Source: an uncultured Acidimicrobiales bacterium (GTDB lineage Bacteria; Actinomycetota; Acidimicrobiia; Acidimicrobiales; SHLQ01). Taken from it: 64,000 bases of DNA. The stretch is from positions 1-64,000 of the forward strand of contig CALLQB010000007.1 of the NCBI GenBank assembly GCA_938015295.1. Reading direction: 5' to 3'. This document shows positions 1 through 64,000 of this stretch, piece after piece. How positions within the stretch are numbered: the stretch's first letter is position 1; each line of letters begins with the position of its first letter. The notes below the pieces were generated by a model that made no database searches, was not told where the DNA came from, and saw only the letters and a program-made list of their open reading frames with translations. A program made the position numbers and the translations under genes.

Positions 1-240
1 GCAGGAGACCGCCGAGGCGAAGTCGTTCGCGTGTGTTTCGACAAACTCCCCCACCAGAAACTGGTCACACCCATGTTTCGATCACTCGAAGCATGGCTCA
101 GGTTCAACATCGAAGCCGTCCGCCAAGGCCACCTGAATATCAATGATGCCGGCCAATTCTTGAATCCTACTCGGGCCCTCTCACCTACTCTGGTCGAGCT
201 CCTCGACCAACACGACCTCCCACATCACTGGTACTACTGA
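1..240 (+). CDS. C-terminal part of an unidentified protein, cut by the window edge
   Basis: The reading frame is open from base 1 to the TGA at 238-240, so the visible 79 residues may be the end of a longer gene; an internal GTG at 31 could also start a 69-residue protein. The tail has a stretch reading GEVVRVCFDKL followed by a hydrophobic-aromatic segment (FRSLEAWLRF). That layout resembles the end of SMI1/KNR4 (SUKH) proteins, where a short strand is followed by a helix that closes the fold. The resemblance is by eye and weak. Nothing downstream on this strand is linked to it; the next gene is convergent. Confidence 0.4.
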   Translation, partial: AGDRRGEVVRVCFDKLPHQKLVTPMFRSLEAWLRFNIEAVRQGHLNINDAGQFLNPTRALSPTLVELLDQHDLPHHWYY

Positions 241-356
241 ATGCAGCTCACCGACGCAAGGATCTAGTTTTCAGTCGCGACAGCCAAAGAGGTGAGTTGC
301 CGATTGCTCATGCGGGAGTGCCCGGCGGACGACCGGGAGGATCACGAGGACGAGAT

Positions 357-1958
357 CTATTTGACGCGCACCTCAACCGAGGCTCGAGTCCCCCAACCGC
401 CGTCGCGAATCGACGAAAGGCTGTGGATTCGCAGCGGAATCAGCACGAGGATATGCAGGATTCCGTAGGCCGGGGCCAGCAGAAACGTGGCCACCTGTCG
501 AACAAACGAGTCATTCTGCGAAGCGCCGATAAATCGCACCGATCGGGCGTATGCCATCAGGGCGAGAAAACCGAGGTAGTAGTGGTACAGCGCTATCCCA
601 GTCGAGACCGGGCGCCACAGCAGTGCAAGAACCAACGTCACCGAAAAAACCATCCACAGCAGCAACTCGCCGCCCGATAGCCACCACGCCAAACGCCGTG
701 GGCTGAAGTTGCGCAGCACCCACAACGATTCCCGGAAGAACGATTTGTTCCACCTGGTCTGTTGACGCACGAAATGATTGAACCTCTCGGGAACCACGGT
801 GTAGGCCAGCGAGGTTTCTTGAAACCTGACACCGCCCCGCTGCAGTGCATAGTTGGTCAACCGTCGATCGTCTCCGTAGCCCACCGGCACACCCAGGAAC
901 ATCTGGTTCACGTAGTCGACGATGTTGTCGAGGATCAGGTCGCGGCGCCACACACTCAGGCTGCCGCAACAACAAAGCACCGAGTCAAAGGTGCTGTACG
1001 CCGCCCGCTCGTACATGAAGGCGTTGGCATACCGCAGGTCGATAAGTCGAGTCAGCAGATTCGTGTGGGTGTTCAGCACCCGCACGTTTCCTGTCACTGC
1101 ATGAACGCTCGGGTCCTCAAGCGCTCGGAGGGCCTCCTCGACCGCACGCGAGTCAAGCACCGTGTCGCTATCGATCGTCACAAAGAAGTCGGCGGTCGAA
1201 CGCTCGAACGCCACAGTCTGGGCATAACGTTTGCCGCGGTTTTCTCGAAGAACAAAGACGTAGCCGGTCGGAATCTGCCGCAACATCGCCATCGCCCGCT
1301 CGGCGCCAGCGTCGTCATTCGAGCCGTCGTCAATGACCCAAATCTCATCAACTGGGCGGGTCTGGCGCAGGATGCTTCGAATACTACGTTCGACAATTTC
1401 AGGGTCTTCGTTGAACAGTGGCATCACCACCGCGACGCGTCCTACCGGAACTTGCCCGGTATAAGGACGGTAGGCGGTGGCCATGGCGATCTTGATACCG
1501 AGATACGAGATCGCGACCACGCCGTACCACCCCAGCAGCACCTCGCCGTTTTGCATCGCCAGCACAAGCACGCCGACGATGACAAAGACGAACGCAAAAA
1601 GCGCCTGCAGTTGCCGCCAGCGCAGGCGACGATCGATGCGCCGTTTTTGCGTTGGCGTGTAGGCACGGCGTTGCACCTGCTCGCTCGCCCATTGTTGGCG
1701 ACGCTTGAGCTCCTCAACATCGAACTCGACGACTTCTTTTGCGTCCATCGTCATCGCCGTTGGAAACAGCAGTCGCCCGGGCTCGGCCACGAGTTCGCCG
1801 CGATGGTCGCGCAGATCTGGGTCGCCCGTAACTGTTGGATAGTCGGGCAACTCGATGGCCCATTCGTCCTGATCGAATGGTTTTCGAGGCCTAGCAGACG
1901 CGCCAGCTGTATCGGTTGCGCCCGCTCGCGATGTCGAAGTCAACTCGTTCTGTTTCAC
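357..1958 (-). CDS. Processive family 2 glycosyltransferase, hyaluronan-synthase-like
   Basis: A 533-residue membrane beta-glycosyltransferase expected to polymerise a polysaccharide from UDP-sugars and move it across the membrane. Seen: a basic N-terminal cytoplasmic extension of about 115 residues, two membrane helices (about 117-135 and 140-160), then the GT-A catalytic core with VIDDGSND (DD 210-211), TIDSDT (263-265), GYGDDRRLTNY (GDD 362-364) and QQTRWNKSFFRE (Q/RxxRW 399-403). Further helices follow (about 430-510) and a WGTR motif near the C terminus (522-525). The GDDR-LTNY plus QQTRW-KSFFRE combination is the hyaluronan synthase/NodC signature, so the product is probably a GlcNAc-containing or related linear polymer. 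No polysaccharide-modifying partner is adjacent. The N-terminal extension is longer than in streptococcal HasA. Function as a synthase is solid; the polymer is not known. Confidence 0.88.
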   Translation of the reverse strand: MKQNELTSTSRAGATDTAGASARPRKPFDQDEWAIELPDYPTVTGDPDLRDHRGELVAEPGRLLFPTAMTMDAKEVVEFDVEELKRRQQWASEQVQRRAYTPTQKRRIDRRLRWRQLQALFAFVFVIVGVLVLAMQNGEVLLGWYGVVAISYLGIKIAMATAYRPYTGQVPVGRVAVVMPLFNEDPEIVERSIRSILRQTRPVDEIWVIDDGSNDDAGAERAMAMLRQIPTGYVFVLRENRGKRYAQTVAFERSTADFFVTIDSDTVLDSRAVEEALRALEDPSVHAVTGNVRVLNTHTNLLTRLIDLRYANAFMYERAAYSTFDSVLCCCGSLSVWRRDLILDNIVDYVNQMFLGVPVGYGDDRRLTNYALQRGGVRFQETSLAYTVVPERFNHFVRQQTRWNKSFFRESLWVLRNFSPRRLAWWLSGGELLLWMVFSVTLVLALLWRPVSTGIALYHYYLGFLALMAYARSVRFIGASQNDSFVRQVATFLLAPAYGILHILVLIPLRIHSLSSIRDGGWGTRASVEVRVK

Positions 1959-2091
1959 TGTTGTTCGGCCGGTCTCGCCCGAGGCAAAGACGCCACGGCA
2001 CCCGGCATCTCAGTACACCTATCGGCCGCCGCAAGTCGCAGCTAAGTCATCGGGTGCGCTCAGGCGATGGCGGGGGTGCGTGACGGCGACC

Positions 2092-2463
2092 TCAGCTGAG
2101 GAAAACCGCCCGAATGCCGAGACCCATCAGAAACAGCCCTCCGCCGCCATAGAGCAGATACAACCACTCCTCGAGTTGCTGACGGTAGCTATAGATCAGG
2201 CCGACCGAGATCATTGCAACAAATCCGTAGAACATATGAAACTGCGAAACCTCAAGGTCCTCGACACTCAACAGCACCACACCCAGCGTGACCTGCGCAA
2301 CGATGGCGATCTGGGCCACACCCGTCGCCCACCACAAAGTCGGGTGGCGAACAGCAGGCACCCGATGCGCAACAAGGGCCCAGAGCCCCGCAGCGCCGTT
2401 CGCAAAGATGACGAACCATCCGGTGGTTTCGTGCACCGTCCGAAGCATGGCGCTACTGGCCAC
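2092..2463 (-). CDS. Small four-helix membrane protein, unknown function
   Basis: A 123-residue protein that is almost entirely hydrophobic, with four predicted membrane helices (about 13-33, 42-65, 70-92, 98-120) and very short loops. The N terminus carries LRTVHETTGWFVIFANG with a conserved-looking His-Glu pair. Its ATG lies 11 nt inside the end of the upstream PIG-L deacetylase gene, so the two are probably translated together. I do not recognise a characterised family. The layout is like small DUF420/cytochrome-b561-type membrane proteins, but no haem-ligand pattern can be confirmed. Confidence 0.65.
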   Translation of the reverse strand: MASSAMLRTVHETTGWFVIFANGAAGLWALVAHRVPAVRHPTLWWATGVAQIAIVAQVTLGVVLLSVEDLEVSQFHMFYGFVAMISVGLIYSYRQQLEEWLYLLYGGGGLFLMGLGIRAVFLS

Positions 2464-3280
2464 CGCTCAGCGACTCGAACAAGTCGCTGCGAAAGTCGTC
2501 GTCGCCTCGACTCCACGTGGGATCGCGGAAAAATTCCGTGCCGAATGCTTGCGCGAAGATTTCAGTAGGCATTTTGAGAAAAAACGAGTCGTCGTCGATC
2601 TGGCTAGCGTGCGCCATCATCGACTGGCGCTTTCGTTCGACCACCGACGACACATCAATGGCGTGGGTGAGCTCGGATTCTGGAAGACCAAACGTTCCTT
2701 CTTCCAACATCTTGCGACGCTCGGCAAACTCCGCAGCATCGGCTTCGTCGGTCACAAAGTCTTCCATCGAGCCCACCATCTGCTCGAGGATCCGGGTGCG
2801 GTTCATCGTCGACTCGAACACGTTGACGCCCGTCCGTACGGCCGCCGCCATGCCGACCCGATGCACCTGAATGTGATCGGGATGGCCATAGCCACCGTTG
2901 CTGTCGTAGATCGTCAGCAGGTCGGCTGATTCGGCGCGGAGAATTTGGACAAGTCGCTCGGTCGCCTCATCGACATCGGCTTGCCAGAAGCAGTCGGGAT
3001 TGGCGTTGGTTGGCTCGCCGATCATTCCGGAATCTTCATAGCCGAGAAACTCGACGCGGTCGGCGCCAATAATGTCGCCCGACGTAATCGTCTCGGCGGT
3101 CCGCCGGTCGCCTAAGGCTTCGCCTTCGGACAGCACTCCTTCGACAGGTTCGCCCTGCTCGCCGCGCGTCGCAAGAACCAGCACCACCCGGTGGCCGGCT
3201 TCCTTTGCGAGCATCATGGTTCCCGAGGTTGCTATCGCCTCGTCGTCGGGGTGTGCGTGAAAGAAGACTGCTGTTGCCAC
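2453..3280 (-). CDS. LmbE/PIG-L family zinc deacetylase (MshB/Mca-like)
   Basis: A 275-residue N-acetylglucosaminyl deacetylase-fold enzyme. The N-terminal FFHAHPDDEAI motif (residues about 7-17) provides the family's zinc ligands and catalytic Asp (AHPDDE), and GGYGHPDHIQVH (about 150-160) supplies the third zinc His. Relatives deacetylate GlcNAc-inositol (MshB) or cleave mycothiol S-conjugates (Mca). A second and more Mca-like paralogue lies at 48971-49873, so this copy may be the MshB-type deacetylase of mycothiol synthesis or act on another GlcNAc glycoside. The gene overlaps the small membrane protein downstream by 11 nt and follows the racemase by 45 nt, suggesting one transcript. Family assignment is strong, substrate is inferred. 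Confidence 0.85.
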   Translation of the reverse strand: MATAVFFHAHPDDEAIATSGTMMLAKEAGHRVVLVLATRGEQGEPVEGVLSEGEALGDRRTAETITSGDIIGADRVEFLGYEDSGMIGEPTNANPDCFWQADVDEATERLVQILRAESADLLTIYDSNGGYGHPDHIQVHRVGMAAAVRTGVNVFESTMNRTRILEQMVGSMEDFVTDEADAAEFAERRKMLEEGTFGLPESELTHAIDVSSVVERKRQSMMAHASQIDDDSFFLKMPTEIFAQAFGTEFFRDPTWSRGDDDFRSDLFESLSGGQ

Positions 3281-3325
3281 ACGCTGACGCTAGCGCTCCG
3301 GGCGTCGTGTTCGGCGGTCAGGTCG

Positions 3326-4471
3326 CTAGGCAATCGCGCCCGACTCGCGCAGCGCCGCGATTCCGGCTTCGTCGATACCAAACGATGTCAGCACATCGTC
3401 GGTGTGCTGACCAGCATGCGCGGCCGGGGTGGGAACGTCGGCAGGGGTGCGACTAAAGCGCGGCGCAGGCGCCGGTTGTGTGACCCCACCGATCTCCAGG
3501 AACGCGTTACGAGCCTTCGCGTGCGGATGTTCGGGCGCTTCGATCAACGATAGGACCGGTGCGTAACACACATCGGAACCGGCGAAGACCTCGTCCCATT
3601 CATCGCGCGTGCGACCTTTGAAGATTTCTTGCACCCGCTCTTTGAGCGCCGGCCACTGGTTGCGATCGTTCTGGGCGAGAAACGCTTCGTCGTCGGAGAG
3701 TCCGAGCTTCTCGAGCAGCTCGGCATAGAACTGCGGCTCGATAGACCCGAGCGACACATACTTGCCGTCGGCCGTCTCGTAGACGTCGTAGTAATGCGCG
3801 CCGGTATCGAGCATATTCGTGCCGCGTTCGTCGGCCCAGATTCCCATGGCTCGGAACGAATGAAAGAAACCCATGAGCGCCGAGGCGCCATCGACCATTG
3901 CGGCGTCGACTACTTGACCCTTGCCAGATTGTTTTGCTTCGAGAAGCGCACAGGCAATGCCAAAGGCAAGGAACATGCCGCCGCCACCAAAGTCGCCCAC
4001 AAGGTTGAGCGGCGGCACCGGTGCCTCGCCCCGGCGACCAATAGGTTCGAGGGCGCCGGCGAGAGCGATGTAGTTGATGTCGTGCCCCGAGGCGTGCGAG
4101 TAGGGCCCTTCCTGCCCCCAGCCGGTCATGCGGCCGTAGACAATCCGTTCATTACGAGCCAAGCAGTCGTCGGGACCAACGCCAAGCCGCTCGGCCACGC
4201 CAGGTCGGAAACCTTCGAAAATAACATCAGCGGACTCGACGAGCGTGAGAACAAGTTCTCGTCCTTGTTCGGACTTGAGGTCGACGCCAATCGATTTGCG
4301 GCCCCGGCCAAGCACGTCGGCGGGCGGCGCTGCAGGGTCGCCACCCCGCACCGAACCGGCACGATCGATCCGGATGACCTCGGCACCCATGTCGGCCAGC
4401 ATCATCCCGCAGAACGGGCCGGGGCCAATGCCTGCCAACTCGAGTACTCGAACACCCTGCAACGGACCCAT
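3326..4471 (-). CDS. mcr: Alpha-methylacyl-CoA racemase (family III CoA transferase fold)
   Basis: A 381-residue enzyme that epimerises 2-methylacyl-CoA esters so branched-chain or sterol side chains can enter beta-oxidation. The N terminus GVRVLELAGIGPGPFCGMML is the CaiB/racemase CoA-binding start. The three catalytic regions of mycobacterial MCR are all present: GHDINYIAL (His-Asp pair), LNLVGDFGGGG (catalytic Asp) and GSIEPQFYAELL (catalytic-site Glu). Length and motif order match MCR/AMACR and separate it from formyl-CoA transferases, which lack the GHDINY-type motif. It precedes the PIG-L deacetylase on the minus strand and follows the hydrolase gene after a 114-nt gap that contains an 18-bp tandem duplication. 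Confidence 0.92.
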   Translation of the reverse strand: MGPLQGVRVLELAGIGPGPFCGMMLADMGAEVIRIDRAGSVRGGDPAAPPADVLGRGRKSIGVDLKSEQGRELVLTLVESADVIFEGFRPGVAERLGVGPDDCLARNERIVYGRMTGWGQEGPYSHASGHDINYIALAGALEPIGRRGEAPVPPLNLVGDFGGGGMFLAFGIACALLEAKQSGKGQVVDAAMVDGASALMGFFHSFRAMGIWADERGTNMLDTGAHYYDVYETADGKYVSLGSIEPQFYAELLEKLGLSDDEAFLAQNDRNQWPALKERVQEIFKGRTRDEWDEVFAGSDVCYAPVLSLIEAPEHPHAKARNAFLEIGGVTQPAPAPRFSRTPADVPTPAAHAGQHTDDVLTSFGIDEAGIAALRESGAIA

Positions 4472-4531
4472 GCAACTTCTCCTGAGAATCTCGGAACCTT
4501 GAAAACTATTCTCCGGACCCTACAGTTCGCC

Positions 4532-4567
4532 CCCGACAGACCCAAAGAGCCCGACAGACCCAAAGAG
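4532..4567. repeat. Perfect 18-bp tandem duplication
   Basis: The unit CCCGACAGACCCAAAGAG occurs twice head to tail (4532-4549, 4550-4567) with no mismatch, in the gap between the hydrolase stop and the racemase start. It is non-coding and lies in the racemase upstream region on the minus strand. It could be a duplicated binding site or simple slippage. Confidence 0.9.
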
Positions 4568-4585
4568 GATGGGCCAGCAGGTGCG

Positions 4586-5422
4586 TTAGGCGTTTTCTGA
4601 CGCGAGCACCGTTATCGCTGAAATGATCTGCTGCCAGGTCTGCACCGGAATGTCGTGCCCCATGCCCTCGATCTCGAGCAACTCGGCATGTGGCAGAATT
4701 TCGGCGGTACGCCGACCACCTGAGACGTCGATCAGGGTGTCTTTGTCGCCATGGATCACCAGCGCTGGCACCTGCACCTGCCGAAGCTTCTCGCCCCGAC
4801 TTCCCGAGGCGAGCACTGCCGCGTACTGGCGGTCGGAACGGTTGTCGGTTGCGCGAGCCCAGGACTCTTCGAAGTACGCACGAACCAGTTCTTCGTCGTA
4901 CCACTCGGGGCTGGCCCAGATCTTTCGGTGCACAACGTCCTGATCGATTGCGTCGTTGACATTTGTCGGCGGTGGCGTAAGCAGCGCCGTCATCGCCTCT
5001 TCGGTGGGTTTGCCGAACTCACGTTCGCCGGTGGTCGACATGATCGAGGTGAACGTTTCGATGCGCTCGGGGTGTTCGATAGCCATCGTCTGCACGATCA
5101 TCCCGCCCATCGACATCCCTGCCACGTGGGCCCGTTCGATGCCGAGATCATCGAGAACTGCCAAGCCATCGGCGGCCATATCGGACAAGGTGTACTCGAC
5201 CCCGTCGGGCGTGCGCGAACTCAGTCCGACGTCGCGGTTATCGAAGCGAATCACAAAGAACCCGCGGTCGACCAGCCCTTGACAGAACTCGAGCGGCCAG
5301 CCGTTGAGTTGGCTGCCGAGACCGTTGACCAGCAGCAGCGCTGGAGCGTCGTCGAACCCAAAGGTCTCGTAGTAGATCTCGAGGGGACCAGTCGAGCTGT
5401 TGTTCGCAGTAACCGTAGGCAT
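4586..5422 (-). CDS. Alpha/beta hydrolase
   Basis: A 278-residue alpha/beta-hydrolase-fold enzyme. The open frame runs further upstream to 5503, but the conserved fold begins at MPTVTANNSS, so I place the start at 5422. Seen: the oxyanion region LLVNGLGSQLNGW, FDNRDVGLS, the nucleophile elbow AGMSMGGM (Ser in GxSxG), an Asp-containing HGDKDTLIDV strand and the late GMGHDIP with the catalytic His. This order matches haloperoxidase/esterase-like hydrolases such as DhaA-related and proline-iminopeptidase-like proteins. The substrate cannot be read from sequence. Neighbours are lipid/CoA genes, so an ester substrate would fit. Confidence 0.85.
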   Translation of the reverse strand: MPTVTANNSSTGPLEIYYETFGFDDAPALLLVNGLGSQLNGWPLEFCQGLVDRGFFVIRFDNRDVGLSSRTPDGVEYTLSDMAADGLAVLDDLGIERAHVAGMSMGGMIVQTMAIEHPERIETFTSIMSTTGEREFGKPTEEAMTALLTPPPTNVNDAIDQDVVHRKIWASPEWYDEELVRAYFEESWARATDNRSDRQYAAVLASGSRGEKLRQVQVPALVIHGDKDTLIDVSGGRRTAEILPHAELLEIEGMGHDIPVQTWQQIISAITVLASENA

Positions 5423-5502
5423 CCCGCAACCGTAGAACCTTTGGCGGTGCAGTGTCTTGCCCAAGGGTCTTGCCCACGGTCTTTCTCGGCTCTTCTTCAC
5501 CA

Positions 5503-5579
5503 CTTCTCTGCTGTTTCTCTGCGGTTTCTCTGCTGCTTCTCCGCGGTTTCTCTGCTGCTTCTCTGCTGCTTCTCTGCTG
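5503..5579. repeat. Seven 11-bp tandem repeats in a divergent promoter region
   Basis: Seven uninterrupted units of 11 bp fill 5503-5579: five are CTTCTCTGCTG or TTTCTCTGCTG and two carry a GCGG ending (units 2 and 4). The phase is kept exactly, about one unit per helical turn. The array sits between the divergently transcribed hydrolase (start 5422) and PH-SHOCT gene (start 5605), ending 25 nt before the latter's ATG. The strand bias is pyrimidine on plus, purine on minus. Confidence 0.93.
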
Positions 5580-5604
5580 TTGTTCGGTGTTCTACGATGT
5601 CGCC

Positions 5605-6240
5605 ATGGCGTTTCCCAAAGACCTGCTCAGCCGTGACGAAGAGATCGTTCTCGATCTCCATCCGCACTGGTGGTTCCTCGTGCCAGCCGGTGCGGCGCTG
5701 CTCGCCGCGATGATCGTCGCGATCTTGCTCGTGGTGTTCCTTGGCGGCCCGGTGAGCTACATCGTGGCGGCGATCTTTGTGATTCCCGCGCTCATCAACT
5801 TTGTTACCGCGTACCTCAAATGGAACACCACCAACTTCGTGGTCACCAACGAACGCATCATTTCGCGATCGGGCGTTGCGGCGAAGAAGGGCATCGAGAT
5901 TCCACTCGACCGGGTCAACACGGTGTTCTTCAACCAATCGGTGTTCGAGCGCCTGATCGGCGCTGGCGATCTTGCGATTGAATCTGCTGGCGAGGGCGGG
6001 CGTCAATCGTTCTCTGATGTTCGTCGTCCGAACCTGGTCCAGTCCGAGATCTACCGGGTCATCGAGGCTTTCGAAGACAACAAGCTCAGCCGTCTGGCCG
6101 ACGCCGCGAGCGGCAGTACAGCCCAAGCTGGCCCTTCGATTCCCGACCAGATCGCACAGCTCGACGCGCTGCGCCAGCAGGGCGTGTTGACCAACGCTGA
6201 GTTCGAGGCGAAAAAGAGCGAACTCCTCGATCGGATGTAG
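5605..6240 (+). CDS. Membrane protein with bacterial PH domain and C-terminal SHOCT domain
   Basis: A 211-residue protein. An upstream in-frame ATG at 5452 would translate the 11-bp repeats, so the start at 5605 (MAFPKDLLS) is preferred. Seen: LDLHPHWWFL, two membrane helices (about 24-44 and 48-68), then a bPH2-type domain with TNFVVTNERIISRSGV and IPLDRVNTVFFNQSVFERLIG, a pattern typical of YdbS/YdbT-like proteins. A C-terminal SHOCT segment (about 178-211) ends LDALRQQGVLTNAEFEAKKS. PH-SHOCT proteins are common in Gram-positives and are poorly characterised; SHOCT is thought to mediate oligomerisation. The upstream repeats suggest unusual regulation. Confidence 0.85.
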   Translation: MAFPKDLLSRDEEIVLDLHPHWWFLVPAGAALLAAMIVAILLVVFLGGPVSYIVAAIFVIPALINFVTAYLKWNTTNFVVTNERIISRSGVAAKKGIEIPLDRVNTVFFNQSVFERLIGAGDLAIESAGEGGRQSFSDVRRPNLVQSEIYRVIEAFEDNKLSRLADAASGSTAQAGPSIPDQIAQLDALRQQGVLTNAEFEAKKSELLDRM

Positions 6241-6282
6241 CCCGCCAGAGCCAGTGTCGTACTCCCCCGCTACTGTTTCGAC

Positions 6283-8379
6283 GTGGACTCCTTTGACTTC
6301 GGCGAACAGCCAGCAGCAGCCGACGGTCCGCCAATCGATTCGGCGCTCGTTCAGCGTTCTGCGCTTCTCCGCGACCTCAATCCCGAGCAGGTAGCTGCGG
6401 CGACCTCAGAGGCTTCGCGGCTCTGCATCATCGCTGGAGCTGGTTCGGGCAAGACCCGGGTTATTACCCGCCGGATCGCGTATCGCTCCGAAATCGGAGT
6501 CATCGATCCACGTCGAGTGCTGGCCTTGACGTTCACCCGCAAGGCTGCCTCCGAGCTCACCCGCCGGCTCCGTCAGTTGGGTCTCCGCGACGATGTTTCG
6601 GCCGGCACGTTTCACGGTGTCGCTTATGCACAGCTTCGAGCCCGCGCTGCAGAAACCGGTCGACGCGAACCACAACTCCTCGACCGCAAAGTTGGGTTTG
6701 TCGCCAAGCTCATTAGCCGAAGCGACGAGCGCACCAAACCCTTCGACGTAGTCAACGAGATCGAGTGGGCCAAGGCTCGCCTGGTGTCGCCCGACAACTA
6801 CGCCGCCGCCGCGAAAGCTGCCGGACGCGACGCCAACGTCGACCCCAACCGTGTGGCGTCATTGTTCGCCGATTACGAAACAAAGAAACAAAAGATGGGC
6901 CTGGTCGACTTCGATGACCTGCTCGGCGTCACCGCGAGCGAACTGCGACGCGATCGTCGCTGGGGTGAAGCGCAACGGTGGCGGTTCCGGCACCTCTTTG
7001 TCGACGAGTTCCAAGACGTCAACCCGTTGCAGTTTGCGTTGCTACGAGCGTGGCTCAGCCCCGAAGCTGACCTTTGTGTGGTGGGCGACCCGCGCCAGGC
7101 AATCTACGGCTGGAATGGCGCCGACGCCGGCTACATCACCAACTTCAGTGATCACTTCGGCGAGGCGCAAACCCTCACGCTGCGCCGTAACCACCGATCG
7201 ACGCCCGAAATTCTTGCAGCCGCCGAGGCCGTGCTCGACTCGTCGTTGGGCGCACTCGAACCATTGGTTCCCACCAGAAACCCGGGCCAGCCGCCGATCT
7301 TCGCTGCGTACGACACCGATGTCGACGAAGCCGCCGGTGTCGCTAGGGCCGTGCGCGACGCCCGCCGACCGGGCGACAACTGGAGCGATCAGGCAATCCT
7401 GACTCGCACCAACGGACAACTCGCACGCTTCGAGGTCGCGCTTCGGGCGGCCGGCATTCCCTTTCGAACACGCGCCGGTAGCGACTTTCTCGAGCAAAAG
7501 GAGGTCAAGACGATCTTTGAATCGTTGGCCACCGCACCGTCGTTACGGTCCGCCGTAAGCGACCTCGAACTCGAACTCAGCGAGGGGCCGCACGGTGCTG
7601 CACCCGCCGACGAGACCTTCGATCGTCTGTCGACCATCGCTGTGCTGGTCGATCTCGCCCGCGAATTCCTGGTGCTCGATCCTGATGGACCCGGCTCGCG
7701 GTTTGCCGGGTGGCTACACACCGCGGTTGGCAGCGATCGCAGCGGCAGCATCACCGACGCCGTTGAATTGGCCACCTTTCATGCTTCGAAGGGCCTCGAA
7801 TGGCCGGTGGTGCACATCGCCGGACTCGAAAAGGGTTTCGCGCCGATTGCCTTTGCCCGCACACCCGATGCGTTGCTCGAAGAGCGAAACCTGGTGCATG
7901 TCGCGGCGACCCGCGCCGAACGGCTGCTGCATATCTCCTGGGCGAAACAACGCACGTTCGGCGCCTCGGCCGTCGAACGCGAACCGTCGCCGTTTCTCAG
8001 CGAGTTGTCATCGTCGAAGGTACTCGACCTTCGAACGCCCCTGAACGAGCCTCAGCACCAGATAAGCGAGGCCCGCACCCACTTGCGCAGCGACGCCAGC
8101 ACCGAGACCTCCGAACGGCTACCCAACCACGACGCTGCAACCGCTGCCGCCGAGGGGCTTTTGGCATGGCGTAAGCAGCGTGCCGAATTTGCGGGCGTCA
8201 GCGAAACAGCGATCCTCAGCGATCGCGATATCGAAATCCTCGCGGCGACATCAGTGCGTTCGGTCGGCGATCTCGAGCAAGCCGGCCTCTCGCCCATCCG
8301 GGCCCGACGCTACGGTCACGAGATTCTGCGAGCGCTTGGCGAAACTCCCGCTCTGGCCGCGGCGCCGCCAGCCGAGTAG
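6283..8379 (+). CDS. uvrD2: UvrD2-like superfamily 1 ATP-dependent DNA helicase with HRDC domain
   Basis: A 698-residue 3'-5' helicase translated from GTG at 6283. Helicase motifs are in order: Q-motif LNPEQVAAAT, Walker A GAGSGKT, Ia TFTRKAA, motif II DEFQDVNPLQ, III VVGDPRQAIYGWNGAD, IV LRRNHRSTPEI, V TFHASKGLEW and VI HVAATRAE. The accessory 2B region is short. The last 70 residues (AAEGLLAWRKQRAEFAGV onward) form an HRDC domain, the arrangement that distinguishes actinobacterial UvrD2 from UvrD1/PcrA. M. tuberculosis UvrD2 also has a four-cysteine zinc motif between helicase and HRDC; I see no clear equivalent here. Likely role: repair or replication-associated unwinding. Confidence 0.88.
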   Translation: MDSFDFGEQPAAADGPPIDSALVQRSALLRDLNPEQVAAATSEASRLCIIAGAGSGKTRVITRRIAYRSEIGVIDPRRVLALTFTRKAASELTRRLRQLGLRDDVSAGTFHGVAYAQLRARAAETGRREPQLLDRKVGFVAKLISRSDERTKPFDVVNEIEWAKARLVSPDNYAAAAKAAGRDANVDPNRVASLFADYETKKQKMGLVDFDDLLGVTASELRRDRRWGEAQRWRFRHLFVDEFQDVNPLQFALLRAWLSPEADLCVVGDPRQAIYGWNGADAGYITNFSDHFGEAQTLTLRRNHRSTPEILAAAEAVLDSSLGALEPLVPTRNPGQPPIFAAYDTDVDEAAGVARAVRDARRPGDNWSDQAILTRTNGQLARFEVALRAAGIPFRTRAGSDFLEQKEVKTIFESLATAPSLRSAVSDLELELSEGPHGAAPADETFDRLSTIAVLVDLAREFLVLDPDGPGSRFAGWLHTAVGSDRSGSITDAVELATFHASKGLEWPVVHIAGLEKGFAPIAFARTPDALLEERNLVHVAATRAERLLHISWAKQRTFGASAVEREPSPFLSELSSSKVLDLRTPLNEPQHQISEARTHLRSDASTETSERLPNHDAATAAAEGLLAWRKQRAEFAGVSETAILSDRDIEILAATSVRSVGDLEQAGLSPIRARRYGHEILRALGETPALAAAPPAE

Positions 8380-8400
8380 GTCAGCACCCGTCAACAGCGA

Positions 8401-10566
8401 CTAGTGCCCGTCGTCGCTACGAAGCCGCGGCATCGTCACCACAACAACAGTCGCGTCGCAGCGCTCAAGAATGGTTTCGACCGTCTGGCCAAGAAACGGC
8501 CGACCGTCGACACTTCGTAGCGCTGCGCCGACAACGACGAGGTCGGCCTCAAGACGGTTCGCGGTGAGAACGATTCCCTGTGCGGTATTGGGGCTTGCGA
8601 CAATCGAGGTCTGCACCGTGGCACCAATGCCTTCGGCTGCGGCCTTCGCCTCGCTCACGAGTCGCTCGGCTACCTCGGTCGACGGGTCGGCAGCCTCACC
8701 GCGGGAGAAGAGGTTCTTCAGCGGCAACCCAGGCTGGGCCGGCAACACGTGGTTGAGCAGCAGCTCGGTACCAAGGTCTTGGCTGATGCTGAACGCAATT
8801 TCTTGCGCGGCTTTCGACGATGCGGTTCCGGTGACCGGCACGAGCGCTCGAGTGAACGCACCTGGAAGTGGTCGGTCGAGGTTTCGGGCGCGGCGCACGA
8901 TGATGACGGGCACAGTGGTGGTTTGTAGGAGCTGATCGACCATCGGCGACAACAAGCCACCTTCGTGGTCGACGGCCACACCAACCACGATGGCTCCGTA
9001 GCCGAGCTTGGCTTCTCGAGCGATCTCTGCGGCGACATCGGTGCCGGCCAGTATGCGATGTTCGACCGTGCGTTCGTACAGCACATTCTCGAGCACCTTG
9101 ATGTCGTCGGGTGCAGGAGCAGCACCAGTGACCGACACGATGCTGACCGGGGCCTCAGGAGGCCAGGAGAATTGCAGAACCTGGGCTGCAGCGATTGAGG
9201 CGGGCCCCGACATCGAGGGCAACAAGATCCGCTCGGCTTTCACGATGAGGTTGCGGCTTAGCGTCTCCTCGCGCTGGAGACGTTCCTGTTCGTCTTCGGA
9301 GCCAAGCCAGTCGCGCACCACATAGCGCAGCGACACCGACGCGACAACGGTGGTCACCATCGGCACCAAAACGATCACCGTGTACGCGGTGTCGTTGAAC
9401 ACGCCAAGACCAAGTGCGACAGTCGCGATAACAATTTCAAGTGCGCCACGGGCGTTGAGTCCGGCGCCAAGTGCGGTTCCGGCACGCTTCGACTGACCAG
9501 CGGCAAGCGCACCGGTGTAAGCGCCAACAAACTTGGCGATCAGCGCAACGGCAAGGACAACAGCTGCCCAAAGGACCGCTTCGCTGTTGTTGAGCAGACC
9601 AAGATCGACCCGAAGGCCTGCGGTAGCGAAGAAGACCGGCGCAAAGAACGCACCGGTAAGCGACTCGAGGTGATGCAGCACCTCAGGGTTCTGGAACCGG
9701 GAGCGATTGAGAACAACACCAGCGACAAAAGCGCCGAGAACAGCTTCGACTCCCAGATACTGCGTGACGACACCGAACACCAGCATCGTGAGCACAGCGA
9801 CGGTAAGCGCTCCGCTGACATCAGAACCCGACTTGAGGAAATTTCGGAGGCTGTTATCGATGAGGCGTTGCCCAACCGTGAACGCGAGCAGCGTGAACAG
9901 CGCAAGGCCACCGAGCGTCTTGCCAAGTTCGACGACGTCGAAGCCACCCGACGACGCAAGACCGGCAAAAATCGCCAACAGCACCCAACCAACGACATCG
10001 TTCGCCATGCCAGCCGCCACCGTGATCTGTCCAAAGTCGCGTCGCATCAGACCCAGCTCGGACAAAATCTTTGCAATGACGGCGAGCGACGACACGCTAA
10101 GAGCGACTGCGACAAAGAGGGCGAACGTTGTGCGGTCACCGCCCGCTCCCTCGAGTCCGAGACCCAAGAACGCTTCGGGGAGGAGATAACCCACCGCAAG
10201 CCCGCCGAGGAACGGAACGATAAGGCTGAACGCCGTAACAAGAATTGCGGCACGTCCGAGCTTCTGGATAAGCGCAAGGTCGGTCTCGAAGCCGGTGACG
10301 ACCAGCAGCAGTGCGACACCCACCCAGCTAATGGCGAGCAGCGCAGCTGAACCGGCCTCGTCGCCGGGCAAAAACTCTTCGAAACCGTGTGGCCAGATAC
10401 GACCGAATATCGACGGGCCCAAGATGAGGCCGGCACCAAGCTCGCCGATGACCGAGGGCAAACCAATACGGCGCATCAGTGCGCCGAGAGCCCGGGCGAG
10501 GGCAACCAACACGAGTAGTTGGACCCAAAAAATGAGGAGGGCGTGTTCTTCTATTGGAATGAGCAT
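8401..10566 (-). CDS. CPA2-type cation/proton antiporter with two C-terminal USP domains
   Basis: A 721-residue protein. Residues 1-410 form about 12-13 membrane helices of the monovalent cation:proton antiporter-2 family (start IEEHALLIFWVQLLVLV, GLPSVIGELGAGLILGPSIFG, then GVALLLVVTGFETDL and LNARGALEIVIATVALGLG). Residues about 450-580 and 595-715 are two universal-stress-protein-like modules; the second carries the GAALRSVDGRPFLGQTVETIL nucleotide-binding-like stretch. This fused USP layout is typical of actinobacterial and cyanobacterial Na+/H+ or K+/H+ antiporters, with the USP pair as a nucleotide sensor. It is convergent with uvrD2 (21 nt between stops) and 29 nt downstream of exonuclease III. 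The transported ion is not determined. Confidence 0.87.
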   Translation of the reverse strand: MLIPIEEHALLIFWVQLLVLVALARALGALMRRIGLPSVIGELGAGLILGPSIFGRIWPHGFEEFLPGDEAGSAALLAISWVGVALLLVVTGFETDLALIQKLGRAAILVTAFSLIVPFLGGLAVGYLLPEAFLGLGLEGAGGDRTTFALFVAVALSVSSLAVIAKILSELGLMRRDFGQITVAAGMANDVVGWVLLAIFAGLASSGGFDVVELGKTLGGLALFTLLAFTVGQRLIDNSLRNFLKSGSDVSGALTVAVLTMLVFGVVTQYLGVEAVLGAFVAGVVLNRSRFQNPEVLHHLESLTGAFFAPVFFATAGLRVDLGLLNNSEAVLWAAVVLAVALIAKFVGAYTGALAAGQSKRAGTALGAGLNARGALEIVIATVALGLGVFNDTAYTVIVLVPMVTTVVASVSLRYVVRDWLGSEDEQERLQREETLSRNLIVKAERILLPSMSGPASIAAAQVLQFSWPPEAPVSIVSVTGAAPAPDDIKVLENVLYERTVEHRILAGTDVAAEIAREAKLGYGAIVVGVAVDHEGGLLSPMVDQLLQTTTVPVIIVRRARNLDRPLPGAFTRALVPVTGTASSKAAQEIAFSISQDLGTELLLNHVLPAQPGLPLKNLFSRGEAADPSTEVAERLVSEAKAAAEGIGATVQTSIVASPNTAQGIVLTANRLEADLVVVGAALRSVDGRPFLGQTVETILERCDATVVVVTMPRLRSDDGH

Positions 10567-10595
10567 GATGGTGACGGCGAAGGCTAGCCCGCAGC

Positions 10596-11372
10596 TCAGC
10601 TTGCGCTGAGGTCGAGCAAAACAGGAGCGTGGTCGCTTGGGTCCTTACCCTTGCGGGCATTGCGATCGCACAACACGCGCTCGCTGCGCGCCGTCAATGA
10701 TGCGCTGGTGAGAATGAGGTCAATACGCATTCCCAGCCGTTTGTGGAAGTTGCCGCCCCGGTAGTCCCACCAGGTGTACAGGCCCGCTTCTTCGTGGTGG
10801 TCGCGGAACACATCGTCGAGACCCCAGTCGAGAAGCGCAGCCAACCGGTCGCGTTCGGCCTGACTACCATGCGTTGCGCCAACCAGCACTTTTGGGTCGT
10901 ACACGTCGCGATCGTCGGGAGCGATGTTGAAGTCGCCGACCACACAAAGGTCATCTGCTGGGGTGGCGTTGGTGTCGAGGTCGGCGTGCAATCGGTCGAG
11001 CCAGGCCAACTTGTACTGGTAGTGGTCGTCGTCAAGCGTTCGCCCATTCGGCACGTAGCAACTTGCGACTCGTATACCGCCACAGGTCGCCCAGACGATC
11101 CGGGCATCGGGGTCGGGGGCGCCCCCATCGGCGAACCCGGGACGAGTATCGCTTAGGCCAACTCGGCTGACGATGGCCACACCGTTCCACCGACCTTCAC
11201 CGTTGTGCACCGATTCGTACCCGAGCGCGGCAAACGCTTCATGGGGAAACGCATCGTCGGCGAGCTTGGTTTCTTGCAGGCACAACACATCGGGCTGCAG
11301 CAGGCCAACCCATTCGATTGCCCGTTCGAGGCGGGCGTTAAGTGAATTGACATTCCAAGTAGCTATGCGCAC
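10596..11372 (-). CDS. xth: Exodeoxyribonuclease III / AP endonuclease
   Basis: A 258-residue EEP-family enzyme starting at GTG 11372. Motifs: RIATWNVNSLNAR (metal Asn), LCLQETKL (catalytic Glu), CYVPNG, VVGDFNIAPDDRDV (Asp-Asn pair), LYTWWDYRGGNFHKRLGMRID and C-terminal SDHAPVLLDL with the catalytic Asp-His. It incises abasic sites and removes 3' blocks during base excision repair. Divergent from kgd across a 96-bp intergenic region and the probable upstream partner of the antiporter. Exonuclease III assignment is firm; the exact balance of AP endonuclease versus 3'-exonuclease activity is not readable. Confidence 0.93.
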   Translation of the reverse strand: MRIATWNVNSLNARLERAIEWVGLLQPDVLCLQETKLADDAFPHEAFAALGYESVHNGEGRWNGVAIVSRVGLSDTRPGFADGGAPDPDARIVWATCGGIRVASCYVPNGRTLDDDHYQYKLAWLDRLHADLDTNATPADDLCVVGDFNIAPDDRDVYDPKVLVGATHGSQAERDRLAALLDWGLDDVFRDHHEEAGLYTWWDYRGGNFHKRLGMRIDLILTSASLTARSERVLCDRNARKGKDPSDHAPVLLDLSAS

Positions 11373-11468
11373 GAATTTGCACCGTAGTTCACTTCGCGTG
11401 ACCGATGGCCGACAGAAATATGAAGCTGGTCACGAAGCCAGCTCACAGACCGCAATAGGGTTTGCACC

Positions 11469-14400
11469 GTGACAGACGTACAGCGTCCTTCAGTAGATGG
11501 CCAGAACGCATGGTTGGTCGACGAGATGTATCACCAATATCTCGCCGATCCCGGCTCAGTCAGCCCATCGTGGCAAGACTTCTTTGCTGACTACGGCAAC
11601 CAAACCCAAGGTGGATTGGGGGCATCGAATACCGCGGCAACCGCCGCCGTGGCCGCACCGGTACCCGCAGCATCGCCGACCGCGCCGGCGCAGGTGCCGA
11701 CGCCGACGCCGGCACCACCGGTGCCAACCGCCGCCGCACCTGCGCTTCCCACCGACGCCCCACTAGGCGAACCGATCCGCGGCGCAGCTGCGCGCATCGC
11801 CAGCAATATGGAAGCCAGCCTGTCGGTTCCCACCGCCACCAGTTTCCGAGAGGTTCCGGCCCGCCTGCTCGAGGTCAACCGCAAGATCATGAACGGGTAC
11901 CTCACTCGTACCCGCGGCGGCAAGGTCAGCTTCACTCACATCATCGGTTATGCCGTCGTGCGGGCGATCTCCGACGCGGTTCCGGCAATGAACGCCAGCT
12001 ATTTCGAGGACGCCGACGGCAAACCACGCATCATCAAACACGATCACGTCGGTCTCGGCATCGCGGTCGACGTACCGAAATCCGACGGCTCGCGCACGCT
12101 CATGGTCGTCAATGTTCGCGACGCCGACACGCTCGATTTCCGGGCCTTTGTCGATCGCTACGAAGAAGCGATTCGCAAAGTACGCGACAACAAACTTACG
12201 CCCGACGACTTCGCCGGAATAACCGTCAGCCTTACCAACCCGGGCACCATCGGCACGGTGCAATCGGTTCCGCGTCTCATGCCCGGCCAGGGTCTTATCG
12301 TCGGTATGGGCACCATCGCCTACCCCACCGAATTTCAGGCCGCCGATCCCGGCACACTCGCCGATCTCGGTATCTCCAAGATCACCACGGTCAGCTCGAC
12401 CTATGACCATCGCATCATTCAAGGCGCCGAGTCGGGCTTGTTCCTGAAGAAGGTACACGAGCTCCTGCTTGGCGAAGACGACTTCTACGTCGATCTGCTT
12501 CGGTCGCTTGGCGTGCCCTATGAGGCCGTGAAGTGGCGCAAGGACACCAACTTTGCCGACCGCGATGCGGCAATGATCGAAAAGCAGAGTCAGGTCGACT
12601 CCTTGGTAAACGCATACCGGTCGCGAGGGCACCTCATCGCCGACCTTGACCCGCTGGCCGCCAAAGAGCCCGACATGCACTCCGAGCTCGACCCGGCCAG
12701 CTACGGCCTCACCATCTGGGACCTCGAACGCGAGTTCCTCACCCATGGCCTTATGGGCGTCGATGTTGGCGAGAAAGGCCAAAAACATAAGCTGGCCGAC
12801 CTCCTTGGTTTGCTGCGCGACGCGTATTGCCGCACGACCGGCATCGAGTACATGCACATCACCAGCTACGAGGAAAAGGCCTGGATTCAAGATCACCTCG
12901 AAAGCGGCACCGAAGGACTCGAAGCGAGCGAACAGCTTCACATCCTTGGCCGGCTCAACGCTGCTGAAGCACTCGAACGTTTCCTCGCCACCAAATATGT
13001 CGGGCAAAAGCGCTTTGGTATCGAAGGCGCCGAAAGTACGGTGCCGCTTCTTGATGCGCTCCTGAGCGCGGCGGCCGAAGACAACATGTCCGAAGCCGTC
13101 ATTGGCATGGCTCATCGCGGCCGGCTAAATGTTCTCGTCAACATTGTTGGCAAGGACTACGAAGATCTGTTCGAAGAATTCGAAGACACCGTGTCGGAGA
13201 CGGCGGTGCAGGGCTCCGGCGACGTGAAATACCATCTCGGCCAGACCGGCACATTCACCTCTCGCACGGGCGCGTCGATCGGTGTCGAGCTCGCAGCAAA
13301 CCCGAGCCATCTCGAAGCCGTCGACCCAGTTGTGCTCGGCATGACTCGGGCCAAGATGGACATGATCCAGCCTCCTGGCGATTACCCCGTGCTGCCGGTG
13401 CTGATTCACGGCGATGCGGCCTTCGCTGGCCAGGGCGTGGTTGCCGAAACCCTCAACCTTTCGCAGGTGAAGGGCTACAAGGTCGGTGGCGCAGTGCACG
13501 TCATCATCAACAACCAGCTCGGCTTTACCACCGCTCCCCATGCGGCGCGGTCAAGCGAATACCCAACCGATGTGGCCAAAATGGTCCAGGCCCCGATCTT
13601 CCATGTGAACGGCGACGACCCTGAAGCGTGCGTCCGGGTTGCCCGGCTCGCCTTCGAGTACCGCCAGAAATTCAACAAAGACGTCGTGATCGATATGGTC
13701 TGCTACCGACGCCATGGCCACAACGAAGGCGACGACCCCAGCTACACCCAGCCGCTGATGTACAAAGCCATCGAAGCTCGCCGGTCGGTCCGAAAGCTTT
13801 ATGTCGAGTCGCTCGTCAAACGTGGCGACTTCACGATCGAGCAAGCCGAAGAGGGACTCGACGATTTCCAGTCGCAGCTACAAGAGGCACTGACCGAGAC
13901 CCGCGATTCGGCACCAGAGGTCACACGCGTCGCCTCTGAGCCTCCCCGCCCCGTCGGTGTGCTGCCACACGTCGACACCGGCACGGCTCGCGAGACGCTC
14001 GATAAGGTCTACGCCGCGCTCAATACGGTTCCCGACGGTTTTACCGTGCACCCCAAGCTTGCCCGGCAGTTCGAAACCCGTGCCGAAATGTACGAAGGCG
14101 GCGAAGTCGATTGGGCGCTGGCTGAATCGATGGCCTTCGGCTCACTGCTTCATGAAGGCACGTCGGTACGAGTATCGGGCCAGGATTCTCGGCGCGGCAC
14201 CTTTTCACACCGTCATTCGACCTTGGTCGATTACGAGACCGCCGATGAGCACATCCTGCTCGACGCGATGCGAAACGATTCAGAGTTCTGGATCTACGAC
14301 TCGTTGCTGTCGGAATACGCAGCGCTTGGTTTCGAGTACGGCTATTCGCTCACCAACAAAGACGTTCTCACCGTCTGGGAAGCCCAGTTCGGCGACTTCG

Positions 14401-15131
14401 TCAACGGCGCACAGATCATCATCGATCAGTTCATCGTGGCCGCCGAAGACAAGTGGAACGAGACCACGGGTCTCGTCATGTTGCTTCCCCATGGGCTCGA
14501 GGGCCAGGGCCCCGAGCATTCATCGGGCCGCATGGAGCGTTTCCTGCTGCTCGCAGCCGAAGACAACATCCAGGTGGCCAACGCTACGACTGCCGCGCAG
14601 CTCTTTCATCTGCTTCGTCGTCAGATGGTTCGCGACGTACGCAAACCGCTCATCGTGTTCACACCAAAGTCTCTGCTTCGGTCAAAGGAAGTTCGTTCGA
14701 GCATCGACGAGCTCACGTCGGGATCGTTCCAAGAATTGTTGGACGATCCGGGGGTGACCGACCCGTCGTCGATCGAACGGCTCGTATACTGCTCGGGCAA
14801 GGTCGCCTACGACGCCATGGCGCACCGCGACGACATCGGAGCAAAGGCTGCGGTGATCCGTATCGAGCAGATCTATCCGTGGCCCACCGAGCAAAGTCAC
14901 CAGATTCTCGCTCGTTACCCCAACGCCAAAGAGATCGTTTGGTTACAGGAGGAGCCCGAGAACATGGGCGCGTGGAACTTCGCCAAGGGACGCCTGTACG
15001 AAGAGCACAAAGAACACAAAATTCGCCGCATCAGCCGCTTTGAGTCCGGCAGTCCGGCGACGGGCTCGTCGACGATTCACAAACAAGAGCAGGCGCAGCT
15101 TCTCAAGAAGGCCTTCGCACCCCTCGATTAG
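11469..15131 (+). CDS. kgd: Multifunctional 2-oxoglutarate decarboxylase / E2-E1 2-oxoglutarate dehydrogenase
   Basis: A 1220-residue Kgd/OdhA-type protein of the TCA cycle, the same length class as mycobacterial Kgd. Starts at GTG 11469. Order: short E1 anchoring segment (NAWLVDEMYHQYLADPGSVS), a 65-residue Ala/Pro-rich linker, an E2 succinyltransferase catalytic domain without a lipoyl domain (about 95-330; ITVSLTNPGTIGT, DHRIIQGAESG), then the ThDP-dependent E1 (GMAHRGRLNVL, GDAAFAGQGVVAET for ThDP-Mg, NNQLGFTT, CYRRHGHNEGDDP, and the C-terminal transketolase-like part with LPHGLEGQGPEHSSGRMERF). The E2 motif HRIIQG has Gln where classical E2 enzymes have the catalytic Asp of HxxxDG, as in other Kgd proteins. 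Stop codon overlaps that of the convergent HAD gene. Confidence 0.96.
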   Translation: MTDVQRPSVDGQNAWLVDEMYHQYLADPGSVSPSWQDFFADYGNQTQGGLGASNTAATAAVAAPVPAASPTAPAQVPTPTPAPPVPTAAAPALPTDAPLGEPIRGAAARIASNMEASLSVPTATSFREVPARLLEVNRKIMNGYLTRTRGGKVSFTHIIGYAVVRAISDAVPAMNASYFEDADGKPRIIKHDHVGLGIAVDVPKSDGSRTLMVVNVRDADTLDFRAFVDRYEEAIRKVRDNKLTPDDFAGITVSLTNPGTIGTVQSVPRLMPGQGLIVGMGTIAYPTEFQAADPGTLADLGISKITTVSSTYDHRIIQGAESGLFLKKVHELLLGEDDFYVDLLRSLGVPYEAVKWRKDTNFADRDAAMIEKQSQVDSLVNAYRSRGHLIADLDPLAAKEPDMHSELDPASYGLTIWDLEREFLTHGLMGVDVGEKGQKHKLADLLGLLRDAYCRTTGIEYMHITSYEEKAWIQDHLESGTEGLEASEQLHILGRLNAAEALERFLATKYVGQKRFGIEGAESTVPLLDALLSAAAEDNMSEAVIGMAHRGRLNVLVNIVGKDYEDLFEEFEDTVSETAVQGSGDVKYHLGQTGTFTSRTGASIGVELAANPSHLEAVDPVVLGMTRAKMDMIQPPGDYPVLPVLIHGDAAFAGQGVVAETLNLSQVKGYKVGGAVHVIINNQLGFTTAPHAARSSEYPTDVAKMVQAPIFHVNGDDPEACVRVARLAFEYRQKFNKDVVIDMVCYRRHGHNEGDDPSYTQPLMYKAIEARRSVRKLYVESLVKRGDFTIEQAEEGLDDFQSQLQEALTETRDSAPEVTRVASEPPRPVGVLPHVDTGTARETLDKVYAALNTVPDGFTVHPKLARQFETRAEMYEGGEVDWALAESMAFGSLLHEGTSVRVSGQDSRRGTFSHRHSTLVDYETADEHILLDAMRNDSEFWIYDSLLSEYAALGFEYGYSLTNKDVLTVWEAQFGDFVNGAQIIIDQFIVAAEDKWNETTGLVMLLPHGLEGQGPEHSSGRMERFLLLAAEDNIQVANATTAAQLFHLLRRQMVRDVRKPLIVFTPKSLLRSKEVRSSIDELTSGSFQELLDDPGVTDPSSIERLVYCSGKVAYDAMAHRDDIGAKAAVIRIEQIYPWPTEQSHQILARYPNAKEIVWLQEEPENMGAWNFAKGRLYEEHKEHKIRRISRFESGSPATGSSTIHKQEQAQLLKKAFAPLD

Positions 15132-16057
15132 GCTAGGGCCTCGCGTAGCTCCGCGATGGCGTCATCGGCAGCAACCACCTTGATGGTGGTCATGCCCATA
15201 GTTCTTGCCGGCCGCAGGTTGATACCGAGGTCGTCGAGAAACACACACTCTGCGGGTGCGACGCCCACCTGTTCGCAGGCGAGCTCGTAGAACCTGAGCT
15301 CGGGTTTACGAACGCCGACCTTCGACGACTCAACAATGTGATCGAACAGCGCCATCACCTGCGCCATCTCGCCGATCTCGTCGGATCCTTGGCCTGCTTC
15401 TCCCGACGAGATGTTGTTGGTGAGGCACGCCACCTTGAAACCTCGCTCTTTGCACTCTTTGATCATGTCGACCATCTCGGGGCGAATGTCGCCCTTCAAC
15501 AGGTCGAGCACTGCGCCACCATCGATGTGGTGTCCGAGCGCCGAGGCTTCGGCACCAAACAGCGCAACGAACTGGTCGCGGTCGACCTGGTTTCGTTCGA
15601 AACGTGCCCACGCATTGCTATCGGGGTTGGTGGAGTTGATGGTGCGGATAATGTCGGCCGGCAAACCGTTGGCCTTCTCAAAGGCAGCGAACGCCTCGAA
15701 CGGGCTGGTGGTGACTACGCCCCCGAAATCGAACAGTACGGCCTTGATCGTGGTGGCCGGCGCAGCGTCAGGTTGACGGGTATCGGCCGGAGCAGCATCG
15801 CGGCCATCCTGCGCAAGATCGGCTTTGGCGTCAGCCAGCGCTGACTTCCCGTCTATCTTCGACCGCACCTCGGCGAGCGGATCGGTGGCGTCGAGCTCGG
15901 CCAGCGTGGCGTCGAGCTTTTCGGTGGGCGACGCGGCCATCTGGCGTTCGCGCTTGTCGAGGTCGCTGCCCAGACGTTCCTTGGTATCGGCCAAAATGTC
16001 GGAGGCGTCAGCGCCTTCCTTCTTAAGCCAACCGCTGATCTTGTTGAAGAGTCCCAT
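15128..16057 (-). CDS. HAD-IA family phosphatase with helical N-terminal extension
   Basis: A 309-residue protein. I use the ATG at 16057 (MGLFNKISGWLKKEG) instead of the longest frame, because upstream residues overlap the EttA promoter. The HAD core runs from about residue 105 to the end: AVLFDFGGVVT (nucleophile DxG variant with Gly where many HADs have a second Asp), ACLTNN (motif II), SSKVGVRKPELRFYELA (Lys, motif III) and CVFLDDLGINLRPA (motif IV). This is the subclass IA group related to epoxide-hydrolase N-terminal and ACAD10 HAD domains. The first 100 residues are charged and helical, starting with an amphipathic segment that could touch the membrane. Substrate unknown. Confidence 0.8.
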   Translation of the reverse strand: MGLFNKISGWLKKEGADASDILADTKERLGSDLDKRERQMAASPTEKLDATLAELDATDPLAEVRSKIDGKSALADAKADLAQDGRDAAPADTRQPDAAPATTIKAVLFDFGGVVTTSPFEAFAAFEKANGLPADIIRTINSTNPDSNAWARFERNQVDRDQFVALFGAEASALGHHIDGGAVLDLLKGDIRPEMVDMIKECKERGFKVACLTNNISSGEAGQGSDEIGEMAQVMALFDHIVESSKVGVRKPELRFYELACEQVGVAPAECVFLDDLGINLRPARTMGMTTIKVVAADDAIAELREALA

Positions 16058-16103
16058 TCGTCGCATCGTAGTTCGGCCCAGCGAGCCAGTAGTCTCGGGC
16101 GCC

Positions 16104-17804
16104 ATGAGTGCCCAGTACATCTTCACCATGCACAAGCTCGGTCGGTTCTATCCGCCCGATCGCCAAGTGCTCGACAACATCAATCTCTCGTTCCTTCCCG
16201 GGGCCAAAATCGGCGTCATCGGCTCGAACGGTTCGGGTAAGTCTTCGCTGCTTAAAATCATGGCGGGCCTCGACACCGACTACACGGGCGAGGCTCGTCT
16301 CAGCGACGGTTACACCGTTGGTTTGCTTGAGCAGGAGCCCCATCTCGACCCGGAGAAAGACGTTCTTGGCAACGTCATGGATGGCGTCGGCGAGATCTCG
16401 GGCCTGTTGCTCGAATACGACGAGGTGCTGGCAGGCTGGGCCGACCCAGATGCCGATTACGAGAAGTTGGGCGAGCGTCAGGCTGCACTCGAAAAGCGCA
16501 TCGAGGCGGCCAACGCCTGGGATCTGCAGCGAACAATCGAGATCGCCATGGATGCGCTTCGCCTTCCTCCTGGCGACACCGCAATCGAAGGCCTGTCGGG
16601 TGGCGAGCGACGCCGTGTCGCGCTCTGCCGTCTGCTGCTAAACAGCCCCGACCTCTTGCTGCTCGATGAGCCCACGAACCATCTCGACGCCGAATCCGTT
16701 GCCTGGCTAGAGCGGTTCCTCAAGGACTACGCCGGCACCATTGTCGCCATTACCCACGATCGCTACTTTCTCGACAACGTCGCCGAATGGATCCTCGAGC
16801 TCGAGCGTGGCAAGGGCCATCCGTTCGAGGGCAACTACAGCAATTGGCTCGAACAAAAGCGCGAACGTCTCGCCGCCGAAGACAAACATGACAGCGCACG
16901 CGATCGCACGCTCAAGAGCGAACTCGAATGGGTTCGTATGTCGCCGAAGGCCCGCCAGTCGAAGGGCAAGGCCCGTCTCGCTGCCTACGACAAATTGGTC
17001 GCCGAGCAGAAGCAAGCCTCGGGTCGTCTCGACAAAATGGCGATCACGATCCCGGCCAACAAGCGGCTAGGCAATCAGGTCATCGAGTTCAAGAACGTGT
17101 CGAAAGGGTTTGGCGAAAAGTTCCTGATCGATGATCTGTCATTCTCGCTTCCTCCTGCTGGCATTGTGGGTGTCATCGGCGGCAACGGTGCGGGTAAAAC
17201 CACGCTGTTCCGCATGATCATCGACGCGGCCGAGAATTCGACTGATCCGGCCAAAGCGCCGGACACCGGTGACATCACCATCGGCACCACCGTCGAACTC
17301 GGGTATGTCGATCAGAGCCGCGAGACCCTCGACCCCGATGCCACGGTTTTCGACGAGATCAGCGGCGGTGATGAGATCGTGCAGCTCGGTACTCGCGAAA
17401 TGAATGCTCGTGCGTACGTTGGTTCGTTCAACTTCAAGGGTCCCGATCAGCAAAAGCTGGTAGGTCAACTTTCTGGCGGCGAGCGAAACCGTGTGCATCT
17501 GGCCAAGGTTGTACGGCGAGGAGCAAACGTTTTGATGCTTGATGAGCCCACCAACGACCTCGATGTCGACACGCTACGTTCGCTCGAAGATGGCCTCAAC
17601 TCCTACGCTGGTTGTGCAGTGATTATCAGCCATGATCGTTGGTTCCTCGACCGCGTTGCCACCCACATGCTCGCGTTCGAAGGCCAGTCGCAGGTTCGCT
17701 GGTTCGAGGGCAACTTCAGCGAGTACTCCGAGTTCCGCCGCAAGGAATTCGGGATGGATGCTATGCGGCCAGAACGGCTCACCTACAAGCCGTTGGTGCG
17801 GTAG
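16104..17804 (+). CDS. ettA: Energy-dependent translational throttle protein EttA (ABC-F ATPase)
   Basis: A 566-residue soluble ABC-F protein that binds the ribosomal E site and gates elongation by ATP level. The frame is open upstream to 15825, but homology begins at MSAQYIFTMHKLGRFYPPDR, so the start is the ATG at 16104. Two ABC domains: Walker A GSNGSGKSSLL and GGNGAGKTTLF, signatures LSGGERRRV and LSGGERNRV, Walker B LLLLDEPTNHLD and VLMLDEPTNDLD. Between them lies the helical linker; EttA-type features are the arm region after the first Walker A and the RMSPKARQSKGKARL linker motif. No membrane segment. Divergent from the HAD gene with only 46 nt between starts. Confidence 0.95.
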   Translation: MSAQYIFTMHKLGRFYPPDRQVLDNINLSFLPGAKIGVIGSNGSGKSSLLKIMAGLDTDYTGEARLSDGYTVGLLEQEPHLDPEKDVLGNVMDGVGEISGLLLEYDEVLAGWADPDADYEKLGERQAALEKRIEAANAWDLQRTIEIAMDALRLPPGDTAIEGLSGGERRRVALCRLLLNSPDLLLLDEPTNHLDAESVAWLERFLKDYAGTIVAITHDRYFLDNVAEWILELERGKGHPFEGNYSNWLEQKRERLAAEDKHDSARDRTLKSELEWVRMSPKARQSKGKARLAAYDKLVAEQKQASGRLDKMAITIPANKRLGNQVIEFKNVSKGFGEKFLIDDLSFSLPPAGIVGVIGGNGAGKTTLFRMIIDAAENSTDPAKAPDTGDITIGTTVELGYVDQSRETLDPDATVFDEISGGDEIVQLGTREMNARAYVGSFNFKGPDQQKLVGQLSGGERNRVHLAKVVRRGANVLMLDEPTNDLDVDTLRSLEDGLNSYAGCAVIISHDRWFLDRVATHMLAFEGQSQVRWFEGNFSEYSEFRRKEFGMDAMRPERLTYKPLVR

Positions 17805-17873
17805 CTCACTGTTCCGACAACGCTGCAGCGGCGCGGCCACCAATGCATCTTGGGTTGGTACCCTTGAAGCCTT

Positions 17874-18557
17874 ATGAACACGAGAAATCGACTTCTTTCG
17901 CTTCTGGTCATCCTTGCTGCTCTGGTGGCCGCCTGCGGCGGTAGCACCGCGACCGAAACCCCCGCCGACGCGGCAGCCGACGACTCGTCTGAGACGGAGA
18001 CAACCGGCGGAAGCGACGCTGCCGATGAAGGCACAGCTGCTGCGACGACACCCTCAAATCCGCTGATTGGTGCCGCTCTTCCCCAGCTTGTCGACCCGGC
18101 CGCCGACGCTGCCATCGGTCTCGAAGCCCCGGGCTTGGTTGCGGCATCGCTCACCGGTTCGACCATCGACATCGAACAGGCCGATGGCCGCGGCAAGGTC
18201 TACGGGTTCTTCGCCCATTGGTGCCCCCATTGCCAGCGCGAACTCCCCCGTCTTGTCTCCTACATCGAGGCCAACGGATTGCCGGCAAGTGTCGACTTCT
18301 ACGCCGTTTCTACCGCGGTGGACCCAAGTGGCGATAACTATCCGCCGCTCGACTGGTTCGAGGCCGAGCAATGGCCGTACGAGGTTCTCGATGACTCTGC
18401 TGCGGGTGCCATCGCTGCCGGGTTCGGGCTACCCGGCTTCCCGTATTTCGTGGTTGTCGGCGGCGACGGCACTGTCGTGCAGCGGGCGTCGGGCGAGCTG
18501 CCCGACGATGCGGCAATCGCTGCGCTGATGGCTATTGCCGAGGGCAGCGCGAGCTAA
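17874..18557 (+). CDS. TlpA-like thioredoxin-fold lipoprotein
   Basis: A 227-residue secreted protein. Signal peptide with lipobox LVAAC (Cys21), then a low-complexity Ala/Thr/Asp/Glu spacer to about residue 62. The thioredoxin domain follows, with the active site FFAHWCPHCQRELPRLV (CPHC, Cys117 and Cys120) and the cis-Pro region FGLPGFPYFVVVG. The CPHC dipeptide is DsbA-like while the domain layout is TlpA/ResA-like. It would act outside the membrane in thiol oxidation or reduction. There is no cytochrome c maturation gene nearby, so its partner is unknown. It follows ettA by 69 nt and may share its transcript. Confidence 0.85.
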   Translation: MNTRNRLLSLLVILAALVAACGGSTATETPADAAADDSSETETTGGSDAADEGTAAATTPSNPLIGAALPQLVDPAADAAIGLEAPGLVAASLTGSTIDIEQADGRGKVYGFFAHWCPHCQRELPRLVSYIEANGLPASVDFYAVSTAVDPSGDNYPPLDWFEAEQWPYEVLDDSAAGAIAAGFGLPGFPYFVVVGGDGTVVQRASGELPDDAAIAALMAIAEGSAS

Positions 18558-18645
18558 CCGTCGCTTCGGCACAAATCAACGTTTCTGGGCCGAAAGACCC
18601 AACAAATTGCTCAGGATGTAGGCGCACCTGCCGATGGTGTTACCT

Positions 18646-19047
18646 ATGGCAAGCACCACGACGAAGAAGACGGCTGCAGCAAAAAAGGCTGCAACCCGTA
18701 AGCCCGCGAAAAAGACCACGGCAAAGGCCGCTTCAACGAAGAAACCGGCGAAGACCACCGCCAAGGCCGCACCGGCCAAGAAGGCAGCTGCCAAAAAGAC
18801 CGCAGCAAAGAAGGCGCCCGCAAAACGCAAATCCAAATGGGAAAGTCGCGCCGTGCTACGCATGGTCGAACCGGGTAGCCAGGTCGAGTGCATTCTCTGT
18901 GGCGAACGGGTCAAGTTTCAGGCGAAGATGCGCCATCAGCAGGCCATCTGCAACATCTATGAAAAGAACGCCTGGGTTCGCGTCGATCACTACCACTACC
19001 CCTGCTACAAAGAGGCCAAAGAGCCTTACGGTCCGGCAGAGAACTAA
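18646..19047 (+). CDS. Histone-H1-like Lys/Ala-rich protein with C-terminal zinc-finger-like domain
   Basis: A 133-residue protein; I choose the ATG at 18646 (MASTTTKK) over the one 12 nt upstream. Residues 5-64 consist almost only of Lys, Ala, Thr and Pro with (P)AKK-type repeats, as in actinobacterial and chlamydial H1-like tails that bind DNA non-specifically. Residues 80-122 are a compact module with Cys82-x2-Cys85, His97, Cys102 and an HYHYPC patch (His115, His117, Cys120), which is enough for one or two zinc sites. Inference: a nucleoid or RNA-associated protein whose globular part gives specificity. The tail alone also resembles HupB-type extensions, but no HU domain is present. Confidence 0.75.
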   Translation: MASTTTKKTAAAKKAATRKPAKKTTAKAASTKKPAKTTAKAAPAKKAAAKKTAAKKAPAKRKSKWESRAVLRMVEPGSQVECILCGERVKFQAKMRHQQAICNIYEKNAWVRVDHYHYPCYKEAKEPYGPAEN

Positions 19048-19134
19048 GGGGTCCGAAACCCCGCTACTTCGGGTGGTTTGGCAGACAACCGGGCGGACAA
19101 CAGGGCGGACCGGCGCACTCACTAATGTGCAACG

Positions 19135-20328
19135 ATGCCGCGAACTGCTCACACTGAGCCAGAGAACAACCACGCCGAAACCGCAGCGCGCGCAGCCACC
19201 GCTCTCTTTTTTCTGAACGGCATCGTTGTTGGGTCGTGGGTGCCACGGGTAGCTGAGCTGCGCGACAAGCTCGATATATCCGAAGCCGTACTCGGTCGTT
19301 CGCTCATGGGTATGGGCCTTGGCGGCTTGTTCGGCAGCCTCGCCGCCGGCGTAGTGATCAACCGCTTCGGCACTCGAACAATGACCGCCGCCGCCGGCCT
19401 TCTGCTGATGCTGTTGCTGCCGACGATTTCTGTAGTTGATACCGCATGGCTGCTCTTTCTTTCATTCTTTCTTATCGGCAGCGTCGACGCCTCGGTCGAT
19501 ATCGGCATGAACGCCCAGGCCGTGCACACCCAAGAACTACTCGGCCGATCGAGCATCAACCGGGTGCATGCAATGTGGAGTATTGGTTCGCTGACCGGCG
19601 GCGTTATCGGTACTGCTTCTGCTGCGCTGGGCGTGTCGCTGCTTTCCCAACTGGTGACCGTGGCCATCGCCGGCGCCATCGTGTTGTCGCTTACCGCTCG
19701 CGACCTGTTGCCCTACGACGCACCAACGCCGCCGACCGCCAAAGCCGGCCGCATCGGGCCGGCTGCCCTCTTCATTGGCGTGGCGGCGCTCGCTGCGGCC
19801 GTGCTGGAAGGTTCGGCAGCCGAATGGAGTTCGCTCATGCTCTCCGATGAACGAGACGCGACCAAAGGCCAGGCCGGACTCGGCTTTGTGGCGTTCTCCG
19901 GAGCGATGCTGGTTGCGCGTCTGGTTGCCGACCGCGTCGTCGACGCGGTGGGTACCAAAGCCACCCGCCTGGCGAGCGTCACCTTGATCTCAGCTGGGTT
20001 AGCAGTGGTGGTGTTTGCGTCGAGCATTGCCCTTACCCTCGCCGGCTACGTGCTGATGGGCATCGGTCTGGCACCGGTGTTCCCGCTGCTCTACCAAGAT
20101 GCGGCTACGCGCTCTGGCTCGTCGGCGGGCACAGGCCTTGCGGTCATGTCGTCGGGCATGCGCGTCGGCTTTCTTGGTGCTCCACCGGTGATCGGTGCCC
20201 TCGCCGCAGCGTGGAGCCTTCAGGCAGCGTTTGGGGCGATTTTGGGCATCGCCGTAGCGATTACTCTTGCGCAGACACTGCAGGCCAGCGCAACACCGAA
20301 CACCGCACCAGAGAAACCTACTGGTTGA
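19135..20328 (+). CDS. Major facilitator superfamily transporter
   Basis: A 397-residue, 12-helix permease beginning with a short polar N terminus. The first helix carries ALFFLNGIVVGSWVPRVAEL, and the loop between helices 2 and 3 has FGTRTMTAAAG (a degraded RxGxR motif A). The pattern with GMNAQAVHTQELLGRSSINRVHAMWSIG is typical of the sugar-phosphate/fucose-type MFS group seen in many actinobacteria. No regulator or enzyme beside it indicates the substrate. Its last 11 nt overlap the end of the convergent cysC. Efflux or uptake cannot be decided. Confidence 0.82.
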   Translation: MPRTAHTEPENNHAETAARAATALFFLNGIVVGSWVPRVAELRDKLDISEAVLGRSLMGMGLGGLFGSLAAGVVINRFGTRTMTAAAGLLLMLLLPTISVVDTAWLLFLSFFLIGSVDASVDIGMNAQAVHTQELLGRSSINRVHAMWSIGSLTGGVIGTASAALGVSLLSQLVTVAIAGAIVLSLTARDLLPYDAPTPPTAKAGRIGPAALFIGVAALAAAVLEGSAAEWSSLMLSDERDATKGQAGLGFVAFSGAMLVARLVADRVVDAVGTKATRLASVTLISAGLAVVVFASSIALTLAGYVLMGIGLAPVFPLLYQDAATRSGSSAGTGLAVMSSGMRVGFLGAPPVIGALAAAWSLQAAFGAILGIAVAITLAQTLQASATPNTAPEKPTG

Positions 20329-20914
20329 TGAAATCGATGACCTGTTGCGCGAGGTCGACCGGGGTACCCGTGGTGGTGTCGAGCACCAGTTCGGGGTTAA
20401 GCGGTGGCTCGTACGGGTCGTCGATACCTGTCATGCCCGTGAGTTCGCCTGCTCGAGCCTTTTTGTAGAGGCCCTTGGGATCGCGGCTTTCGCATACTGC
20501 CAATGGTGTCGAGATGAAACACTCAACAAACGGCAGGTCGGCCGCTTGATGAATTTCTCGGGCCCGGTCGCGAGCTGCCCGGTACGGGCTCACCAACGGC
20601 ACAAGGCTGACGACGCCGGCATCGGCGAAAAGCCGCGCCACCTCCGACACCCGTCTGACGTTCTCGTCGCGATCCTCAGCCGAAAAGCCGAGATCGCCGT
20701 TGAGACCCATGCGTAGGTTGTCGCCGTCGAGAAGGTAGGTGGGTTTGCCGGACTCGAGCAAGAGACGTTCGACCTGAACGGCCACCGTCGACTTGCCCGA
20801 GCCCGAAAAGCCCGTAAACCAAATAGTGACGCCCCGGGCGCCGATCTTGGTCCAGCGTTCCTCGCGATCGAACTCGCTCGGATGCCAGACAACGTTCGGA
20901 CTAGTTGAAGCCAT
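20318..20914 (-). CDS. cysC: Adenylylsulfate (APS) kinase
   Basis: A 198-residue cytoplasmic kinase that phosphorylates APS to PAPS. Walker A is TGFSGSGKSTVA; DGDNLRMGLNGDLGFS is the APS-binding DGDxxR motif; the Walker-B-like region is FADAGVVSLVPLVSPYRAARD and the lid has KGLYKKARAGEL(T)G. Length is the normal stand-alone size, so this genome has CysC separate from CysN rather than a fused CysNC. It lies 61 nt downstream of cysN and is the third gene of the activation operon. Presence of CysC next to CysQ indicates PAPS/PAP metabolism. Confidence 0.95.
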   Translation of the reverse strand: MASTSPNVVWHPSEFDREERWTKIGARGVTIWFTGFSGSGKSTVAVQVERLLLESGKPTYLLDGDNLRMGLNGDLGFSAEDRDENVRRVSEVARLFADAGVVSLVPLVSPYRAARDRAREIHQAADLPFVECFISTPLAVCESRDPKGLYKKARAGELTGMTGIDDPYEPPLNPELVLDTTTGTPVDLAQQVIDFINQ

Positions 20915-20975
20915 GGGGAAATGTGTCGCTACCTGTAGATGTCTATGAAGTGAACTCGATTACCAACGGTGACGG

Positions 20976-22235
20976 TCAGTCACCGGTGCCGAGGATCATG
21001 CCAGCGCCAACAGTGCTGTTGGTGTGCTCATCGATGAGGATAAACGAACCAGTGGTGCGGTTACGTCGGTACTCGTCGACAAAGAGCGGCTGGGTGCAAC
21101 GAAGCGTGACTCGGCCAATCTCGTTAAGTTCGAGCACTTCGCTCGACTCATCGCGATGCAGCGAGTTGATGTCGAGTCGGTACTGAACATCTTTGACCAT
21201 GACTCGAGCGTTTCGGGTGGTGTGCTTGATAGCAAGCTTCATCCGTGGCTCAAACTTGGCTTCAGAGGTCATCCAACAGATCATCGCATCGAGATCCTGG
21301 GTGACGTCGGGAGAGTTGTTTGGTCGGCACAACATGTCGCCCCGACTGATATCAATCTCGTCCTCGAGGGTCACCGTGACCGCCATCGGGGCATACGCCT
21401 CGTCGACGAGTCCGTCCATGGTCTCGATGGTGTTGATCCGCGTGGTGAATCCTGACGGCAGCACCATAACTTCGTCGCCTGGCTTCATAACGCCACCGGC
21501 AACCGTTCCGGCGAAACCACGGAAGTCGTGGTAGTCGTCGGACTGGGGGCGCAACACGTACTGCACGGGGAACCGTACATCGATCATGTTGCGGTCAGAG
21601 GCGATGTGCACCTGTTCGAGGTGGGTGAGCAACGTTGGACCGTCGTACCAGTCCATGTGTTCGCTGCGATCGACGACGTTGTCGCCCATAAGCGCTGACA
21701 CGGGGATGAACGTGAGGTCGGCGATGTCCAGACGGGTTGCAAACTCGCGGAACTCGTCGGCAACCTTGTTGAACTGCTCCTCGGAGAAGTCGACAAGGTC
21801 CATCTTGTTCACGGCCAGCACAAGGTGCGGAATGCGAAGAAGTGACGCCAAGAAGGCGTGACGCTTCGACTGTTCGACGACCCCTTTACGGGCATCGAGC
21901 AGCACGATCGCAAGATCGGCGGTTGATGCACCGGTAACCATGTTGCGGGTGTACTGAATATGACCAGGCGTATCGGCGATGATGAACTTGCGCTTCGGCG
22001 TCGAGAAGTAGCGGTAGGCCACATCGATAGTGATGCCCTGTTCACGTTCGGCACGAAGGCCGTCGGTGAGAAGTGCAAGGTTCGGACCCTCGGTGCCGAG
22101 GTTCTCCGATGCCTTTTCGACCGCATCCATTTGATCTTGGAAGATGGTCTTTGTGTCATAGAGAAGACGACCAATAAGGGTCGACTTTCCGTCGTCGACC
22201 GAACCGGCCGTTGCAAATCTGAGAATCTCGGCCAT
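20976..22235 (-). CDS. cysN: Sulfate adenylyltransferase, GTPase subunit
   Basis: A 419-residue translational-GTPase-fold subunit that couples GTP hydrolysis to APS synthesis with CysD. G1 is ATAGSVDDGKSTLIGRL, G2/switch DVAYRYFSTPKRKFI, G3 ADTPGHIQYTRNMVTGAS, G4 AVNKMDLVD, followed by EF-Tu-like domains 2 and 3. No APS kinase extension is fused at the end. Start codon overlaps the cysD stop by one base (TAATG), giving tight coupling. A 7-bp GTCACCG/CGGTGAC hairpin sits over its stop codon, too weak to call as a terminator. Confidence 0.96.
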   Translation of the reverse strand: MAEILRFATAGSVDDGKSTLIGRLLYDTKTIFQDQMDAVEKASENLGTEGPNLALLTDGLRAEREQGITIDVAYRYFSTPKRKFIIADTPGHIQYTRNMVTGASTADLAIVLLDARKGVVEQSKRHAFLASLLRIPHLVLAVNKMDLVDFSEEQFNKVADEFREFATRLDIADLTFIPVSALMGDNVVDRSEHMDWYDGPTLLTHLEQVHIASDRNMIDVRFPVQYVLRPQSDDYHDFRGFAGTVAGGVMKPGDEVMVLPSGFTTRINTIETMDGLVDEAYAPMAVTVTLEDEIDISRGDMLCRPNNSPDVTQDLDAMICWMTSEAKFEPRMKLAIKHTTRNARVMVKDVQYRLDINSLHRDESSEVLELNEIGRVTLRCTQPLFVDEYRRNRTTGSFILIDEHTNSTVGAGMILGTGD

Positions 22236-23140
22236 TAGAAGTAGCCCTCTTTCTTACGATCTTCCATTGCCGCTTCCGACACACGGTCATCGGCTCGTGT
22301 TGCGCCTCGCTCGGTAACGCGGGTGCCCGCAACCTCGGCGATGACCTTTTCGATAGTGTCAGCGTCGGATTCGACGGCACCGGTAACGGTCATGCAACCA
22401 ATGGTGCGGTAGCGAACCGTTTCGGTGAAAGCAGATTCGTTCTCACCAAGGGTGTTGAACGGGCCGGTAGCGATGAGCATGCCGTCGCGCTCGACGACCT
22501 CACGCTGGTGCGAGTAGTAGATCTGGGGGATCTCGACCTCTTCGGCCTCGATGTACTGCCAAATGTCGAGCTCGGTCCAGTTCGAGATGGGGAACACACG
22601 GATGTGCTCGCCCTTACGGGTGCGACCGTTGTACAGGCTCCACAATTCGGGGCGCTGGTTCTTGGGATCCCACTGACCGAAGTCATCACGGAAGGAGTAC
22701 ACGCGCTCTTTGGCGCGAGCCTTTTCTTCGTCGCGGCGGGCTCCACCGAACAGCGCATCAAACTCGTTCTCTTCGATTGACTCGAGAAGAACAGGGGTCT
22801 GCAGCTGGTTTCGAGACGGGTTGAGACCCGGCTCTTCTTTCAGCTGGCCGCTGTCGATTCGTTCCTGAACTGAGCCGACAATCAAACGAGCGCCGACTTC
22901 GGCAAGACGCCGATCGCGAAACTCGATGACCTCGGGGAAGTTATGCCCCGTGTCGACATGCAGAACCGGGAACGGGATCTTGCAGGGGTGGAAAGCCTTT
23001 TCCGCTAAGCGGAGCATGACAATGGAGTCTTTACCTCCACTGAACATAAGGGCAGGACGCTCGAATTCAGCGGCCACTTCACGGAAAATGTGAATTGACT
23101 CTGCTTCGAGTTCTCGGAGATGTGAAAGTTCATAAGCCAT
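22235..23140 (-). CDS. cysD: Sulfate adenylyltransferase, small subunit
   Basis: A 301-residue PAPS-reductase-family ATP pyrophosphatase that adenylates sulfate to APS. The PP-loop PALMFSGGKDSIVMLRL is near residue 30, followed by PVLHVDTGHNFPEVIEFRDR, GGARRDEEKARAKERVYSFRD and the C-terminal RTIGCMTVTGAVES and ERGATRADDR segments that are standard for CysD. First gene of cysD-cysN-cysC on the minus strand, divergent from cysQ with 64 bp between the two starts, so the promoters of activation and PAP disposal face each other. Confidence 0.96.
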   Translation of the reverse strand: MAYELSHLRELEAESIHIFREVAAEFERPALMFSGGKDSIVMLRLAEKAFHPCKIPFPVLHVDTGHNFPEVIEFRDRRLAEVGARLIVGSVQERIDSGQLKEEPGLNPSRNQLQTPVLLESIEENEFDALFGGARRDEEKARAKERVYSFRDDFGQWDPKNQRPELWSLYNGRTRKGEHIRVFPISNWTELDIWQYIEAEEVEIPQIYYSHQREVVERDGMLIATGPFNTLGENESAFTETVRYRTIGCMTVTGAVESDADTIEKVIAEVAGTRVTERGATRADDRVSEAAMEDRKKEGYF

Positions 23141-23204
23141 AAAGCATCAATGGTTTGGATCGGCAGTCGATACTAGAACCTGAGCACTTACCCAGGAGCA
23201 ATTC

Positions 23205-23966
23205 ATGACCATTCTTCCCCAAGACCACACAGAAGCCACGCGAATCGCGACATTGGCTGGCGAACTTTTGATGAAAGTCCGCGAAGACCTTGTCGCCAAG
23301 GGCGTCGAAGGCAAAGAGATGAAGGACGAAGGAGACCGTCAGGCGCACGAACTCATCATGCGTGAACTGACCGCCAGTATGCCGAACGACGCCATCCTTT
23401 CTGAAGAGGGCAAGGACGATCATGCCCGCCTCACTGCAGAACGTACTTGGATTGTCGACCCACTTGATGGCACCCGCGAATTTAGCGAGCCGCCACGCGA
23501 CGACTGGGCTGTGCACGTCGCTCTTGTCATCGCCGGAAAGGCCGTGGCCGGCGCGGTTGCTTTGCCCGGAGCGAACCTCACCCTCAACACTGGTGAGCCG
23601 CTTCCCGAGCTCGGCCCGATGCCCGACGTTCCTCGCATGCTTGTGAGCCGTACTCGCCCGCCAGCGGCCGCTACGCACGTTGCTGATGCAATCGGCGCAG
23701 AGCTGGTACCAATGGGTTCTGCGGGCGCAAAGGCGATGGCAGTTGTTCGGGGCCTCGCCGATATCTACGCCCATTCAGGTGGTCAGTACGAGTGGGATTC
23801 GTGTGCGCCGGTAGCTGTTGCCGAGAAGGCCGGGCTGCACGTATCGCGCATCGATGGCAGCCCTATGGTGTACAACAACGCGGATCCGTACATGCCCGAC
23901 CTTTTGATCTGTCGCAAAGAACTTGCCGAAGCTGCTCTCGAGTCGCTCGCAAGTTTCGAGGGTTAG
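23205..23966 (+). CDS. cysQ: 3'(2'),5'-bisphosphate nucleotidase, inositol-monophosphatase fold
   Basis: A 253-residue Mg-dependent phosphatase that removes PAP (or PAPS) made by sulfotransfer. Motifs of the family: ILSEEGKDD (metal Glu), TWIVDPLDGTREF (DPxDGT metal site) and QYEWDSCAPVAVAEKAGL (WDxxAxxxxxxxAG). Preceded by a good ribosome site (CCAGGAGCAATTC-ATG). The position opposite cysDNC supports a PAP role over inositol phosphate, although the fold is shared. A strong terminator follows 15 nt after the stop. Confidence 0.9.
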   Translation: MTILPQDHTEATRIATLAGELLMKVREDLVAKGVEGKEMKDEGDRQAHELIMRELTASMPNDAILSEEGKDDHARLTAERTWIVDPLDGTREFSEPPRDDWAVHVALVIAGKAVAGAVALPGANLTLNTGEPLPELGPMPDVPRMLVSRTRPPAAATHVADAIGAELVPMGSAGAKAMAVVRGLADIYAHSGGQYEWDSCAPVAVAEKAGLHVSRIDGSPMVYNNADPYMPDLLICRKELAEAALESLASFEG

Positions 23967-23980
23967 CCAAACGTCGTACT

Positions 23981-24020
23981 GCGGTTGGCGTGTGGGGAAA
24001 CGCCAACCGCGTTCTTCTTG
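23981..24020 (+). terminator. Intrinsic terminator after cysQ
   Basis: A perfect 10-bp stem, GCGGTTGGCG (23981-23990) with CGCCAACCGC (24001-24010), 10-nt loop, followed by the T-rich GTTCTTCTTG. It separates cysQ from the next gene. Confidence 0.85.
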
Positions 24021-24041
24021 TCTGTTGGAAGGTTCGAACTG

Positions 24042-24950
24042 GTGACCAAGCAACGCCGCGCCACGCTGGCTGGCGCAGCCGTGGTGAGCTGCCTACTGAT
24101 GATCGTGCTGCTGTTTGTGCGCGGCAACAGTGCTCCGGTTGCCGCGCCCGAAGTCGTGCCTACCGCTGCGGAGGTCACCGTGTCGTCGGTGCCAGCGGCC
24201 ACCCCGGCGACGCCGACCACAAACCCTCAAACTGGGGTACCGGCCACAACCGACGCTCCCGATTTTCAAGAAACTCCCGATTCGTCGCCGCCGACCTCGA
24301 ACGCCCCGTTTGTTCTTGTGCTGCCCGACGGCGTTGGCGCGCCAAGCTCCACCGCGAGCACCACCACTCGGCCAGAACTTGAAACCAGCGCCACCACCAC
24401 GAGCACCGTCGCTCCCCCCACGGTGGACGAGAGTTTTGCGAAGTCGGTGCTTTTGCAGGAGGGCTGGGCGGTGTTTGGCACCGATGCATCGGCTCCGGTA
24501 CTTGCCGCCATTGGCACACCTGCCGACGATGCCGTTGCCGCAGCAATCGCCTCGCTTGGCGAACCGACCGAAGACACCGGGCTTGTGGCCGATGATGACT
24601 GCGCTGGGCTCCGGACTCGCCGTCTGCGCTTTGGCGGCCTCGAACTTGTGCTTGCTGAACAGGTCGAAGGGATGGTCACGTTCGAGCAGTGGTATATCGA
24701 CGGGCCGCTCAACGAGCGCAACAGTAGCGTCGATTTGGTCGTTGAAGATGGCCTTCAGCCTGGGTTGACCGTTGAGGAACTTTTGGCGTCCAATGCGCTC
24801 TTGGTGGTCTTCCAGGAAGACGATGGCTCCGGTTCGTTTCGTATGCCTGGCGACGACAGCAACTCACCGGTTTGGGGTCGAACCAGCGGCGGCTCAGCTG
24901 AAGACACCGTTACCGCCATCTGGTCGGGCAACGAATGCCGCCGCATTTAG
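24042..24950 (+). CDS. Membrane-anchored secreted protein of unknown function
   Basis: A 302-residue protein. I set the start at GTG 24042, which has GGAAGG about 10 nt upstream; the longer frame would run through the cysQ terminator. Seen: a basic N terminus, one membrane helix (about 8-26), a Thr/Pro/Ala-rich stalk to about residue 125, then a folded region of about 175 residues with ESFAKSVLLQEGWAVFG, two cysteines (in DDCAGLR and NECRRI at the very end) that could form a disulfide, and many acidic residues. No known domain recognised. Likely an extracytoplasmic cell-surface protein. Confidence 0.65.
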   Translation: MTKQRRATLAGAAVVSCLLMIVLLFVRGNSAPVAAPEVVPTAAEVTVSSVPAATPATPTTNPQTGVPATTDAPDFQETPDSSPPTSNAPFVLVLPDGVGAPSSTASTTTRPELETSATTTSTVAPPTVDESFAKSVLLQEGWAVFGTDASAPVLAAIGTPADDAVAAAIASLGEPTEDTGLVADDDCAGLRTRRLRFGGLELVLAEQVEGMVTFEQWYIDGPLNERNSSVDLVVEDGLQPGLTVEELLASNALLVVFQEDDGSGSFRMPGDDSNSPVWGRTSGGSAEDTVTAIWSGNECRRI

Positions 24951-24956
24951 GGTAGT

Positions 24957-24984
24957 TGCAAACAGCTCATTCATCGTTTATCGT
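24957..24984 (+). promoter_or_regulatory. Probable sigma-70-type promoter of the arsR-permease operon
   Basis: TTGCAA (24957-24962), a 16-bp spacer and TATCGT (24979-24984) precede the ATG at 24994. If correct, transcription starts within a few bases of the start codon, so the message would be nearly leaderless. The -10 hexamer lies inside the palindrome, so repressor binding would block it. Confidence 0.5.
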
Positions 24985-25001
24985 CGATTAACGATGAATG
25001 A
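24967..25001. promoter_or_regulatory. Palindromic operator overlapping the arsR-like start codon
   Basis: Perfect 12-bp inverted repeats TCATTCATCGTT (24967-24978) and AACGATGAATGA (24990-25001) are separated by 11 bp, which themselves contain a smaller dyad (ATCG-T-CGAT). The right arm covers the ATG at 24994. This is the size and position expected of an ArsR/SmtB-family autoregulatory site. Confidence 0.8.
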
Positions 25002-25314
25002 TATGCCGAGCCTCTCAAGCGAGCGAGCCAACGACTATGCCCAATGGTTCCGATGCCTCGCCGACGGCACGCGCCTTCGGGTACTTCACGTCGTCGCCAC
25101 CTCCGATCAGCCCCTTACCGTTGGCGAGATTGTTGCCGCCGTCGGCAAAAGCCAATCAACCGTATCTCGCCACCTGGCCATCCTCGCCGACGACCGATTC
25201 GTCTTTTTGGAAAGCAACGGCATCAGGACGCTCGTCACCGCCAACCCTGCCTGTATGACGGCACTCCCCGAGGCGGTCGCGGAGATCATGAACGCCAAGC
25301 AGGATCCAACATGA
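24994..25314 (+). CDS. ArsR/SmtB-family transcriptional regulator
   Basis: A 106-residue winged-helix repressor. The open frame extends upstream into the previous gene, but homology starts at MNDMPSLSSERANDYAQWF. The HTH reads LADGTRLRVLHVV, LTVGEIVAAVGKSQSTVSRHLAILADDRFV, with recognition helix QSTVSRHLAIL. No cysteine sits in the usual alpha-3 ELCVCDL metal site; the only Cys residues are Cys21 (WFRCLAD) and one near the end (ANPACMTAL), so any sensing site is different from ArsR or CadC. Its stop overlaps the start of the permease gene (ATGA). It most likely represses its own operon from the palindrome over its start. Confidence 0.85.
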   Translation: MNDMPSLSSERANDYAQWFRCLADGTRLRVLHVVATSDQPLTVGEIVAAVGKSQSTVSRHLAILADDRFVFLESNGIRTLVTANPACMTALPEAVAEIMNAKQDPT

Positions 25315-26273
25315 TCGCCTCGACCGCGTTCTTGCTTGTCGAACTGGTCATCTTGTTCTTCGGCGTGGCCTTTGTGGTGCAACTCGTCCAACGCCGACTC
25401 GGCACCGAGCGGGTTCGGTCGTGGATGGGCGGCCCGCCAGTTCTTTCGGCACTGAAAGGCGTCGCACTCGGCTTCGTGACGCCGTTTTGCACCTATTCGG
25501 CGATTCCGATGTTGATCGGCTTGCGGCAAGCGGGCGTTCCACCGGCCGGGTACGTTGCCTTCCTCAGCGCAGCTCCGGTACTCGACCCGGTCTTGTTCGG
25601 TGCCCTCCTTCTCATCGTCGGGTTGAAAGCCGCACTCATCTATACCGTCATCGCCTTCATCGCTGCGATGAGTTTGGCGCTCACCGCCCAACGGGTGGGA
25701 ATCGAACGCCACCTCAAACCTCTGCCCGCCGAGCTCACCACCGTCGCAGCGGCAAATCCGACGCCGGTGCCCTCCGGCGCGCTGTCGGCGCCCCGGTCGG
25801 CCGACCTTCCCGCCTGCGAGTCGACCAGCGACATGAGCAACGTTGCCTGGCAGGGCGCAGCGACCGAGAGCCGTTCGGCGTTTCGTGCCGCCACTGCGCT
25901 TCTACGATCGGTAGGCCCCCTCCTCCTCGCTGGTGTCACTATTGGGCTCGCCATCGAAGCGCTCGTCTCGCCTGAGGCGGTCGCCACAATCACCGGCAAC
26001 AACGCCGGCTGGTCAATACCGCTGGCAGCAATGCTCGGCACTCCCCTGTATTTCCAAACCAGCCTCTTTGTGCCGATTGCCAGCTCACTTACCACCGCTG
26101 GTGTCGGCATCGGCGCAATCGTCGCACTCACCATCTCTGGGGCAGGTGCAAACGTTCCGGAGTTCATCATCCTCACCAAGCTCGCCAACCGCCGACTCAT
26201 CACCATCTTCTTTGCCTACGTCTTTTCGGTCGCGCTGATGGGCGGCCTCGTTGCCCAGGCACTACTCGGCTGA
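25311..26273 (+). CDS. COG0701/YraQ-type permease (predicted metal or organic-metalloid exporter)
   Basis: A 320-residue membrane protein with about 8-9 helices. Start ATG at 25311 overlaps the regulator stop. Two related halves are visible, each with a conserved glycine/proline motif: LGFVTPFCTYSAIPMLIG (first) and LGTPLYFQTSLFVPIASSL (second), with a hydrophilic loop (about 138-190) between. Family members include ArsP, which exports trivalent organoarsenicals, and uncharacterised YraQ proteins. The usual CSC of ArsP-like motifs is CTY here, leaving one cysteine, so the substrate may differ. Coupling to an ArsR-type repressor supports stress-induced efflux. Confidence 0.8.
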   Translation: MIASTAFLLVELVILFFGVAFVVQLVQRRLGTERVRSWMGGPPVLSALKGVALGFVTPFCTYSAIPMLIGLRQAGVPPAGYVAFLSAAPVLDPVLFGALLLIVGLKAALIYTVIAFIAAMSLALTAQRVGIERHLKPLPAELTTVAAANPTPVPSGALSAPRSADLPACESTSDMSNVAWQGAATESRSAFRAATALLRSVGPLLLAGVTIGLAIEALVSPEAVATITGNNAGWSIPLAAMLGTPLYFQTSLFVPIASSLTTAGVGIGAIVALTISGAGANVPEFIILTKLANRRLITIFFAYVFSVALMGGLVAQALLG

Positions 26274-26309
26274 CAACCACGGCGCACTGGCACCGCTAGT
26301 GTCCGACAA

Positions 26310-26837
26310 ATGAGCAACAGCTTCCGGCCTGTCGTCGGCACCCTCGCCTACGTCTGGCATCGCGAAACCGACCAGGTGCTGATGATCCGCCGCAACGCTC
26401 GGCCCGACGACGACCATTTTGGCAAGGTCAACGGGCTCGGCGGCAAGGTTGAGCGCGATGAAGACATCGTGACCAGCCTTCGCCGAGAGATGCGCGAGGA
26501 AGCAGCGATTGAGCTCGAGTCCTTCTCGCTGCGCGGCACCGTTACCTGGAGCAACTTCGGTCCCAAAAATGAAGACTGGCTCGGCTTCCTCTTCGTCATC
26601 GACGCCTGGAGCGGACACATCCCCGAACACAACGAAGAAGGCGCTCTCGAATGGGTCGCCCGGTCCGACCTCCTCGCCGCATGCAATGGCGACACCGATA
26701 TGCAGAAGCGGCTACCGATGTGGGCCGGCGATCGATACTTTGTGCCTCTCGTGTTCGACGACAACCCCAAAACATTCCACGGCACGATGCCCTACGACGG
26801 CGACCAACCCGTGAGCTGGACTTTCGAACGCCTGTAG
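26310..26837 (+). CDS. NUDIX hydrolase, MTH1/8-oxo-dGTPase-like
   Basis: A 175-residue protein. NUDIX box: GLGGKVERDEDIVTSLRREM followed by REEAAI (GX5EX7REUXEEXGU with Ala for the last Gly). Upstream, YVWHRETDQVLMIRR and DDDHFGKVNGLGGK, and downstream WSNFGPKNEDWLGFLFV, WVARSDLL, and the end RYFVPLVFDDNPKTFHGTMP resemble animal MTH1/NUDT1 more than E. coli MutT. Likely a housecleaning enzyme for oxidised purine nucleotides. It follows the permease by 36 nt but has no obvious functional link to it. Confidence 0.85.
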   Translation: MSNSFRPVVGTLAYVWHRETDQVLMIRRNARPDDDHFGKVNGLGGKVERDEDIVTSLRREMREEAAIELESFSLRGTVTWSNFGPKNEDWLGFLFVIDAWSGHIPEHNEEGALEWVARSDLLAACNGDTDMQKRLPMWAGDRYFVPLVFDDNPKTFHGTMPYDGDQPVSWTFERL

Positions 26838-26894
26838 ACGTGACCCTTGTCGTTTAGCTGAGCATTTATAGCTCTTCGGCGTCACACTATACGA

Positions 26895-28502
26895 GTGACT
26901 CTCGCGCCCCCCGAAACCCCCTCCGAGCAGCCATCTGATCTGGCCTTTGGTTCGTTCTCTGAAGACCCGCCATGGATTGTGGACCCCGACAACCTTCGTT
27001 GGAAGAAGGGTCTCGACACGGTTCGATCTGTGGTTCGTCGACAAGTTCCCGAGCTCATCGCACCCCGTCGAGTCCCCAACGGCACCCGAGTGTTCAAAGT
27101 GGTGTGGGAGTTGGGTTCTGCCCTTGGTCTGTGGGCGCTGACCGGTCGCCGCAAGCGCGCAACCGATCAGAGCGCATCGCGCGCCGATCTTTCACTCCGC
27201 CTTCGCAAGGCCGCCGAAGAACTCGGCCCGACCTACATCAAACTTGGGCAAATTATCTCGAGCGGACAGGGCATCTTTCCCGACGAACTCGTCACCGAGT
27301 TCACCAAGTGCCGCGACCAAGTGCCCGCCGAATCGTTCGACGTTGTGCGGACCGTTGTCGAAGAGGAGCTCGGCCAAACACTCGAGGAGGCGTTTGCGTC
27401 GTTCGACCGCGCTCCCCTCGCTGCAGCCTCAATCGCCCAGGTCCATGTGGCCACGCTTCACACCGGCGAAGAAGTTGTGGTGAAGGTACAGCGGCCAACC
27501 GTGGCCCAGTTCGTACATCAGGACCTCAGCGTCATGGCGTGGCTTGCCCCGTTCCTCATCGGCCGCATTCCCGTCGCAGCGTTAGCCAACCCGCCTGCGC
27601 TGGTCGAGGTATTCGCTCACACCATCAGCGAAGAGCTCGACTTCCGCCTCGAAGCCGAGAACATGATCGACGTGGCGCACTCGTTTGCGCAGCTCGATCA
27701 GAAAGGCTTTGTGGTTCCACGACCCCACCCGACACTCGTTACGCGCCGGGTACTAGTGATGGAACGGTTGCGGGGTTATCAGTTCGACGACATCGAAGGC
27801 ATCGCCGAGGCCGGCATCGATACCCACGAGATCATCCGCACCGGCATGGTTGGCTTCATGGAAGGTGCCATGATCAACGGCATCTTCCACGGTGACCTGC
27901 ACGGCGGCAACCTCTTTGTGCTCGAAGATGGCCGCACTGCACTGTTCGACTTCGGCATCACGGCCCGCATGAGCGACTTTCACCGCAAGGCGTTCCTCAA
28001 ACTGTTGATGGCCGCCACCACCGGCAATCCGGTCGGGCAACTGGCCGCATTGCGCGATCTCGGCGCACTGCCCCTCGACACCGACCTCGAGGCAGTTGTC
28101 GCCGACCTAGGCCTCGACGGCGTGCCGGTCGACCCCACCACAATGAGTGCAGAAGAATTGGTGAGCGAGCTGCAACGGGTGGTCAAGCTACTCCTTGGCT
28201 ATGGCGCACGCATGCCAAAAGAACTCATGTTGTTCGTCAAGAACCTCGTCTTTCTCGACGGCGCCATTGCGACACTTGCGCCCGATATCGACCTCTTCGC
28301 AGAAATCGCCAACATCGCTATGCACTTCGCCCGCACGCACGGCGACCGCATCGCTGACGACATCGACTTCGAAGGTGACAGTTTCGAAGTCGACATGGAT
28401 GGTATCAAGGACGCGTTCGGCGTCGATCGCAACGTCGACGCGCTGACCTACAACGACCTCCAAGCGCGTCGCGAGCTCATTAAGAAACGCCTCCGGCGCT
28501 AG
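26895..28502 (+). CDS. ABC1/AarF/UbiB-family atypical kinase
   Basis: A 535-residue protein from GTG 26895. ABC1 hallmarks: the KxGQ motif [19 protein letters not shown] (about 115-133), the Ala-rich loop [14 protein letters not shown], the Lys in [10 protein letters not shown], ExD in [22 protein letters not shown] and DFGITARM. This family shows ATPase or protein kinase-like activity and in other organisms helps quinone synthesis (UbiB/COQ8). In actinobacteria its target is not established. No quinone gene is adjacent. A C-terminal region without strong membrane helices follows the kinase-like core. Confidence 0.88.
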
Positions 28503-28576
28503 CCGCACCGGCGTTCTCGGGTCGAAACCAAGCGCCCGACTGCAATCTTTCTCCCGCCTTTCCTACACTTGCGTCG

Positions 28577-29236
28577 GTGCGACTAGTCATTGCGAAATGC
28601 ACCGTCGATTACGACGGACGCCTTACTGCCCATCTTCCCAGCGCGACGCGAGTGATCATGGTCAAAGCCGATGGCTGCGTTGCCATTCACGCCGATGGCG
28701 GCGCCTACAAGCCGCTCAACTGGATGAATGCGCCGAACCGGTTGATTATCGACGACGACGTATGGACGGTCACCAGCCCCAAAGGCGAGAAGTTGACCAT
28801 CACGATGCACGAAGTGTTCGACGACGTAAGCCACGAACTCGGTGTCGACCCTGGTCTGCAAAAAGATGGTGTCGAGGCGCACCTGCAAGAACTTCTTGCG
28901 GCAAACCCCGAGGTCCTCGGCGAGGGTTACCGGCTGGTGCGACGCGAATATCCCACCGACATCGGCCCGGTCGACCTGCTCATCCGCACACCCGATGGCA
29001 TCGCGATCGCCGTCGAAATCAAGCGGCGCGGCGAGATCGACGGAGTCGAACAACTCACTCGGTACCTCGACTTCCTCAACCGCGATCCGCAACTACGTCC
29101 GGTTAAGGGCATGTTTGTGGCGCAAGAAATCAAACCGCAGGCCAAGGTACTGGCCACCGACCGCGATATTTCCTGGCAGGTCGTCAACTACGACGAGTTA
29201 CGCGGCATCGAGTCCAACGAGTTGAAACTCTTCTGA
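28577..29236 (+). CDS. nucS: Mismatch-specific endonuclease NucS/EndoMS
   Basis: A 219-residue two-domain nuclease that cuts both strands at G:T, G:G and T:T mismatches and replaces MutS/MutL in most actinobacteria. N-terminal DNA-binding domain starts [20 protein letters not shown]. The C-terminal RecB-like nuclease has [18 protein letters not shown] (catalytic Asp) and [20 protein letters not shown] (E-x-K, Gln), the canonical active site. Its C terminus ends NELKLF, a short hydrophobic tail that may bind the beta clamp as known for NucS. Preceded by the kinase-like gene by 74 nt. Confidence 0.95.
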
Positions 29237-29276
29237 TGAGCCAGCTCGTGGCGGGTGTGCCGATTCGTGGTTCCTA

Positions 29277-31268
29277 ATGGCTAGTCGGCGGCGCGAGGAG
29301 TGGATACCACGCAGCGCGAAGTGGTCGTTTGGCGCGGTTGGACTTGCGCTGGTGCTCTGGCTCGGCGGATGGCTCATCGACGGCGTACTACTCAACGGCG
29401 ATGGCGTTCCGCGAGGCACCCAACTCGTCGTGCCCGACGATCTCGATATCGATGGTTCGATGAGTGGCTTGTCGAACGATGCGGTTGCCGAGCGGGTCGA
29501 TTCACTCGCGGAGGCATACGAATCGCTCAACGTCGATGTCGTCTCTACCGACGGCGCGGCAAAGGTGCGGTTCGTCGACCTAGGGCTGAGCCTTGACCGC
29601 GACGCCACTGCCGGTGCTGTTCTTGCTGTTTCGCGTAGCGGACCAATCGGCTGGACCCAGGGGTTGTTCTCTACCGAGACCGTCCGCCCTCGGTTCAACT
29701 TCGACGAGGACAAAGCCGCCGAGGCACTCATCGCAAATGCGCCGGTTGGCGAACCACCAACCGAGCCGTTCATGGGGTATGTCGACGACACCTTCGTGCT
29801 CGAACCCGGCGTGCCTGGCACCGCGTTTGATGTCGACGGGGCCGTCGCAACGCTCGCCGACAACCTCGGTGGTACCGACCTTTCGGTAGAGATCACCCCG
29901 GTAGACATCTCGCCCACCCGCAGCGACGATGAAATTCTCGAGTTCGTACAAATCGCCAACGCGATCACCGCCTCACCGATCACCGCAACGATCGAGGACG
30001 AAACGTTCGTGATCTCGCCTGCGCTGCTTCGTAGCTGGATCGATCTCGAAACGCGGGTGGGTCGCCCAAGTTTTGTCATCAACGAGACCGATGTTTTGTC
30101 GAGGCTGCGACGGGCGTTCCCGGCCGTTGGCGGCGGAGGCACCGACGCCACCATTACGGTCATCGACGATGTGCCCACTGTGGTCTCCGGCATTCCCGGA
30201 ACCGCGTGCTGCTCGGAGAACAGTCCTCAGCTTCTTCTCGATGCGATGATCGCTGGCGAATCCAGTGTCGAACTCGAATTGGGCGAAGCTGGAGTCGACA
30301 GAGACGACGACTACATCGAGAGCCTCGGCATCGTCGAACTGGTGGGCGAGTTCACCACCAAGTACACCGCCGGCCAGTCGCGGGTCGTCAACATCCAACG
30401 AATCGCCGAACTCACCCAAGGTGTCATCATCGAACCCGGCGAAACGTTCTCGGTGAACGACTTCGTCGGCCGGCGCACCCTTGACAAAGGTTTTGTGTCG
30501 GCCGGAGTCATCCAAGATGGCGTCTTCCAAGACGACATCGGCGGAGGCATTTCGCAGTACGCCACGACGCTGTTTAATGCGGCATTCTTTGCTGGGCTCG
30601 ACTTTGCCGAGTACCGGGCGCACTCGATCTACATCAGCCGGTATCCGTACGGGCGCGAGGCAACGCTTGCGTACGGCGCCATCGACCTCGCGATTACCAA
30701 CAACACGCCGTACGGCGTGTTGTTGTGGCCGACCACCGACGATGCTGGCATCACGGTGCAACTGTTCAGCACAAAGTTTGTCGAGGGCGAGCAGACAGCG
30801 CAGTGGACAGGAGGTGTCGAGGTGGCCTGCACCCGCGTCAATACCGAACGCACACGCACCTATCTCGACGGCCGTGAGCCGGTCGTCGATGTTGTGTTTG
30901 CCGTGTACCGACCGGAGGGCATTAAGTGCAACGGTCAACCATCGTCGCCCGACGCGGCACCTCCGGCCACGGTGCCTCCGACCACCGTCGCCCCCGGGAC
31001 CTCGGTTCCGGCGACGACACCACCTGGCACCGAACCTCCCACGACGAGGCCTCCGACTACCAAACCTCCCGCTACCCAGCCGCCGGCCACCCAACCCCCC
31101 GCCACCCAACCACCGGCCACCAAACCCCCCGCACCCAGCCCCCGGTCACCCAACCTGCTGCGGCCGAATAGGCCTTCGATTTACTTCTCGGCGACAACCG
31201 ACGATCATGGCGTATGGAGCAAGACACCGACATCGACCTTGAACGCATGTCCGACGTCGACAATCTGA
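29277..31268 (+). CDS. VanW-family cell-envelope protein with Pro/Thr tail, probably frameshifted at the end
   Basis: A 663-residue reading frame. One membrane helix (about 17-36), then repeated peptidoglycan-binding-4-like domains (about 45-350) and a VanW domain (about 355-495) with RVVNIQRIAELTQG, PGETFSVNDFVGRRT, GGGISQYATTLFNAAF and YPYGREATLAYG. A long Pro/Thr/Ala tail with PPATQ/PPATK repeats follows from about residue 560. Near 31131 the repeat is broken by a missing C: in the next frame it continues TQPPVTQPAAAE and stops at 31171, before the next gene. In the present frame the end overlaps the acyltransferase gene by 55 nt and encodes a non-repeat tail. Likely a wall-anchored envelope protein. 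Confidence 0.8.
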   Translation: MASRRREEWIPRSAKWSFGAVGLALVLWLGGWLIDGVLLNGDGVPRGTQLVVPDDLDIDGSMSGLSNDAVAERVDSLAEAYESLNVDVVSTDGAAKVRFVDLGLSLDRDATAGAVLAVSRSGPIGWTQGLFSTETVRPRFNFDEDKAAEALIANAPVGEPPTEPFMGYVDDTFVLEPGVPGTAFDVDGAVATLADNLGGTDLSVEITPVDISPTRSDDEILEFVQIANAITASPITATIEDETFVISPALLRSWIDLETRVGRPSFVINETDVLSRLRRAFPAVGGGGTDATITVIDDVPTVVSGIPGTACCSENSPQLLLDAMIAGESSVELELGEAGVDRDDDYIESLGIVELVGEFTTKYTAGQSRVVNIQRIAELTQGVIIEPGETFSVNDFVGRRTLDKGFVSAGVIQDGVFQDDIGGGISQYATTLFNAAFFAGLDFAEYRAHSIYISRYPYGREATLAYGAIDLAITNNTPYGVLLWPTTDDAGITVQLFSTKFVEGEQTAQWTGGVEVACTRVNTERTRTYLDGREPVVDVVFAVYRPEGIKCNGQPSSPDAAPPATVPPTTVAPGTSVPATTPPGTEPPTTRPPTTKPPATQPPATQPPATQPPATKPPAPSPRSPNLLRPNRPSIYFSATTDDHGVWSKTPTSTLNACPTSTI

Positions 31269-32599
31269 TGTGGATTGTCGAACGCAACCCGCTGCTCCGC
31301 AGCACGATGACGGCGGTGACCATGCTCGACGAGGCGCCAAATCGTCAGGTGTTCGAAGAAAAGTTCACGCAGGTCACGATGGCGATCCCGCGGCTTCGGC
31401 AGCGGGTTGTGGCGAATCCGGTGTCGATTGCACCACCTCGCTGGGAGGTCGACCCCGACTTCGAACAGGACAACCACGTTCGTTGGGTCGACCTCGAAGC
31501 GCCACACAACTCGATCGATCATGTGATTGCGCTGGCTGAGGATATCGCAGGCACGCCGTTCGACCGGACGAGACCGCTTTGGGAGTTCGCTCTCGTAGCT
31601 GGCCTTGAAACTGGTCAAGCAGCGTTCATCTCCAAGCTGCATCACTCGATCGCCGACGGCATGGGTTCGATTCAGTTGATGCTTGAAATTTTCGATCTCG
31701 AACGAGCACCCGGCCCCAAAGCGGCGCCACCCGAGATTACGGCCAACCCCAAGTCTCAAGTCGAGCGGGTAAAGAACGCCATCCTGCACGAACGCGATCG
31801 ACAAGCAGACGCAATGCGCCAAACGCTTGAGGTTGTGCGCTCGCTTCCCGAATCCCCGACCGATCGGGTCCGTCTCGTTGCCGACACAGCGGCATCGCTG
31901 TCACGTGCCATCGCTCCGTCTACCAGTCCTCTCAGTCCACTGATGGCGAATCGGTCAAGCGATTCAGATTTTCGCACCCTCGAAATTCCGCTCGATGAAC
32001 TCAAGGCTGCTGGCAAGGCTGCCGGATGCAAACTCAACGCAGCGTTTGTTGCCGGCATCATCGGCGCTCTTCGTTCGTACCACGACCTTCACGCGACTCC
32101 GGTCGAAACCCTGCGCATGGGTATGCCGATCTCCACCCGCACCGACGACGACTCCGCAACAAGCAATAGTTTCGCCGCCACTCGCATCGAAGTACCGATG
32201 ACCATCGACGACCCGCTCGAGCTGATGGTGAGGATCGATGAACTTGTTGTCGAAGCCCGCCACGACCCGGCCATTGCGCTCACCAGTGCGGCGGCCGGAG
32301 TCATGAGTCGGCTGCCCAAGCGCGCACTCACCGGACTGTTCGAAAAGGCAATGAAGGGCATCGACTTCTCGGCTAGCAACGTGCCCGGCGTGCCGATTCC
32401 GGTCTTCCTTACCGGCGTGCCGGTTACCGGCCAGTTTCCTTTTGGCCCCCTCAGTGGATCTGCGGTCAACATCACCCTGCTCAGTTATCTCGACACGGCG
32501 TACATCGGCGTCAACATCGACCAGGCAGCCATACCCGACGGTGACGTATTCCACAGCGAGTTGAGCACCAGCTTTGGGGCGATTCTCGATCTAGCCTGA
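31214..32599 (+). CDS. Wax ester synthase / diacylglycerol acyltransferase (WS/DGAT)
   Basis: A 461-residue acyl-CoA-dependent acyltransferase of the Atf/Tgs family, which makes triacylglycerols or wax esters. Active site HHSIADG (HHxxxDG, residues 143-149) in KLHHSIADGMGS, plus N-terminal PLLRSTMTA, RPLWEFALV and the C-terminal SNVPGVPIPVFLTGVPV and LLSYLDTAYIGVNID. Start ATG 31214 lies inside the end of the VanW frame, which supports that frame being shifted. It precedes the geranylgeranyl-reductase-like gene by 8 nt, so both are probably one lipid operon. Confidence 0.92.
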   Translation: MEQDTDIDLERMSDVDNLMWIVERNPLLRSTMTAVTMLDEAPNRQVFEEKFTQVTMAIPRLRQRVVANPVSIAPPRWEVDPDFEQDNHVRWVDLEAPHNSIDHVIALAEDIAGTPFDRTRPLWEFALVAGLETGQAAFISKLHHSIADGMGSIQLMLEIFDLERAPGPKAAPPEITANPKSQVERVKNAILHERDRQADAMRQTLEVVRSLPESPTDRVRLVADTAASLSRAIAPSTSPLSPLMANRSSDSDFRTLEIPLDELKAAGKAAGCKLNAAFVAGIIGALRSYHDLHATPVETLRMGMPISTRTDDDSATSNSFAATRIEVPMTIDDPLELMVRIDELVVEARHDPAIALTSAAAGVMSRLPKRALTGLFEKAMKGIDFSASNVPGVPIPVFLTGVPVTGQFPFGPLSGSAVNITLLSYLDTAYIGVNIDQAAIPDGDVFHSELSTSFGAILDLA

Positions 32600-32607
32600 C
32601 GGCAACG

Positions 32608-33897
32608 ATGAGTTCTTCCTCCGACGACACGCCCGCTTCTTCCCCTTCTTCCGCTTCTTCTCGTGCGCCTGCCGGCAACGACGAAACGCACCAACTCCTC
32701 GACGCGCTCGTCGTTGGTGCCGGCCCGGCCGGCATCGCTGCAGCGCTCACCCTGCAGCGCGCAGGACGCCGCGTTGTCGTCGTCGACAAGGCCACGTTTC
32801 CGCGCGACAAGTTCTGCGGCGACGGCCTCACAACACTGGCCCTTCGCCTTCTGGACGATCTCGGACTCGACCCCGACCTCGTCGATTCATGGGCTCCGGT
32901 TCACGATGTGTTGGTCACGTCGCCCAATGGCAACCGGGTCACCTTTCCGCTCCCGAGCGGCCAAGGGGCATTCGGGGCCGTAGCAAAACGAATCGACCTC
33001 GATATGAGCCTCGTCGACCTCGCTCGGACCTCGGGAGTAGTGGTTCACGACGGACACAGCTGCACAGCGATCGAGACTGCGGGCGACCACCTCGAAGTGG
33101 CCGTCGAAGGTCTCGGCGTCCTATCGACACGGTTTGTTGTTGCCGCCGACGGCATGTGGTCGCCGACCCGAAAAATGCTTGGCGTGGCGACGCCCGGGTA
33201 CCTGGGCGAGTGGCACGCCTTTCGTCAATACTTCACCAACGTCGGACCTGCGGCCGCCGACAACCTGCATGTGTGGTTCGAACCCGACCTGCTTCCGGGC
33301 TATGCCTGGTCATTTCCGCTCAGCGGTGGACGAGCGAACGTCGGTTTCGGCATCCTTCGCGGAGGCCAGGTGGCCACCCGCGAAATGAAAGCACTCTGGC
33401 CTGAGCTGTTGTCTCGGCCTCACATCGCAGCGGTGCTCGGCGACGCGGCCCAACCCGAGTCACCGCATCGGGCGTGGCCAATCCCGGCGCGGATCGACAA
33501 AATCCAACTCGTGACGGGCCGGACGCTCTTTGTTGGCGATGCCGCAGCCGCAACCGATCCGATGACCGGCGAGGGAATTGGCCAGGCGTTACTCACCGGA
33601 ATACGCGCTGGCGAGGCCATCGCCGCTGGCGGATCCCCGGCGAGCGTCGGTAGCCGCTACGCAGGCGAGGTCCGAGCTGAGCTCGTGGCCGATCATCACC
33701 TCGCGACCGCGCTATCGAGCGTACTTCAGGGCACGAAGCGCACAGACGCTGCGGTTCGGATCGCTGGCGCAACACCGTGGACCCGACGCAATTTCGCCCG
33801 TTGGTTGTTCGAGGACTATCCACGAGCAATCCTCGTCACCCCACGCCGGTGGCGACGCAAGGTGTTCACCTCGCGTGGAGCGTTTGAGCGTCACTAA
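32608..33897 (+). CDS. Geranylgeranyl-reductase-family FAD-dependent oxidoreductase
   Basis: A 429-residue flavoprotein. After a Ser/Pro-rich N terminus of about 30 residues, the dinucleotide fold begins DALVVGAGPAGIAAALTLQR, then KATFPRDKFCGDGLTTLALR, which is the typical geranylgeranyl reductase Cys-Gly-Asp region, and LFVGDAAAATDPMTGEGIGQ as the second FAD contact. Such enzymes saturate isoprenoid chains or act on quinones and polyketides. Coupled downstream of WS/DGAT. The exact substrate is open; hydrogenation of a menaquinone side chain or membrane lipid isoprenoid would be reasonable. Confidence 0.87.
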   Translation: MSSSSDDTPASSPSSASSRAPAGNDETHQLLDALVVGAGPAGIAAALTLQRAGRRVVVVDKATFPRDKFCGDGLTTLALRLLDDLGLDPDLVDSWAPVHDVLVTSPNGNRVTFPLPSGQGAFGAVAKRIDLDMSLVDLARTSGVVVHDGHSCTAIETAGDHLEVAVEGLGVLSTRFVVAADGMWSPTRKMLGVATPGYLGEWHAFRQYFTNVGPAAADNLHVWFEPDLLPGYAWSFPLSGGRANVGFGILRGGQVATREMKALWPELLSRPHIAAVLGDAAQPESPHRAWPIPARIDKIQLVTGRTLFVGDAAAATDPMTGEGIGQALLTGIRAGEAIAAGGSPASVGSRYAGEVRAELVADHHLATALSSVLQGTKRTDAAVRIAGATPWTRRNFARWLFEDYPRAILVTPRRWRRKVFTSRGAFERH

Positions 33898-33967
33898 TCT
33901 TGGTGCCTTTCGACATCACCGAACGGTTGCGCTCAAGTAGAGCCAGACCCGCGTCGAAAACGATTTC

Positions 33968-34396
33968 ATGGCGAAATCCGTAACCGCCGCTCATATCGAT
34001 GAGCGCCTTAATGAACTTCCCGAATTGTCCTTTGTGGCAATTCGAGATGATGCGCGTCTCGCCGTATCCCCTGCTGGCATCTTTGTCGTCCTCGGCGACG
34101 TGGGCGGCGTATCTGGGGCAGCTGAGGGCGCCTTCGAACTAGCGCGTGCAACCCGGGCCAGCCTCTCGGACATGGTCATGCCAACGCCGATTGTCGAATC
34201 GGTCGTTGTCAGCCGCAAAAGCCACAACCAAACGCTCGAAAGCCTGGTGGTCTTCGTCTACCACCTCGACAAACTCATCGGCGCCGGCCAACAGCTCGAC
34301 GAGAATACGGTTGAACGGGTTTACGACGCAGTCTCGTCGGGACTTCTCGCACCGGGTTGGTCGCTCCGCGACAACACGCTGCTCGCGGCCGCCTGA
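33968..34396 (+). CDS. Conserved-looking hypothetical protein
   Basis: A 142-residue soluble protein, acidic, without signal or membrane segment. It contains NELPELSFVAIRDDARLAVS, a Gly/Ala-rich run (VLGDVGGVSGAAEGAFELAR) and a helical second half (SLVVFVYHLDKLIGAGQQLD, ERVYDAVSSGLL). No catalytic pattern or named domain recognised. Start ATG 33968 is preceded by no strong Shine-Dalgarno. It stands alone, 70 nt after the reductase and 36 nt before PAP2, and could share their transcript. Confidence 0.6.
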   Translation: MAKSVTAAHIDERLNELPELSFVAIRDDARLAVSPAGIFVVLGDVGGVSGAAEGAFELARATRASLSDMVMPTPIVESVVVSRKSHNQTLESLVVFVYHLDKLIGAGQQLDENTVERVYDAVSSGLLAPGWSLRDNTLLAAA

Positions 34397-34432
34397 GCCC
34401 TGTCGCCACTAGCGGGTAGCTAGACTCACGTA

Positions 34433-34969
34433 GTGCCGAGCCTTGCTGAAGCTGATGAAGCTGTCGAGTCAGTAGCCAACCAACTACGCGGTCTTCCGGG
34501 TGCCGACCCGTTGTTTTACGCCGCTTCTGAGTGGGGCGACTGGAGCAAAATCTGGCACGTGTTGGGATTGCTGCAAACCGCAGCGCAACGCGACCCGGAA
34601 ATCGCTGTGCGGCTTAGTATCGCACTCGGGCTCGAATCGGCATTCGTCAACGGTTTCCTAAAATCGCTCTTCAAACGCGAACGACCGACCTTTGACGGCG
34701 AACGACCTCTTCATCTGCGCCAGCCCAAGACCAGTAGCTTTCCGAGCGGTCACGCTTCATCAGCCTTCATGGCGGCTGCGGTATTGAGCGAGAGCCAGCC
34801 CGCTGCACGTCCGTTGTACTACGCCGCTGCAGCCATCGTGGCCTACAGCCGCATCCACGTAAAGATCCACCACGCAACCGACGTGGCCGGTGGCGTGGTG
34901 GTGGGTATTGCGTTGGGACGTTTGGTGCCAAAGCTTTGGCCTCTAGGGAAGCCGCCGTTCTTCAGCTAG
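34433..34969 (+). CDS. PAP2-family membrane phosphatase
   Basis: A 178-residue protein from GTG 34433. The three phosphatase motifs are present: KSLFKRERPTFDG (KxxxxxxRP-type), SSFPSGHASSAF (PSGH) and YSRIHVKIHHATDVAGG (SRxxxxxHxxxD). The hydrophobic content is moderate, with membrane helices after residue 100; the N-terminal 60 residues are largely soluble. Family members dephosphorylate phosphatidic acid, undecaprenyl pyrophosphate or diacylglycerol pyrophosphate. A few bases after the lipid genes it could supply diacylglycerol to the WS/DGAT, but this is inference. Confidence 0.87.
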   Translation: MPSLAEADEAVESVANQLRGLPGADPLFYAASEWGDWSKIWHVLGLLQTAAQRDPEIAVRLSIALGLESAFVNGFLKSLFKRERPTFDGERPLHLRQPKTSSFPSGHASSAFMAAAVLSESQPAARPLYYAAAAIVAYSRIHVKIHHATDVAGGVVVGIALGRLVPKLWPLGKPPFFS

Positions 34970-34996
34970 CGAGCCCTAGTCGACGCAAAGCGGGCT

Positions 34997-35197
34997 TCAG
35001 CTGGTTACTGCTGCCTCTAGTCCCGACACGTCGGCGGGTACATCCTGGGAAGCAGCCGCAAGAATCATGCGGACGTCAAGCAGAAGATCTGCCATCTCAT
35101 CGGTGGTTACCAGGCGACGATGCTGCAGGTCACCCAGACCCTGATCGATGAGGGCGAGGGCTTCGGCGACCGTTTCGAATTCGATAGTTCCAGTCAT
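34997..35197 (-). CDS. Small acidic helical protein
   Basis: A 66-residue protein. I place the start at 35197 (MTGTIEFETV) because an excellent ribosome site, GAGGTGAAGAA, sits just ahead of that ATG. The protein is Leu/Ala/Asp-rich with two or three amphipathic helices (ALALIDQGLGDLQHRR, MADLLLDVRMILAAA). No homolog recognised. It is convergent with PAP2 and divergent from the SDR gene. The clean ribosome site and codon pattern make it likely real, though short. Confidence 0.55.
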   Translation of the reverse strand: MTGTIEFETVAEALALIDQGLGDLQHRRLVTTDEMADLLLDVRMILAAASQDVPADVSGLEAAVTS

Positions 35198-35393
35198 TTC
35201 TTCACCTCGCTGTTCAGGCACAAGCTGAATGCTTGCGTTCCGGTTCAGCCTTTACAGTACTTCACCGAGCCACCATTGCGGGAGCGGATCGCATGAAAAT
35301 GGCCGAATAGCCCATCAACGCAGGTCAGATGCACCAGCTTTCCACCGATCCAACGTTTACGCGGTGACACCAGCCACGTCCTAAGGTGCGGCG

Positions 35394-36167
35394 ATGCAGG
35401 TAAACGACAAAGTTGTAGTGGTCACCGGTGGCGCCTCGGGCATTGGCTACGAGCTCGCCAAACGATTTTCGGCCGAAGGAGCCGCTCACGTTGCGGTGGC
35501 TGACATGAGCCCAAATGTTGAAGCGGTAGGTGCTGAGCTCGGCGGCATCGGCGCCATTGTTGATGTCAGTGACGTTGCGGCTCTCACGGCCTTCATCGAT
35601 CGAGTCGAGGCAGAAGCCGGACCGATTGATCTGTTCTGTTCGAACGCCGGCATCGGCACTGGCATGGGCATCGACGCCGACGACGATGCCTGGGCGGCGA
35701 TCTGGGGCGTCAACGTGATGGCCCATGTGTATGCGGCCCGAATTCTGATTCCTCGCATGAAGCAGCGTGGCGGCGGTTATCTGCTCAACACCGCGTCGGC
35801 CGCTGGTCTGCTCACCAATCTGGGCGATGCCCCCTACTCGGTCACCAAGTCAGCAGCTCTCGCCCTGGCCGAATGGCTGTCGATCACCCATGGCGCCGAC
35901 GGCATCAAGGTGTCGTGTCTTTGCCCGATGGCCGTGCGAACTCCAATGACCGACTCCGACGACCCGGCGGTCGCCAACGTCGTGTCACACGGCATGATCG
36001 AACCCGAAGACGTTGCCGAAGCCGTTATTGCCGGGCTCGCTGCCGAAGAACTGCTGATCCTTCCGCACCCGGAGGTCGCACATTTCATGCAGACCAAGGC
36101 ATCGGCTCACGAGAAGTGGCTGCATGGCATGCGCAAGCTACAAACGAGCTTCTTCGACGACAAATAA
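35394..36167 (+). CDS. Short-chain dehydrogenase/reductase (SDR)
   Basis: A 257-residue classical SDR. Cofactor motif VVVTGGASGIGYEL (TGxxxGxG), an acidic residue after strand 2 (VAVADMS) favouring NAD(H), NAG motif CSNAGIG, catalytic Ser in LLNTASAAGLL, and the YSVTKSA (YxxxK) pair. C-terminal loop CLCPMAVRTPM is typical. Substrate unknown: many actinobacterial relatives act on hydroxyacyl, steroid or sugar alcohols. The Mug glycosylase follows by 32 nt, probably co-transcribed without a functional link. Confidence 0.9.
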   Translation: MQVNDKVVVVTGGASGIGYELAKRFSAEGAAHVAVADMSPNVEAVGAELGGIGAIVDVSDVAALTAFIDRVEAEAGPIDLFCSNAGIGTGMGIDADDDAWAAIWGVNVMAHVYAARILIPRMKQRGGGYLLNTASAAGLLTNLGDAPYSVTKSAALALAEWLSITHGADGIKVSCLCPMAVRTPMTDSDDPAVANVVSHGMIEPEDVAEAVIAGLAAEELLILPHPEVAHFMQTKASAHEKWLHGMRKLQTSFFDDK

Positions 36168-36199
36168 GCCCTGCCACGAGACGGCAAGAGACCCCACCA

Positions 36200-36739
36200 G
36201 TGACTCCTCGACCGGTGAGTCCTCGACCGTTGGCAAACAGCGTCGGGCCGAACATGCGGCTACTGATTTGTGGTCTGAATCCAAGCCCTGCCTCGGCCGA
36301 CGCTGGGGTTGCGTTCGCCCGACCAGGCAACCGGTTCTGGCCCGCCGCGCTGGCGGCCGGAGTCGTGTCGGTCGATCGCGACCCGGTGCACGCTCTCGAA
36401 CATCATGGCGTGGGCTTTACCGACCTGGTGAGTCGAGTAACGCGTCGCGCCGACGAACTGACCTCCGACGAATACCGCGACGGCTTGGTCGCACTCGAGG
36501 CCTTGGTCGCCGATCTACAGCCCGAGGTTGTGTGTTTTGTTGGACTGGCCGGATGGCGAGCTACCGGACACCGAAAGGCGGTCGCTGGCTGGCAGGACGA
36601 AACCGTAGGCGGCCGGCCCGTGTATTTGATGCCGTCGACCAGCGGCCTCAACGCGCACGCGCAACTAGACGACTTGACCGAACACCTGCGTCGGGCCACG
36701 AGCGGCCAAACTCCAAAAAAGAAAGAACGCGGGGTCTGA
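36200..36739 (+). CDS. mug: G:T/U mismatch-specific DNA glycosylase (Mug)
   Basis: A 179-residue uracil-DNA glycosylase superfamily enzyme. Start placed at GTG 36200 (MTPRPVSPRP), a second GTG lies 15 nt on. Motif A is MRLLICGLNPSPASADAG (GLNPS, catalytic Asn), followed by FARPGNRFWPAA, the FTDLVSRVTRRADEL stretch and motif B MPSTSGLNAHAQLDDL. It removes uracil, thymine or ethenocytosine opposite G. A hairpin terminator overlaps its stop codon. Base excision partner Xth is encoded at 10596-11372. Confidence 0.9.
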   Translation: MTPRPVSPRPLANSVGPNMRLLICGLNPSPASADAGVAFARPGNRFWPAALAAGVVSVDRDPVHALEHHGVGFTDLVSRVTRRADELTSDEYRDGLVALEALVADLQPEVVCFVGLAGWRATGHRKAVAGWQDETVGGRPVYLMPSTSGLNAHAQLDDLTEHLRRATSGQTPKKKERGV

Positions 36740-36760
36740 ACCCAGCGTTCTTACTTCGTT
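36723..36760 (+). terminator. Intrinsic terminator overlapping the mug stop
   Basis: AAGAACGC (36723-36730) pairs with GCGTTCTT (36745-36752); inside it GGGT pairs with ACCC around a CTGA loop, leaving one internal mismatch. It is followed by ACTTCGTT. The mug stop lies in the loop region. Confidence 0.7.
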
Positions 36761-36819
36761 GAAGGCGGCGTCTACAAACGGGCCGGCACTGGTTCGATTT
36801 CGCTAGTTTGCGGTGTGGC

Positions 36820-37791
36820 TCAGCCCGCCGATGGCGAGAGTTCCTGCACCGCTTTGCGTACATCGATGCCAGGCACGGGCATGATCGCAATCGCTGGCGT
36901 GGTGACGCCGTTAGCGATGTAGCGCTCGATGTGTGCCTTACATTCGGGCCCGGTGCCGCTGACGATCAGCTCGTCGACCACCGAGTCAGGAATCTTCTCG
37001 AGAGCGCCCTTGCGGTCGCCGGCCGCCCACTGTTCCCAATGTTCGCCCAAGGCGTCGGTGCGTCCCATCCATTCGTGAAACGCCCGGTAGACGGGAACGT
37101 TGAGGTAGGCGGCCATCGCGTATTTGCCGATGCCCAGAACCATTTCGCGGTCGTCGCTTGGGATAACGAAGATCCGGGCGACGATCTCGCGGGCCTCGCC
37201 GCCTGCTGCCTCGTTGACGACGCCGGCAACCGTTGCGACGTTCTCGGCCGAAAGCCAGTTGATGATGGCGCCGTCGCTCTCGCGACCAGCCATCTTCAGC
37301 ATGCCTTCCCGAAGGGCAGCGACCAGGATCGGCACCGGTTGCTCGAGTTTCTCCATCAAACGGAAACCCTTGATCGAGAAGGTGTCGTAGTCCTCGGTAA
37401 TCTTCTCGCCAGTTAGCGCGGCACGGAGGAAACGAACCGCGTCGCGGGTCTTCTTGTAGGGCTCGGTGAACTCGATGCCGTTCCAGTTCTCGACGATGAC
37501 GTTCGACGACGACCCAATGCCGGCGACAAAACGCCCGGGAGCCGCGGATGCGAGCCCGGCGACCGACTGCGCGAGTAGCGCCGGACCGCGGGTGTAGGCG
37601 GGCAAAATTGCCGTGCCCAGACGCATCGTGGGTGTCCAGGTCGAGGCAAGCGCCAACGGCGTCAAGCCGTCGACCCCATTTGACTCTGCCGACCACAGGT
37701 CGGTGTAGCCAAGCGCCTCAAGCTCTTCGAACTGTTCGCGTTGCGTGTGAAGTGGCCCATCAAAGGGGACGGTCATACCGTATCGCTGCAT
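36820..37791 (-). CDS. Luciferase-like (LLM) oxidoreductase, probably F420-dependent
   Basis: A 323-residue TIM-barrel enzyme. I use MQRYGMTVPF at 37791 as start because the upstream 19 residues are unlike the family; a second ATG lies 15 nt inside. Seen: EELEALGYTDLWSAESNGVDGLTPLALAS, RLGTAILPAYTRGPALLAQ, RFVAGIGSSSNVIVENWNG and the end VSGTGPECKAHIERYIANGV. This matches the TIGR03617/3620-type LLM group common in mycobacteria and acidimicrobia, which use reduced F420 or FMN. Substrate unknown. No partner reductase adjacent; a 20-bp direct repeat lies upstream. Confidence 0.82.
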   Translation of the reverse strand: MQRYGMTVPFDGPLHTQREQFEELEALGYTDLWSAESNGVDGLTPLALASTWTPTMRLGTAILPAYTRGPALLAQSVAGLASAAPGRFVAGIGSSSNVIVENWNGIEFTEPYKKTRDAVRFLRAALTGEKITEDYDTFSIKGFRLMEKLEQPVPILVAALREGMLKMAGRESDGAIINWLSAENVATVAGVVNEAAGGEAREIVARIFVIPSDDREMVLGIGKYAMAAYLNVPVYRAFHEWMGRTDALGEHWEQWAAGDRKGALEKIPDSVVDELIVSGTGPECKAHIERYIANGVTTPAIAIMPVPGIDVRKAVQELSPSAG

Positions 37792-37855
37792 GCAGGAGAA
37801 CCTAGACAACCCGCAGCGCCCAAGAACAATCTCAAAGGGGTCAGGCACCCAAAGT

Positions 37856-37897
37856 GCCAGTGTCGACCGGAGCCCAAGCCAGTGTCGACCGGAGCCC
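37856..37897. repeat. Direct repeat of 20 bp (22-bp period)
   Basis: GCCAGTGTCGACCGGAGCCC is present twice, 37856-37875 and 37878-37897, without mismatch, in the 144-bp gap between the LLM gene and the M15-peptidase gene. It is non-coding by any supported gene and lies upstream of the LLM start. Confidence 0.9.
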
Positions 37898-37935
37898 CAT
37901 CGTCGACAGCGTGCTGGTGCTCTTTGTTGGTCAGG

Positions 37936-39252
37936 TCACCGACCCGACGCCGTCGTGAGATATTCGTAATGACCCGGGTCGGGCACCAGCCACTCGCCTC
38001 CCCAGCCGAAGCCGTACTCCATCATCACCGCCGAAAGCCTGGGATCCTTCGACGAAAAGTTTCCGCGGGGATTCGAGCCAATGTTGAGGTCGACGGCAAT
38101 CCCCCAGGCGTGCCGAGAGAGAGGCAATCCGGCACCAATACGGCGCGGAGCATGACACCCAGCGAATTGCGACGGTTCGATCAAATGTGTCAGTAGATCA
38201 GCCTCGAGCCGGGCCATCACCTCACCGATCAGGGGCGCCACCAAGCGGTGACAACGAATCGGCCCGAGAATCGGCACCTCCATCTCGACAATGTTCTCGG
38301 CGCTCCACTCCTCGTCAATCTCGATATCTCGACCTGAGAGTGGCCGGTAGCTGAACTCGCCGAAGAGCCGCTTCACTTGGGCCTGGGTTAACACGGCATC
38401 ACCGTGGCGAAGGTACGGGCTTTCGCCAGCGACACGGACCCGAAGAGGCGCAGGAACTCGTTGCGCCATTTCGAGCGCTTCGCGGAGGGCTTGGTCGATT
38501 ACCGTTCGATCGACCACCGCCTTCCCGAGCAGAAACCGGTCGACGGTAAGGCCGAGCGATTCACTCCCGCCTCGGCTAACCACAAGCTCGCTCCCCGCCC
38601 CACTTAGGTCGGTGACAATGCCGTCAATCGTTATCGTCGAGCCGTCGACGGTTGTCAGTTGGCCGCCTTTGCTGAGACCCCGAATCTCGGCCGCAGTTGC
38701 CGTAAGAATCCCCGAACCGGGGCCCAAGTCACGAATCAGCTCGCGATCGGCAGGGTCGACGAACAACCCGTAGGTGCTGGGGTCGACCGCAATCGTGTCG
38801 AGAGAAATTCGCCAGCCCTGGTCTAGGTCGAGAACGGTTGTACCGTCACTCGACCGAGCGTGCACGATTTCGAGGTCTGCGCCCGCAACCACCGAGATGT
38901 CTGCTAACGATCCGTTCTTGGCAACCTCCCGAGCGAAGCCCGCAGGAAGGCCGCCCGCTGTCCAGGCAAGCACCGTCACCGGACCATCCGGTACGGCGCT
39001 CGGTGCTGCCGTTGTGGTGCTGGGCACCGGTACCGGCGGCTGCGAGGTAGATGGCACAGCACTACTGGCCGACGGCGACTCTGCGGTTTCTGGCTGTGTG
39101 CGAATTTCTCCGTCGCCGACCAGCGGGGAAACCGCGGCGTCCTCATCCGAGAGCATTGCGCTGACCGCCGACGTCGCGACAAATCCGACGACCAGCCCGG
39201 CTGCAGCGCCGACGAGAAGCAGCAATGGGAACCAAACCCGACGACCGCTCAT
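37936..39252 (-). CDS. Membrane-anchored peptidase M15 (D-Ala-D-Ala carboxypeptidase-like) with large ectodomain
   Basis: A 438-residue protein starting at ATG 39252, whose first bases overlap the stop of the anti-sigma gene (ATGA). A membrane helix (about 6-32) is followed by a Ser/Pro/Thr stalk, an all-beta region of unknown type (about 85-290) and a C-terminal VanY/M15-like domain with LSRHAWGIAVDLN (zinc ligands in SxHxxGxAxD) and DPGHYEYL (third zinc His). This points to peptidoglycan peptide trimming outside the membrane. It is the last gene of the beta-propeller / sigma / anti-sigma operon, so it is probably an effector or sensor of that envelope response. Confidence 0.8.
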   Translation of the reverse strand: MSGRRVWFPLLLLVGAAAGLVVGFVATSAVSAMLSDEDAAVSPLVGDGEIRTQPETAESPSASSAVPSTSQPPVPVPSTTTAAPSAVPDGPVTVLAWTAGGLPAGFAREVAKNGSLADISVVAGADLEIVHARSSDGTTVLDLDQGWRISLDTIAVDPSTYGLFVDPADRELIRDLGPGSGILTATAAEIRGLSKGGQLTTVDGSTITIDGIVTDLSGAGSELVVSRGGSESLGLTVDRFLLGKAVVDRTVIDQALREALEMAQRVPAPLRVRVAGESPYLRHGDAVLTQAQVKRLFGEFSYRPLSGRDIEIDEEWSAENIVEMEVPILGPIRCHRLVAPLIGEVMARLEADLLTHLIEPSQFAGCHAPRRIGAGLPLSRHAWGIAVDLNIGSNPRGNFSSKDPRLSAVMMEYGFGWGGEWLVPDPGHYEYLTTASGR

Positions 39253-41069
39253 TTGAGCCGTTCCGCTATGTCCCGAAGCTGTTCGAGCGGAAGACCCTCG
39301 CCCGCAAGTTCGACAACAACGCCGTTCTCGACCCACTCGATTGCGTTGCGAGTAGGCGAGAACCTTCCGGTTACCCCACGCACGACGAGTGCCTCGACAT
39401 CGGGCGAACGAGGCGGCGCGAGCACGGTGCCCGGCCGCTGCACGATGCGGTAGCCAGCGGCACCCGAGCTAGCCACGATGATCGTCGAGGTGAGCCCATC
39501 GACCCGTGCAGCGGTATACGAAGCTGGCCGCAACGCCGACGCGGGCAACGTGTCGAGCGTCGCCGCCTGCAGCCAACTGCCGGGTAATCCGACACTCGGC
39601 ACCCCTAGCGACGCTGCAATATCAACCAACGCATCGACACCTACAGAGCCGGTGACCTCGATGTCGCGGTCGGCCCCATGGAGAGCCACCCGTGTTCCCA
39701 GCGGATCGACAAAAACCGTGCCGACATCGGTTTCGATAGGCGCGACCAGCGAGCCAAACGCGCCGAACAACCTGCTCGCTCGCCACTGGGTGGTCGACCT
39801 GATCACGACCCATGCCCGACCGTCGCTCCACGAATCGACAGCAACGTCTCCCACGCCGCCCTTGGTCGGCGAGTTAAGCGCCTGTGAGCCCGAGAGGTGC
39901 CTACGCATACCTTCAGGCAACCATGCAGGCGAAGGCTGCTCGGCGGCGCCGACGACAAACGCACCTACCCTGGTGACCTCGACTGGTGGCGAAGGATGCG
40001 CATCGACAGGCAACTCGGCCCGCGCTATCTCGACCGTCAACAGCAGAGCCCCGGGTGCGTCGCGATAGCCGCTCTGCGCAGCCCACCGCGAACGGGCAGG
40101 ATCATCGCTGGCGCGAACCTCGATACCCCGAAGCTCAAAACTGTCGGCATCGAGGTGCAACGTGGCGATGTCGCTGGGCGCATACTCTCGCCAGTCGCCG
40201 ATGGTGAACAACGCGTCGAACACCGCCGTAAACCGGGCGACGGTTGCAACCACATCGATGATCTCGCCAGACCGTTTCACAGCGACACCCTCGGAAAGGT
40301 TGTCGAGCCCCGACACTGAGCCAACCGGCACGACAAGATCGAGCGCTCGGAGCTGTTCGTCAAATGGCGCCCGCCCGACGGTTCGATGTGAGATCCGTTG
40401 TTCGCTTAGGCATCCTGGCCGGAGGTCGACCGGGCACCGAAGTCGTCCGTCGCTCCAACTTTCGGTGCGATCGATGCCGAACGACACATCGTTGGGGATC
40501 CAAAGCGCAGCGCCTGTATCAGCTGCCGTGGAGGGGTACCTCGTGGTGTCCTCAAAGCTCAGACGCAACGTTTCGGGCGACCGGAACGAGAGCCAACCCG
40601 TGAAACTTCTCGCTGGTACCTCTCGGTGCCACCCGTATTCGGCCACCGTCACCCTGGCATCGAGCGAGTCGATCTGGCCTTGCGATGCACGCACCTCGTC
40701 GGCAAGTTCGGCCAACGCTGTGTGCTGCTCGCCCAGCGGCCATCCGGCCAACGCAGAACCAAGTAGTGCGAAGGCGGCGAAGACAGGAACAACGAGTCGC
40801 CAAACGGGCCTCCGCAACGGCGACCGAACAGGTGGTTGGTTCACTGCAGGTGCGCCGCTCGACTGCAGCCGGCGAGCTACTGCGCCGCTCACGTCTGGTG
40901 TTGCAGTTCTGCGGTCGAGTTCGACCAACTCCTCTAGACGCTCCATGCCAGCGACGAACACCTGCGCTTCGTCGACAAACTGCGTTGGCACCTCAGGAGA
41001 TGTCAGCTCGCCGTCGCGGGCGGCCGAGAGCTCCTCGAGTACTGCGTCGAGCCTCGAGCTTGTGTTCAC
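39249..41069 (-). CDS. Probable membrane anti-sigma factor with large ectodomain
   Basis: A 606-residue protein whose ATG overlaps the sigma gene stop (ATGA). The first 88 residues are cytoplasmic and helical, without the HxxxCxxC zinc motif of ZAS anti-sigma factors. A single membrane helix (about 90-110) is followed by an ectodomain of nearly 500 residues; the region from ALAELADEVRASQGQIDSLD onward, with strands such as GWLSFRSPETLRLSF, resembles LolA/RseB-type lipoprotein folds. By position (directly after an ECF sigma gene, same transcript) it is probably its anti-sigma factor. A cysteine pair (RLRCPVDLRPGCLS) could form a disulfide. Function rests on context, not on a recognised anti-sigma domain. 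Confidence 0.7.
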   Translation of the reverse strand: MNTSSRLDAVLEELSAARDGELTSPEVPTQFVDEAQVFVAGMERLEELVELDRRTATPDVSGAVARRLQSSGAPAVNQPPVRSPLRRPVWRLVVPVFAAFALLGSALAGWPLGEQHTALAELADEVRASQGQIDSLDARVTVAEYGWHREVPARSFTGWLSFRSPETLRLSFEDTTRYPSTAADTGAALWIPNDVSFGIDRTESWSDGRLRCPVDLRPGCLSEQRISHRTVGRAPFDEQLRALDLVVPVGSVSGLDNLSEGVAVKRSGEIIDVVATVARFTAVFDALFTIGDWREYAPSDIATLHLDADSFELRGIEVRASDDPARSRWAAQSGYRDAPGALLLTVEIARAELPVDAHPSPPVEVTRVGAFVVGAAEQPSPAWLPEGMRRHLSGSQALNSPTKGGVGDVAVDSWSDGRAWVVIRSTTQWRASRLFGAFGSLVAPIETDVGTVFVDPLGTRVALHGADRDIEVTGSVGVDALVDIAASLGVPSVGLPGSWLQAATLDTLPASALRPASYTAARVDGLTSTIIVASSGAAGYRIVQRPGTVLAPPRSPDVEALVVRGVTGRFSPTRNAIEWVENGVVVELAGEGLPLEQLRDIAERLK

Positions 41070-41662
41070 CGAAGCCCCCCTCTTCTTGGGATTTCGCGGG
41101 GCGACAGTTTCCCGGTGCCATCAGTGCTCCCGTCGAACCACGCCATAAGCTCACGACGGGCACGAAACATCCGCCCCTTCACCGTGCCTTCGGGAATCTC
41201 AAGGATTTCCGCAACATCGCGGTACTTGTACTGCAGCACCTCGACCAGAACGAAAACTTCGCGTAGCCCGTCGGGTAACTGCGCAAGCGCCTCGGCTAGC
41301 TCAAGCTGAGACTGCCCAATCGAATCGGCCGACTCCTCTGCCTGCGCAAGCCGCGTCGACTCGGACTGCAACCGCAGTGTCAGGCGTCGACGTCGACGCA
41401 ACCGACGCTGGGCGTCGATGCCTTGGTTGCGGGCAATGCGAAGAATCCAACCACTGAATGCCCCGTCGCCGCGAAACGATTCGAACCGTTGATGCGCCCG
41501 AATGAACGTCTCCTGCGTGAGGTCGGCTGCCAGCTCTGGATCTCGAACCTGATGCTTCAGCATGCGATAGACGTCGGCCTGGCAGTGCCGAACAAGGGCG
41601 TCAAAGGCTTGCGTGTCACCACGTTGCGCTTGTCGCACGAGTTCGGGATTCGGCTCGTCCAC
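41066..41662 (-). CDS. sigE: ECF-type RNA polymerase sigma factor
   Basis: A 198-residue group 4 sigma factor, SigE/RpoE-like; the symbol is by analogy. Region 2: ALVRHCQADVYRMLKHQV, DLTQETFIRAHQRFESF, GWILRIARNQGIDAQRR. Region 4: LAQLPDGLREVFVLVEVLQ, YRDVAEILEIPEGTVKGRMF (HTH). A very basic patch (RRRRRL) links the two. Followed by a coupled membrane anti-sigma gene and preceded 27 nt earlier by a membrane beta-propeller gene. It should drive an envelope or surface stress regulon; no target promoter was identified with confidence. Confidence 0.92.
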   Translation of the reverse strand: MDEPNPELVRQAQRGDTQAFDALVRHCQADVYRMLKHQVRDPELAADLTQETFIRAHQRFESFRGDGAFSGWILRIARNQGIDAQRRLRRRRRLTLRLQSESTRLAQAEESADSIGQSQLELAEALAQLPDGLREVFVLVEVLQYKYRDVAEILEIPEGTVKGRMFRARRELMAWFDGSTDGTGKLSPREIPRRGGLR

Positions 41663-41689
41663 TCGGGGGTCGACCTGCCCTTCAACTCG

Positions 41690-43111
41690 CTACCCCTTGC
41701 CCACCGATAGTGACACGGCACTTCCGCTGGCGCCGACAAATCGTACGCCTTGGTCGGGGGATCCGGCCTCAGGCACTGCCATCCGTGAGACTACGCGATC
41801 GAGGTCGGTGTCGAAGATGACGATTTCTTCGGCCACGGCCACGCGGATTTCAGACCCGGTGACGCTCGCATCGATGTCGGTAATCGCACCGCCGTCAACC
41901 CACCAGACCTTGCTCGGGGCGGTGAGCGACGGACCGAACGCCAGCAGATCGAAGGCCGATGCGGTGTAGAGAAGTCCATCCGGGCCGACAGCCGATACCG
42001 CCTTGTTTCGCCCCTCGTTTTCGTCGTCGGTGGGAAACAACCGGGGCGACGCCACGGTGTCACGCACCGAGAACGTGTCGGTATCGACCACCACGATGGT
42101 CGAAGTTGCACGATCGACCACAAAGATTGTGCGGCCGTCGGGACTCACCGCCATGCTCAGTTCGAGCGTGTCTGTCTGGTCGAGGCCGATTGGCAATGGT
42201 AAAAAGATGCAGAAGGACCAGTCTTCGCGCAGGCTCAGCACATGGATAAATGCCCGACGCTCGGGGTTGTCGGCGTCGGCTGGGTCGCGGAGCGGCTCGT
42301 CGCCAGCATCGAGCGTGTACAAGGTGTAGAGGAAGTCGAACTCTGGGCTAAAGGTTTGTGTCCGGGCCTTGCCCCTCATCTCGGGCGCCAGTTCGACATT
42401 GGGGCTGTAAACCGTTGCGATTTCCCCCGTCGCAAGATCGAGCTGCCGGACAAAATAGTGGTCGGGGTTTTCAGCAGGCACGAACTCGAGCAGATACAAC
42501 ACGTCAGCCTCGACCGAAAAGGTTTCGGGCTCGAAATTTCCCTCCAAGTCGAACGATTTCGCCGGCTCGCCGTTCGCGAACAACACATCGATGGCGGTTC
42601 GCTCTCGAGGCTCGACCTGAAAGAGGGTGCCGTCGCCATACTCTGACGGTTGTGAAGCGACGGGAAGCAGCGCTACTGCGTCGCCGAACGGTGACACGGT
42701 ACGGATTTCGCGGGGAAAGGGAAGCTCAACGGTCGATGTCGGCTCGCCAGACCGAATGTCGACGGTGCTGACTTCCGTGCCGCCATTGTCGTGCAGGCGA
42801 GACTGAAAGATCGTTGATCCGTCGGCCGAGACCACAGCGCCATCGAGGGTGTAGCTCACTGCCGAATCTGCGGAGTCGATCGCGGACAACGCGCCGGTTC
42901 CGTCAACCACGAGGTGTGGCTGGTCTTTCGAGCCTCCCATCGCGAACGCAAGAATCAGGCCCACAAGCACGATCGGAGTAGCGAACAGCAACACCAGCAC
43001 TGCTAGATCGCCGCGCCGCCGACTCGTTCTTCGCGGCGACGGCTCCTCGCTATGAGGCCCATCCGGCGAAGCATCGTGTTTGCTGGTTTGTGGACTGAGA
43101 AGAGCTGTCAT
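41690..43111 (-). CDS. Membrane-anchored extracytoplasmic beta-propeller-like protein
   Basis: A 473-residue protein. A basic, proline-rich cytoplasmic N terminus (about 36 residues) precedes one membrane helix (about 37-60). The ectodomain is made of repeated four-strand units, for example AVVSADGSTIFQSRL, AVSPDGRTIFVVDRATSTIVVVDTDTFSV and VSAVGPDGLLYTASAFDLL, as in YVTN/NHL/WD-like beta-propellers. No catalytic motif. First gene of an operon with the ECF sigma, anti-sigma and M15 peptidase, so it may be the ligand-sensing or scaffold part of the signalling complex. Confidence 0.75.
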   Translation of the reverse strand: MTALLSPQTSKHDASPDGPHSEEPSPRRTSRRRGDLAVLVLLFATPIVLVGLILAFAMGGSKDQPHLVVDGTGALSAIDSADSAVSYTLDGAVVSADGSTIFQSRLHDNGGTEVSTVDIRSGEPTSTVELPFPREIRTVSPFGDAVALLPVASQPSEYGDGTLFQVEPRERTAIDVLFANGEPAKSFDLEGNFEPETFSVEADVLYLLEFVPAENPDHYFVRQLDLATGEIATVYSPNVELAPEMRGKARTQTFSPEFDFLYTLYTLDAGDEPLRDPADADNPERRAFIHVLSLREDWSFCIFLPLPIGLDQTDTLELSMAVSPDGRTIFVVDRATSTIVVVDTDTFSVRDTVASPRLFPTDDENEGRNKAVSAVGPDGLLYTASAFDLLAFGPSLTAPSKVWWVDGGAITDIDASVTGSEIRVAVAEEIVIFDTDLDRVVSRMAVPEAGSPDQGVRFVGASGSAVSLSVGKG

Positions 43112-43236
43112 CTGGACCCCCGGAGTAGTGCCGATACTGCACCTGACGCCAGCACGCGCCAGATAGTTCGCTACTTCGAAGATTTCTTTCCGCTACTGGT
43201 TGTGACGACCGGGCTTCACCGACCCGAGCCAAACAC

Positions 43237-44442
43237 TTAGCCGAGATGCGGGGTGATGATTTCTACCAGCAGTGCTTGTTGGGCAGCGGTCATCGGGCCG
43301 GCGGAATCATGGTGGATGTGATCGCCGGTGAGGTACGCCGCAAACCCTTCAGCAAAGTCGCCTTGGCCAGCCTCAAAATCTGAGACACCGTTGCCAACCC
43401 ACCATTGGGTGTCGATGCCTCGGGAATCCATCCATTCGAGCCGCTCGCTGTCGTCGAGGTAGGTCAGGTCGAACGCGTGGCCAAGCTCGTGGGCGACAAT
43501 GCCAGCAAGTTCGCTCGGAGTGTCGTTGGCTTGCACATACACCTCAATGCGTTGCTCATCGGCAAACGTCAGGCCCCGGTAGCCGTCGATCGCGCTGTAA
43601 AACTCGACCGACCAACCAGGAAACACCGTCTCGAGGTCGAGACCCACCAGATCGAGCGCCTGCTGCCCAAGCACCTGTTCGGCCGAGATCGTTGTGAAGT
43701 CTGCAACCGCAGCGGCCTCCGCCGTCGCAATAGTCGAAGCGAGCAGGAGCGGGGCCGAGGCCTGCACGTCAACGTTGTCGACAACAAGAGTCGCAGGAGC
43801 TGCGGCGCCCGCACCACCACCGGCGGCCCGATCATCGTCGGGTTCGGGGTCGGCTTGCGAGGCAAACACCAACGCACCAACGGTGACCGCACCTACCAGA
43901 ATGCCCGCCCCCGGGATCCACAGCTTCTTCTTGAGCTTCGCGAGCAGCGAGGAGAGCTCGGGGTCGTTCGCAGCCATGGCCGCGAGCAGTTGCTCTTCGA
44001 TCAGCTCGGAGCGCTCCAGCAGCGACGCTTCAAGAATCGCGAGATCGTGGCTACGGAGCGGGATTTCGGTGCCGGGTTCGACGTTGCGCAACATGTAAAC
44101 AAGCGACAAATAGCGGTCGAGAACATGGTGATAGTCGACTCTTGACAGGTTCTCCTTGGTTTCGCCGACCCGCAAATACTTCGAGCTGATGTCGAGACAA
44201 AGCTTGGCTCGATGCGGCACAACCTGGCGACAATCGACACCGTACAGCTGGCTAATCAGTGGCAACAGATCGTCGCGAACTGCATCTCGACCGGTCTCAA
44301 AGGCCGACAGTTCGCCTTCGGTGAAATGTCCGGCCGATCGGTGGGCCAACACTGCGAGGTCGAGTCCCCGTGATGCCCGGGCTTCGGCAAGAAGTGGGCC
44401 AAAGCGATGGGCAGGGATGAGGTCGGAGACCGCCGATGTCAT
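43237..44442 (-). CDS. HTH - single helix - extracellular HExxH metallopeptidase fusion, copy A
   Basis: A 401-residue protein. Residues about 10-80 form an XRE-like HTH (RFGPLLAEARASRGLDLAVL, FTEGELSAFETGR); 80-170 are helical and charged; LKKKLW then begins one membrane helix (175-195). Outside, a low-complexity linker leads to a zinc peptidase-like domain with IVAHELGHAFDLTYLDD (HELGH 318-322) and a downstream GDFAEGFAAY whose Glu365 is a plausible third ligand. The neighbour at 44496-45824 is a paralogue, 53 nt upstream. Cytoplasmic parts are nearly identical in places, ectodomains diverged. This joins a DNA-binding-like domain to an outside peptidase in one chain; I know no named family with this role. 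Confidence 0.8.
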   Translation of the reverse strand: MTSAVSDLIPAHRFGPLLAEARASRGLDLAVLAHRSAGHFTEGELSAFETGRDAVRDDLLPLISQLYGVDCRQVVPHRAKLCLDISSKYLRVGETKENLSRVDYHHVLDRYLSLVYMLRNVEPGTEIPLRSHDLAILEASLLERSELIEEQLLAAMAANDPELSSLLAKLKKKLWIPGAGILVGAVTVGALVFASQADPEPDDDRAAGGGAGAAAPATLVVDNVDVQASAPLLLASTIATAEAAAVADFTTISAEQVLGQQALDLVGLDLETVFPGWSVEFYSAIDGYRGLTFADEQRIEVYVQANDTPSELAGIVAHELGHAFDLTYLDDSERLEWMDSRGIDTQWWVGNGVSDFEAGQGDFAEGFAAYLTGDHIHHDSAGPMTAAQQALLVEIITPHLG

Positions 44443-44495
44443 AGAGGAAGAATCGGCTGCTCAGCCGGGCCGCTGTAGCGATTTTGATGCACGTT

Positions 44496-45824
44496 CTAAC
44501 CCGGTTGGATGCGGTCTTCGAGAAGGCGCATCAGTACCTCGTGCTGCCCTACGGTGACCGGCCCGTGCGACCCCGGGTGCATGTCATCGCCGGCAACAAC
44601 CAGGGCAAACGCTTCAGCAAAATCGCCTTGGCCTGCAGCGAAATCAGAAAGGCTCTCACCGACCCACCACGAGTCGAGGCCTCTCGCCTCCATCCACAAC
44701 CATCGGTCGGCATCCTCAAGGTACGTGAGGTCATAGGCGTGGCCCAGCTCGTGCGCCACAACGCTGGCCAGCAGCGCCGGGGTGTCGCCGGGCCGCACAA
44801 AGATCTCGATCACCTTGCGTTCGGTGAACGCGAGGCCCCGAAATCCTTCACGTGGGCCTTTGAACTCGATCGTCCACTCCGGAAGCGTTGCCCCGACATC
44901 GAGCTTGATTCGCTGCATTGTCTCGGCGACCAGCGCAGCATCGGCGGGGTTCTCGACAATCGGAACGAAGGTCGGCGACTCGTCGCGTACCTCGGTTGCC
45001 CGAGCAACTTCGGTCCGCTGGTCGGCGGGCAAAACCGTCTCCGGCAACGTAAAACCGGTTGTCGAAGCAACGCTGCTTACCACGGTGCTGTCGGGGAAGG
45101 CAGGCGATGCGCCGGCTCGTTCAATCGTGACGTTCGACGGCAAGACGAATCCTGGCGCTTGCTCGACAACGAGCGACGTTGGTGTGCCGTCGGCACCAAG
45201 CGAGGAACGGCGGTCGGTGTCTGGGTCATCAGACGAAGAAGCAAACACAAGCGCACCGAGCCCGACCGCCCCAACAAACAGGCCGGCTCCAGGAACCCAC
45301 AACTTTTTCTTGAGCCGCTCGAGAAGCGACACAAGCTCGGGGTCGTTGGCCGCCATCGCCGCAAGGAGTTGCTCTTCGATCAGCTCTGATCGTTCAAGCA
45401 ACGATGCTTCGAGAATTGCTAAATCGTCGCCGCGAAGCGGAATCTGGGCGCTACCAGGCTCAATGCCGCGGACGAGATACAGCAGCGACAGATACCGGTC
45501 GAGGATCGCCTGATGTTGCACGCTCTCAAGCTGTGTTTCGTGCCCCGCGACACGCAAATAACGAGCGCCAACGTCGAGGCAGAGTTTTGCCCGATGGGGC
45601 ACCACTTCGGCGCACGGCACTCGATACAACTTGCTGAGCAGTGGCAACACATCTTCGCGGACCACCGTGTTGCCGGTCTCGATCATCGCTAGTTCGGCTG
45701 CGGTGAAGATCCCGCCCGACTGCACGGCGATGGCATCGAGATCCATCCCGTGTGCCAGACGCGTTTCAGCGAGCAATGCACCAAAGCGATGCGCTGGGAT
45801 GAGATCGGCCACAGGTGCGGTCAC
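44496..45824 (-). CDS. HTH - single helix - extracellular HExxH metallopeptidase fusion, copy B
   Basis: A 442-residue paralogue of the next gene. Same order: HTH (about 10-80, RFGALLAETRLAHGMDLDAI), helical segment containing AILEASLLERSELIEEQLLA identical to copy A, membrane helix (176-196), then a longer and different Ser/Thr/Pro-rich stalk (200-290) and the metallopeptidase-like domain with VVAHELGHAYDLTYLED (HELGH 358-362) and GDFAEAFALVVAG (Glu404). The invariant VVPHRAKLCLD in both suggests a functional cytoplasmic site. Transcribed first of the pair after an intrinsic terminator, so probably from its own promoter. Confidence 0.8.
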   Translation of the reverse strand: MTAPVADLIPAHRFGALLAETRLAHGMDLDAIAVQSGGIFTAAELAMIETGNTVVREDVLPLLSKLYRVPCAEVVPHRAKLCLDVGARYLRVAGHETQLESVQHQAILDRYLSLLYLVRGIEPGSAQIPLRGDDLAILEASLLERSELIEEQLLAAMAANDPELVSLLERLKKKLWVPGAGLFVGAVGLGALVFASSSDDPDTDRRSSLGADGTPTSLVVEQAPGFVLPSNVTIERAGASPAFPDSTVVSSVASTTGFTLPETVLPADQRTEVARATEVRDESPTFVPIVENPADAALVAETMQRIKLDVGATLPEWTIEFKGPREGFRGLAFTERKVIEIFVRPGDTPALLASVVAHELGHAYDLTYLEDADRWLWMEARGLDSWWVGESLSDFAAGQGDFAEAFALVVAGDDMHPGSHGPVTVGQHEVLMRLLEDRIQPG

Positions 45825-45860
45825 CCTTGAAAGATCGGCAACCGCCGGTGGCGTCTGGAG

Positions 45861-45884
45861 AAGAAAGCCCCAAACGGGGCATTT
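45861..45884 (-). terminator. Intrinsic terminator after the thioesterase gene
   Basis: On the minus strand GCCCC (45880-45876) pairs with GGGGC (45871-45867) around a GTTT loop and is followed by TTTCTTCT. It isolates the thioesterase from the HTH-peptidase genes downstream. Confidence 0.7.
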
Positions 45885-45887
45885 GGC

Positions 45888-46685
45888 TTAGCGAGCCCGC
45901 ATTTGGCTGGTTTGACTGGCCGTCGCCAGCAGGGTGCCGTCCTCGGCCCAGAGGTGCACGATTCCTTGGCAAAAGCCGTTGGTGATCGAAAAGATCTGTA
46001 CGTCGGCCAGCACCCAGGTAGTCGGCACAAGCTCGACCACTCGGATCGTGTTGTCGAGGCTGGTAAATGAGGTCCTGGTTGGTTGCGGCCCGATGGCCAT
46101 ATGGGCCCCGAACGGCACGTAGTCGCCCAAAATGCCCAGCACGCCGGCGTCGACGTCGAGTTCGTCGGGAATTTTGAACCACAACGCAGAGCGTCCGTCG
46201 GGCACAGCCGGATCGTTGTCGCGATCGAGGTTTCCTCTGGCAAGGCGCCGTTCGAACCTCGACGAGATCGTCGGACGGTCGGACAGAAACGTACTGACCG
46301 GGCAATCGTCGGGAGCGGGAACCTCGAGTCGCTCGACCCAGGAGTTATGTAAGGCCGAGTCGCGGTTGCCAAGTGCGGCCATGACTTCGATCACAGGACG
46401 CCCGTCGACATGAGCCAAACAAAACGCCTGCGTGGTGCCCTTGCCTGCCGCCCGAATCGTGACATCCACAGTGATTTCTTCGGGTGGTTTCGAATAACTG
46501 ATGAACTGGCCCGTGGCCCAAACCAGGGGCCGCTCGGCTGCCATTTCGAGGGCGCTAATGGCCGCCCCAAGGGCCGCCCCGCCAAATATCGAGCCTGCGC
46601 CAGAGCAGATCTCGTCCACGACGGGGAGGGTCCAGCTGAGATCAGCCTTGCCGGATGAAAGACCGAGAAATTCGCCTGAGTGCAC
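45888..46685 (-). CDS. TesB-like double-hotdog acyl-CoA thioesterase family protein
   Basis: A 265-residue protein. The longest frame starts at ATG 46730, only 10 nt from the divergent gene; I prefer GTG 46685 (HSGEFLGLSSGKADLSW), where family similarity begins. First hotdog: GAGSIFGGAALGAAISALE, PLVWATGQFISYSKPPEEI, and TQAFCLAHVDGRPVIEVMA. Second hotdog: ALWFKIPDELDVDAGVLGILGDYVP, TSLDNTIRVVELVPTTWVLAD and FCQGIVHLWAEDGTLLATASQ. Acyl-CoA thioesterases of this type release fatty acids or CoA-bound intermediates. A terminator follows its stop. Confidence 0.82.
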   Translation of the reverse strand: MHSGEFLGLSSGKADLSWTLPVVDEICSGAGSIFGGAALGAAISALEMAAERPLVWATGQFISYSKPPEEITVDVTIRAAGKGTTQAFCLAHVDGRPVIEVMAALGNRDSALHNSWVERLEVPAPDDCPVSTFLSDRPTISSRFERRLARGNLDRDNDPAVPDGRSALWFKIPDELDVDAGVLGILGDYVPFGAHMAIGPQPTRTSFTSLDNTIRVVELVPTTWVLADVQIFSITNGFCQGIVHLWAEDGTLLATASQTSQMRAR

Positions 46686-46739
46686 GCAAATCAGGATAGG
46701 TGGATCGAGCCTGTCACACCCCCTCTGCATACTTGAAAC

Positions 46740-47081
46740 ATGAGCACGCAGCGCACCACCGCAACACCATCAGCACTTCCCTTCGACCTTTCGGCACCGG
46801 TAACCAAACCTCGCCCAAAGAAGTCCACCAAGACCACGGCGACGACGCCAAAGGCCGGGGTCCACACCACTCGTAATCTCGAGCAGGTACGCAAGGCGAA
46901 GACCGCAAAGCGTTCCTCGCGCCAATCCGCGTCTGCCGCACACAACCAGTGGCGCCTCGACGAACGCACTCGCCAAACCGGGAAAGCCGGCATTGCCTCA
47001 GCGCGGCAGGTTCTGGCCAGTGCACGCCAGCAACGGTTCGCGGAAATGGGCGATATCTCCGCATCGCCCACCGCGGCCTAG
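46740..47081 (+). CDS. Small basic protein of unknown function
   Basis: A 113-residue, Lys/Arg/Thr/Ala-rich protein starting at ATG 46740. The first 50 residues are disordered (RPKKSTKTTATTPKAG); the second half is helical (NLEQVRKAKTAKRSSRQ, GIASARQVLASARQQRFAEM). It may bind nucleic acid by charge. No homolog recognised. Divergent from the thioesterase across a short gap and 57 nt before the nuclease gene. Confidence 0.5.
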   Translation: MSTQRTTATPSALPFDLSAPVTKPRPKKSTKTTATTPKAGVHTTRNLEQVRKAKTAKRSSRQSASAAHNQWRLDERTRQTGKAGIASARQVLASARQQRFAEMGDISASPTAA

Positions 47082-47138
47082 GCTCACTACTGCGCCACTC
47101 CCCTTCCCCCTCATTCCTGCTTGCTGCTCCGGGGTTTT

Positions 47139-47711
47139 GTGGCTTCTTCACGCTTTGTTTCGTCTTTCGCGCCGACATCTTTCTGGCTTGTGCTTGTACT
47201 CGTACTTGTCTCCTGCACCCCAGAATCAGCGCAAACATCGCCCGATTTCGCTAGTGCGGGGTTCCGGCCCGGCTTCGCGCCCAACGCCGAGGTGATTGCG
47301 ACGGTCGATGGCGACACCGTTCGGCTGCGTTTTGCGTCGGGCGACGAGGTTGTACGGCTTCTCGGCGTCGACACACCCGAAACCGTCGACCCGAACCGGG
47401 CGGCCCAGTGTTACGGAGCAGAGGCGTCTGCTTTTGTCGCCGAGCTGCTCCCGCCCGGCACCCAGGTGCTCGTCACTCGCGACCTGCAGGCTCGCGACAA
47501 GTTTGGGCGCCTCTTGGGTTACATCTACCGGGCCGCCGACGGCACGTTCGTCAACATCGAACTGTTGCGCCAGGGGTACGCCGATACGTTGTCGATCGAA
47601 CCGAACACAACCTTTCGTAGTCAGTTCGCTCAAGCAAAACGGCAGGCCGCTGCAACGCGGAGCGGACTGTGGGGAATCTGTGACGGCCCCGACCAACCAC
47701 TCGACCGCTGA
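47139..47711 (+). CDS. Thermonuclease-like (SNase) lipoprotein
   Basis: A 190-residue secreted nuclease-fold protein. I use GTG 47139; a TTG at 47121 is possible. The signal peptide ends LVLVSC, a lipobox. The SNase domain has NAEVIATVDGDTVRLRF (metal Asp), VVRLLGVDTPETVDP (Arg and Asp-Thr-Pro-Glu), CYGAEASAFVAELLPPG, VLVTRDLQARDKFGRLLGYI and the end RSGLWGICDG. These match staphylococcal nuclease active-site arginine, Asp and Glu positions. It probably degrades nucleic acid outside the cell. Twenty nucleotides before the ChbG-like gene. Confidence 0.88.
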   Translation: MASSRFVSSFAPTSFWLVLVLVLVSCTPESAQTSPDFASAGFRPGFAPNAEVIATVDGDTVRLRFASGDEVVRLLGVDTPETVDPNRAAQCYGAEASAFVAELLPPGTQVLVTRDLQARDKFGRLLGYIYRAADGTFVNIELLRQGYADTLSIEPNTTFRSQFAQAKRQAAATRSGLWGICDGPDQPLDR

Positions 47712-47730
47712 CACTGGGTACCTTTGCAGT

Positions 47731-48561
47731 GTGAGCGAACTTTCCGAACGCCTCGGATTCTCGGCGAATACACGTCTTGTTCTGTTAAGCGCTGATCTGC
47801 TTGGTAGCAGCCATGCGTCGACCGAGGGCGCCTATGCCGCCGTTCGCTCTGGGCTCGCCACCGGCGCCACCTTGTCGATTCCTGGCCCATGGTCGCGTTA
47901 TGCCGCCTCGCAATACCGCGGCGAAGACGTTGGAGTTCTCCTCACCCTCAATGCCGAACTCGATACGTTGCGATGGGGCCCCATCACCCATGCCCCATCC
48001 CTGCTCGACGGCGAGGGCGGGTTCCCGCGAACCCTTGAAGACCTTTGGGATCACGCCGACCTCGAGGAGGTTCGCCGAGAATGTCGAGCGCAGGTCGAGC
48101 GAGCAATCCTGTGGGGATTTCGTCTGACCCACCTGGCGACGCTTCGCAGCGCTTTGCAACAGCGGCCCGAGTTCTTCGACATTCTTCTCGATCTCGGATG
48201 TGAGTATCGCCTGCCGATCAGGCTGCACGGCGTCGAACGAGAAGCCGAGGTCGGTTTTCCGTTTCGTCAGCTCGCTGTCGAAGAAGGCGTCGTGATTCCC
48301 GACCGGGTCATCCACGCTTCAGGGGTAGCTCGCACCGATTTCGAAAAGCTTCTTAGCGGCCTCGAACCCGGCATCACCGAGATCATCTTCGAACCAGCGA
48401 CCGACTCGGCCGAGCTGCGAGCAGCCGATCCACGCTGGTCTTCGAGAGTGAGCGATCTCGATCTTCTGGTGGGCGACTCTGGCATCGCTGCCACCATCGA
48501 GCGGGCGCTCATCGAGCCGGTGTCCTACAAATCCCTCTGCATGCTTCAGCGCAGAAGCTAA
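47731..48561 (+). CDS. YdjC/ChbG-like carbohydrate deacetylase homologue, metal site apparently lost
   Basis: A 276-residue protein from GTG 47731. Fold signatures of the ChbG/HpnK-type YdjC family are clear: GAYAAVRSGLATGATLSIPG, LRWGPITHAPSLLDGEGGFP, TLEDLWDHADLEEVRRECRA and EYRLPIRLHG. However, the family's metal ligands are replaced. ADDxG is SADLLG, GVHLTL is GVLLTLN, and THLDSH is THLATLR. Family members remove acetyl groups from chitooligosaccharides or diacetylchitobiose. This copy is therefore probably inactive as a deacetylase or has a different role such as binding. Start and reading frame are otherwise normal. Confidence 0.75.
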   Translation: MSELSERLGFSANTRLVLLSADLLGSSHASTEGAYAAVRSGLATGATLSIPGPWSRYAASQYRGEDVGVLLTLNAELDTLRWGPITHAPSLLDGEGGFPRTLEDLWDHADLEEVRRECRAQVERAILWGFRLTHLATLRSALQQRPEFFDILLDLGCEYRLPIRLHGVEREAEVGFPFRQLAVEEGVVIPDRVIHASGVARTDFEKLLSGLEPGITEIIFEPATDSAELRAADPRWSSRVSDLDLLVGDSGIAATIERALIEPVSYKSLCMLQRRS

Positions 48562-48569
48562 CGCCTTCG

Positions 48570-48971
48570 TTAGGTTTCGGTAAAGGCGGTGTCGGCGTAC
48601 ACGGCGGCCTGAAAGGCTCGATATTCGTCGCTTCGTAGCACGTCGCCCCACTCGTAGAGCCACGTTGGGTAGTCGCCTTCGACCTTGATGCGACCTTGCA
48701 TAAACGCCGCTTCGGCACTCAGCTCACCCGACAGCATCTTGACGTCGTAGGGGTATTTCCAGGTGACAGTGAGGGTGGCCTCTTTGTGTTTCCCTAGCGA
48801 CGCTTCGGCGACCCGACCATCGACGACCACGTCGTACCAACGGACGTTACCGTTGGGTGTTTTCTCGACCACATACTGTGTGATGAGGTTGAGCCCGTCG
48901 CGGGCTGGGAGTTCTGCACCGGCCTCAACGTACCGGGCCATCCACTCGTCGGTGAGGTACTCGACGCTCAC
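48570..48971 (-). CDS. SCP2 sterol-binding-domain protein
   Basis: A 133-residue lipid-binding protein. It contains MSVEYLTDEWMARYVEAG, the central strands LITQYVVEKTPNGNVRWYDVV and LGKHKEATLTVTWKYPYDVKM, and the terminal GRIKVEGDYPTWLYEW helix that closes the SCP2 pocket. Such proteins carry acyl-CoA or sterol ligands. Its ATG shares a base with the mca stop, making it the last gene of the mgtE-phoU-mca operon. Ligand unknown. Confidence 0.8.
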   Translation of the reverse strand: MSVEYLTDEWMARYVEAGAELPARDGLNLITQYVVEKTPNGNVRWYDVVVDGRVAEASLGKHKEATLTVTWKYPYDVKMLSGELSAEAAFMQGRIKVEGDYPTWLYEWGDVLRSDEYRAFQAAVYADTAFTET

Positions 48972-49873
48972 TAGAGAGAAACTGTCTGGGCAAGATGTTC
49001 ACGGACGCCGGCAAAGAGATCATCCTCTGGCGTGTCGACTGGCACCAACGATCGGCCCAGGATGTAGTCGTCGAAGGGATATGCGGCGCGAGCGGCGTCG
49101 TCGGGAAGACCGAACCAGAACGGCGAGGCAGGGTCAACCTGGGTGCCGTGGGCAAGTAGTGCTTTGCTCCGCACGTCAAAATGGGCGCCGATGTCGACCT
49201 TGGTGGTGATGCGATCGTCCTGACTTGGCCGTTTGAACCACTCCTCGGTGTACGGCGATTCAAGCTCGAGTTCCTGATACTTCGCGTGCATCGCCTCAAG
49301 ACGCGCACGCGACCAGGTGGTGTAGTACATCTTGAGCACGGTCCAGGGCTCGCCGAGGTGCGGTTTATACGACGAGTCGGCGCTCAACTCGAAGGCCGGA
49401 ATACTGATGTCGTGCACCCGCAGATGATCGGGGTGACGATAGCCCTGCTGATCGTCGCTATAGGTGACCAGCACGTGCGGGCGGTGCAGACGAATGAGCC
49501 GAACAAACCGGTCGACGGCATCGTCAACCGGCGCCTGCCAGAAACACTCGGGATGCTGGTTGGCCTCGGAATCTTCCATCCCCGAGTCGCGGTATCCGAG
49601 CATTTCGACGGTGTCATACCCAATGATCTCGGCCGCATTGGCCAACTCTTGGCGCCGCACAGCCTGCATGTTGTTGCGCACGTCGTCGGTGTCGAGCGCC
49701 GGATTAAGAATGTCGCCTTCTTCGCCGCCGGTTGCACACACCAGCACCGTGCCAGCACCGCCTGCTTTGTACAGCGCTATCGAACCGGCGCCCTTGCTCG
49801 ACTCGTCGTCGGGATGTGCGTGGATACTGAGAATTCGAAGCCCGGCGTATGCGCCGTCAGATGAAGAAGCCAT
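48971..49873 (-). CDS. mca: Mycothiol S-conjugate amidase-like deacetylase
   Basis: A 300-residue LmbE/PIG-L enzyme. RILSIHAHPDDESSKGAGS is the Mca-type active site (AHPDDE with SSKG following), then CATGGEEGDILNPALD, MLGYRDSGMEDSEANQHPECF, VTYSDDQQGYRHPDHLRVHD (second zinc site) and the C-terminal GTQVDPASPFWFG. Mca cleaves mycothiol-drug conjugates to mercapturic acids. This copy is closer to Mca than the paralogue at 2453-3280, which supports mycothiol use by the host. It is followed by SCP2 and preceded by the PhoU-TrkA_C gene. Confidence 0.88.
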   Translation of the reverse strand: MASSSDGAYAGLRILSIHAHPDDESSKGAGSIALYKAGGAGTVLVCATGGEEGDILNPALDTDDVRNNMQAVRRQELANAAEIIGYDTVEMLGYRDSGMEDSEANQHPECFWQAPVDDAVDRFVRLIRLHRPHVLVTYSDDQQGYRHPDHLRVHDISIPAFELSADSSYKPHLGEPWTVLKMYYTTWSRARLEAMHAKYQELELESPYTEEWFKRPSQDDRITTKVDIGAHFDVRSKALLAHGTQVDPASPFWFGLPDDAARAAYPFDDYILGRSLVPVDTPEDDLFAGVREHLAQTVSL

Positions 49874-49891
49874 GAGACAAACGAATGTAGA

Positions 49892-51121
49892 TCAGCGGGA
49901 GCCTGTTGGGACGAGTTCGCGCTCGCCGGTTTCTTCATCGTCGATAAGTTCCCAACCACATCGGCGGGCAAGAAGGACCCGTCCTTCGTCGGGCCCGACG
50001 GTGATGAGCTCATCTGTGGGGCGCAGAATTACCTGGCCGCCCGGCCGGTACAAGAACCCTCCGCCCCGACGGATTGCCAAAACGTCGAAGCCCGGCTCGA
50101 TATCGAGTTGCAATTCGGCCAACGATCGGCCGTCGCACGAACTGTCAGCGGCCACCGGAACCTTCATCACCACTTCATCGGATTCGCCAAGCGCTAAGCC
50201 AAGAATCGGATGCATCTCGGATTGGTCCTCGATAAGCGCCACCATCTGGCGGGCTTGATCGCCTATGTCTTCGGCAGCTTCAGCAAGATGAAGCAACCCA
50301 CGCAGCGGTCCAGGATCGACGTTGTCGGCCGCGGCACGGAGCACCCACAACTCGAGACGGTCCTTCATTTCATCGAGACGGTCTTCGAGGTGTTTCACCT
50401 CAGCGACAAGACCGATATCGGAAAGCACGATTGCTGAGTACGCCAGACCAACAGCAACTTCGGACAGGTTCTTCATTTCAACAAGAACGTCAACTGCACG
50501 ATCGAGGTCGGTGACCACGGTTTCTTCTTCGTGTTTGGGCGGTTCCCAGACTGGGGCCGCCGCCAACTGACGAAGCCGACCGATGCCGGCCGGTGATCCG
50601 CGAAGGAACAACACATCGCCCGGAACAGTCACATGGTCGCCAGACAGGGCGGTGATCCAGTGCCGGTCGCGACGCACCGCCATCACACGCATGCCGGCAG
50701 CCACCGGCAGTTCGAGTGCTGCAAGCGGCCGGTGGGCCATATGTGAACCATCGCTGACCAGCACGCGGTGCGAAACTTCTTCGGCTGCGGCTAGATCGGC
50801 AAGGAGTTGGATCGGAATGCCAAGTTTGTGGGTGACAACCCGTCCGATGTTGACGGCGTCGTTGCCGATCCGCTCGATTGCAGAAATCACCTGAAGCACC
50901 GACGACATCGCCGTAGCTTCTTTCGGGCTCCGCCCAGCCAGTACGCACATCGTGCGCATGTCAGAAACGAGATCGGTCATCTTCGCTTCGAGTTCGATGA
51001 CCTCTTCGGCCATGTCGGGATCGCTGAAGTAGACCGCAGCGTAGGCAAGATCGACCATGAGTTCTGAGGTGTCTTTCGCCTCAGCCAACATGGTCCGGAG
51101 ATTTCGAGGTTTATCGTCCAT
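49892..51121 (-). CDS. Double PhoU - TrkA_C regulatory protein
   Basis: A 409-residue cytoplasmic protein made of two similar halves. Each has a PhoU-like helical domain (about 1-95 and 210-305; ELMVDLAYAAVYFSDPDMAE and EVAVGLAYSAIVLSDIGLVA are clearly paralogous) and a TrkA_C/RCK-C beta domain (about 115-190 and 315-395; MRVMAVRRDRHWI, FDVLAIRRGGGFLYRP). TrkA_C domains bind ligands such as nucleotides or ions. It is transcribed with the MgtE-type channel gene 30 nt upstream and probably gates or controls it. The PhoU part is unlikely to be a phosphate regulator because no Pst genes are present. Confidence 0.88.
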   Translation of the reverse strand: MDDKPRNLRTMLAEAKDTSELMVDLAYAAVYFSDPDMAEEVIELEAKMTDLVSDMRTMCVLAGRSPKEATAMSSVLQVISAIERIGNDAVNIGRVVTHKLGIPIQLLADLAAAEEVSHRVLVSDGSHMAHRPLAALELPVAAGMRVMAVRRDRHWITALSGDHVTVPGDVLFLRGSPAGIGRLRQLAAAPVWEPPKHEEETVVTDLDRAVDVLVEMKNLSEVAVGLAYSAIVLSDIGLVAEVKHLEDRLDEMKDRLELWVLRAAADNVDPGPLRGLLHLAEAAEDIGDQARQMVALIEDQSEMHPILGLALGESDEVVMKVPVAADSSCDGRSLAELQLDIEPGFDVLAIRRGGGFLYRPGGQVILRPTDELITVGPDEGRVLLARRCGWELIDDEETGERELVPTGSR

Positions 51122-51151
51122 AGCTCTTTCGCTCTATTTTCACGACTGTAG

Positions 51152-52381
51152 TCACACGCCAACCAACACGATGGCGAGAATAAGGGTGAACGCACCGACA
51201 AAGTCGAGCGTCGAGGTCACGATGGGCATGCCGTAGGTGTCGGGATCGAAACCCATTCGCACTGCTGCCAGCGTCCCGTAGTAGGCCACCGCAACCAAAA
51301 ACAACGTTGCGAACGTGCCGCCCATTACCGCGATACTGATCATCGCGAGGAAGCCGGGGCTCGAGAAGCCAAAGATGTCGGCGGCCCCCTGGGCGAGTAT
51401 CGCGGTGAAGGCAAAAACCGGAATCGAGAGCAGAAAGATGGTGCGAATATCGCCGCGCGCGGCCTTTGCCGGGACCCGGGTGGGGTTGATCACGCCAAGG
51501 TGAAACTTGGTAGCTAGTCGGCTCGACAAAATACCACCCAACGAGCCGGCGGCTCCGAAGTAGCTGGGTAGCAAAATCAGCAGGCTTTCGTGTTCGGCGA
51601 ATTGATCGAGTCGTTTCTCGACGGTGATCCCGGCGATCAGATCGAGCAGCACCGCCACGCTGAGCACGGGGAACGATTCGATGGCGATCCGCCGCAGTAA
51701 CGGCAGCGCGGTGCGGAACATTGCGACGGCCGCTGCGAGACCGGCAAGACTCATCACAACAGCCAATGCCGAAGTCAGTTGCCCGCGTCGCGCCAACCAT
51801 GCAGCAACAAGCAGCGCCGGCAGCGTGGCGACATCGCCAACCCCGGTAACGAGCGGCGCGGTCACATTGTCGAGGTTCCATCCAAATCGCACCGATCCGG
51901 CGGTGAGCACCAAAGTGATAGCAAGCACCACAAAGCTCGCGAGCATGCCGCCAGCTACCGAGACAACAATGAAGTCGTCGATACCCATCGTCGGCGAAAC
52001 GCTAAACACCACGGCGACAAATTTGGCTAGCACTGCCGAGACCACCGACAGGCCCAGCGAAAGACCAATTGCGCCCACAATGTTCTGCCCCACCAGGGTG
52101 TCGAGGCGGCGGCTCAACGTAAACGTACCCATGGTGATCGCGGTGCCGAGGCGACTACCAAGGGCGCCGAACACGTTGCCTCGCAGAGCGATTGCCGCGG
52201 GCACCATCAGGAGCAGTCCGGGGAGATCCTCGAGCGTGTCAGTTGCTGATGCGAGAAAAAGGCCGCCCAAACTCATCGCCACCGTCGACAACACAAGCGC
52301 GACCAAGCTCTGACGGACACCCGTTGAGTCGGGGCCGAGAAGCGCGCGCAGACGCGCCATCGCTTTGTTGAGCAACGACAT
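51152..52381 (-). CDS. MgtE-type divalent cation transporter, membrane part only (two MgtE domains)
   Basis: A 409-residue membrane protein with about 10 helices, built from two MgtE/SLC41 membrane domains: PGLLLMVPAAIALRGNVFGA (PALRGN-like motif with Gly-Asn) and the second half ESLLILLPSYFGAAGSLGGI. The N-terminal cytosolic domain and CBS pair of classical bacterial MgtE are absent, so it looks like eukaryotic SLC41. Mg2+ transport is the best guess; other divalent ions cannot be excluded. First gene of the operon with PhoU-TrkA_C, Mca and SCP2. Confidence 0.87.
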   Translation of the reverse strand: MSLLNKAMARLRALLGPDSTGVRQSLVALVLSTVAMSLGGLFLASATDTLEDLPGLLLMVPAAIALRGNVFGALGSRLGTAITMGTFTLSRRLDTLVGQNIVGAIGLSLGLSVVSAVLAKFVAVVFSVSPTMGIDDFIVVSVAGGMLASFVVLAITLVLTAGSVRFGWNLDNVTAPLVTGVGDVATLPALLVAAWLARRGQLTSALAVVMSLAGLAAAVAMFRTALPLLRRIAIESFPVLSVAVLLDLIAGITVEKRLDQFAEHESLLILLPSYFGAAGSLGGILSSRLATKFHLGVINPTRVPAKAARGDIRTIFLLSIPVFAFTAILAQGAADIFGFSSPGFLAMISIAVMGGTFATLFLVAVAYYGTLAAVRMGFDPDTYGMPIVTSTLDFVGAFTLILAIVLVGV

Positions 52382-52435
52382 ACCGTGCCAAGTATTGCCG
52401 CACTCGGGCCAAGTCCCCCCTAACCTTTACCCACG

Positions 52436-53056
52436 ATGTTTCCCGCTTCCCGAAAACTGTTGTGGCCAGTCCTACTAACGCTCATTGTTGTGGTGTCCGC
52501 ATGCTCCGCGACCACCACAGGACGCGAGCTTGGCGAGGCGCCTATTCAAAGCGCGACGCCCACTCAGACCGACGCGGAGGTGCAACAACTCATTCCGCTC
52601 GCCGAAGAGGGCGAGAACGGCTTCTCACTCAGCAGCCCAGTTTTCGCGCCGGGTGCTGAACTGCCCGAAGCCTTCACCTCGGTTGGTGGCGACATTTCTC
52701 CTCCGCTCGTCATTTCCGGGACACCGCCCGGCACCGTCGAAATCGCGCTCTTAGTCACCGACGTCGACAACGGCGACTTTGTGCATTGGCTTGTAGCCGG
52801 AATATCGCCCGACACACTCATGATCGATCAGGGATCGCTACCCCCGGGAGCTATCGCCCACCAGAACGGAGCGGGCGGCTTCGGATGGTTTGCGCCATCG
52901 AAATCGCTCGGCGCCGTGCATCGGTACCGGTTCCAGCTGTTCGCTCTCGCGAATCCACTCGGACTTGATCCAGGTCACGACCTGTTGGCAACAATCGACA
53001 CCATCGAACGCAACACCCTCACACGATCGTCGCTTCTAGCCACCATCATCGGATGA
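52436..53056 (+). CDS. PEBP/YbhB-like lipoprotein
   Basis: A 206-residue protein. Lipobox VVVSAC ends the signal peptide, then the phosphatidylethanolamine-binding-protein fold with SLSSPVFAPGAELPEAFTSVG, IALLVTDVDNGDFVHWLVAG (ligand His/Asp), GWFAPSKSLGAVHRYRFQLF (HRYxFxL) and LGLDPGH. Bacterial YbhB/YbcL proteins bind anionic ligands; function here is not known. Its 3' end overlaps the convergent membrane-protein gene by 21 nt. Confidence 0.87.
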   Translation: MFPASRKLLWPVLLTLIVVVSACSATTTGRELGEAPIQSATPTQTDAEVQQLIPLAEEGENGFSLSSPVFAPGAELPEAFTSVGGDISPPLVISGTPPGTVEIALLVTDVDNGDFVHWLVAGISPDTLMIDQGSLPPGAIAHQNGAGGFGWFAPSKSLGAVHRYRFQLFALANPLGLDPGHDLLATIDTIERNTLTRSSLLATIIG

Positions 53057-53602
53057 CCTGGAACCCTCGTCTCGCTCGAAACCGATTCTCTTGACGCGCC
53101 GGCCGCGCAGAACTTCCCGGCATGGGTTCCACGAGTCATCGCTCCCGAGACGGATCTCCCGCAGCCGGCCGGAGGCTGTTGCTCTCATGAAGATACGGTC
53201 GACTGAGTGCGTTCCGGACTTCTCGCCCTCTGCTCCTATGCTAGCGATCTGTCGATTTGCACCGATATAGAAATATTCGTCATCTAGATGCGAACTATCA
53301 CCGAGTGCAGCAATGAGAACCCCATCCTTCGGGAACCATTGAAATCGGCGAAGATGAGCTCTTCGGGTCATGCCAAGCCCGAACAGCACAACAAGCCCGA
53401 CAAGAACGGCAAACACCCAAACACCTGGGTCGCCTTGAGTCCGAAACTGCAACTGAAAGAAAGCTAGCGACCCAAGCGAAACCACCATTGCAAGGCGTGC
53501 ACCTCTAGGGCGCCTTAGGTGCCATATCAACCTCATCGATTCGAAGAGAGAAACCGTCTCGACAGTTCCATACCTCTCCAAACCAGCATGCTGATCATTC
53601 AC
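53036..53602 (-). CDS. Two-helix membrane protein of unknown function
   Basis: A 188-residue protein. A cytoplasmic N terminus (about 35 residues) with SMRLIWHLRRPRGARL leads to two membrane helices (about 37-53 and 62-80), then a soluble C-terminal domain with YFYIGANRQIASIGAEG and strand-rich, charged sequence. Codon and base composition appear more AT-tolerant than the neighbours (TCTAGA-like, TTT and AAA runs), which hints at recent acquisition. No family recognised. Divergent from the next gene with a perfect palindrome between them. Confidence 0.55.
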   Translation of the reverse strand: MNDQHAGLERYGTVETVSLFESMRLIWHLRRPRGARLAMVVSLGSLAFFQLQFRTQGDPGVWVFAVLVGLVVLFGLGMTRRAHLRRFQWFPKDGVLIAALGDSSHLDDEYFYIGANRQIASIGAEGEKSGTHSVDRIFMRATASGRLREIRLGSDDSWNPCREVLRGRRVKRIGFERDEGSRSSDDGG

Positions 53603-53636
53603 GATGAAACCCTAGCGCCTGCGCGATAAGACGGAA

Positions 53637-53654
53637 GTCGGTCGCCCGACCGAC
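53637..53654. promoter_or_regulatory. Palindrome between two divergent small membrane-protein genes
   Basis: GTCGGTCG (53637-53644) and CGACCGAC (53647-53654) form a perfect 8-bp inverted repeat around CC. It lies centrally in the 131-bp intergenic region and could be an operator for both genes; it lacks the U-tract of a terminator. Confidence 0.5.
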
Positions 53655-53733
53655 AATGCTAAGGTACCCAGCAGATGCCGCCCCGCAGTCTTGAGTGTCG
53701 GGTCGAGTCCCACTGGTTTGGGGGGGTAATCGT

Positions 53734-54192
53734 ATGGGCGCGCAAGCTCCACTGATAATTCGTCCGACGAAGTTGTGGCGTTCGATGCAGTCGGGCCTTT
53801 ATCTTCTGGCGATGGCCGCTTCCCTTGGTCTCATGAACCAGGGGTCCCCTCGCTTCCTTCTTTGGTGGGTCATGGGCCTGGTGGTGGCGTTTTCTGGCTG
53901 GTGTCTACTTCGGGTTTGGCGAGTAAAGCTGATTCTCGGAACTGGTGGAATGACGATCGAAGACATGTTCAAGTCCATCTACGTACCACGGGCCGACGTA
54001 GCGAGAATCTCCAGTGTTGCAACCCTTTTCGGTCACCGCCACGAGTACTTCGTGGAATATCGGGACGGGACACTTCGCCGTGTTTCTTGGATGTTTTCGT
54101 TCTTCTCGCCCAGCTTTGAAAAACAGATGAGCTTGAACGAAATAAACTCGTGGGCAGGGCGGGCGTCAGCGTTCGATATAGCGGTCGAGTAA
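53734..54192 (+). CDS. Membrane protein with PH-like soluble domain
   Basis: A 152-residue protein. I use ATG 53734 (MGAQAPL) preceded by a run of seven G's as ribosome site, not the GTG 39 nt upstream. Two membrane helices (about 18-35 and 40-58) are followed by a beta-rich domain starting WRVKLILGTGGMTIEDMF and containing SIYVPRADVARISSV and HEYFVEYRDGTLRRVSWMF, which resembles a bacterial PH domain. No function known. Last 27 nt overlap the end of the convergent Rieske oxygenase gene. Confidence 0.6.
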   Translation: MGAQAPLIIRPTKLWRSMQSGLYLLAMAASLGLMNQGSPRFLLWWVMGLVVAFSGWCLLRVWRVKLILGTGGMTIEDMFKSIYVPRADVARISSVATLFGHRHEYFVEYRDGTLRRVSWMFSFFSPSFEKQMSLNEINSWAGRASAFDIAVE

Positions 54193-55416
54193 TTCTTCGA
54201 CTCGTAATTCGGCCGGAATATTCTGTTTGCCGATCATCCGGTCGATCTCTTCGTGCAGATTCCAGATGCGCCGTTCCTGATAGTTGATCGGGATACCGGT
54301 GAGGGCTGGCGACTCCATCGACTCCTGCATCGGCGCCATGTTTGCTTTGTCCTCATCCATGATCGTGTTGTACTGGTTGCGTCGCATCTGCCAGTGATCG
54401 GGGAGCTCGTCGCCTTCCCAGTCCTTGGGGGCGTAGTAGATCCAGTCGAGCCGCGTGGTTCGTTTGTCGATTGGCCAAAACAGGTTGATCGGGAATCCGA
54501 TCTTGCCCAAGGGGATGATGACGTTAGGAAACAGGCTCACGGCGCTGCTCGTGCAGTCGATCATTGCCGGCACGGTGTCGATAATGCCGAAGTCGCCGTT
54601 GTCGATGTCGCGCCAGTCGTCCCACGATTTCATGCCAAGCCGTTCGATGTTTTGCCGGGAGTAGGGGGTGATCATGCGGCTGTGGCCGTTGGGGTAGAGC
54701 CCCATAGCGGCGCCAAGATTGTCGAGCACCGAAACGCCGTTGTGCGAGTGGATGTGGCGGAAGTGATACACCTCGAGAAAGGCTTCGGCGGTGACCTTCC
54801 AATTGCACGGAACGATGATGCTTTCGCGATAGACCTCGCGCAGCGACTCGGCTTGGAAGGGTGCGAACATCTCCGCAGCGGGTCCGATCCAGTCGAGAAG
54901 CGGCTTCGCGTCGAGGTCGCGGTTGACAAAGATGAACCCGGCGAACTCATCGGCCAGGGCCCGCGGGAGGCACCGCTCTTCCCAGTTGAAGTCGACAAAG
55001 TCACGCTCGTCGGGCAGCGACACCAAAGTGCCGCCGTCGATTTCGTAGGTCCACGAGTGGTACTGGCAGCGCAGCCGCCGCGACGATCCGCGGTCGTCGC
55101 GCACCACCGGAGCACCTCGGTGTTGGCAAGTGTTGTAGTAGCAACGCACATCGCCGTCGTTGCCACGAACGATAAGAAGCGGCACGCCAAGGTCTTTGAA
55201 GACGAAGTAGTCGCCGGGGTTTGGAATGTCTTCGGCCCGCCCCGCCATCGCCCAAGTTTTGGGCCAAAGGTGCTCTTGTTCAAGCGCATAAAACTCGTCG
55301 CTGATATGGCGACCGACAGGAATGTCATGGAATGCCGGAAATCCTTCCGGCGGCGCCGTGCGAGCAAACTCGTACGCCATATCGGACTTGATGCGATCGA
55401 TGAGATCTTGATCCAT
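54166..55416 (-). CDS. Rieske-type aromatic ring-hydroxylating oxygenase, alpha subunit
   Basis: A 416-residue terminal oxygenase. I start at ATG 55416, with AGGAG 12 nt upstream; the longer frame would extend into the 120-bp repeat. Rieske cluster ligands: CQHRGAPVV (Cys97, His99) and LRCQYHSWTYEIDG (Cys117, His120). Catalytic domain: NWKVTAEAFLEVYHFRHIHSHN with His218 and His223 as mononuclear iron ligands. N-terminal part and the RTTRLDWIYY/PKDWEGDE region are typical of broad-substrate (phthalate or choline-type) family members. No ferredoxin or reductase gene is adjacent. Substrate unknown. Confidence 0.9.
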   Translation of the reverse strand: MDQDLIDRIKSDMAYEFARTAPPEGFPAFHDIPVGRHISDEFYALEQEHLWPKTWAMAGRAEDIPNPGDYFVFKDLGVPLLIVRGNDGDVRCYYNTCQHRGAPVVRDDRGSSRRLRCQYHSWTYEIDGGTLVSLPDERDFVDFNWEERCLPRALADEFAGFIFVNRDLDAKPLLDWIGPAAEMFAPFQAESLREVYRESIIVPCNWKVTAEAFLEVYHFRHIHSHNGVSVLDNLGAAMGLYPNGHSRMITPYSRQNIERLGMKSWDDWRDIDNGDFGIIDTVPAMIDCTSSAVSLFPNVIIPLGKIGFPINLFWPIDKRTTRLDWIYYAPKDWEGDELPDHWQMRRNQYNTIMDEDKANMAPMQESMESPALTGIPINYQERRIWNLHEEIDRMIGKQNIPAELRVEELLDRYIER

Positions 55417-55509
55417 AATCTCGCTGCTCCTGCGACTAGTAGCCCTTGTGACGTATAGTTCTTGCCGTCCCTGACACGCCCAAGCAACCCTAACTACACC
55501 ACCCCCCAA

Positions 55510-55629
55510 CCCCGAAATTTTCACCGACAACAACACTCACGGTCACCCTGAAACAACAGAACCGCCCCACCCCCCGAAATTTTGTTGTGAAGTGACCCTG
55601 AGCGGTCATCTTCGGTGAAAATTTCGGGG
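55510..55629. repeat. 120-bp three-box palindromic element, copy 1
   Basis: Ends are perfect 17-bp inverted repeats: CCCCGAAATTTTCACCG (55510-55526) and its complement (55613-55629). A third CCCGAAATTTT box lies inside at 55573-55583, with a TGACC/GGTCA dyad at 55594-55608. The 25 bp at 55573-55597 recur exactly, inverted, at 60058-60082. It fills the divergent region between the Rieske gene and the PLP-enzyme gene. See copy 2. Confidence 0.93.
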
Positions 55630-55650
55630 GTTCTGGTGGCAGACTGGAGT

Positions 55651-56586
55651 GTGTCCGACACCTCCGCAGCCGTACTTTCGCCCAATGCCATCAAAGTCGC
55701 TGCGACTGCGATCGCTCCACATGTCCGCCAGACGCCAACTCTTGAAGTTCCCGGAAGCGAAATCGGACTCGATGCCACGCTCGTGGTCAAACTTGAATTT
55801 CTGCAACATAGCGGCACCTTCAAAGGCCGTGGGGCCTGCCACTTTGTAGCTACACAATCCATCACCGACGCCGGCATCGTGGCCGCTTCGGGAGGCAACC
55901 ATGGCGCCGCAGCTGCCTGGGCAGCACAACATTTCGGACACGCCGCGCACATCTTTGTGCCCACAATCTCGTCTCCGGCAAAGGTCGAGCGCCTTCGCGC
56001 GTACGGCGCCGTGGTGCACCAGCACGGCGAGGTCTTTGCCGATGCCTTTGCGGCGAGTCAAGAATTCCTGGCCGCCAACCCCGCCAGCTTCATCCACCCT
56101 TTCGACGACCCGATCGTCATTGCGGGCGCGGGCACCTGTGCCATGGAACTCGAACAACAGGCGGGCGCACTTGATGCAGTACTCCTGGCCTGTGGAGGTG
56201 GAGGCCTCTCGGCTGGCGCCGCGTCGTGGTTTGGCGATCGGACCGAAATCGTTGCCGTCGAAACACCAGGTACGGCATCGTATGCTGCCGCGGTCGAGCA
56301 TGGATATCCGGTCAATGTGGAGATCAGCGGCCTAGCCGCCGATGCCCTAGGAGCAACCCAGCTCGGCAAACACCCCTGGGCTGCTCTCTCCGCCGTTGGA
56401 GCCACGAGCGTACTGGTAAGCGATGACGCCTTGAGGCAAGCCCAAGAAAAGCTCTGGGACTGGCTACGAGTCGTCGTCGAGCCATCAGCCGCAGCACCCC
56501 TCGCGGCACTTCTATCTGGCCAGTACGTTCCCGCTGCGGGCGCTCGACTGGGCATCGTGCTGTGCGGCGCGAACACCAGCCGCTAG
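55651..56586 (+). CDS. PLP-dependent threonine/serine dehydratase-like enzyme
   Basis: A 311-residue fold-type II PLP enzyme. I use GTG 55651; an upstream ATG at 55615 would start within the repeat. Schiff-base lysine in LQHSGTFKGRGA (Lys58), phosphate-binding neighbourhood ASGGNHGAAAAWAA (in place of SSGNHG), and ACGGGGLSAG (tetraglycine loop). Missing or changed second-shell Ser at some positions suggests it is not the biosynthetic IlvA, which also has a regulatory domain absent here. Likely catabolic threonine or serine deamination or a racemase/beta-eliminase. Convergent with dnaE2, 4 nt between stops. Confidence 0.8.
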   Translation: MSDTSAAVLSPNAIKVAATAIAPHVRQTPTLEVPGSEIGLDATLVVKLEFLQHSGTFKGRGACHFVATQSITDAGIVAASGGNHGAAAAWAAQHFGHAAHIFVPTISSPAKVERLRAYGAVVHQHGEVFADAFAASQEFLAANPASFIHPFDDPIVIAGAGTCAMELEQQAGALDAVLLACGGGGLSAGAASWFGDRTEIVAVETPGTASYAAAVEHGYPVNVEISGLAADALGATQLGKHPWAALSAVGATSVLVSDDALRQAQEKLWDWLRVVVEPSAAAPLAALLSGQYVPAAGARLGIVLCGANTSR

Positions 56587-56590
56587 CTGG

Positions 56591-59500
56591 CTAACGAAAG
56601 TCCCGCGATGCCAGTGGGGTGCGAACAGGTAACGCTTCGAGTCGTTCGGCGATGATATTGATCACCCCTTCGTGTTTCTCGAGCCGACCCCGAACCAACA
56701 AAGCAGGGGCCGACTTTGCAACGATGGCGTGACGTGTCCAGCAACCCTTCGAACAGATCACATTGATGAGTCCGGTTTCATCTTCAAGGTTGATGAACGT
56801 AGTGCCGCCCGCTGTAGCCGGCCGTTGCCGGTGGGTCACCACTCCCCCAACGATGACCTTTGAATCCGTTGGCGCATCGCGCAAACCGCTAGCGGTAAGT
56901 ACCCCTCGCTCATCAAGCTGGTCACGAACGAACTTCGTGGGGTGGCCATCGGGAGCCACACCTGTCGCCCAGAGGTCGGCCAGCGCGATCTCATGATTAG
57001 ACATCCCCGGCAACATCGGAGCGTCGACACCGGTCACCATGCCCGCAAGCCGGTCGGGCTTGCTCTGCGCTACCGCACCTGCAGCCCACAGCGCCGAACG
57101 ACGAGCCTCCCTACCTGGTCTCGTACCAGATGAATCGAGCACCGAGTCGAACACCCCACCGGTTGCCATCGACTCCAGAACGGGAAGCGGAAGATTGTGC
57201 TGCCGAGCGACTTCTTCCATCGAGCTATAGGGGCGACCAGCGGCGATCGCCTCGGCCAGGTCGTCGCCCACATGACGCACCGACGACAACCCCAGACGCA
57301 CGGCCTTCTCTGTTGGCTCAGCCCCAGCAACGTGCTCGCCAACCGGTTCAAGCGATGCCCCAGCCTCGGAAGCATTGATGTCGGGGGTTCGCACCACCAC
57401 GCCGTGGCGGCGTGCATCCTGCACCAGAGAATGTGGCGAGTAGAACCCCATAGGTTGCGCATTGAGCAGTCCGGCGCAAAAGGCGGCCGGGTAGTGATAT
57501 TTGATCCACGAACTTGAATACACCAAGTACGCAAACGACACCGAGTGGCTCTCGGGAAAGCCGTAGTTGGCGAAGGCCGCCAACTTCTCCCACAAGGTGT
57601 CGGCCGTGTCGCCGGTGATGCCGCGCTCGGCCATGCCTTCATACAACCTGGCCCGCAACCTAACCATACGTTCGCGGCTGCGCTTTGAGCCCATGGCCTG
57701 TCGTAATTCATCGGCCTCGCCAGCGGTAAACCCACCAACGTCGATGGCCATCTGCATCAGCTGCTCCTGGAACAGCGGGATGCCCAGAGTCTTCGCCAGC
57801 GACTTCTCGAGCAGCGGGTGCAGATAGGTGATGGGTTCTTCGCCGTTTCGACGCCGGATATAGGGATGCACCGATCCGCCTTGAATGGGGCCGGGGCGAA
57901 TCAGGGCGATTTCGACCACCAGGTCATAGAAACAACGGGGTCGAAGACGAGGGAGGGTGGCCATCTGTGCTCGACTCTCGATCTGGAACACTCCGACGGT
58001 GTCGGCAGCACAGATCATGTCGTACACCTCGGCCTGCTGCGGCAGGGTGGCAAGGTCGAGTTTGAGGGGTGTGCCGTCGGGCTCGCAGTAGTTTTCGGCG
58101 ATGATGTCGACCGAATAGTGCAGGGCGCTGAGCATGCCTAGCCCGAGGAGATCGAACTTCACCAGACCAGTTCGGGCGCAGTCTTCTTTGTCCCATTGCA
58201 GCACGCTGCGGTTCTCCATCCTCCCCCATTCGACCGGACAAACTTCGACGATCGGCCGATCGCAAATAACCATGCCCCCCGAATGAATCCCCAGGTGACG
58301 GGGGGCATGTTCGAGTTCGGCCGCCAATTCATATACCTGGTCGGGCAGGTTGTGGTCTTGGGCGCCGATCGAGCTCCATTTCTCGAGGCTTTTGCTGAAT
58401 GCGTCCTGCTGGCCGGTGCTGTAGCCGAGCGCTTTGGCGACGTCGCGCACCGCCGACTTGCTGCGATAGGTGATGACATTGGCAACCTGTGCGGTGTATT
58501 GCCTGCCGTATCGTTCGTACACATACTGGATGACTTCTTCGCGGCGCCCGCTTTCGAAGTCGATGTCGATATCGGGTGGCCCATCGCGTTCGGGCGACAG
58601 AAACCGTTCGAACAACAGCCCGAGTGAAACGGCGTCGGCGTTGGTGATGCCCAGTGCGTAACAAACCGCAGAGTTGGCAGCCGAACCTCTGCCTTGGCAA
58701 TAGATGTCGTTGACTCGTGCGAACTCGACGATGTCGTACACGATGAGGAAGTAGCCGGGGAACCCAAGCTGATCAATAAGCGCCAACTCATGATCGATCT
58801 GCTCGTAGGCCCCCGGCACCCGTTCGGCACCTCGTGTGCCGTAACGCTTGGCCGCGCCCTGTTCGGTCAGCGCCCGCAACCACGACATTTCGTCGTGGCC
58901 GTCAGGACAGGGGTAAGGCGGCAATTCTGGAGCGACCAATTGCAGGTCGAACGCACAGTCGAGAGCGAGTTCGGCTGCCCGTTCGACTACACCCGGATAC
59001 CGGGCAAACCGGCGTGCCTGCTCGTCGCCCGACCGGAGGTGGGCTGACGCAGCCGCTGGCAGCCAGGCATCGATGTCGTCGAGCGATCGACGAGCCCGCA
59101 CCGCAGCCATCGCCGTGGCTAAACGACGACGTTGAGGAGCGTGATAGTGCACGTTGTTGGTAGCGACGACATCGACACCGGCTTCGATACCCAATCGGGC
59201 GAGGGCATCGTTGCGGGCCGAATCGAGCGGCTGACCGTGATCCCACAATTCGACAACCACGTTGCTCTGGCCGAATCCGTCGATGAGCATGTCGAGTGCT
59301 CGTCTTGCCGCTGCTGGGCCTTCGCGTTCGAGGGCTGCCGGCACGGCTGCTTTGCGACAGCCGGTCAGAACCAACCAATCGTTGCCCTCCCCCAACTCGA
59401 CCAGCCGCGGATACTCGATGCGCGGTGCACCTTTTTCGCCTGCCATTTGGGCTTCGCTGATTGCCCGGCCGAGTTTTGCGTACCCTTGTGGGTTACGGGC

Positions 59501-59941
59501 CAGAACGAGCAGGTGCTCGCCAGCCGGATCGGCAACGCCCATTTGTGGCTCGCGCATGCCCAACGAAAGTTCGGCCCCGAATACGGTGGGAAGACTGTGA
59601 GCTCTTGCTGCCTCGGCGAACCGCACTACGCCGTAGAACCCGTTGTGGTCAGTAATAGCCAACGCCTCGAGTCCTAGAGCCACGGCTTCTTCGACCAGCT
59701 CATCGGGATCGGATGCTCCGTCGAGGAAACTGAAGTTCGAGTGGCAGTGCAATTCGGCATATTTGGTGGTGCTGGATAGCCGTTTGACCAGCGGGGCCTC
59801 GTAGGTTGCGCGTTTGCGCGACCAAGCAGGACTATCGCCCCCGTCACCAGGAAACTGTTCGTCTTTTCGGCCCTTGCTGCTTCGACCGGACAACTTGCGT
59901 TCGATCTCAGACCACGGAACCGGCGGATTACCAAAGCCCAT
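56591..59941 (-). CDS. dnaE2: Error-prone DNA polymerase, ImuC/DnaE2
   Basis: A 1116-residue C-family polymerase for mutagenic translesion synthesis. Start set at ATG 59941 (MGFGNPPVPWSEIERKLSG), which is the usual DnaE2 beginning; the frame extends 51 nt upstream through the SOS box. PHP domain: AELHCHSNFSFLDGASDPDE, TDHNGFYGVVRFAEAA. Polymerase palm: PDIDIDFESGRREEVIQYVY. Finger and thumb: GFPESHSVSFAYLVY. OB fold near the end: VIVGGVVTHRQRPATAGGTT and INVICSKG. Normally acts with ImuA/ImuB; neither is in the window. Controlled from the LexA box 17 nt upstream. Confidence 0.95.
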   Translation of the reverse strand: MGFGNPPVPWSEIERKLSGRSSKGRKDEQFPGDGGDSPAWSRKRATYEAPLVKRLSSTTKYAELHCHSNFSFLDGASDPDELVEEAVALGLEALAITDHNGFYGVVRFAEAARAHSLPTVFGAELSLGMREPQMGVADPAGEHLLVLARNPQGYAKLGRAISEAQMAGEKGAPRIEYPRLVELGEGNDWLVLTGCRKAAVPAALEREGPAAARRALDMLIDGFGQSNVVVELWDHGQPLDSARNDALARLGIEAGVDVVATNNVHYHAPQRRRLATAMAAVRARRSLDDIDAWLPAAASAHLRSGDEQARRFARYPGVVERAAELALDCAFDLQLVAPELPPYPCPDGHDEMSWLRALTEQGAAKRYGTRGAERVPGAYEQIDHELALIDQLGFPGYFLIVYDIVEFARVNDIYCQGRGSAANSAVCYALGITNADAVSLGLLFERFLSPERDGPPDIDIDFESGRREEVIQYVYERYGRQYTAQVANVITYRSKSAVRDVAKALGYSTGQQDAFSKSLEKWSSIGAQDHNLPDQVYELAAELEHAPRHLGIHSGGMVICDRPIVEVCPVEWGRMENRSVLQWDKEDCARTGLVKFDLLGLGMLSALHYSVDIIAENYCEPDGTPLKLDLATLPQQAEVYDMICAADTVGVFQIESRAQMATLPRLRPRCFYDLVVEIALIRPGPIQGGSVHPYIRRRNGEEPITYLHPLLEKSLAKTLGIPLFQEQLMQMAIDVGGFTAGEADELRQAMGSKRSRERMVRLRARLYEGMAERGITGDTADTLWEKLAAFANYGFPESHSVSFAYLVYSSSWIKYHYPAAFCAGLLNAQPMGFYSPHSLVQDARRHGVVVRTPDINASEAGASLEPVGEHVAGAEPTEKAVRLGLSSVRHVGDDLAEAIAAGRPYSSMEEVARQHNLPLPVLESMATGGVFDSVLDSSGTRPGREARRSALWAAGAVAQSKPDRLAGMVTGVDAPMLPGMSNHEIALADLWATGVAPDGHPTKFVRDQLDERGVLTASGLRDAPTDSKVIVGGVVTHRQRPATAGGTTFINLEDETGLINVICSKGCWTRHAIVAKSAPALLVRGRLEKHEGVINIIAERLEALPVRTPLASRDFR

Positions 59942-59958
59942 CGGACGAGCGACGATAA

Positions 59959-59974
59959 TCGAACATTTGTTCGA
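59959..59974. promoter_or_regulatory. LexA (SOS) box upstream of dnaE2
   Basis: TCGAACATTTGTTCGA is a perfect palindrome of the Gram-positive/actinobacterial SOS-box form CGAAC-N4-GTTCG and lies 17 bp upstream of the dnaE2 ATG on the minus strand. Its position fits repression of dnaE2 by LexA. Confidence 0.9.
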
Positions 59975-60025
59975 TCGCAAAGTTTCGGCCAATCTCCGGG
60001 ACCTCCCCGAGCCTCCCCACCCCGC

Positions 60026-60145
60026 AACCCGAAATTTTCACCCCAGACGACCGCCACGGTCACTTCACAACAAAATTTCGGGTTGCGGTCGGTTCTGATG
60101 TTGTAGAGCGACACGTCAGGTCACCCTCGGTCAAAATTTCGGGTT
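60026..60145. repeat. 120-bp three-box palindromic element, copy 2 (inverted relative to copy 1)
   Basis: Ends are perfect 13-bp inverted repeats AACCCGAAATTTT (60026-60038) and AAAATTTCGGGTT (60133-60145); a third box is internal (60072-60082). Box order is the mirror image of copy 1, so the two elements bracket 4.4 kb in opposite orientation. It lies in the divergent region between the dnaE2 SOS box and the cobalamin riboswitch. Confidence 0.93.
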
Positions 60146-60206
60146 GGGTTGGGTTGGGGTCGGGGTGGGTGTTGGCCCGAACACTTGGGGTGTGGGTTGG
60201 TCGGCT

Positions 60207-60345
60207 ACGATAGAACGGTTCACGCAGACGAAGTCCGGTGAGATTCCGGCACTGTCCCGCAACGGTAAAGCCGCCATACGCAGATCTTCGATCATCAGCC
60301 ACCCTGGCTGCGTCTCGACGAGAAGCCCTTGGCGGTTAGTCCGGT
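60207..60345 (+). promoter_or_regulatory. Cobalamin (B12) riboswitch
   Basis: The conserved core GAAGTCCGGTGAGATTCCGG (60230-60249) and ACTGTCCCGCAACGGTAA (60251-60268) matches the AdoCbl-riboswitch consensus (GGTGAGANTCCGG, GTCCCGCAACGGTA). Flanking pairing elements lie on either side; the 3' B12-box-like part (GAGAAGCCCTTGGCGG at about 60320-60335) is weaker. It precedes the B12 uptake operon and cobO, exactly the regulon such aptamers control. Confidence 0.9.
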
Positions 60346-60374
60346 CGATTTGTGTGAACGCGAACCACAAAACC

Positions 60375-60417
60375 CTCGAGGCAGGGGTTGGTTCGAACGG
60401 CTTCCCTGCCGGTCGAG
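60375..60417 (+). promoter_or_regulatory. Hairpin downstream of the B12 riboswitch, possible expression platform
   Basis: CTCGAGGCAGGG (60375-60386) pairs with CCCTGCC-gg-TCGAG (60404-60417). No U-tract follows, so control of translation (ribosome site AGGAGA at 60440-60445) is likelier than termination. Pairing with the aptamer was not shown. Confidence 0.45.
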
Positions 60418-60451
60418 CGACCAGAAACCCTCGAACGACAGGAGACACCCC

Positions 60452-61471
60452 ATGAAACTCATTCGTTTGATTGCGCTGCTTGTTTCAGCCGCCCTATTTG
60501 CCGCTGCCTGCAGCAGCGGCGACGACGGCAGCGCCGGCACAAGCGTGTCTGGTGAACCAGCCAGCGACGAAGAAGTCGCCGAGGTCGAAGAGGAAGCCGA
60601 CACCGCCGAAGAAGAGGCAATGGAGGCCGAGGACTCGGCCATGGAAGAAGAAGCCGCCGAACTCGACGAGGCCGCGGAAGAAGAGGCCGCATCCAGTGCG
60701 GTCATGCCGAGCCGAATCATCTCGCTGTCGGCATCGGCAACAGAAAGCCTGTTCGCCATCGGCGCAGGCAGCCAGGTCATCGCCGTCGACTCCTTCTCCT
60801 ACTACCCCGCCGAAGCCCCGGTAACCGACCTGTCAGCATTCGAACCGAACACCGAAGCCATCTTGGGCTACGAACCCGACCTGGTGATCACCTCAGGAAG
60901 CTCCGAAGAGTTTGTCGCCGCCATGGATGCCGCTGGTGTTCCGGTGCTGCAACAGTTTGCCGCTGCGACGATCAGCGATGTCTACGCACAAATCGAACAG
61001 CTTGGCGCCGCAACCGGCCATGTTGGCGAGGCCGCCGAACTGGTTGGCCAGATGCAGACCGACATCGATGCGCTCGTTGCCGAGTCATCGGGTACCGGCA
61101 CCTACTTCCACGAACTCGACGACACGCTGTACTCGGTCACCACCTCCACCTTTATCGGCGAGATCTACTCGATGGCAGGCCTCACCAACGTCGCCGACGA
61201 GGCCGATCCCGACGGCGAATTCTTCGGCTACCCGCAGCTTTCCGCCGAGTTTCTGGTTGACGCGGATCCCGACCTCATCTTTCTCGCCGACACCAAATGC
61301 TGCGGCCAGAACGCCGAGACGGTAGCCGCTCGCCCAGGCTGGGATGCCCTTACCGCCGTCCAAGAAGGCCGCATCTTCGAACTCGATGACGATATCGCCA
61401 GCCGCTGGGGTCCTCGAGTTGTCGACTTCCTTCGAACCATCGTCGAAGCAACAGCAACCATTTCGTCCTAA
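60452..61471 (+). CDS. btuF: B12/iron-type ABC transporter substrate-binding lipoprotein
   Basis: A 339-residue lipoprotein starting at ATG 60452 (AGGAGA ribosome site; the upstream ATG at 60329 would translate through the riboswitch). Lipobox AAAC (Cys20), then an unusual acidic Glu/Ala-rich stretch (about 37-78), then the class III binding fold starting SRIISLSASATESLFAIGAG, with YEPDLVITSGSSEEF, and the end WGPRVVDFLRTI. BtuF-like Cys-containing loop TKCCGQN. Symbol inferred from context: riboswitch, permease and ATPase follow. Stop overlaps the permease start (TAATG). Confidence 0.85.
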   Translation: MKLIRLIALLVSAALFAAACSSGDDGSAGTSVSGEPASDEEVAEVEEEADTAEEEAMEAEDSAMEEEAAELDEAAEEEAASSAVMPSRIISLSASATESLFAIGAGSQVIAVDSFSYYPAEAPVTDLSAFEPNTEAILGYEPDLVITSGSSEEFVAAMDAAGVPVLQQFAAATISDVYAQIEQLGAATGHVGEAAELVGQMQTDIDALVAESSGTGTYFHELDDTLYSVTTSTFIGEIYSMAGLTNVADEADPDGEFFGYPQLSAEFLVDADPDLIFLADTKCCGQNAETVAARPGWDALTAVQEGRIFELDDDIASRWGPRVVDFLRTIVEATATISS

Positions 61472-62502
61472 TGGCAGGCCGGGGTAGCGTTGGTTGGCTA
61501 AGCGCCGGCGCTGCCGCGGTCGTGTTCTCGGCAATCCTCTCGGTCTCGATCGGCCCCGTTTCGATCAACCCTTTCGACGTCTTTGTCGAACTGGCCGACC
61601 GGATGCCACTCATCAGTTGGGAGTCTGGTCTTAGCCGCGGCGGCAAAGCCATCGTGTGGGATGTCCGAGCCCCACGAGTCGTCCTCAGCCTTTTGGTCGG
61701 AGCAATGCTTTCGGGGTCCGGAGCCGCATATCAGGGAGTGTTCCGCAACCCGCTCGCCGACCCGTACCTGCTGGGCGTGGCTGCGGGCGCCGGCCTGGGC
61801 GTGACCCTGATGATCGTGTCAGGAGCCAGCGACGGCATCGGCCCGTTCGACCCGGTTCCAGCGGCCGCCTTTGTTGGCGCACTCGTGGCCGTGACGGCCG
61901 CCGGAGTACTCGGGACAAAGGTGGGCGCCGCCGGGTCAACAGCGACCCTCATCCTTGCCGGTGTCGCCGTCGCCAGCTTCTTCACCGCTGCGCAGACCTA
62001 CGTGCAGCAACGCAATGCCGACACGCTTCGCCAGGTCTATGTATGGATACTCGGGCGCCTCGAAGGCGACTGGGATTCGGTGCTTCTCGTGCTCCCCTAT
62101 GCCGTTGTGTGCCTCGGGGTTTTGTGGTGGATGGCCGGCGCCCTCGACGTGCTTGCCGTGGGCGACGATGAAGCAGCAACGCTTGGCCTCGACCCGAAAC
62201 GCACCCGGCGCATCGTATTGGTGTTTGCCTCGCTCGCCGCCGCTGCCGCAGTTTCGGTTAGCGGACTGATTGGCTTCGTAGGCCTCGTCGTTCCCCACGC
62301 GGTGCGCCAACTCGCCGGGGTTACGAACCGACGGGTTCTCCCACTTTCCATTCTTTTTGGCGCCGCGTTTCTTGCGCTCGCTGACCTCGTTGCTCGCAAC
62401 ATTCAAAGTCCGGCTGAGCTCCCGATTGGTGTCGTCACCGCCTTTGTCGGAGCGCCGTTCTTTCTTCTCATTCTCCGGTCACAATCGAGCAACATCTCAT
62501 GA
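61471..62502 (+). CDS. btuC: B12/iron ABC transporter permease (FecCD/BtuC family)
   Basis: A 343-residue protein with about 10 helices. Family motifs RAPRVVLSLLVGAMLSGSGA(AYQGVFRNPLADPYLLGVAAGAG), WILGRLEGDWDSVLL and GLIGFVGLVVPHAVRQLAG, the latter the ATPase-coupling loop. Starts on the ATG of the TAATG overlap and ends in an ATGA overlap with the ATPase gene, so the three proteins are made together. B12 import is inferred from the upstream riboswitch and downstream cobO; iron-siderophore transport is the usual alternative for the family. Confidence 0.88.
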   Translation: MAGRGSVGWLSAGAAAVVFSAILSVSIGPVSINPFDVFVELADRMPLISWESGLSRGGKAIVWDVRAPRVVLSLLVGAMLSGSGAAYQGVFRNPLADPYLLGVAAGAGLGVTLMIVSGASDGIGPFDPVPAAAFVGALVAVTAAGVLGTKVGAAGSTATLILAGVAVASFFTAAQTYVQQRNADTLRQVYVWILGRLEGDWDSVLLVLPYAVVCLGVLWWMAGALDVLAVGDDEAATLGLDPKRTRRIVLVFASLAAAAAVSVSGLIGFVGLVVPHAVRQLAGVTNRRVLPLSILFGAAFLALADLVARNIQSPAELPIGVVTAFVGAPFFLLILRSQSSNIS

Positions 62503-63296
62503 ACGCTTCGAACGCGCCAGACCTTACGATTGCCAACGTCGGTTACACCGTGGGCAAAACCAGCCTTCTCACCGACATCAGCTTGACCATCGACGGCGGT
62601 TCGTGGCTATCGATCATCGGCCCCAACGGCGCAGGCAAAACCACGCTGCTCCGGTGCCTGGCCGGACTCACCAAACACACCGGCACAATCTCGATTGGCG
62701 AAACAGCCAACCACTCGTTGTCGCCCAGCGACCGGGCCAAGCTTGTGGCGCTCGTGCCGCAAACTCCTGTGGTGCCGCCGGGTGTTGTCGTTTGCGACTA
62801 CGTCCTGCTGGGCCGGACCCCGCATCAAGGGTTGCGGTATTCGGCGTCAGTTCGCGACAGTGAAGCTGTCGACGAGACACTCGACCGCCTCGATCTTCAT
62901 TGTCTGCGCTCGCGTAGAGTCGACACGCTTTCTGGTGGCGAACGTCAACGGGTAGTGATCGCCCGGGCACTCGTGCAAGAGGCTCCGGTACTCGTCCTTG
63001 ACGAACCGACCACGGGCCTCGATATTGGCCATCAGTTCGATGTGCTCGAACTCATTAGCGAGCTTCGTGCTGAGCGACGCCTCACCGTGCTCAGCACGTT
63101 GCATGATTTGCCGCTGGCCGGCCAATTCTCCGACCGTATCGCTCTGCTGGCAGCCGGACAGCTCGTCGCAACCGGCTCCCCGGCCGAGGTACTCACGACC
63201 GAACATCTCGCCGAACACTACGGTGTCGACGCCGACATCACCCACGACCAAGATGGCCGCCTGCACCTTGCGGTTAAACGAAAGCAACGATCATGA
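62499..63296 (+). CDS. btuD: B12/iron ABC transporter ATP-binding protein
   Basis: A 265-residue ABC ATPase. Walker A GPNGAGKTTLLRCLAG, Q-loop LVPQTPVVP, signature LSGGERQRVVIARALVQ, Walker B PVLVLDEPTTGLD and H-loop VLSTLHDLPLA. FecE/BtuD-type length. Its start and stop both overlap neighbours by ATGA, giving a four-gene coupled operon with btuF, btuC and cobO. Confidence 0.92.
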   Translation: MNASNAPDLTIANVGYTVGKTSLLTDISLTIDGGSWLSIIGPNGAGKTTLLRCLAGLTKHTGTISIGETANHSLSPSDRAKLVALVPQTPVVPPGVVVCDYVLLGRTPHQGLRYSASVRDSEAVDETLDRLDLHCLRSRRVDTLSGGERQRVVIARALVQEAPVLVLDEPTTGLDIGHQFDVLELISELRAERRLTVLSTLHDLPLAGQFSDRIALLAAGQLVATGSPAEVLTTEHLAEHYGVDADITHDQDGRLHLAVKRKQRS

Positions 63297-63877
63297 GCAT
63301 GACCTCGGACGACCACAACGAGCCACGCACCGAAGACCCTCGCCCCACAGAGTTACGCAGCGCACCCTCGCTTGTGCTGGTCAACACCGGCGACGGCAAG
63401 GGGAAATCGAGCGCCGCGTTCGGCGTGCTACTGCGAGCGGTTGCCCGTGAGTGGCCAGTAGCCGTTGTGCAGTTCTTGAAATCGGGCAACTGGCACACCG
63501 GCGAAGAGAAGGTGGCCAAACAACTTGGCGTCGACTGGTGGACAATCGGCGAAGGTTTCAGCTGGGATAGCGACGACCTCACCGAAGACGAGGCGGTCGC
63601 CCAAGCGGCGTGGGCAAAGTCGAAAGAGCTCCTCGCGGACGGCTCGTACAAGCTGATCGTCCTCGACGAGATTTCTTATCCAATGAACTGGGGCTGGATC
63701 GACACTGACGATGTGGTTGCATGCGTCTCCAGCCGCAACGCCAACACCAACGTGGTTCTCACCGGACGAGACATGCCCCAGCCTCTCATCGATGCCGCCG
63801 ATACCGCCACCGAAATGGTCAACATCAAACACGCGTACGACCAAGGCATCCGCGCCAAACGCGGTATCGATTTCTAG
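63293..63877 (+). CDS. cobO: Cob(I)yrinic acid a,c-diamide adenosyltransferase
   Basis: A 194-residue CobA/CobO-type ATP:corrinoid adenosyltransferase that makes AdoCbl from imported or salvaged corrinoids. P-loop VNTGDGKGKSSAAFGVLLRA (Gly-rich, typical GNGKGKT variant), VVQFLKSG, EGFSWDSDDLTEDE, LIVLDEISYPMNWGW and LTGRDMPQPLIDAAD. An N-terminal disordered 20 residues precede the core. Position after the transporter shows that imported B12 is converted to its coenzyme. Confidence 0.93.
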   Translation: MSMTSDDHNEPRTEDPRPTELRSAPSLVLVNTGDGKGKSSAAFGVLLRAVAREWPVAVVQFLKSGNWHTGEEKVAKQLGVDWWTIGEGFSWDSDDLTEDEAVAQAAWAKSKELLADGSYKLIVLDEISYPMNWGWIDTDDVVACVSSRNANTNVVLTGRDMPQPLIDAADTATEMVNIKHAYDQGIRAKRGIDF

Positions 63878-64000
63878 GACACCCGGTGACCTCAGCGCAC
63901 ATGTTGACCCCGGCGAATGTCTCAAGTCACGGCACCGCCGACCACAGGCGGGCTCTCCTAGTCTGGCGATTTTCGGCGCCGATGCATTGTTTGTCGTCCG
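63878..64000. other. Right-edge segment, no supported gene
   Basis: A GTG frame from 63886 stays open to the end, and other frames close early; none shows a recognisable motif. A further B12-related gene might begin just beyond the window. Confidence 0.4.

Follow-up and report, generated by a model that had tools for sequence, protein, structure and literature searches.

What is a helix-turn-helix (HTH) domain doing inside the cell when it shares a polypeptide with a metallopeptidase predicted to lie outside? Two neighbouring genes raise this question. They lie in a 64,000-nucleotide stretch of DNA (here called the window) that belongs to the 5.0-Mb draft genome of an uncultured Acidimicrobiales bacterium. 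Our main finding is that the cytoplasmic part of both proteins, the head, is a diverged form of BldD, the c-di-GMP-dimerised developmental repressor of actinomycetes and a developmental regulator of Streptomyces. The anatomy of the proteins and the ancestry of the head are well supported, and we hold them with high confidence; what the head now does is a more tentative matter.

Architecture of the gene pair

The features of the pair are as follows.

43237–44442, minus strand: P0001, ORF of 401 aa with an ATG start; BldD-like head, transmembrane (TM) helix, gluzincin
44233..44412, minus strand: HTH of P0001, residues 11–70; Pfam HTH_31 E 7e-5, sub-threshold; charge −2
43969..44217, minus strand: region of P0001 like the BldD C-terminal domain (CTD), residues 76–158; CTD-only hhalign E 7.5e-10, and motif table
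43954..44046, minus strand: block of 31 residues that do not differ between the paralogues (P0001 residues 133–163), within the helical neck below the membrane
43861..43917, minus strand: TM helix of P0001, residues 176–194; hydropathy 2.08, preceded by KLKKK and followed by DPEPDDD
43249..43686, minus strand: predicted extracytoplasmic gluzincin domain of P0001, residues 253–398; A4 (peptidase) profile, AF2 and Foldseek
43477..43491, minus strand: HELGH of P0001, residues 318–322; invariant in alignments
43348–43350, minus strand: putative third ligand of P0001, E365 in DFAE; alignment
44496–45824, minus strand: P0002, ORF of 442 aa with a GTG start; tandem paralogue of the same architecture
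45606..45794, minus strand: HTH of P0002, residues 11–73; HTH_31 E 8.6e-6 and NCBIfam TransRegBldD E 9.3e-5, both sub-threshold
45348..45599, minus strand: BldD CTD-like region of P0002, residues 76–159; motif RGI-x9-RGDD
45240..45296, minus strand: TM helix of P0002, residues 177–195; hydropathy 1.97
44514..44954, minus strand: predicted extracytoplasmic gluzincin domain of P0002, residues 291–437; A4 profile E 2.2e-56
44739..44753, minus strand: HELGH of P0002, residues 358–362; alignment
44613–44615, minus strand: putative third ligand of P0002, E404 in DFAE; alignment

According to the ORF calls, 53 bp separate P0002 from P0001, both on the minus strand. The TM helix and the peptidase of each protein are joined by a spacer of low complexity, roughly 40–160 residues long. 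Within the genus, P0001 has full-length orthologues that are 61–66% identical, while orthologues of P0002 are present in two genomes (G002 and G003) and missing from a third (G001).

The initial annotation had pointed to identical stretches in the cytoplasmic parts and to more diverged ectodomains. Both statements hold, and the former proves stronger than stated, since the identity forms one uninterrupted run of 31 residues. Between the paralogues, the segment 131–175 is 89% identical, the HTH 56% and the peptidase 46%; this segment covers the neck, which the model of P0001 builds from helices at 131–141, 145–158 and 161–173. At residues that are identical in the two proteins, third codon positions agree in only about 40–60% of cases. 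The identical stretch is therefore attributed to purifying selection, and recent gene conversion is ruled out as its source.

A head derived from BldD

The HTH had been described as XRE-like. An HTH is indeed present, but it is not a generic XRE domain, nor one of the RodZ or ImmA kind: the cytoplasmic part as a whole corresponds to BldD, with HTH and CTD in the same order. When the profile of the heads (A3) was aligned to a profile of canonical BldD of the class, hhalign gave a probability of 98.9 (E 1.8e-17, 147 columns). The CTD alone scored 96.5 against the BldD CTD, versus at most 0.5 for five column-shuffled controls. A profile search of PDB sequences with the head ranked the DNA-binding domain of BldD first and matched CTD-only BldD chains separately; for the HTH of P0001, both this search and Foldseek gave the BldD DNA-binding domain (2EWT/4OB4) as top matches. 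The AF2 model of the head (mean pLDDT 86) retrieved this domain at Foldseek ranks 1, 2 and 4. The BldD CTD was absent from the top 50 fold matches of the model, so that the CTD assignment rests on sequence profiles.

Pfam BldD-like_C (PF21179) also supports the CTD assignment: it matched 16 of the 47 rows, of which only 9 are canonical, though not P0001 or P0002 at E ≤ 1. The NCBIfam equivalog for BldD (NF050110) has a cut-off of 250 bits; P0001 and P0002 score 17.8 and 22.2 bits, and a canonical BldD of Acidimicrobiia does not reach it either, at 145.6 bits. Searching the host genome with canonical BldD returned the true BldD (C25, 63% identical to class BldD, with the motif RQD-x8-RRDD), followed by exactly three membrane proteins. 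In a tree of heads, all membrane-type rows stand apart from canonical BldD with full support. Unlike BldD, P0001 and P0002 are membrane-anchored, carry a peptidase and have a neck added after the CTD.

Other BldD-like proteins were seen in the course of this survey. The host genome encodes a soluble paralogue that has no c-di-GMP motif (G000:C35, at L201:776-1339, minus strand). Six proteins of family f58 (L106–L110 and L113) constitute another kind of BldD fusion within the class: soluble BldD-like N-modules are followed by long Pro-rich linkers and a conserved, seemingly beta-rich C-terminal domain. In one further protein (L103, genome G078), a BldD-like head and TM helix precede long GDQDDT repeats as well as other segments that are repeated.

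Loss of c-di-GMP and DNA-binding marks

BldD requires RxD-x8-RxxD to bind the c-di-GMP tetramer, and mutation of either motif abolished binding (PMC4151990). P0001 keeps three of the four motif residues at the same spacing: R119, R130 and D133, which correspond to R114, R125 and D128 of BldD and have invariant equivalents in all 38 membrane-type heads, most of them with BldD spacing. The equivalent of Asp116 is found in 9/9 canonical BldDs versus 0/38 membrane-type heads (V121 stands there in P0001), and that of the phosphate-contacting Arg130 is likewise missing from all 38. P0002 moreover has one extra residue between the two motifs. With RxD-x8-RxxD lost, reading of c-di-GMP through the BldD signature was rejected. 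Because R119, R130 and D133 are invariant, a different ligand might occupy the old BldD site.

The HTH of membrane-type heads has a mean charge of −3.3 and its recognition-helix segment one of −1.8, versus +3.3 and +1 in canonical BldD, net charge being only a proxy for DNA binding. The basic residues of BldD's DNA face are lost, and Lys36 of FKASVLGAYERGER is replaced. On the other side, two divergent relatives devoid of a peptidase, L101 and L102, have basic HTHs (+9 and +7). For the membrane-type heads, the sequence proxies argue against binding of BldD boxes, and the view in the initial annotation that the HTH is a DNA-binding signalling output is not supported: the HTH is acidic, its basic face is gone, and an independent fusion without any HTH exists (see below). 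Regulation of genes by the head is thus unsupported, if still conceivable, and on sequence evidence the head has lost the known functions of BldD.

A predicted external, gluzincin-like peptidase without a Pfam family at cut-off

The ectodomain of P0001 is modelled as a compact domain (pLDDT 95.2, pTM 0.90). Its best Foldseek matches are gluzincins, with IrrE at the top, then selecase, collagenase and lethal factor; the scores are weak (E 0.013 and up, TM-scores about 0.3–0.45). The arrangement may be that of clan MA(E), in which HExxH is complemented by a downstream Glu on a second helix; both helices are confidently predicted, but Foldseek E is only about 0.01. The metal-site motif with a plausible downstream Glu, as initially proposed, is borne out: HExxHxxD…D[FWY]AE is intact in 32/32 fused and 76/76 stand-alone homologues, the Glu being that of DFAE. 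The distance from HExxH to this Glu is mostly 43–46 residues, and 43 in P0001.

Assignment to a family is another matter. In Pfam, no family matches the ectodomains of the window at cut-off, and matches among homologues are weak and scattered. Of the 63 homologues, Peptidase_M78 matches 4, at E 0.002 or weaker, and it does not match the P0001 domain at E ≤ 0.01. An HTH and a gluzincin in one system recall ImmA/IrrE, but M78 proteins are cytosolic, whereas here the membrane separates the two domains, and the third Glu of P0001 lies in DFAExF; membership in M78 was rejected for want of a family match, the similarity being one of fold only. M34-type gluzincins have the layout HExxHxxD…FAExF. The ectodomain shares this layout, at similar spacing, with PPEP-1/Zmp1 and relatives, but the Pfam families ATLF and M34 match none of the 63 peptidase homologues at E ≤ 0.01, sequence matches in the PDB are weak (E ~0.4–1.3), and the TM-score is low.

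A cytoplasmic HTH with an external peptidase had also been proposed, and this predicted orientation is in keeping with charges flanking the TM helix, which average +2.2 N-terminal to the helix and −2.2 C-terminal to it; in 26 of 31 fusions the positive flank is the inner one. Stand-alone homologues agree, as a hydrophobic signal- or TM-like segment lies ahead of the domain in 73 of 76. Both proteins are accordingly predicted to be single-pass, with a zinc peptidase outside the cell.

Distribution and history of the fusion

Profile searches for heads (A3) and peptidases (A4) identified 31 full fusions of head, TM helix and peptidase in about 26 genomes, distributed over several Acidimicrobiales families. 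As the order is the same throughout and the motif always intact, the fused architecture read in both ORFs by the initial annotation is not due to chance. Stand-alone peptidases were also numerous in these searches, as were head-TM proteins that have no peptidase. Among 296 genomes sampled from the phylum, both parts occur almost only in Acidimicrobiia. The peptidase is usually a stand-alone exported protein.

In a quick peptidase tree built on few columns, the 31 fusions that carry an HTH cluster together (SH-aLRT 92). Two further proteins combine a BldD-type CTD with the peptidase and have no HTH:

L130:3168-4268 and L133:3823-4839, plus strand: HTH-less fusions beside an S4-domain gene; profile matches

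These two are found among the stand-alone enzymes (starred 99), outside the group of 31, which leads us to infer from this tree that head and peptidase were joined at least twice. The cytoplasmic part of L133 matches the head profile more weakly than that of L130 (E 4e-7 versus 1e-11). Neither has a TM helix above the hydropathy cut-off; a moderately hydrophobic stretch is visible. An HTH hidden upstream in another frame was rejected, since the upstream ORF, as read from its translation, is of the S4 RNA-binding type.

Tandem pairs have separate origins in the genus of the window and in L155/L159; the tandem partner in L156 and L173 has no peptidase and ends right after the TM helix. Peptidase-less BldD-TM proteins (L008:6943-7617, L030, L050, L051, L052, L054 and L100) have in common a short motif in their extracytoplasmic tail, (V/A)(E/D)IGDA(V/A)(V/M)(I/L). 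In the host genome, the gene for such a protein has genes for DNA polymerase IV and Nudix proteins close by.

Gene neighbourhood

The pair had been tentatively assigned to the same envelope-sensing set as an adjacent operon for an ECF sigma factor and its anti-sigma factor. Adjacency in the window stands (genes at 41066–41662 and 39249–41069), but synteny and co-occurrence speak against a common set. In three genus-mates (G001–G003) the 37936–43111 block is absent beside the fusion gene, which is directly followed by other genes; moreover, G002 and G003 carry both fusions but no anti-sigma gene, and G006 and G023 carry the anti-sigma gene but no fusion. A functional link was therefore rejected. 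We note that 37936-43111 encodes, besides the ECF sigma factor and a large anti-sigma-like protein, a beta-propeller-like protein and an M15 D-Ala-D-Ala carboxypeptidase.

Elsewhere the neighbours differ from lineage to lineage. In genus g5 (L040–L047), the fusion gene directly follows those for an ABC ATPase and an FtsX/MacB-type permease, on the same strand in most genomes, and the neighbours at L049, L156, L173 and L183 are housekeeping genes, with AHCY at each of the four loci and FtsH at three of them. A common operon partner was rejected, and such lineage-specific neighbourhoods indicate no common pathway.

What the head may do

How could these observations fit together? We tentatively favour, at a little short of an even chance, a tethered envelope protease that is placed or gated by an oligomerisation or docking head derived from BldD. 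Such a head would no longer be a c-di-GMP-controlled transcription factor; it would have been recruited as a module for oligomerisation or partner docking, in the manner of RodZ's HTH, and would place or gate the protease from inside. The target would be a cell-envelope or surface protein, and P0001 and P0002 might form alternative or mixed oligomers through their shared neck. That the neck is under the strongest constraint between the paralogues, above both HTH and peptidase, counts in favour of such a scaffold; retention of the HTH fold in all 31 main fusions counts against it, as a pure scaffold does not strictly need it. Precedents by analogy for HTHs doing protein work are RodZ with MreB (PMC3599482) and SepH, an HTH-bearing actinobacterial regulator of FtsZ (PMC7968930). 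Among the papers searched, judging by titles and abstract openings, none of bearing here joins BldD with a metallopeptidase and a TM helix. RodZ shares a cytoplasmic XRE-type HTH, one TM helix and an extracytoplasmic part, but the HTH of P0001 and P0002 derives from BldD (HTH_31, not HTH_25) and their ectodomain is a peptidase, not DUF4115; as neither HTH_25 nor DUF4115 matches either protein in Pfam, membership in RodZ was rejected.

The retained HTH fold speaks for a one-component regulator working from outside to inside, like ToxR or CadC, in line with the initial annotation: the ectodomain would bind or cleave an envelope ligand, and the membrane-attached HTH would change transcription. 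BldD is a real transcription factor family, which fits as well, but the acidic HTH and recognition helix, an HTH that is dispensable in L130 and L133, a peptidase that also exists as a stand-alone exported enzyme and so is no dedicated sensor domain, and the rejected ECF link all weaken this sensor model, which we consider unlikely. Signalling might instead run outwards, the CTD still binding c-di-GMP or another nucleotide, dimerising the neck and thereby switching the protease. The conserved R114, R125 and D128 equivalents and the 34 GGDEF domains encoded by the host genome fit such gating, and LapD/LapG offers a parallel in logic, an external protease being coupled there to a cytoplasmic domain of the second-messenger type, but there is no homology, and P0001 and P0002 are one polypeptide each. 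The loss of Asp116, the guanine reader, and of Arg130, the sensitivity of BldD to mutation of either motif and the extra residue in P0002 make it quite improbable. Least credible to us is a head serving as mere membrane anchor, with no regulatory role, in place of the signal peptide or lipobox that stand-alone peptidases carry. These relatives do use simple N-terminal hydrophobic anchors or signals, but about 175 cytoplasmic residues have been kept across several families, with a neck more conserved than the enzyme, and fusion to a BldD-type CTD occurred at least twice.

Beyond the placing or gating head that we favour, it is conceivable, if rather doubtful, that the BldD-derived domain has become a transmembrane control head that regulates the extracellular protease from inside and perhaps senses, at the old BldD site, some ligand different from the c-di-GMP tetramer. 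If true, this would be a case of a bacterial transcription factor turned into a controller of a membrane protease. Taken at the level of sequence, a deep actinobacterial branch appears to have a membrane-anchored BldD lineage devoid of ligand and DNA determinants, which was joined at least twice to an uncharacterised external zinc protease. Within an order most of whose members are uncultured, the peptidases define a protease family that no Pfam model claims at cut-off, and the BldD-like heads would be a tractable example of how a transcription factor can be put to new use in the control of membranes or proteases.
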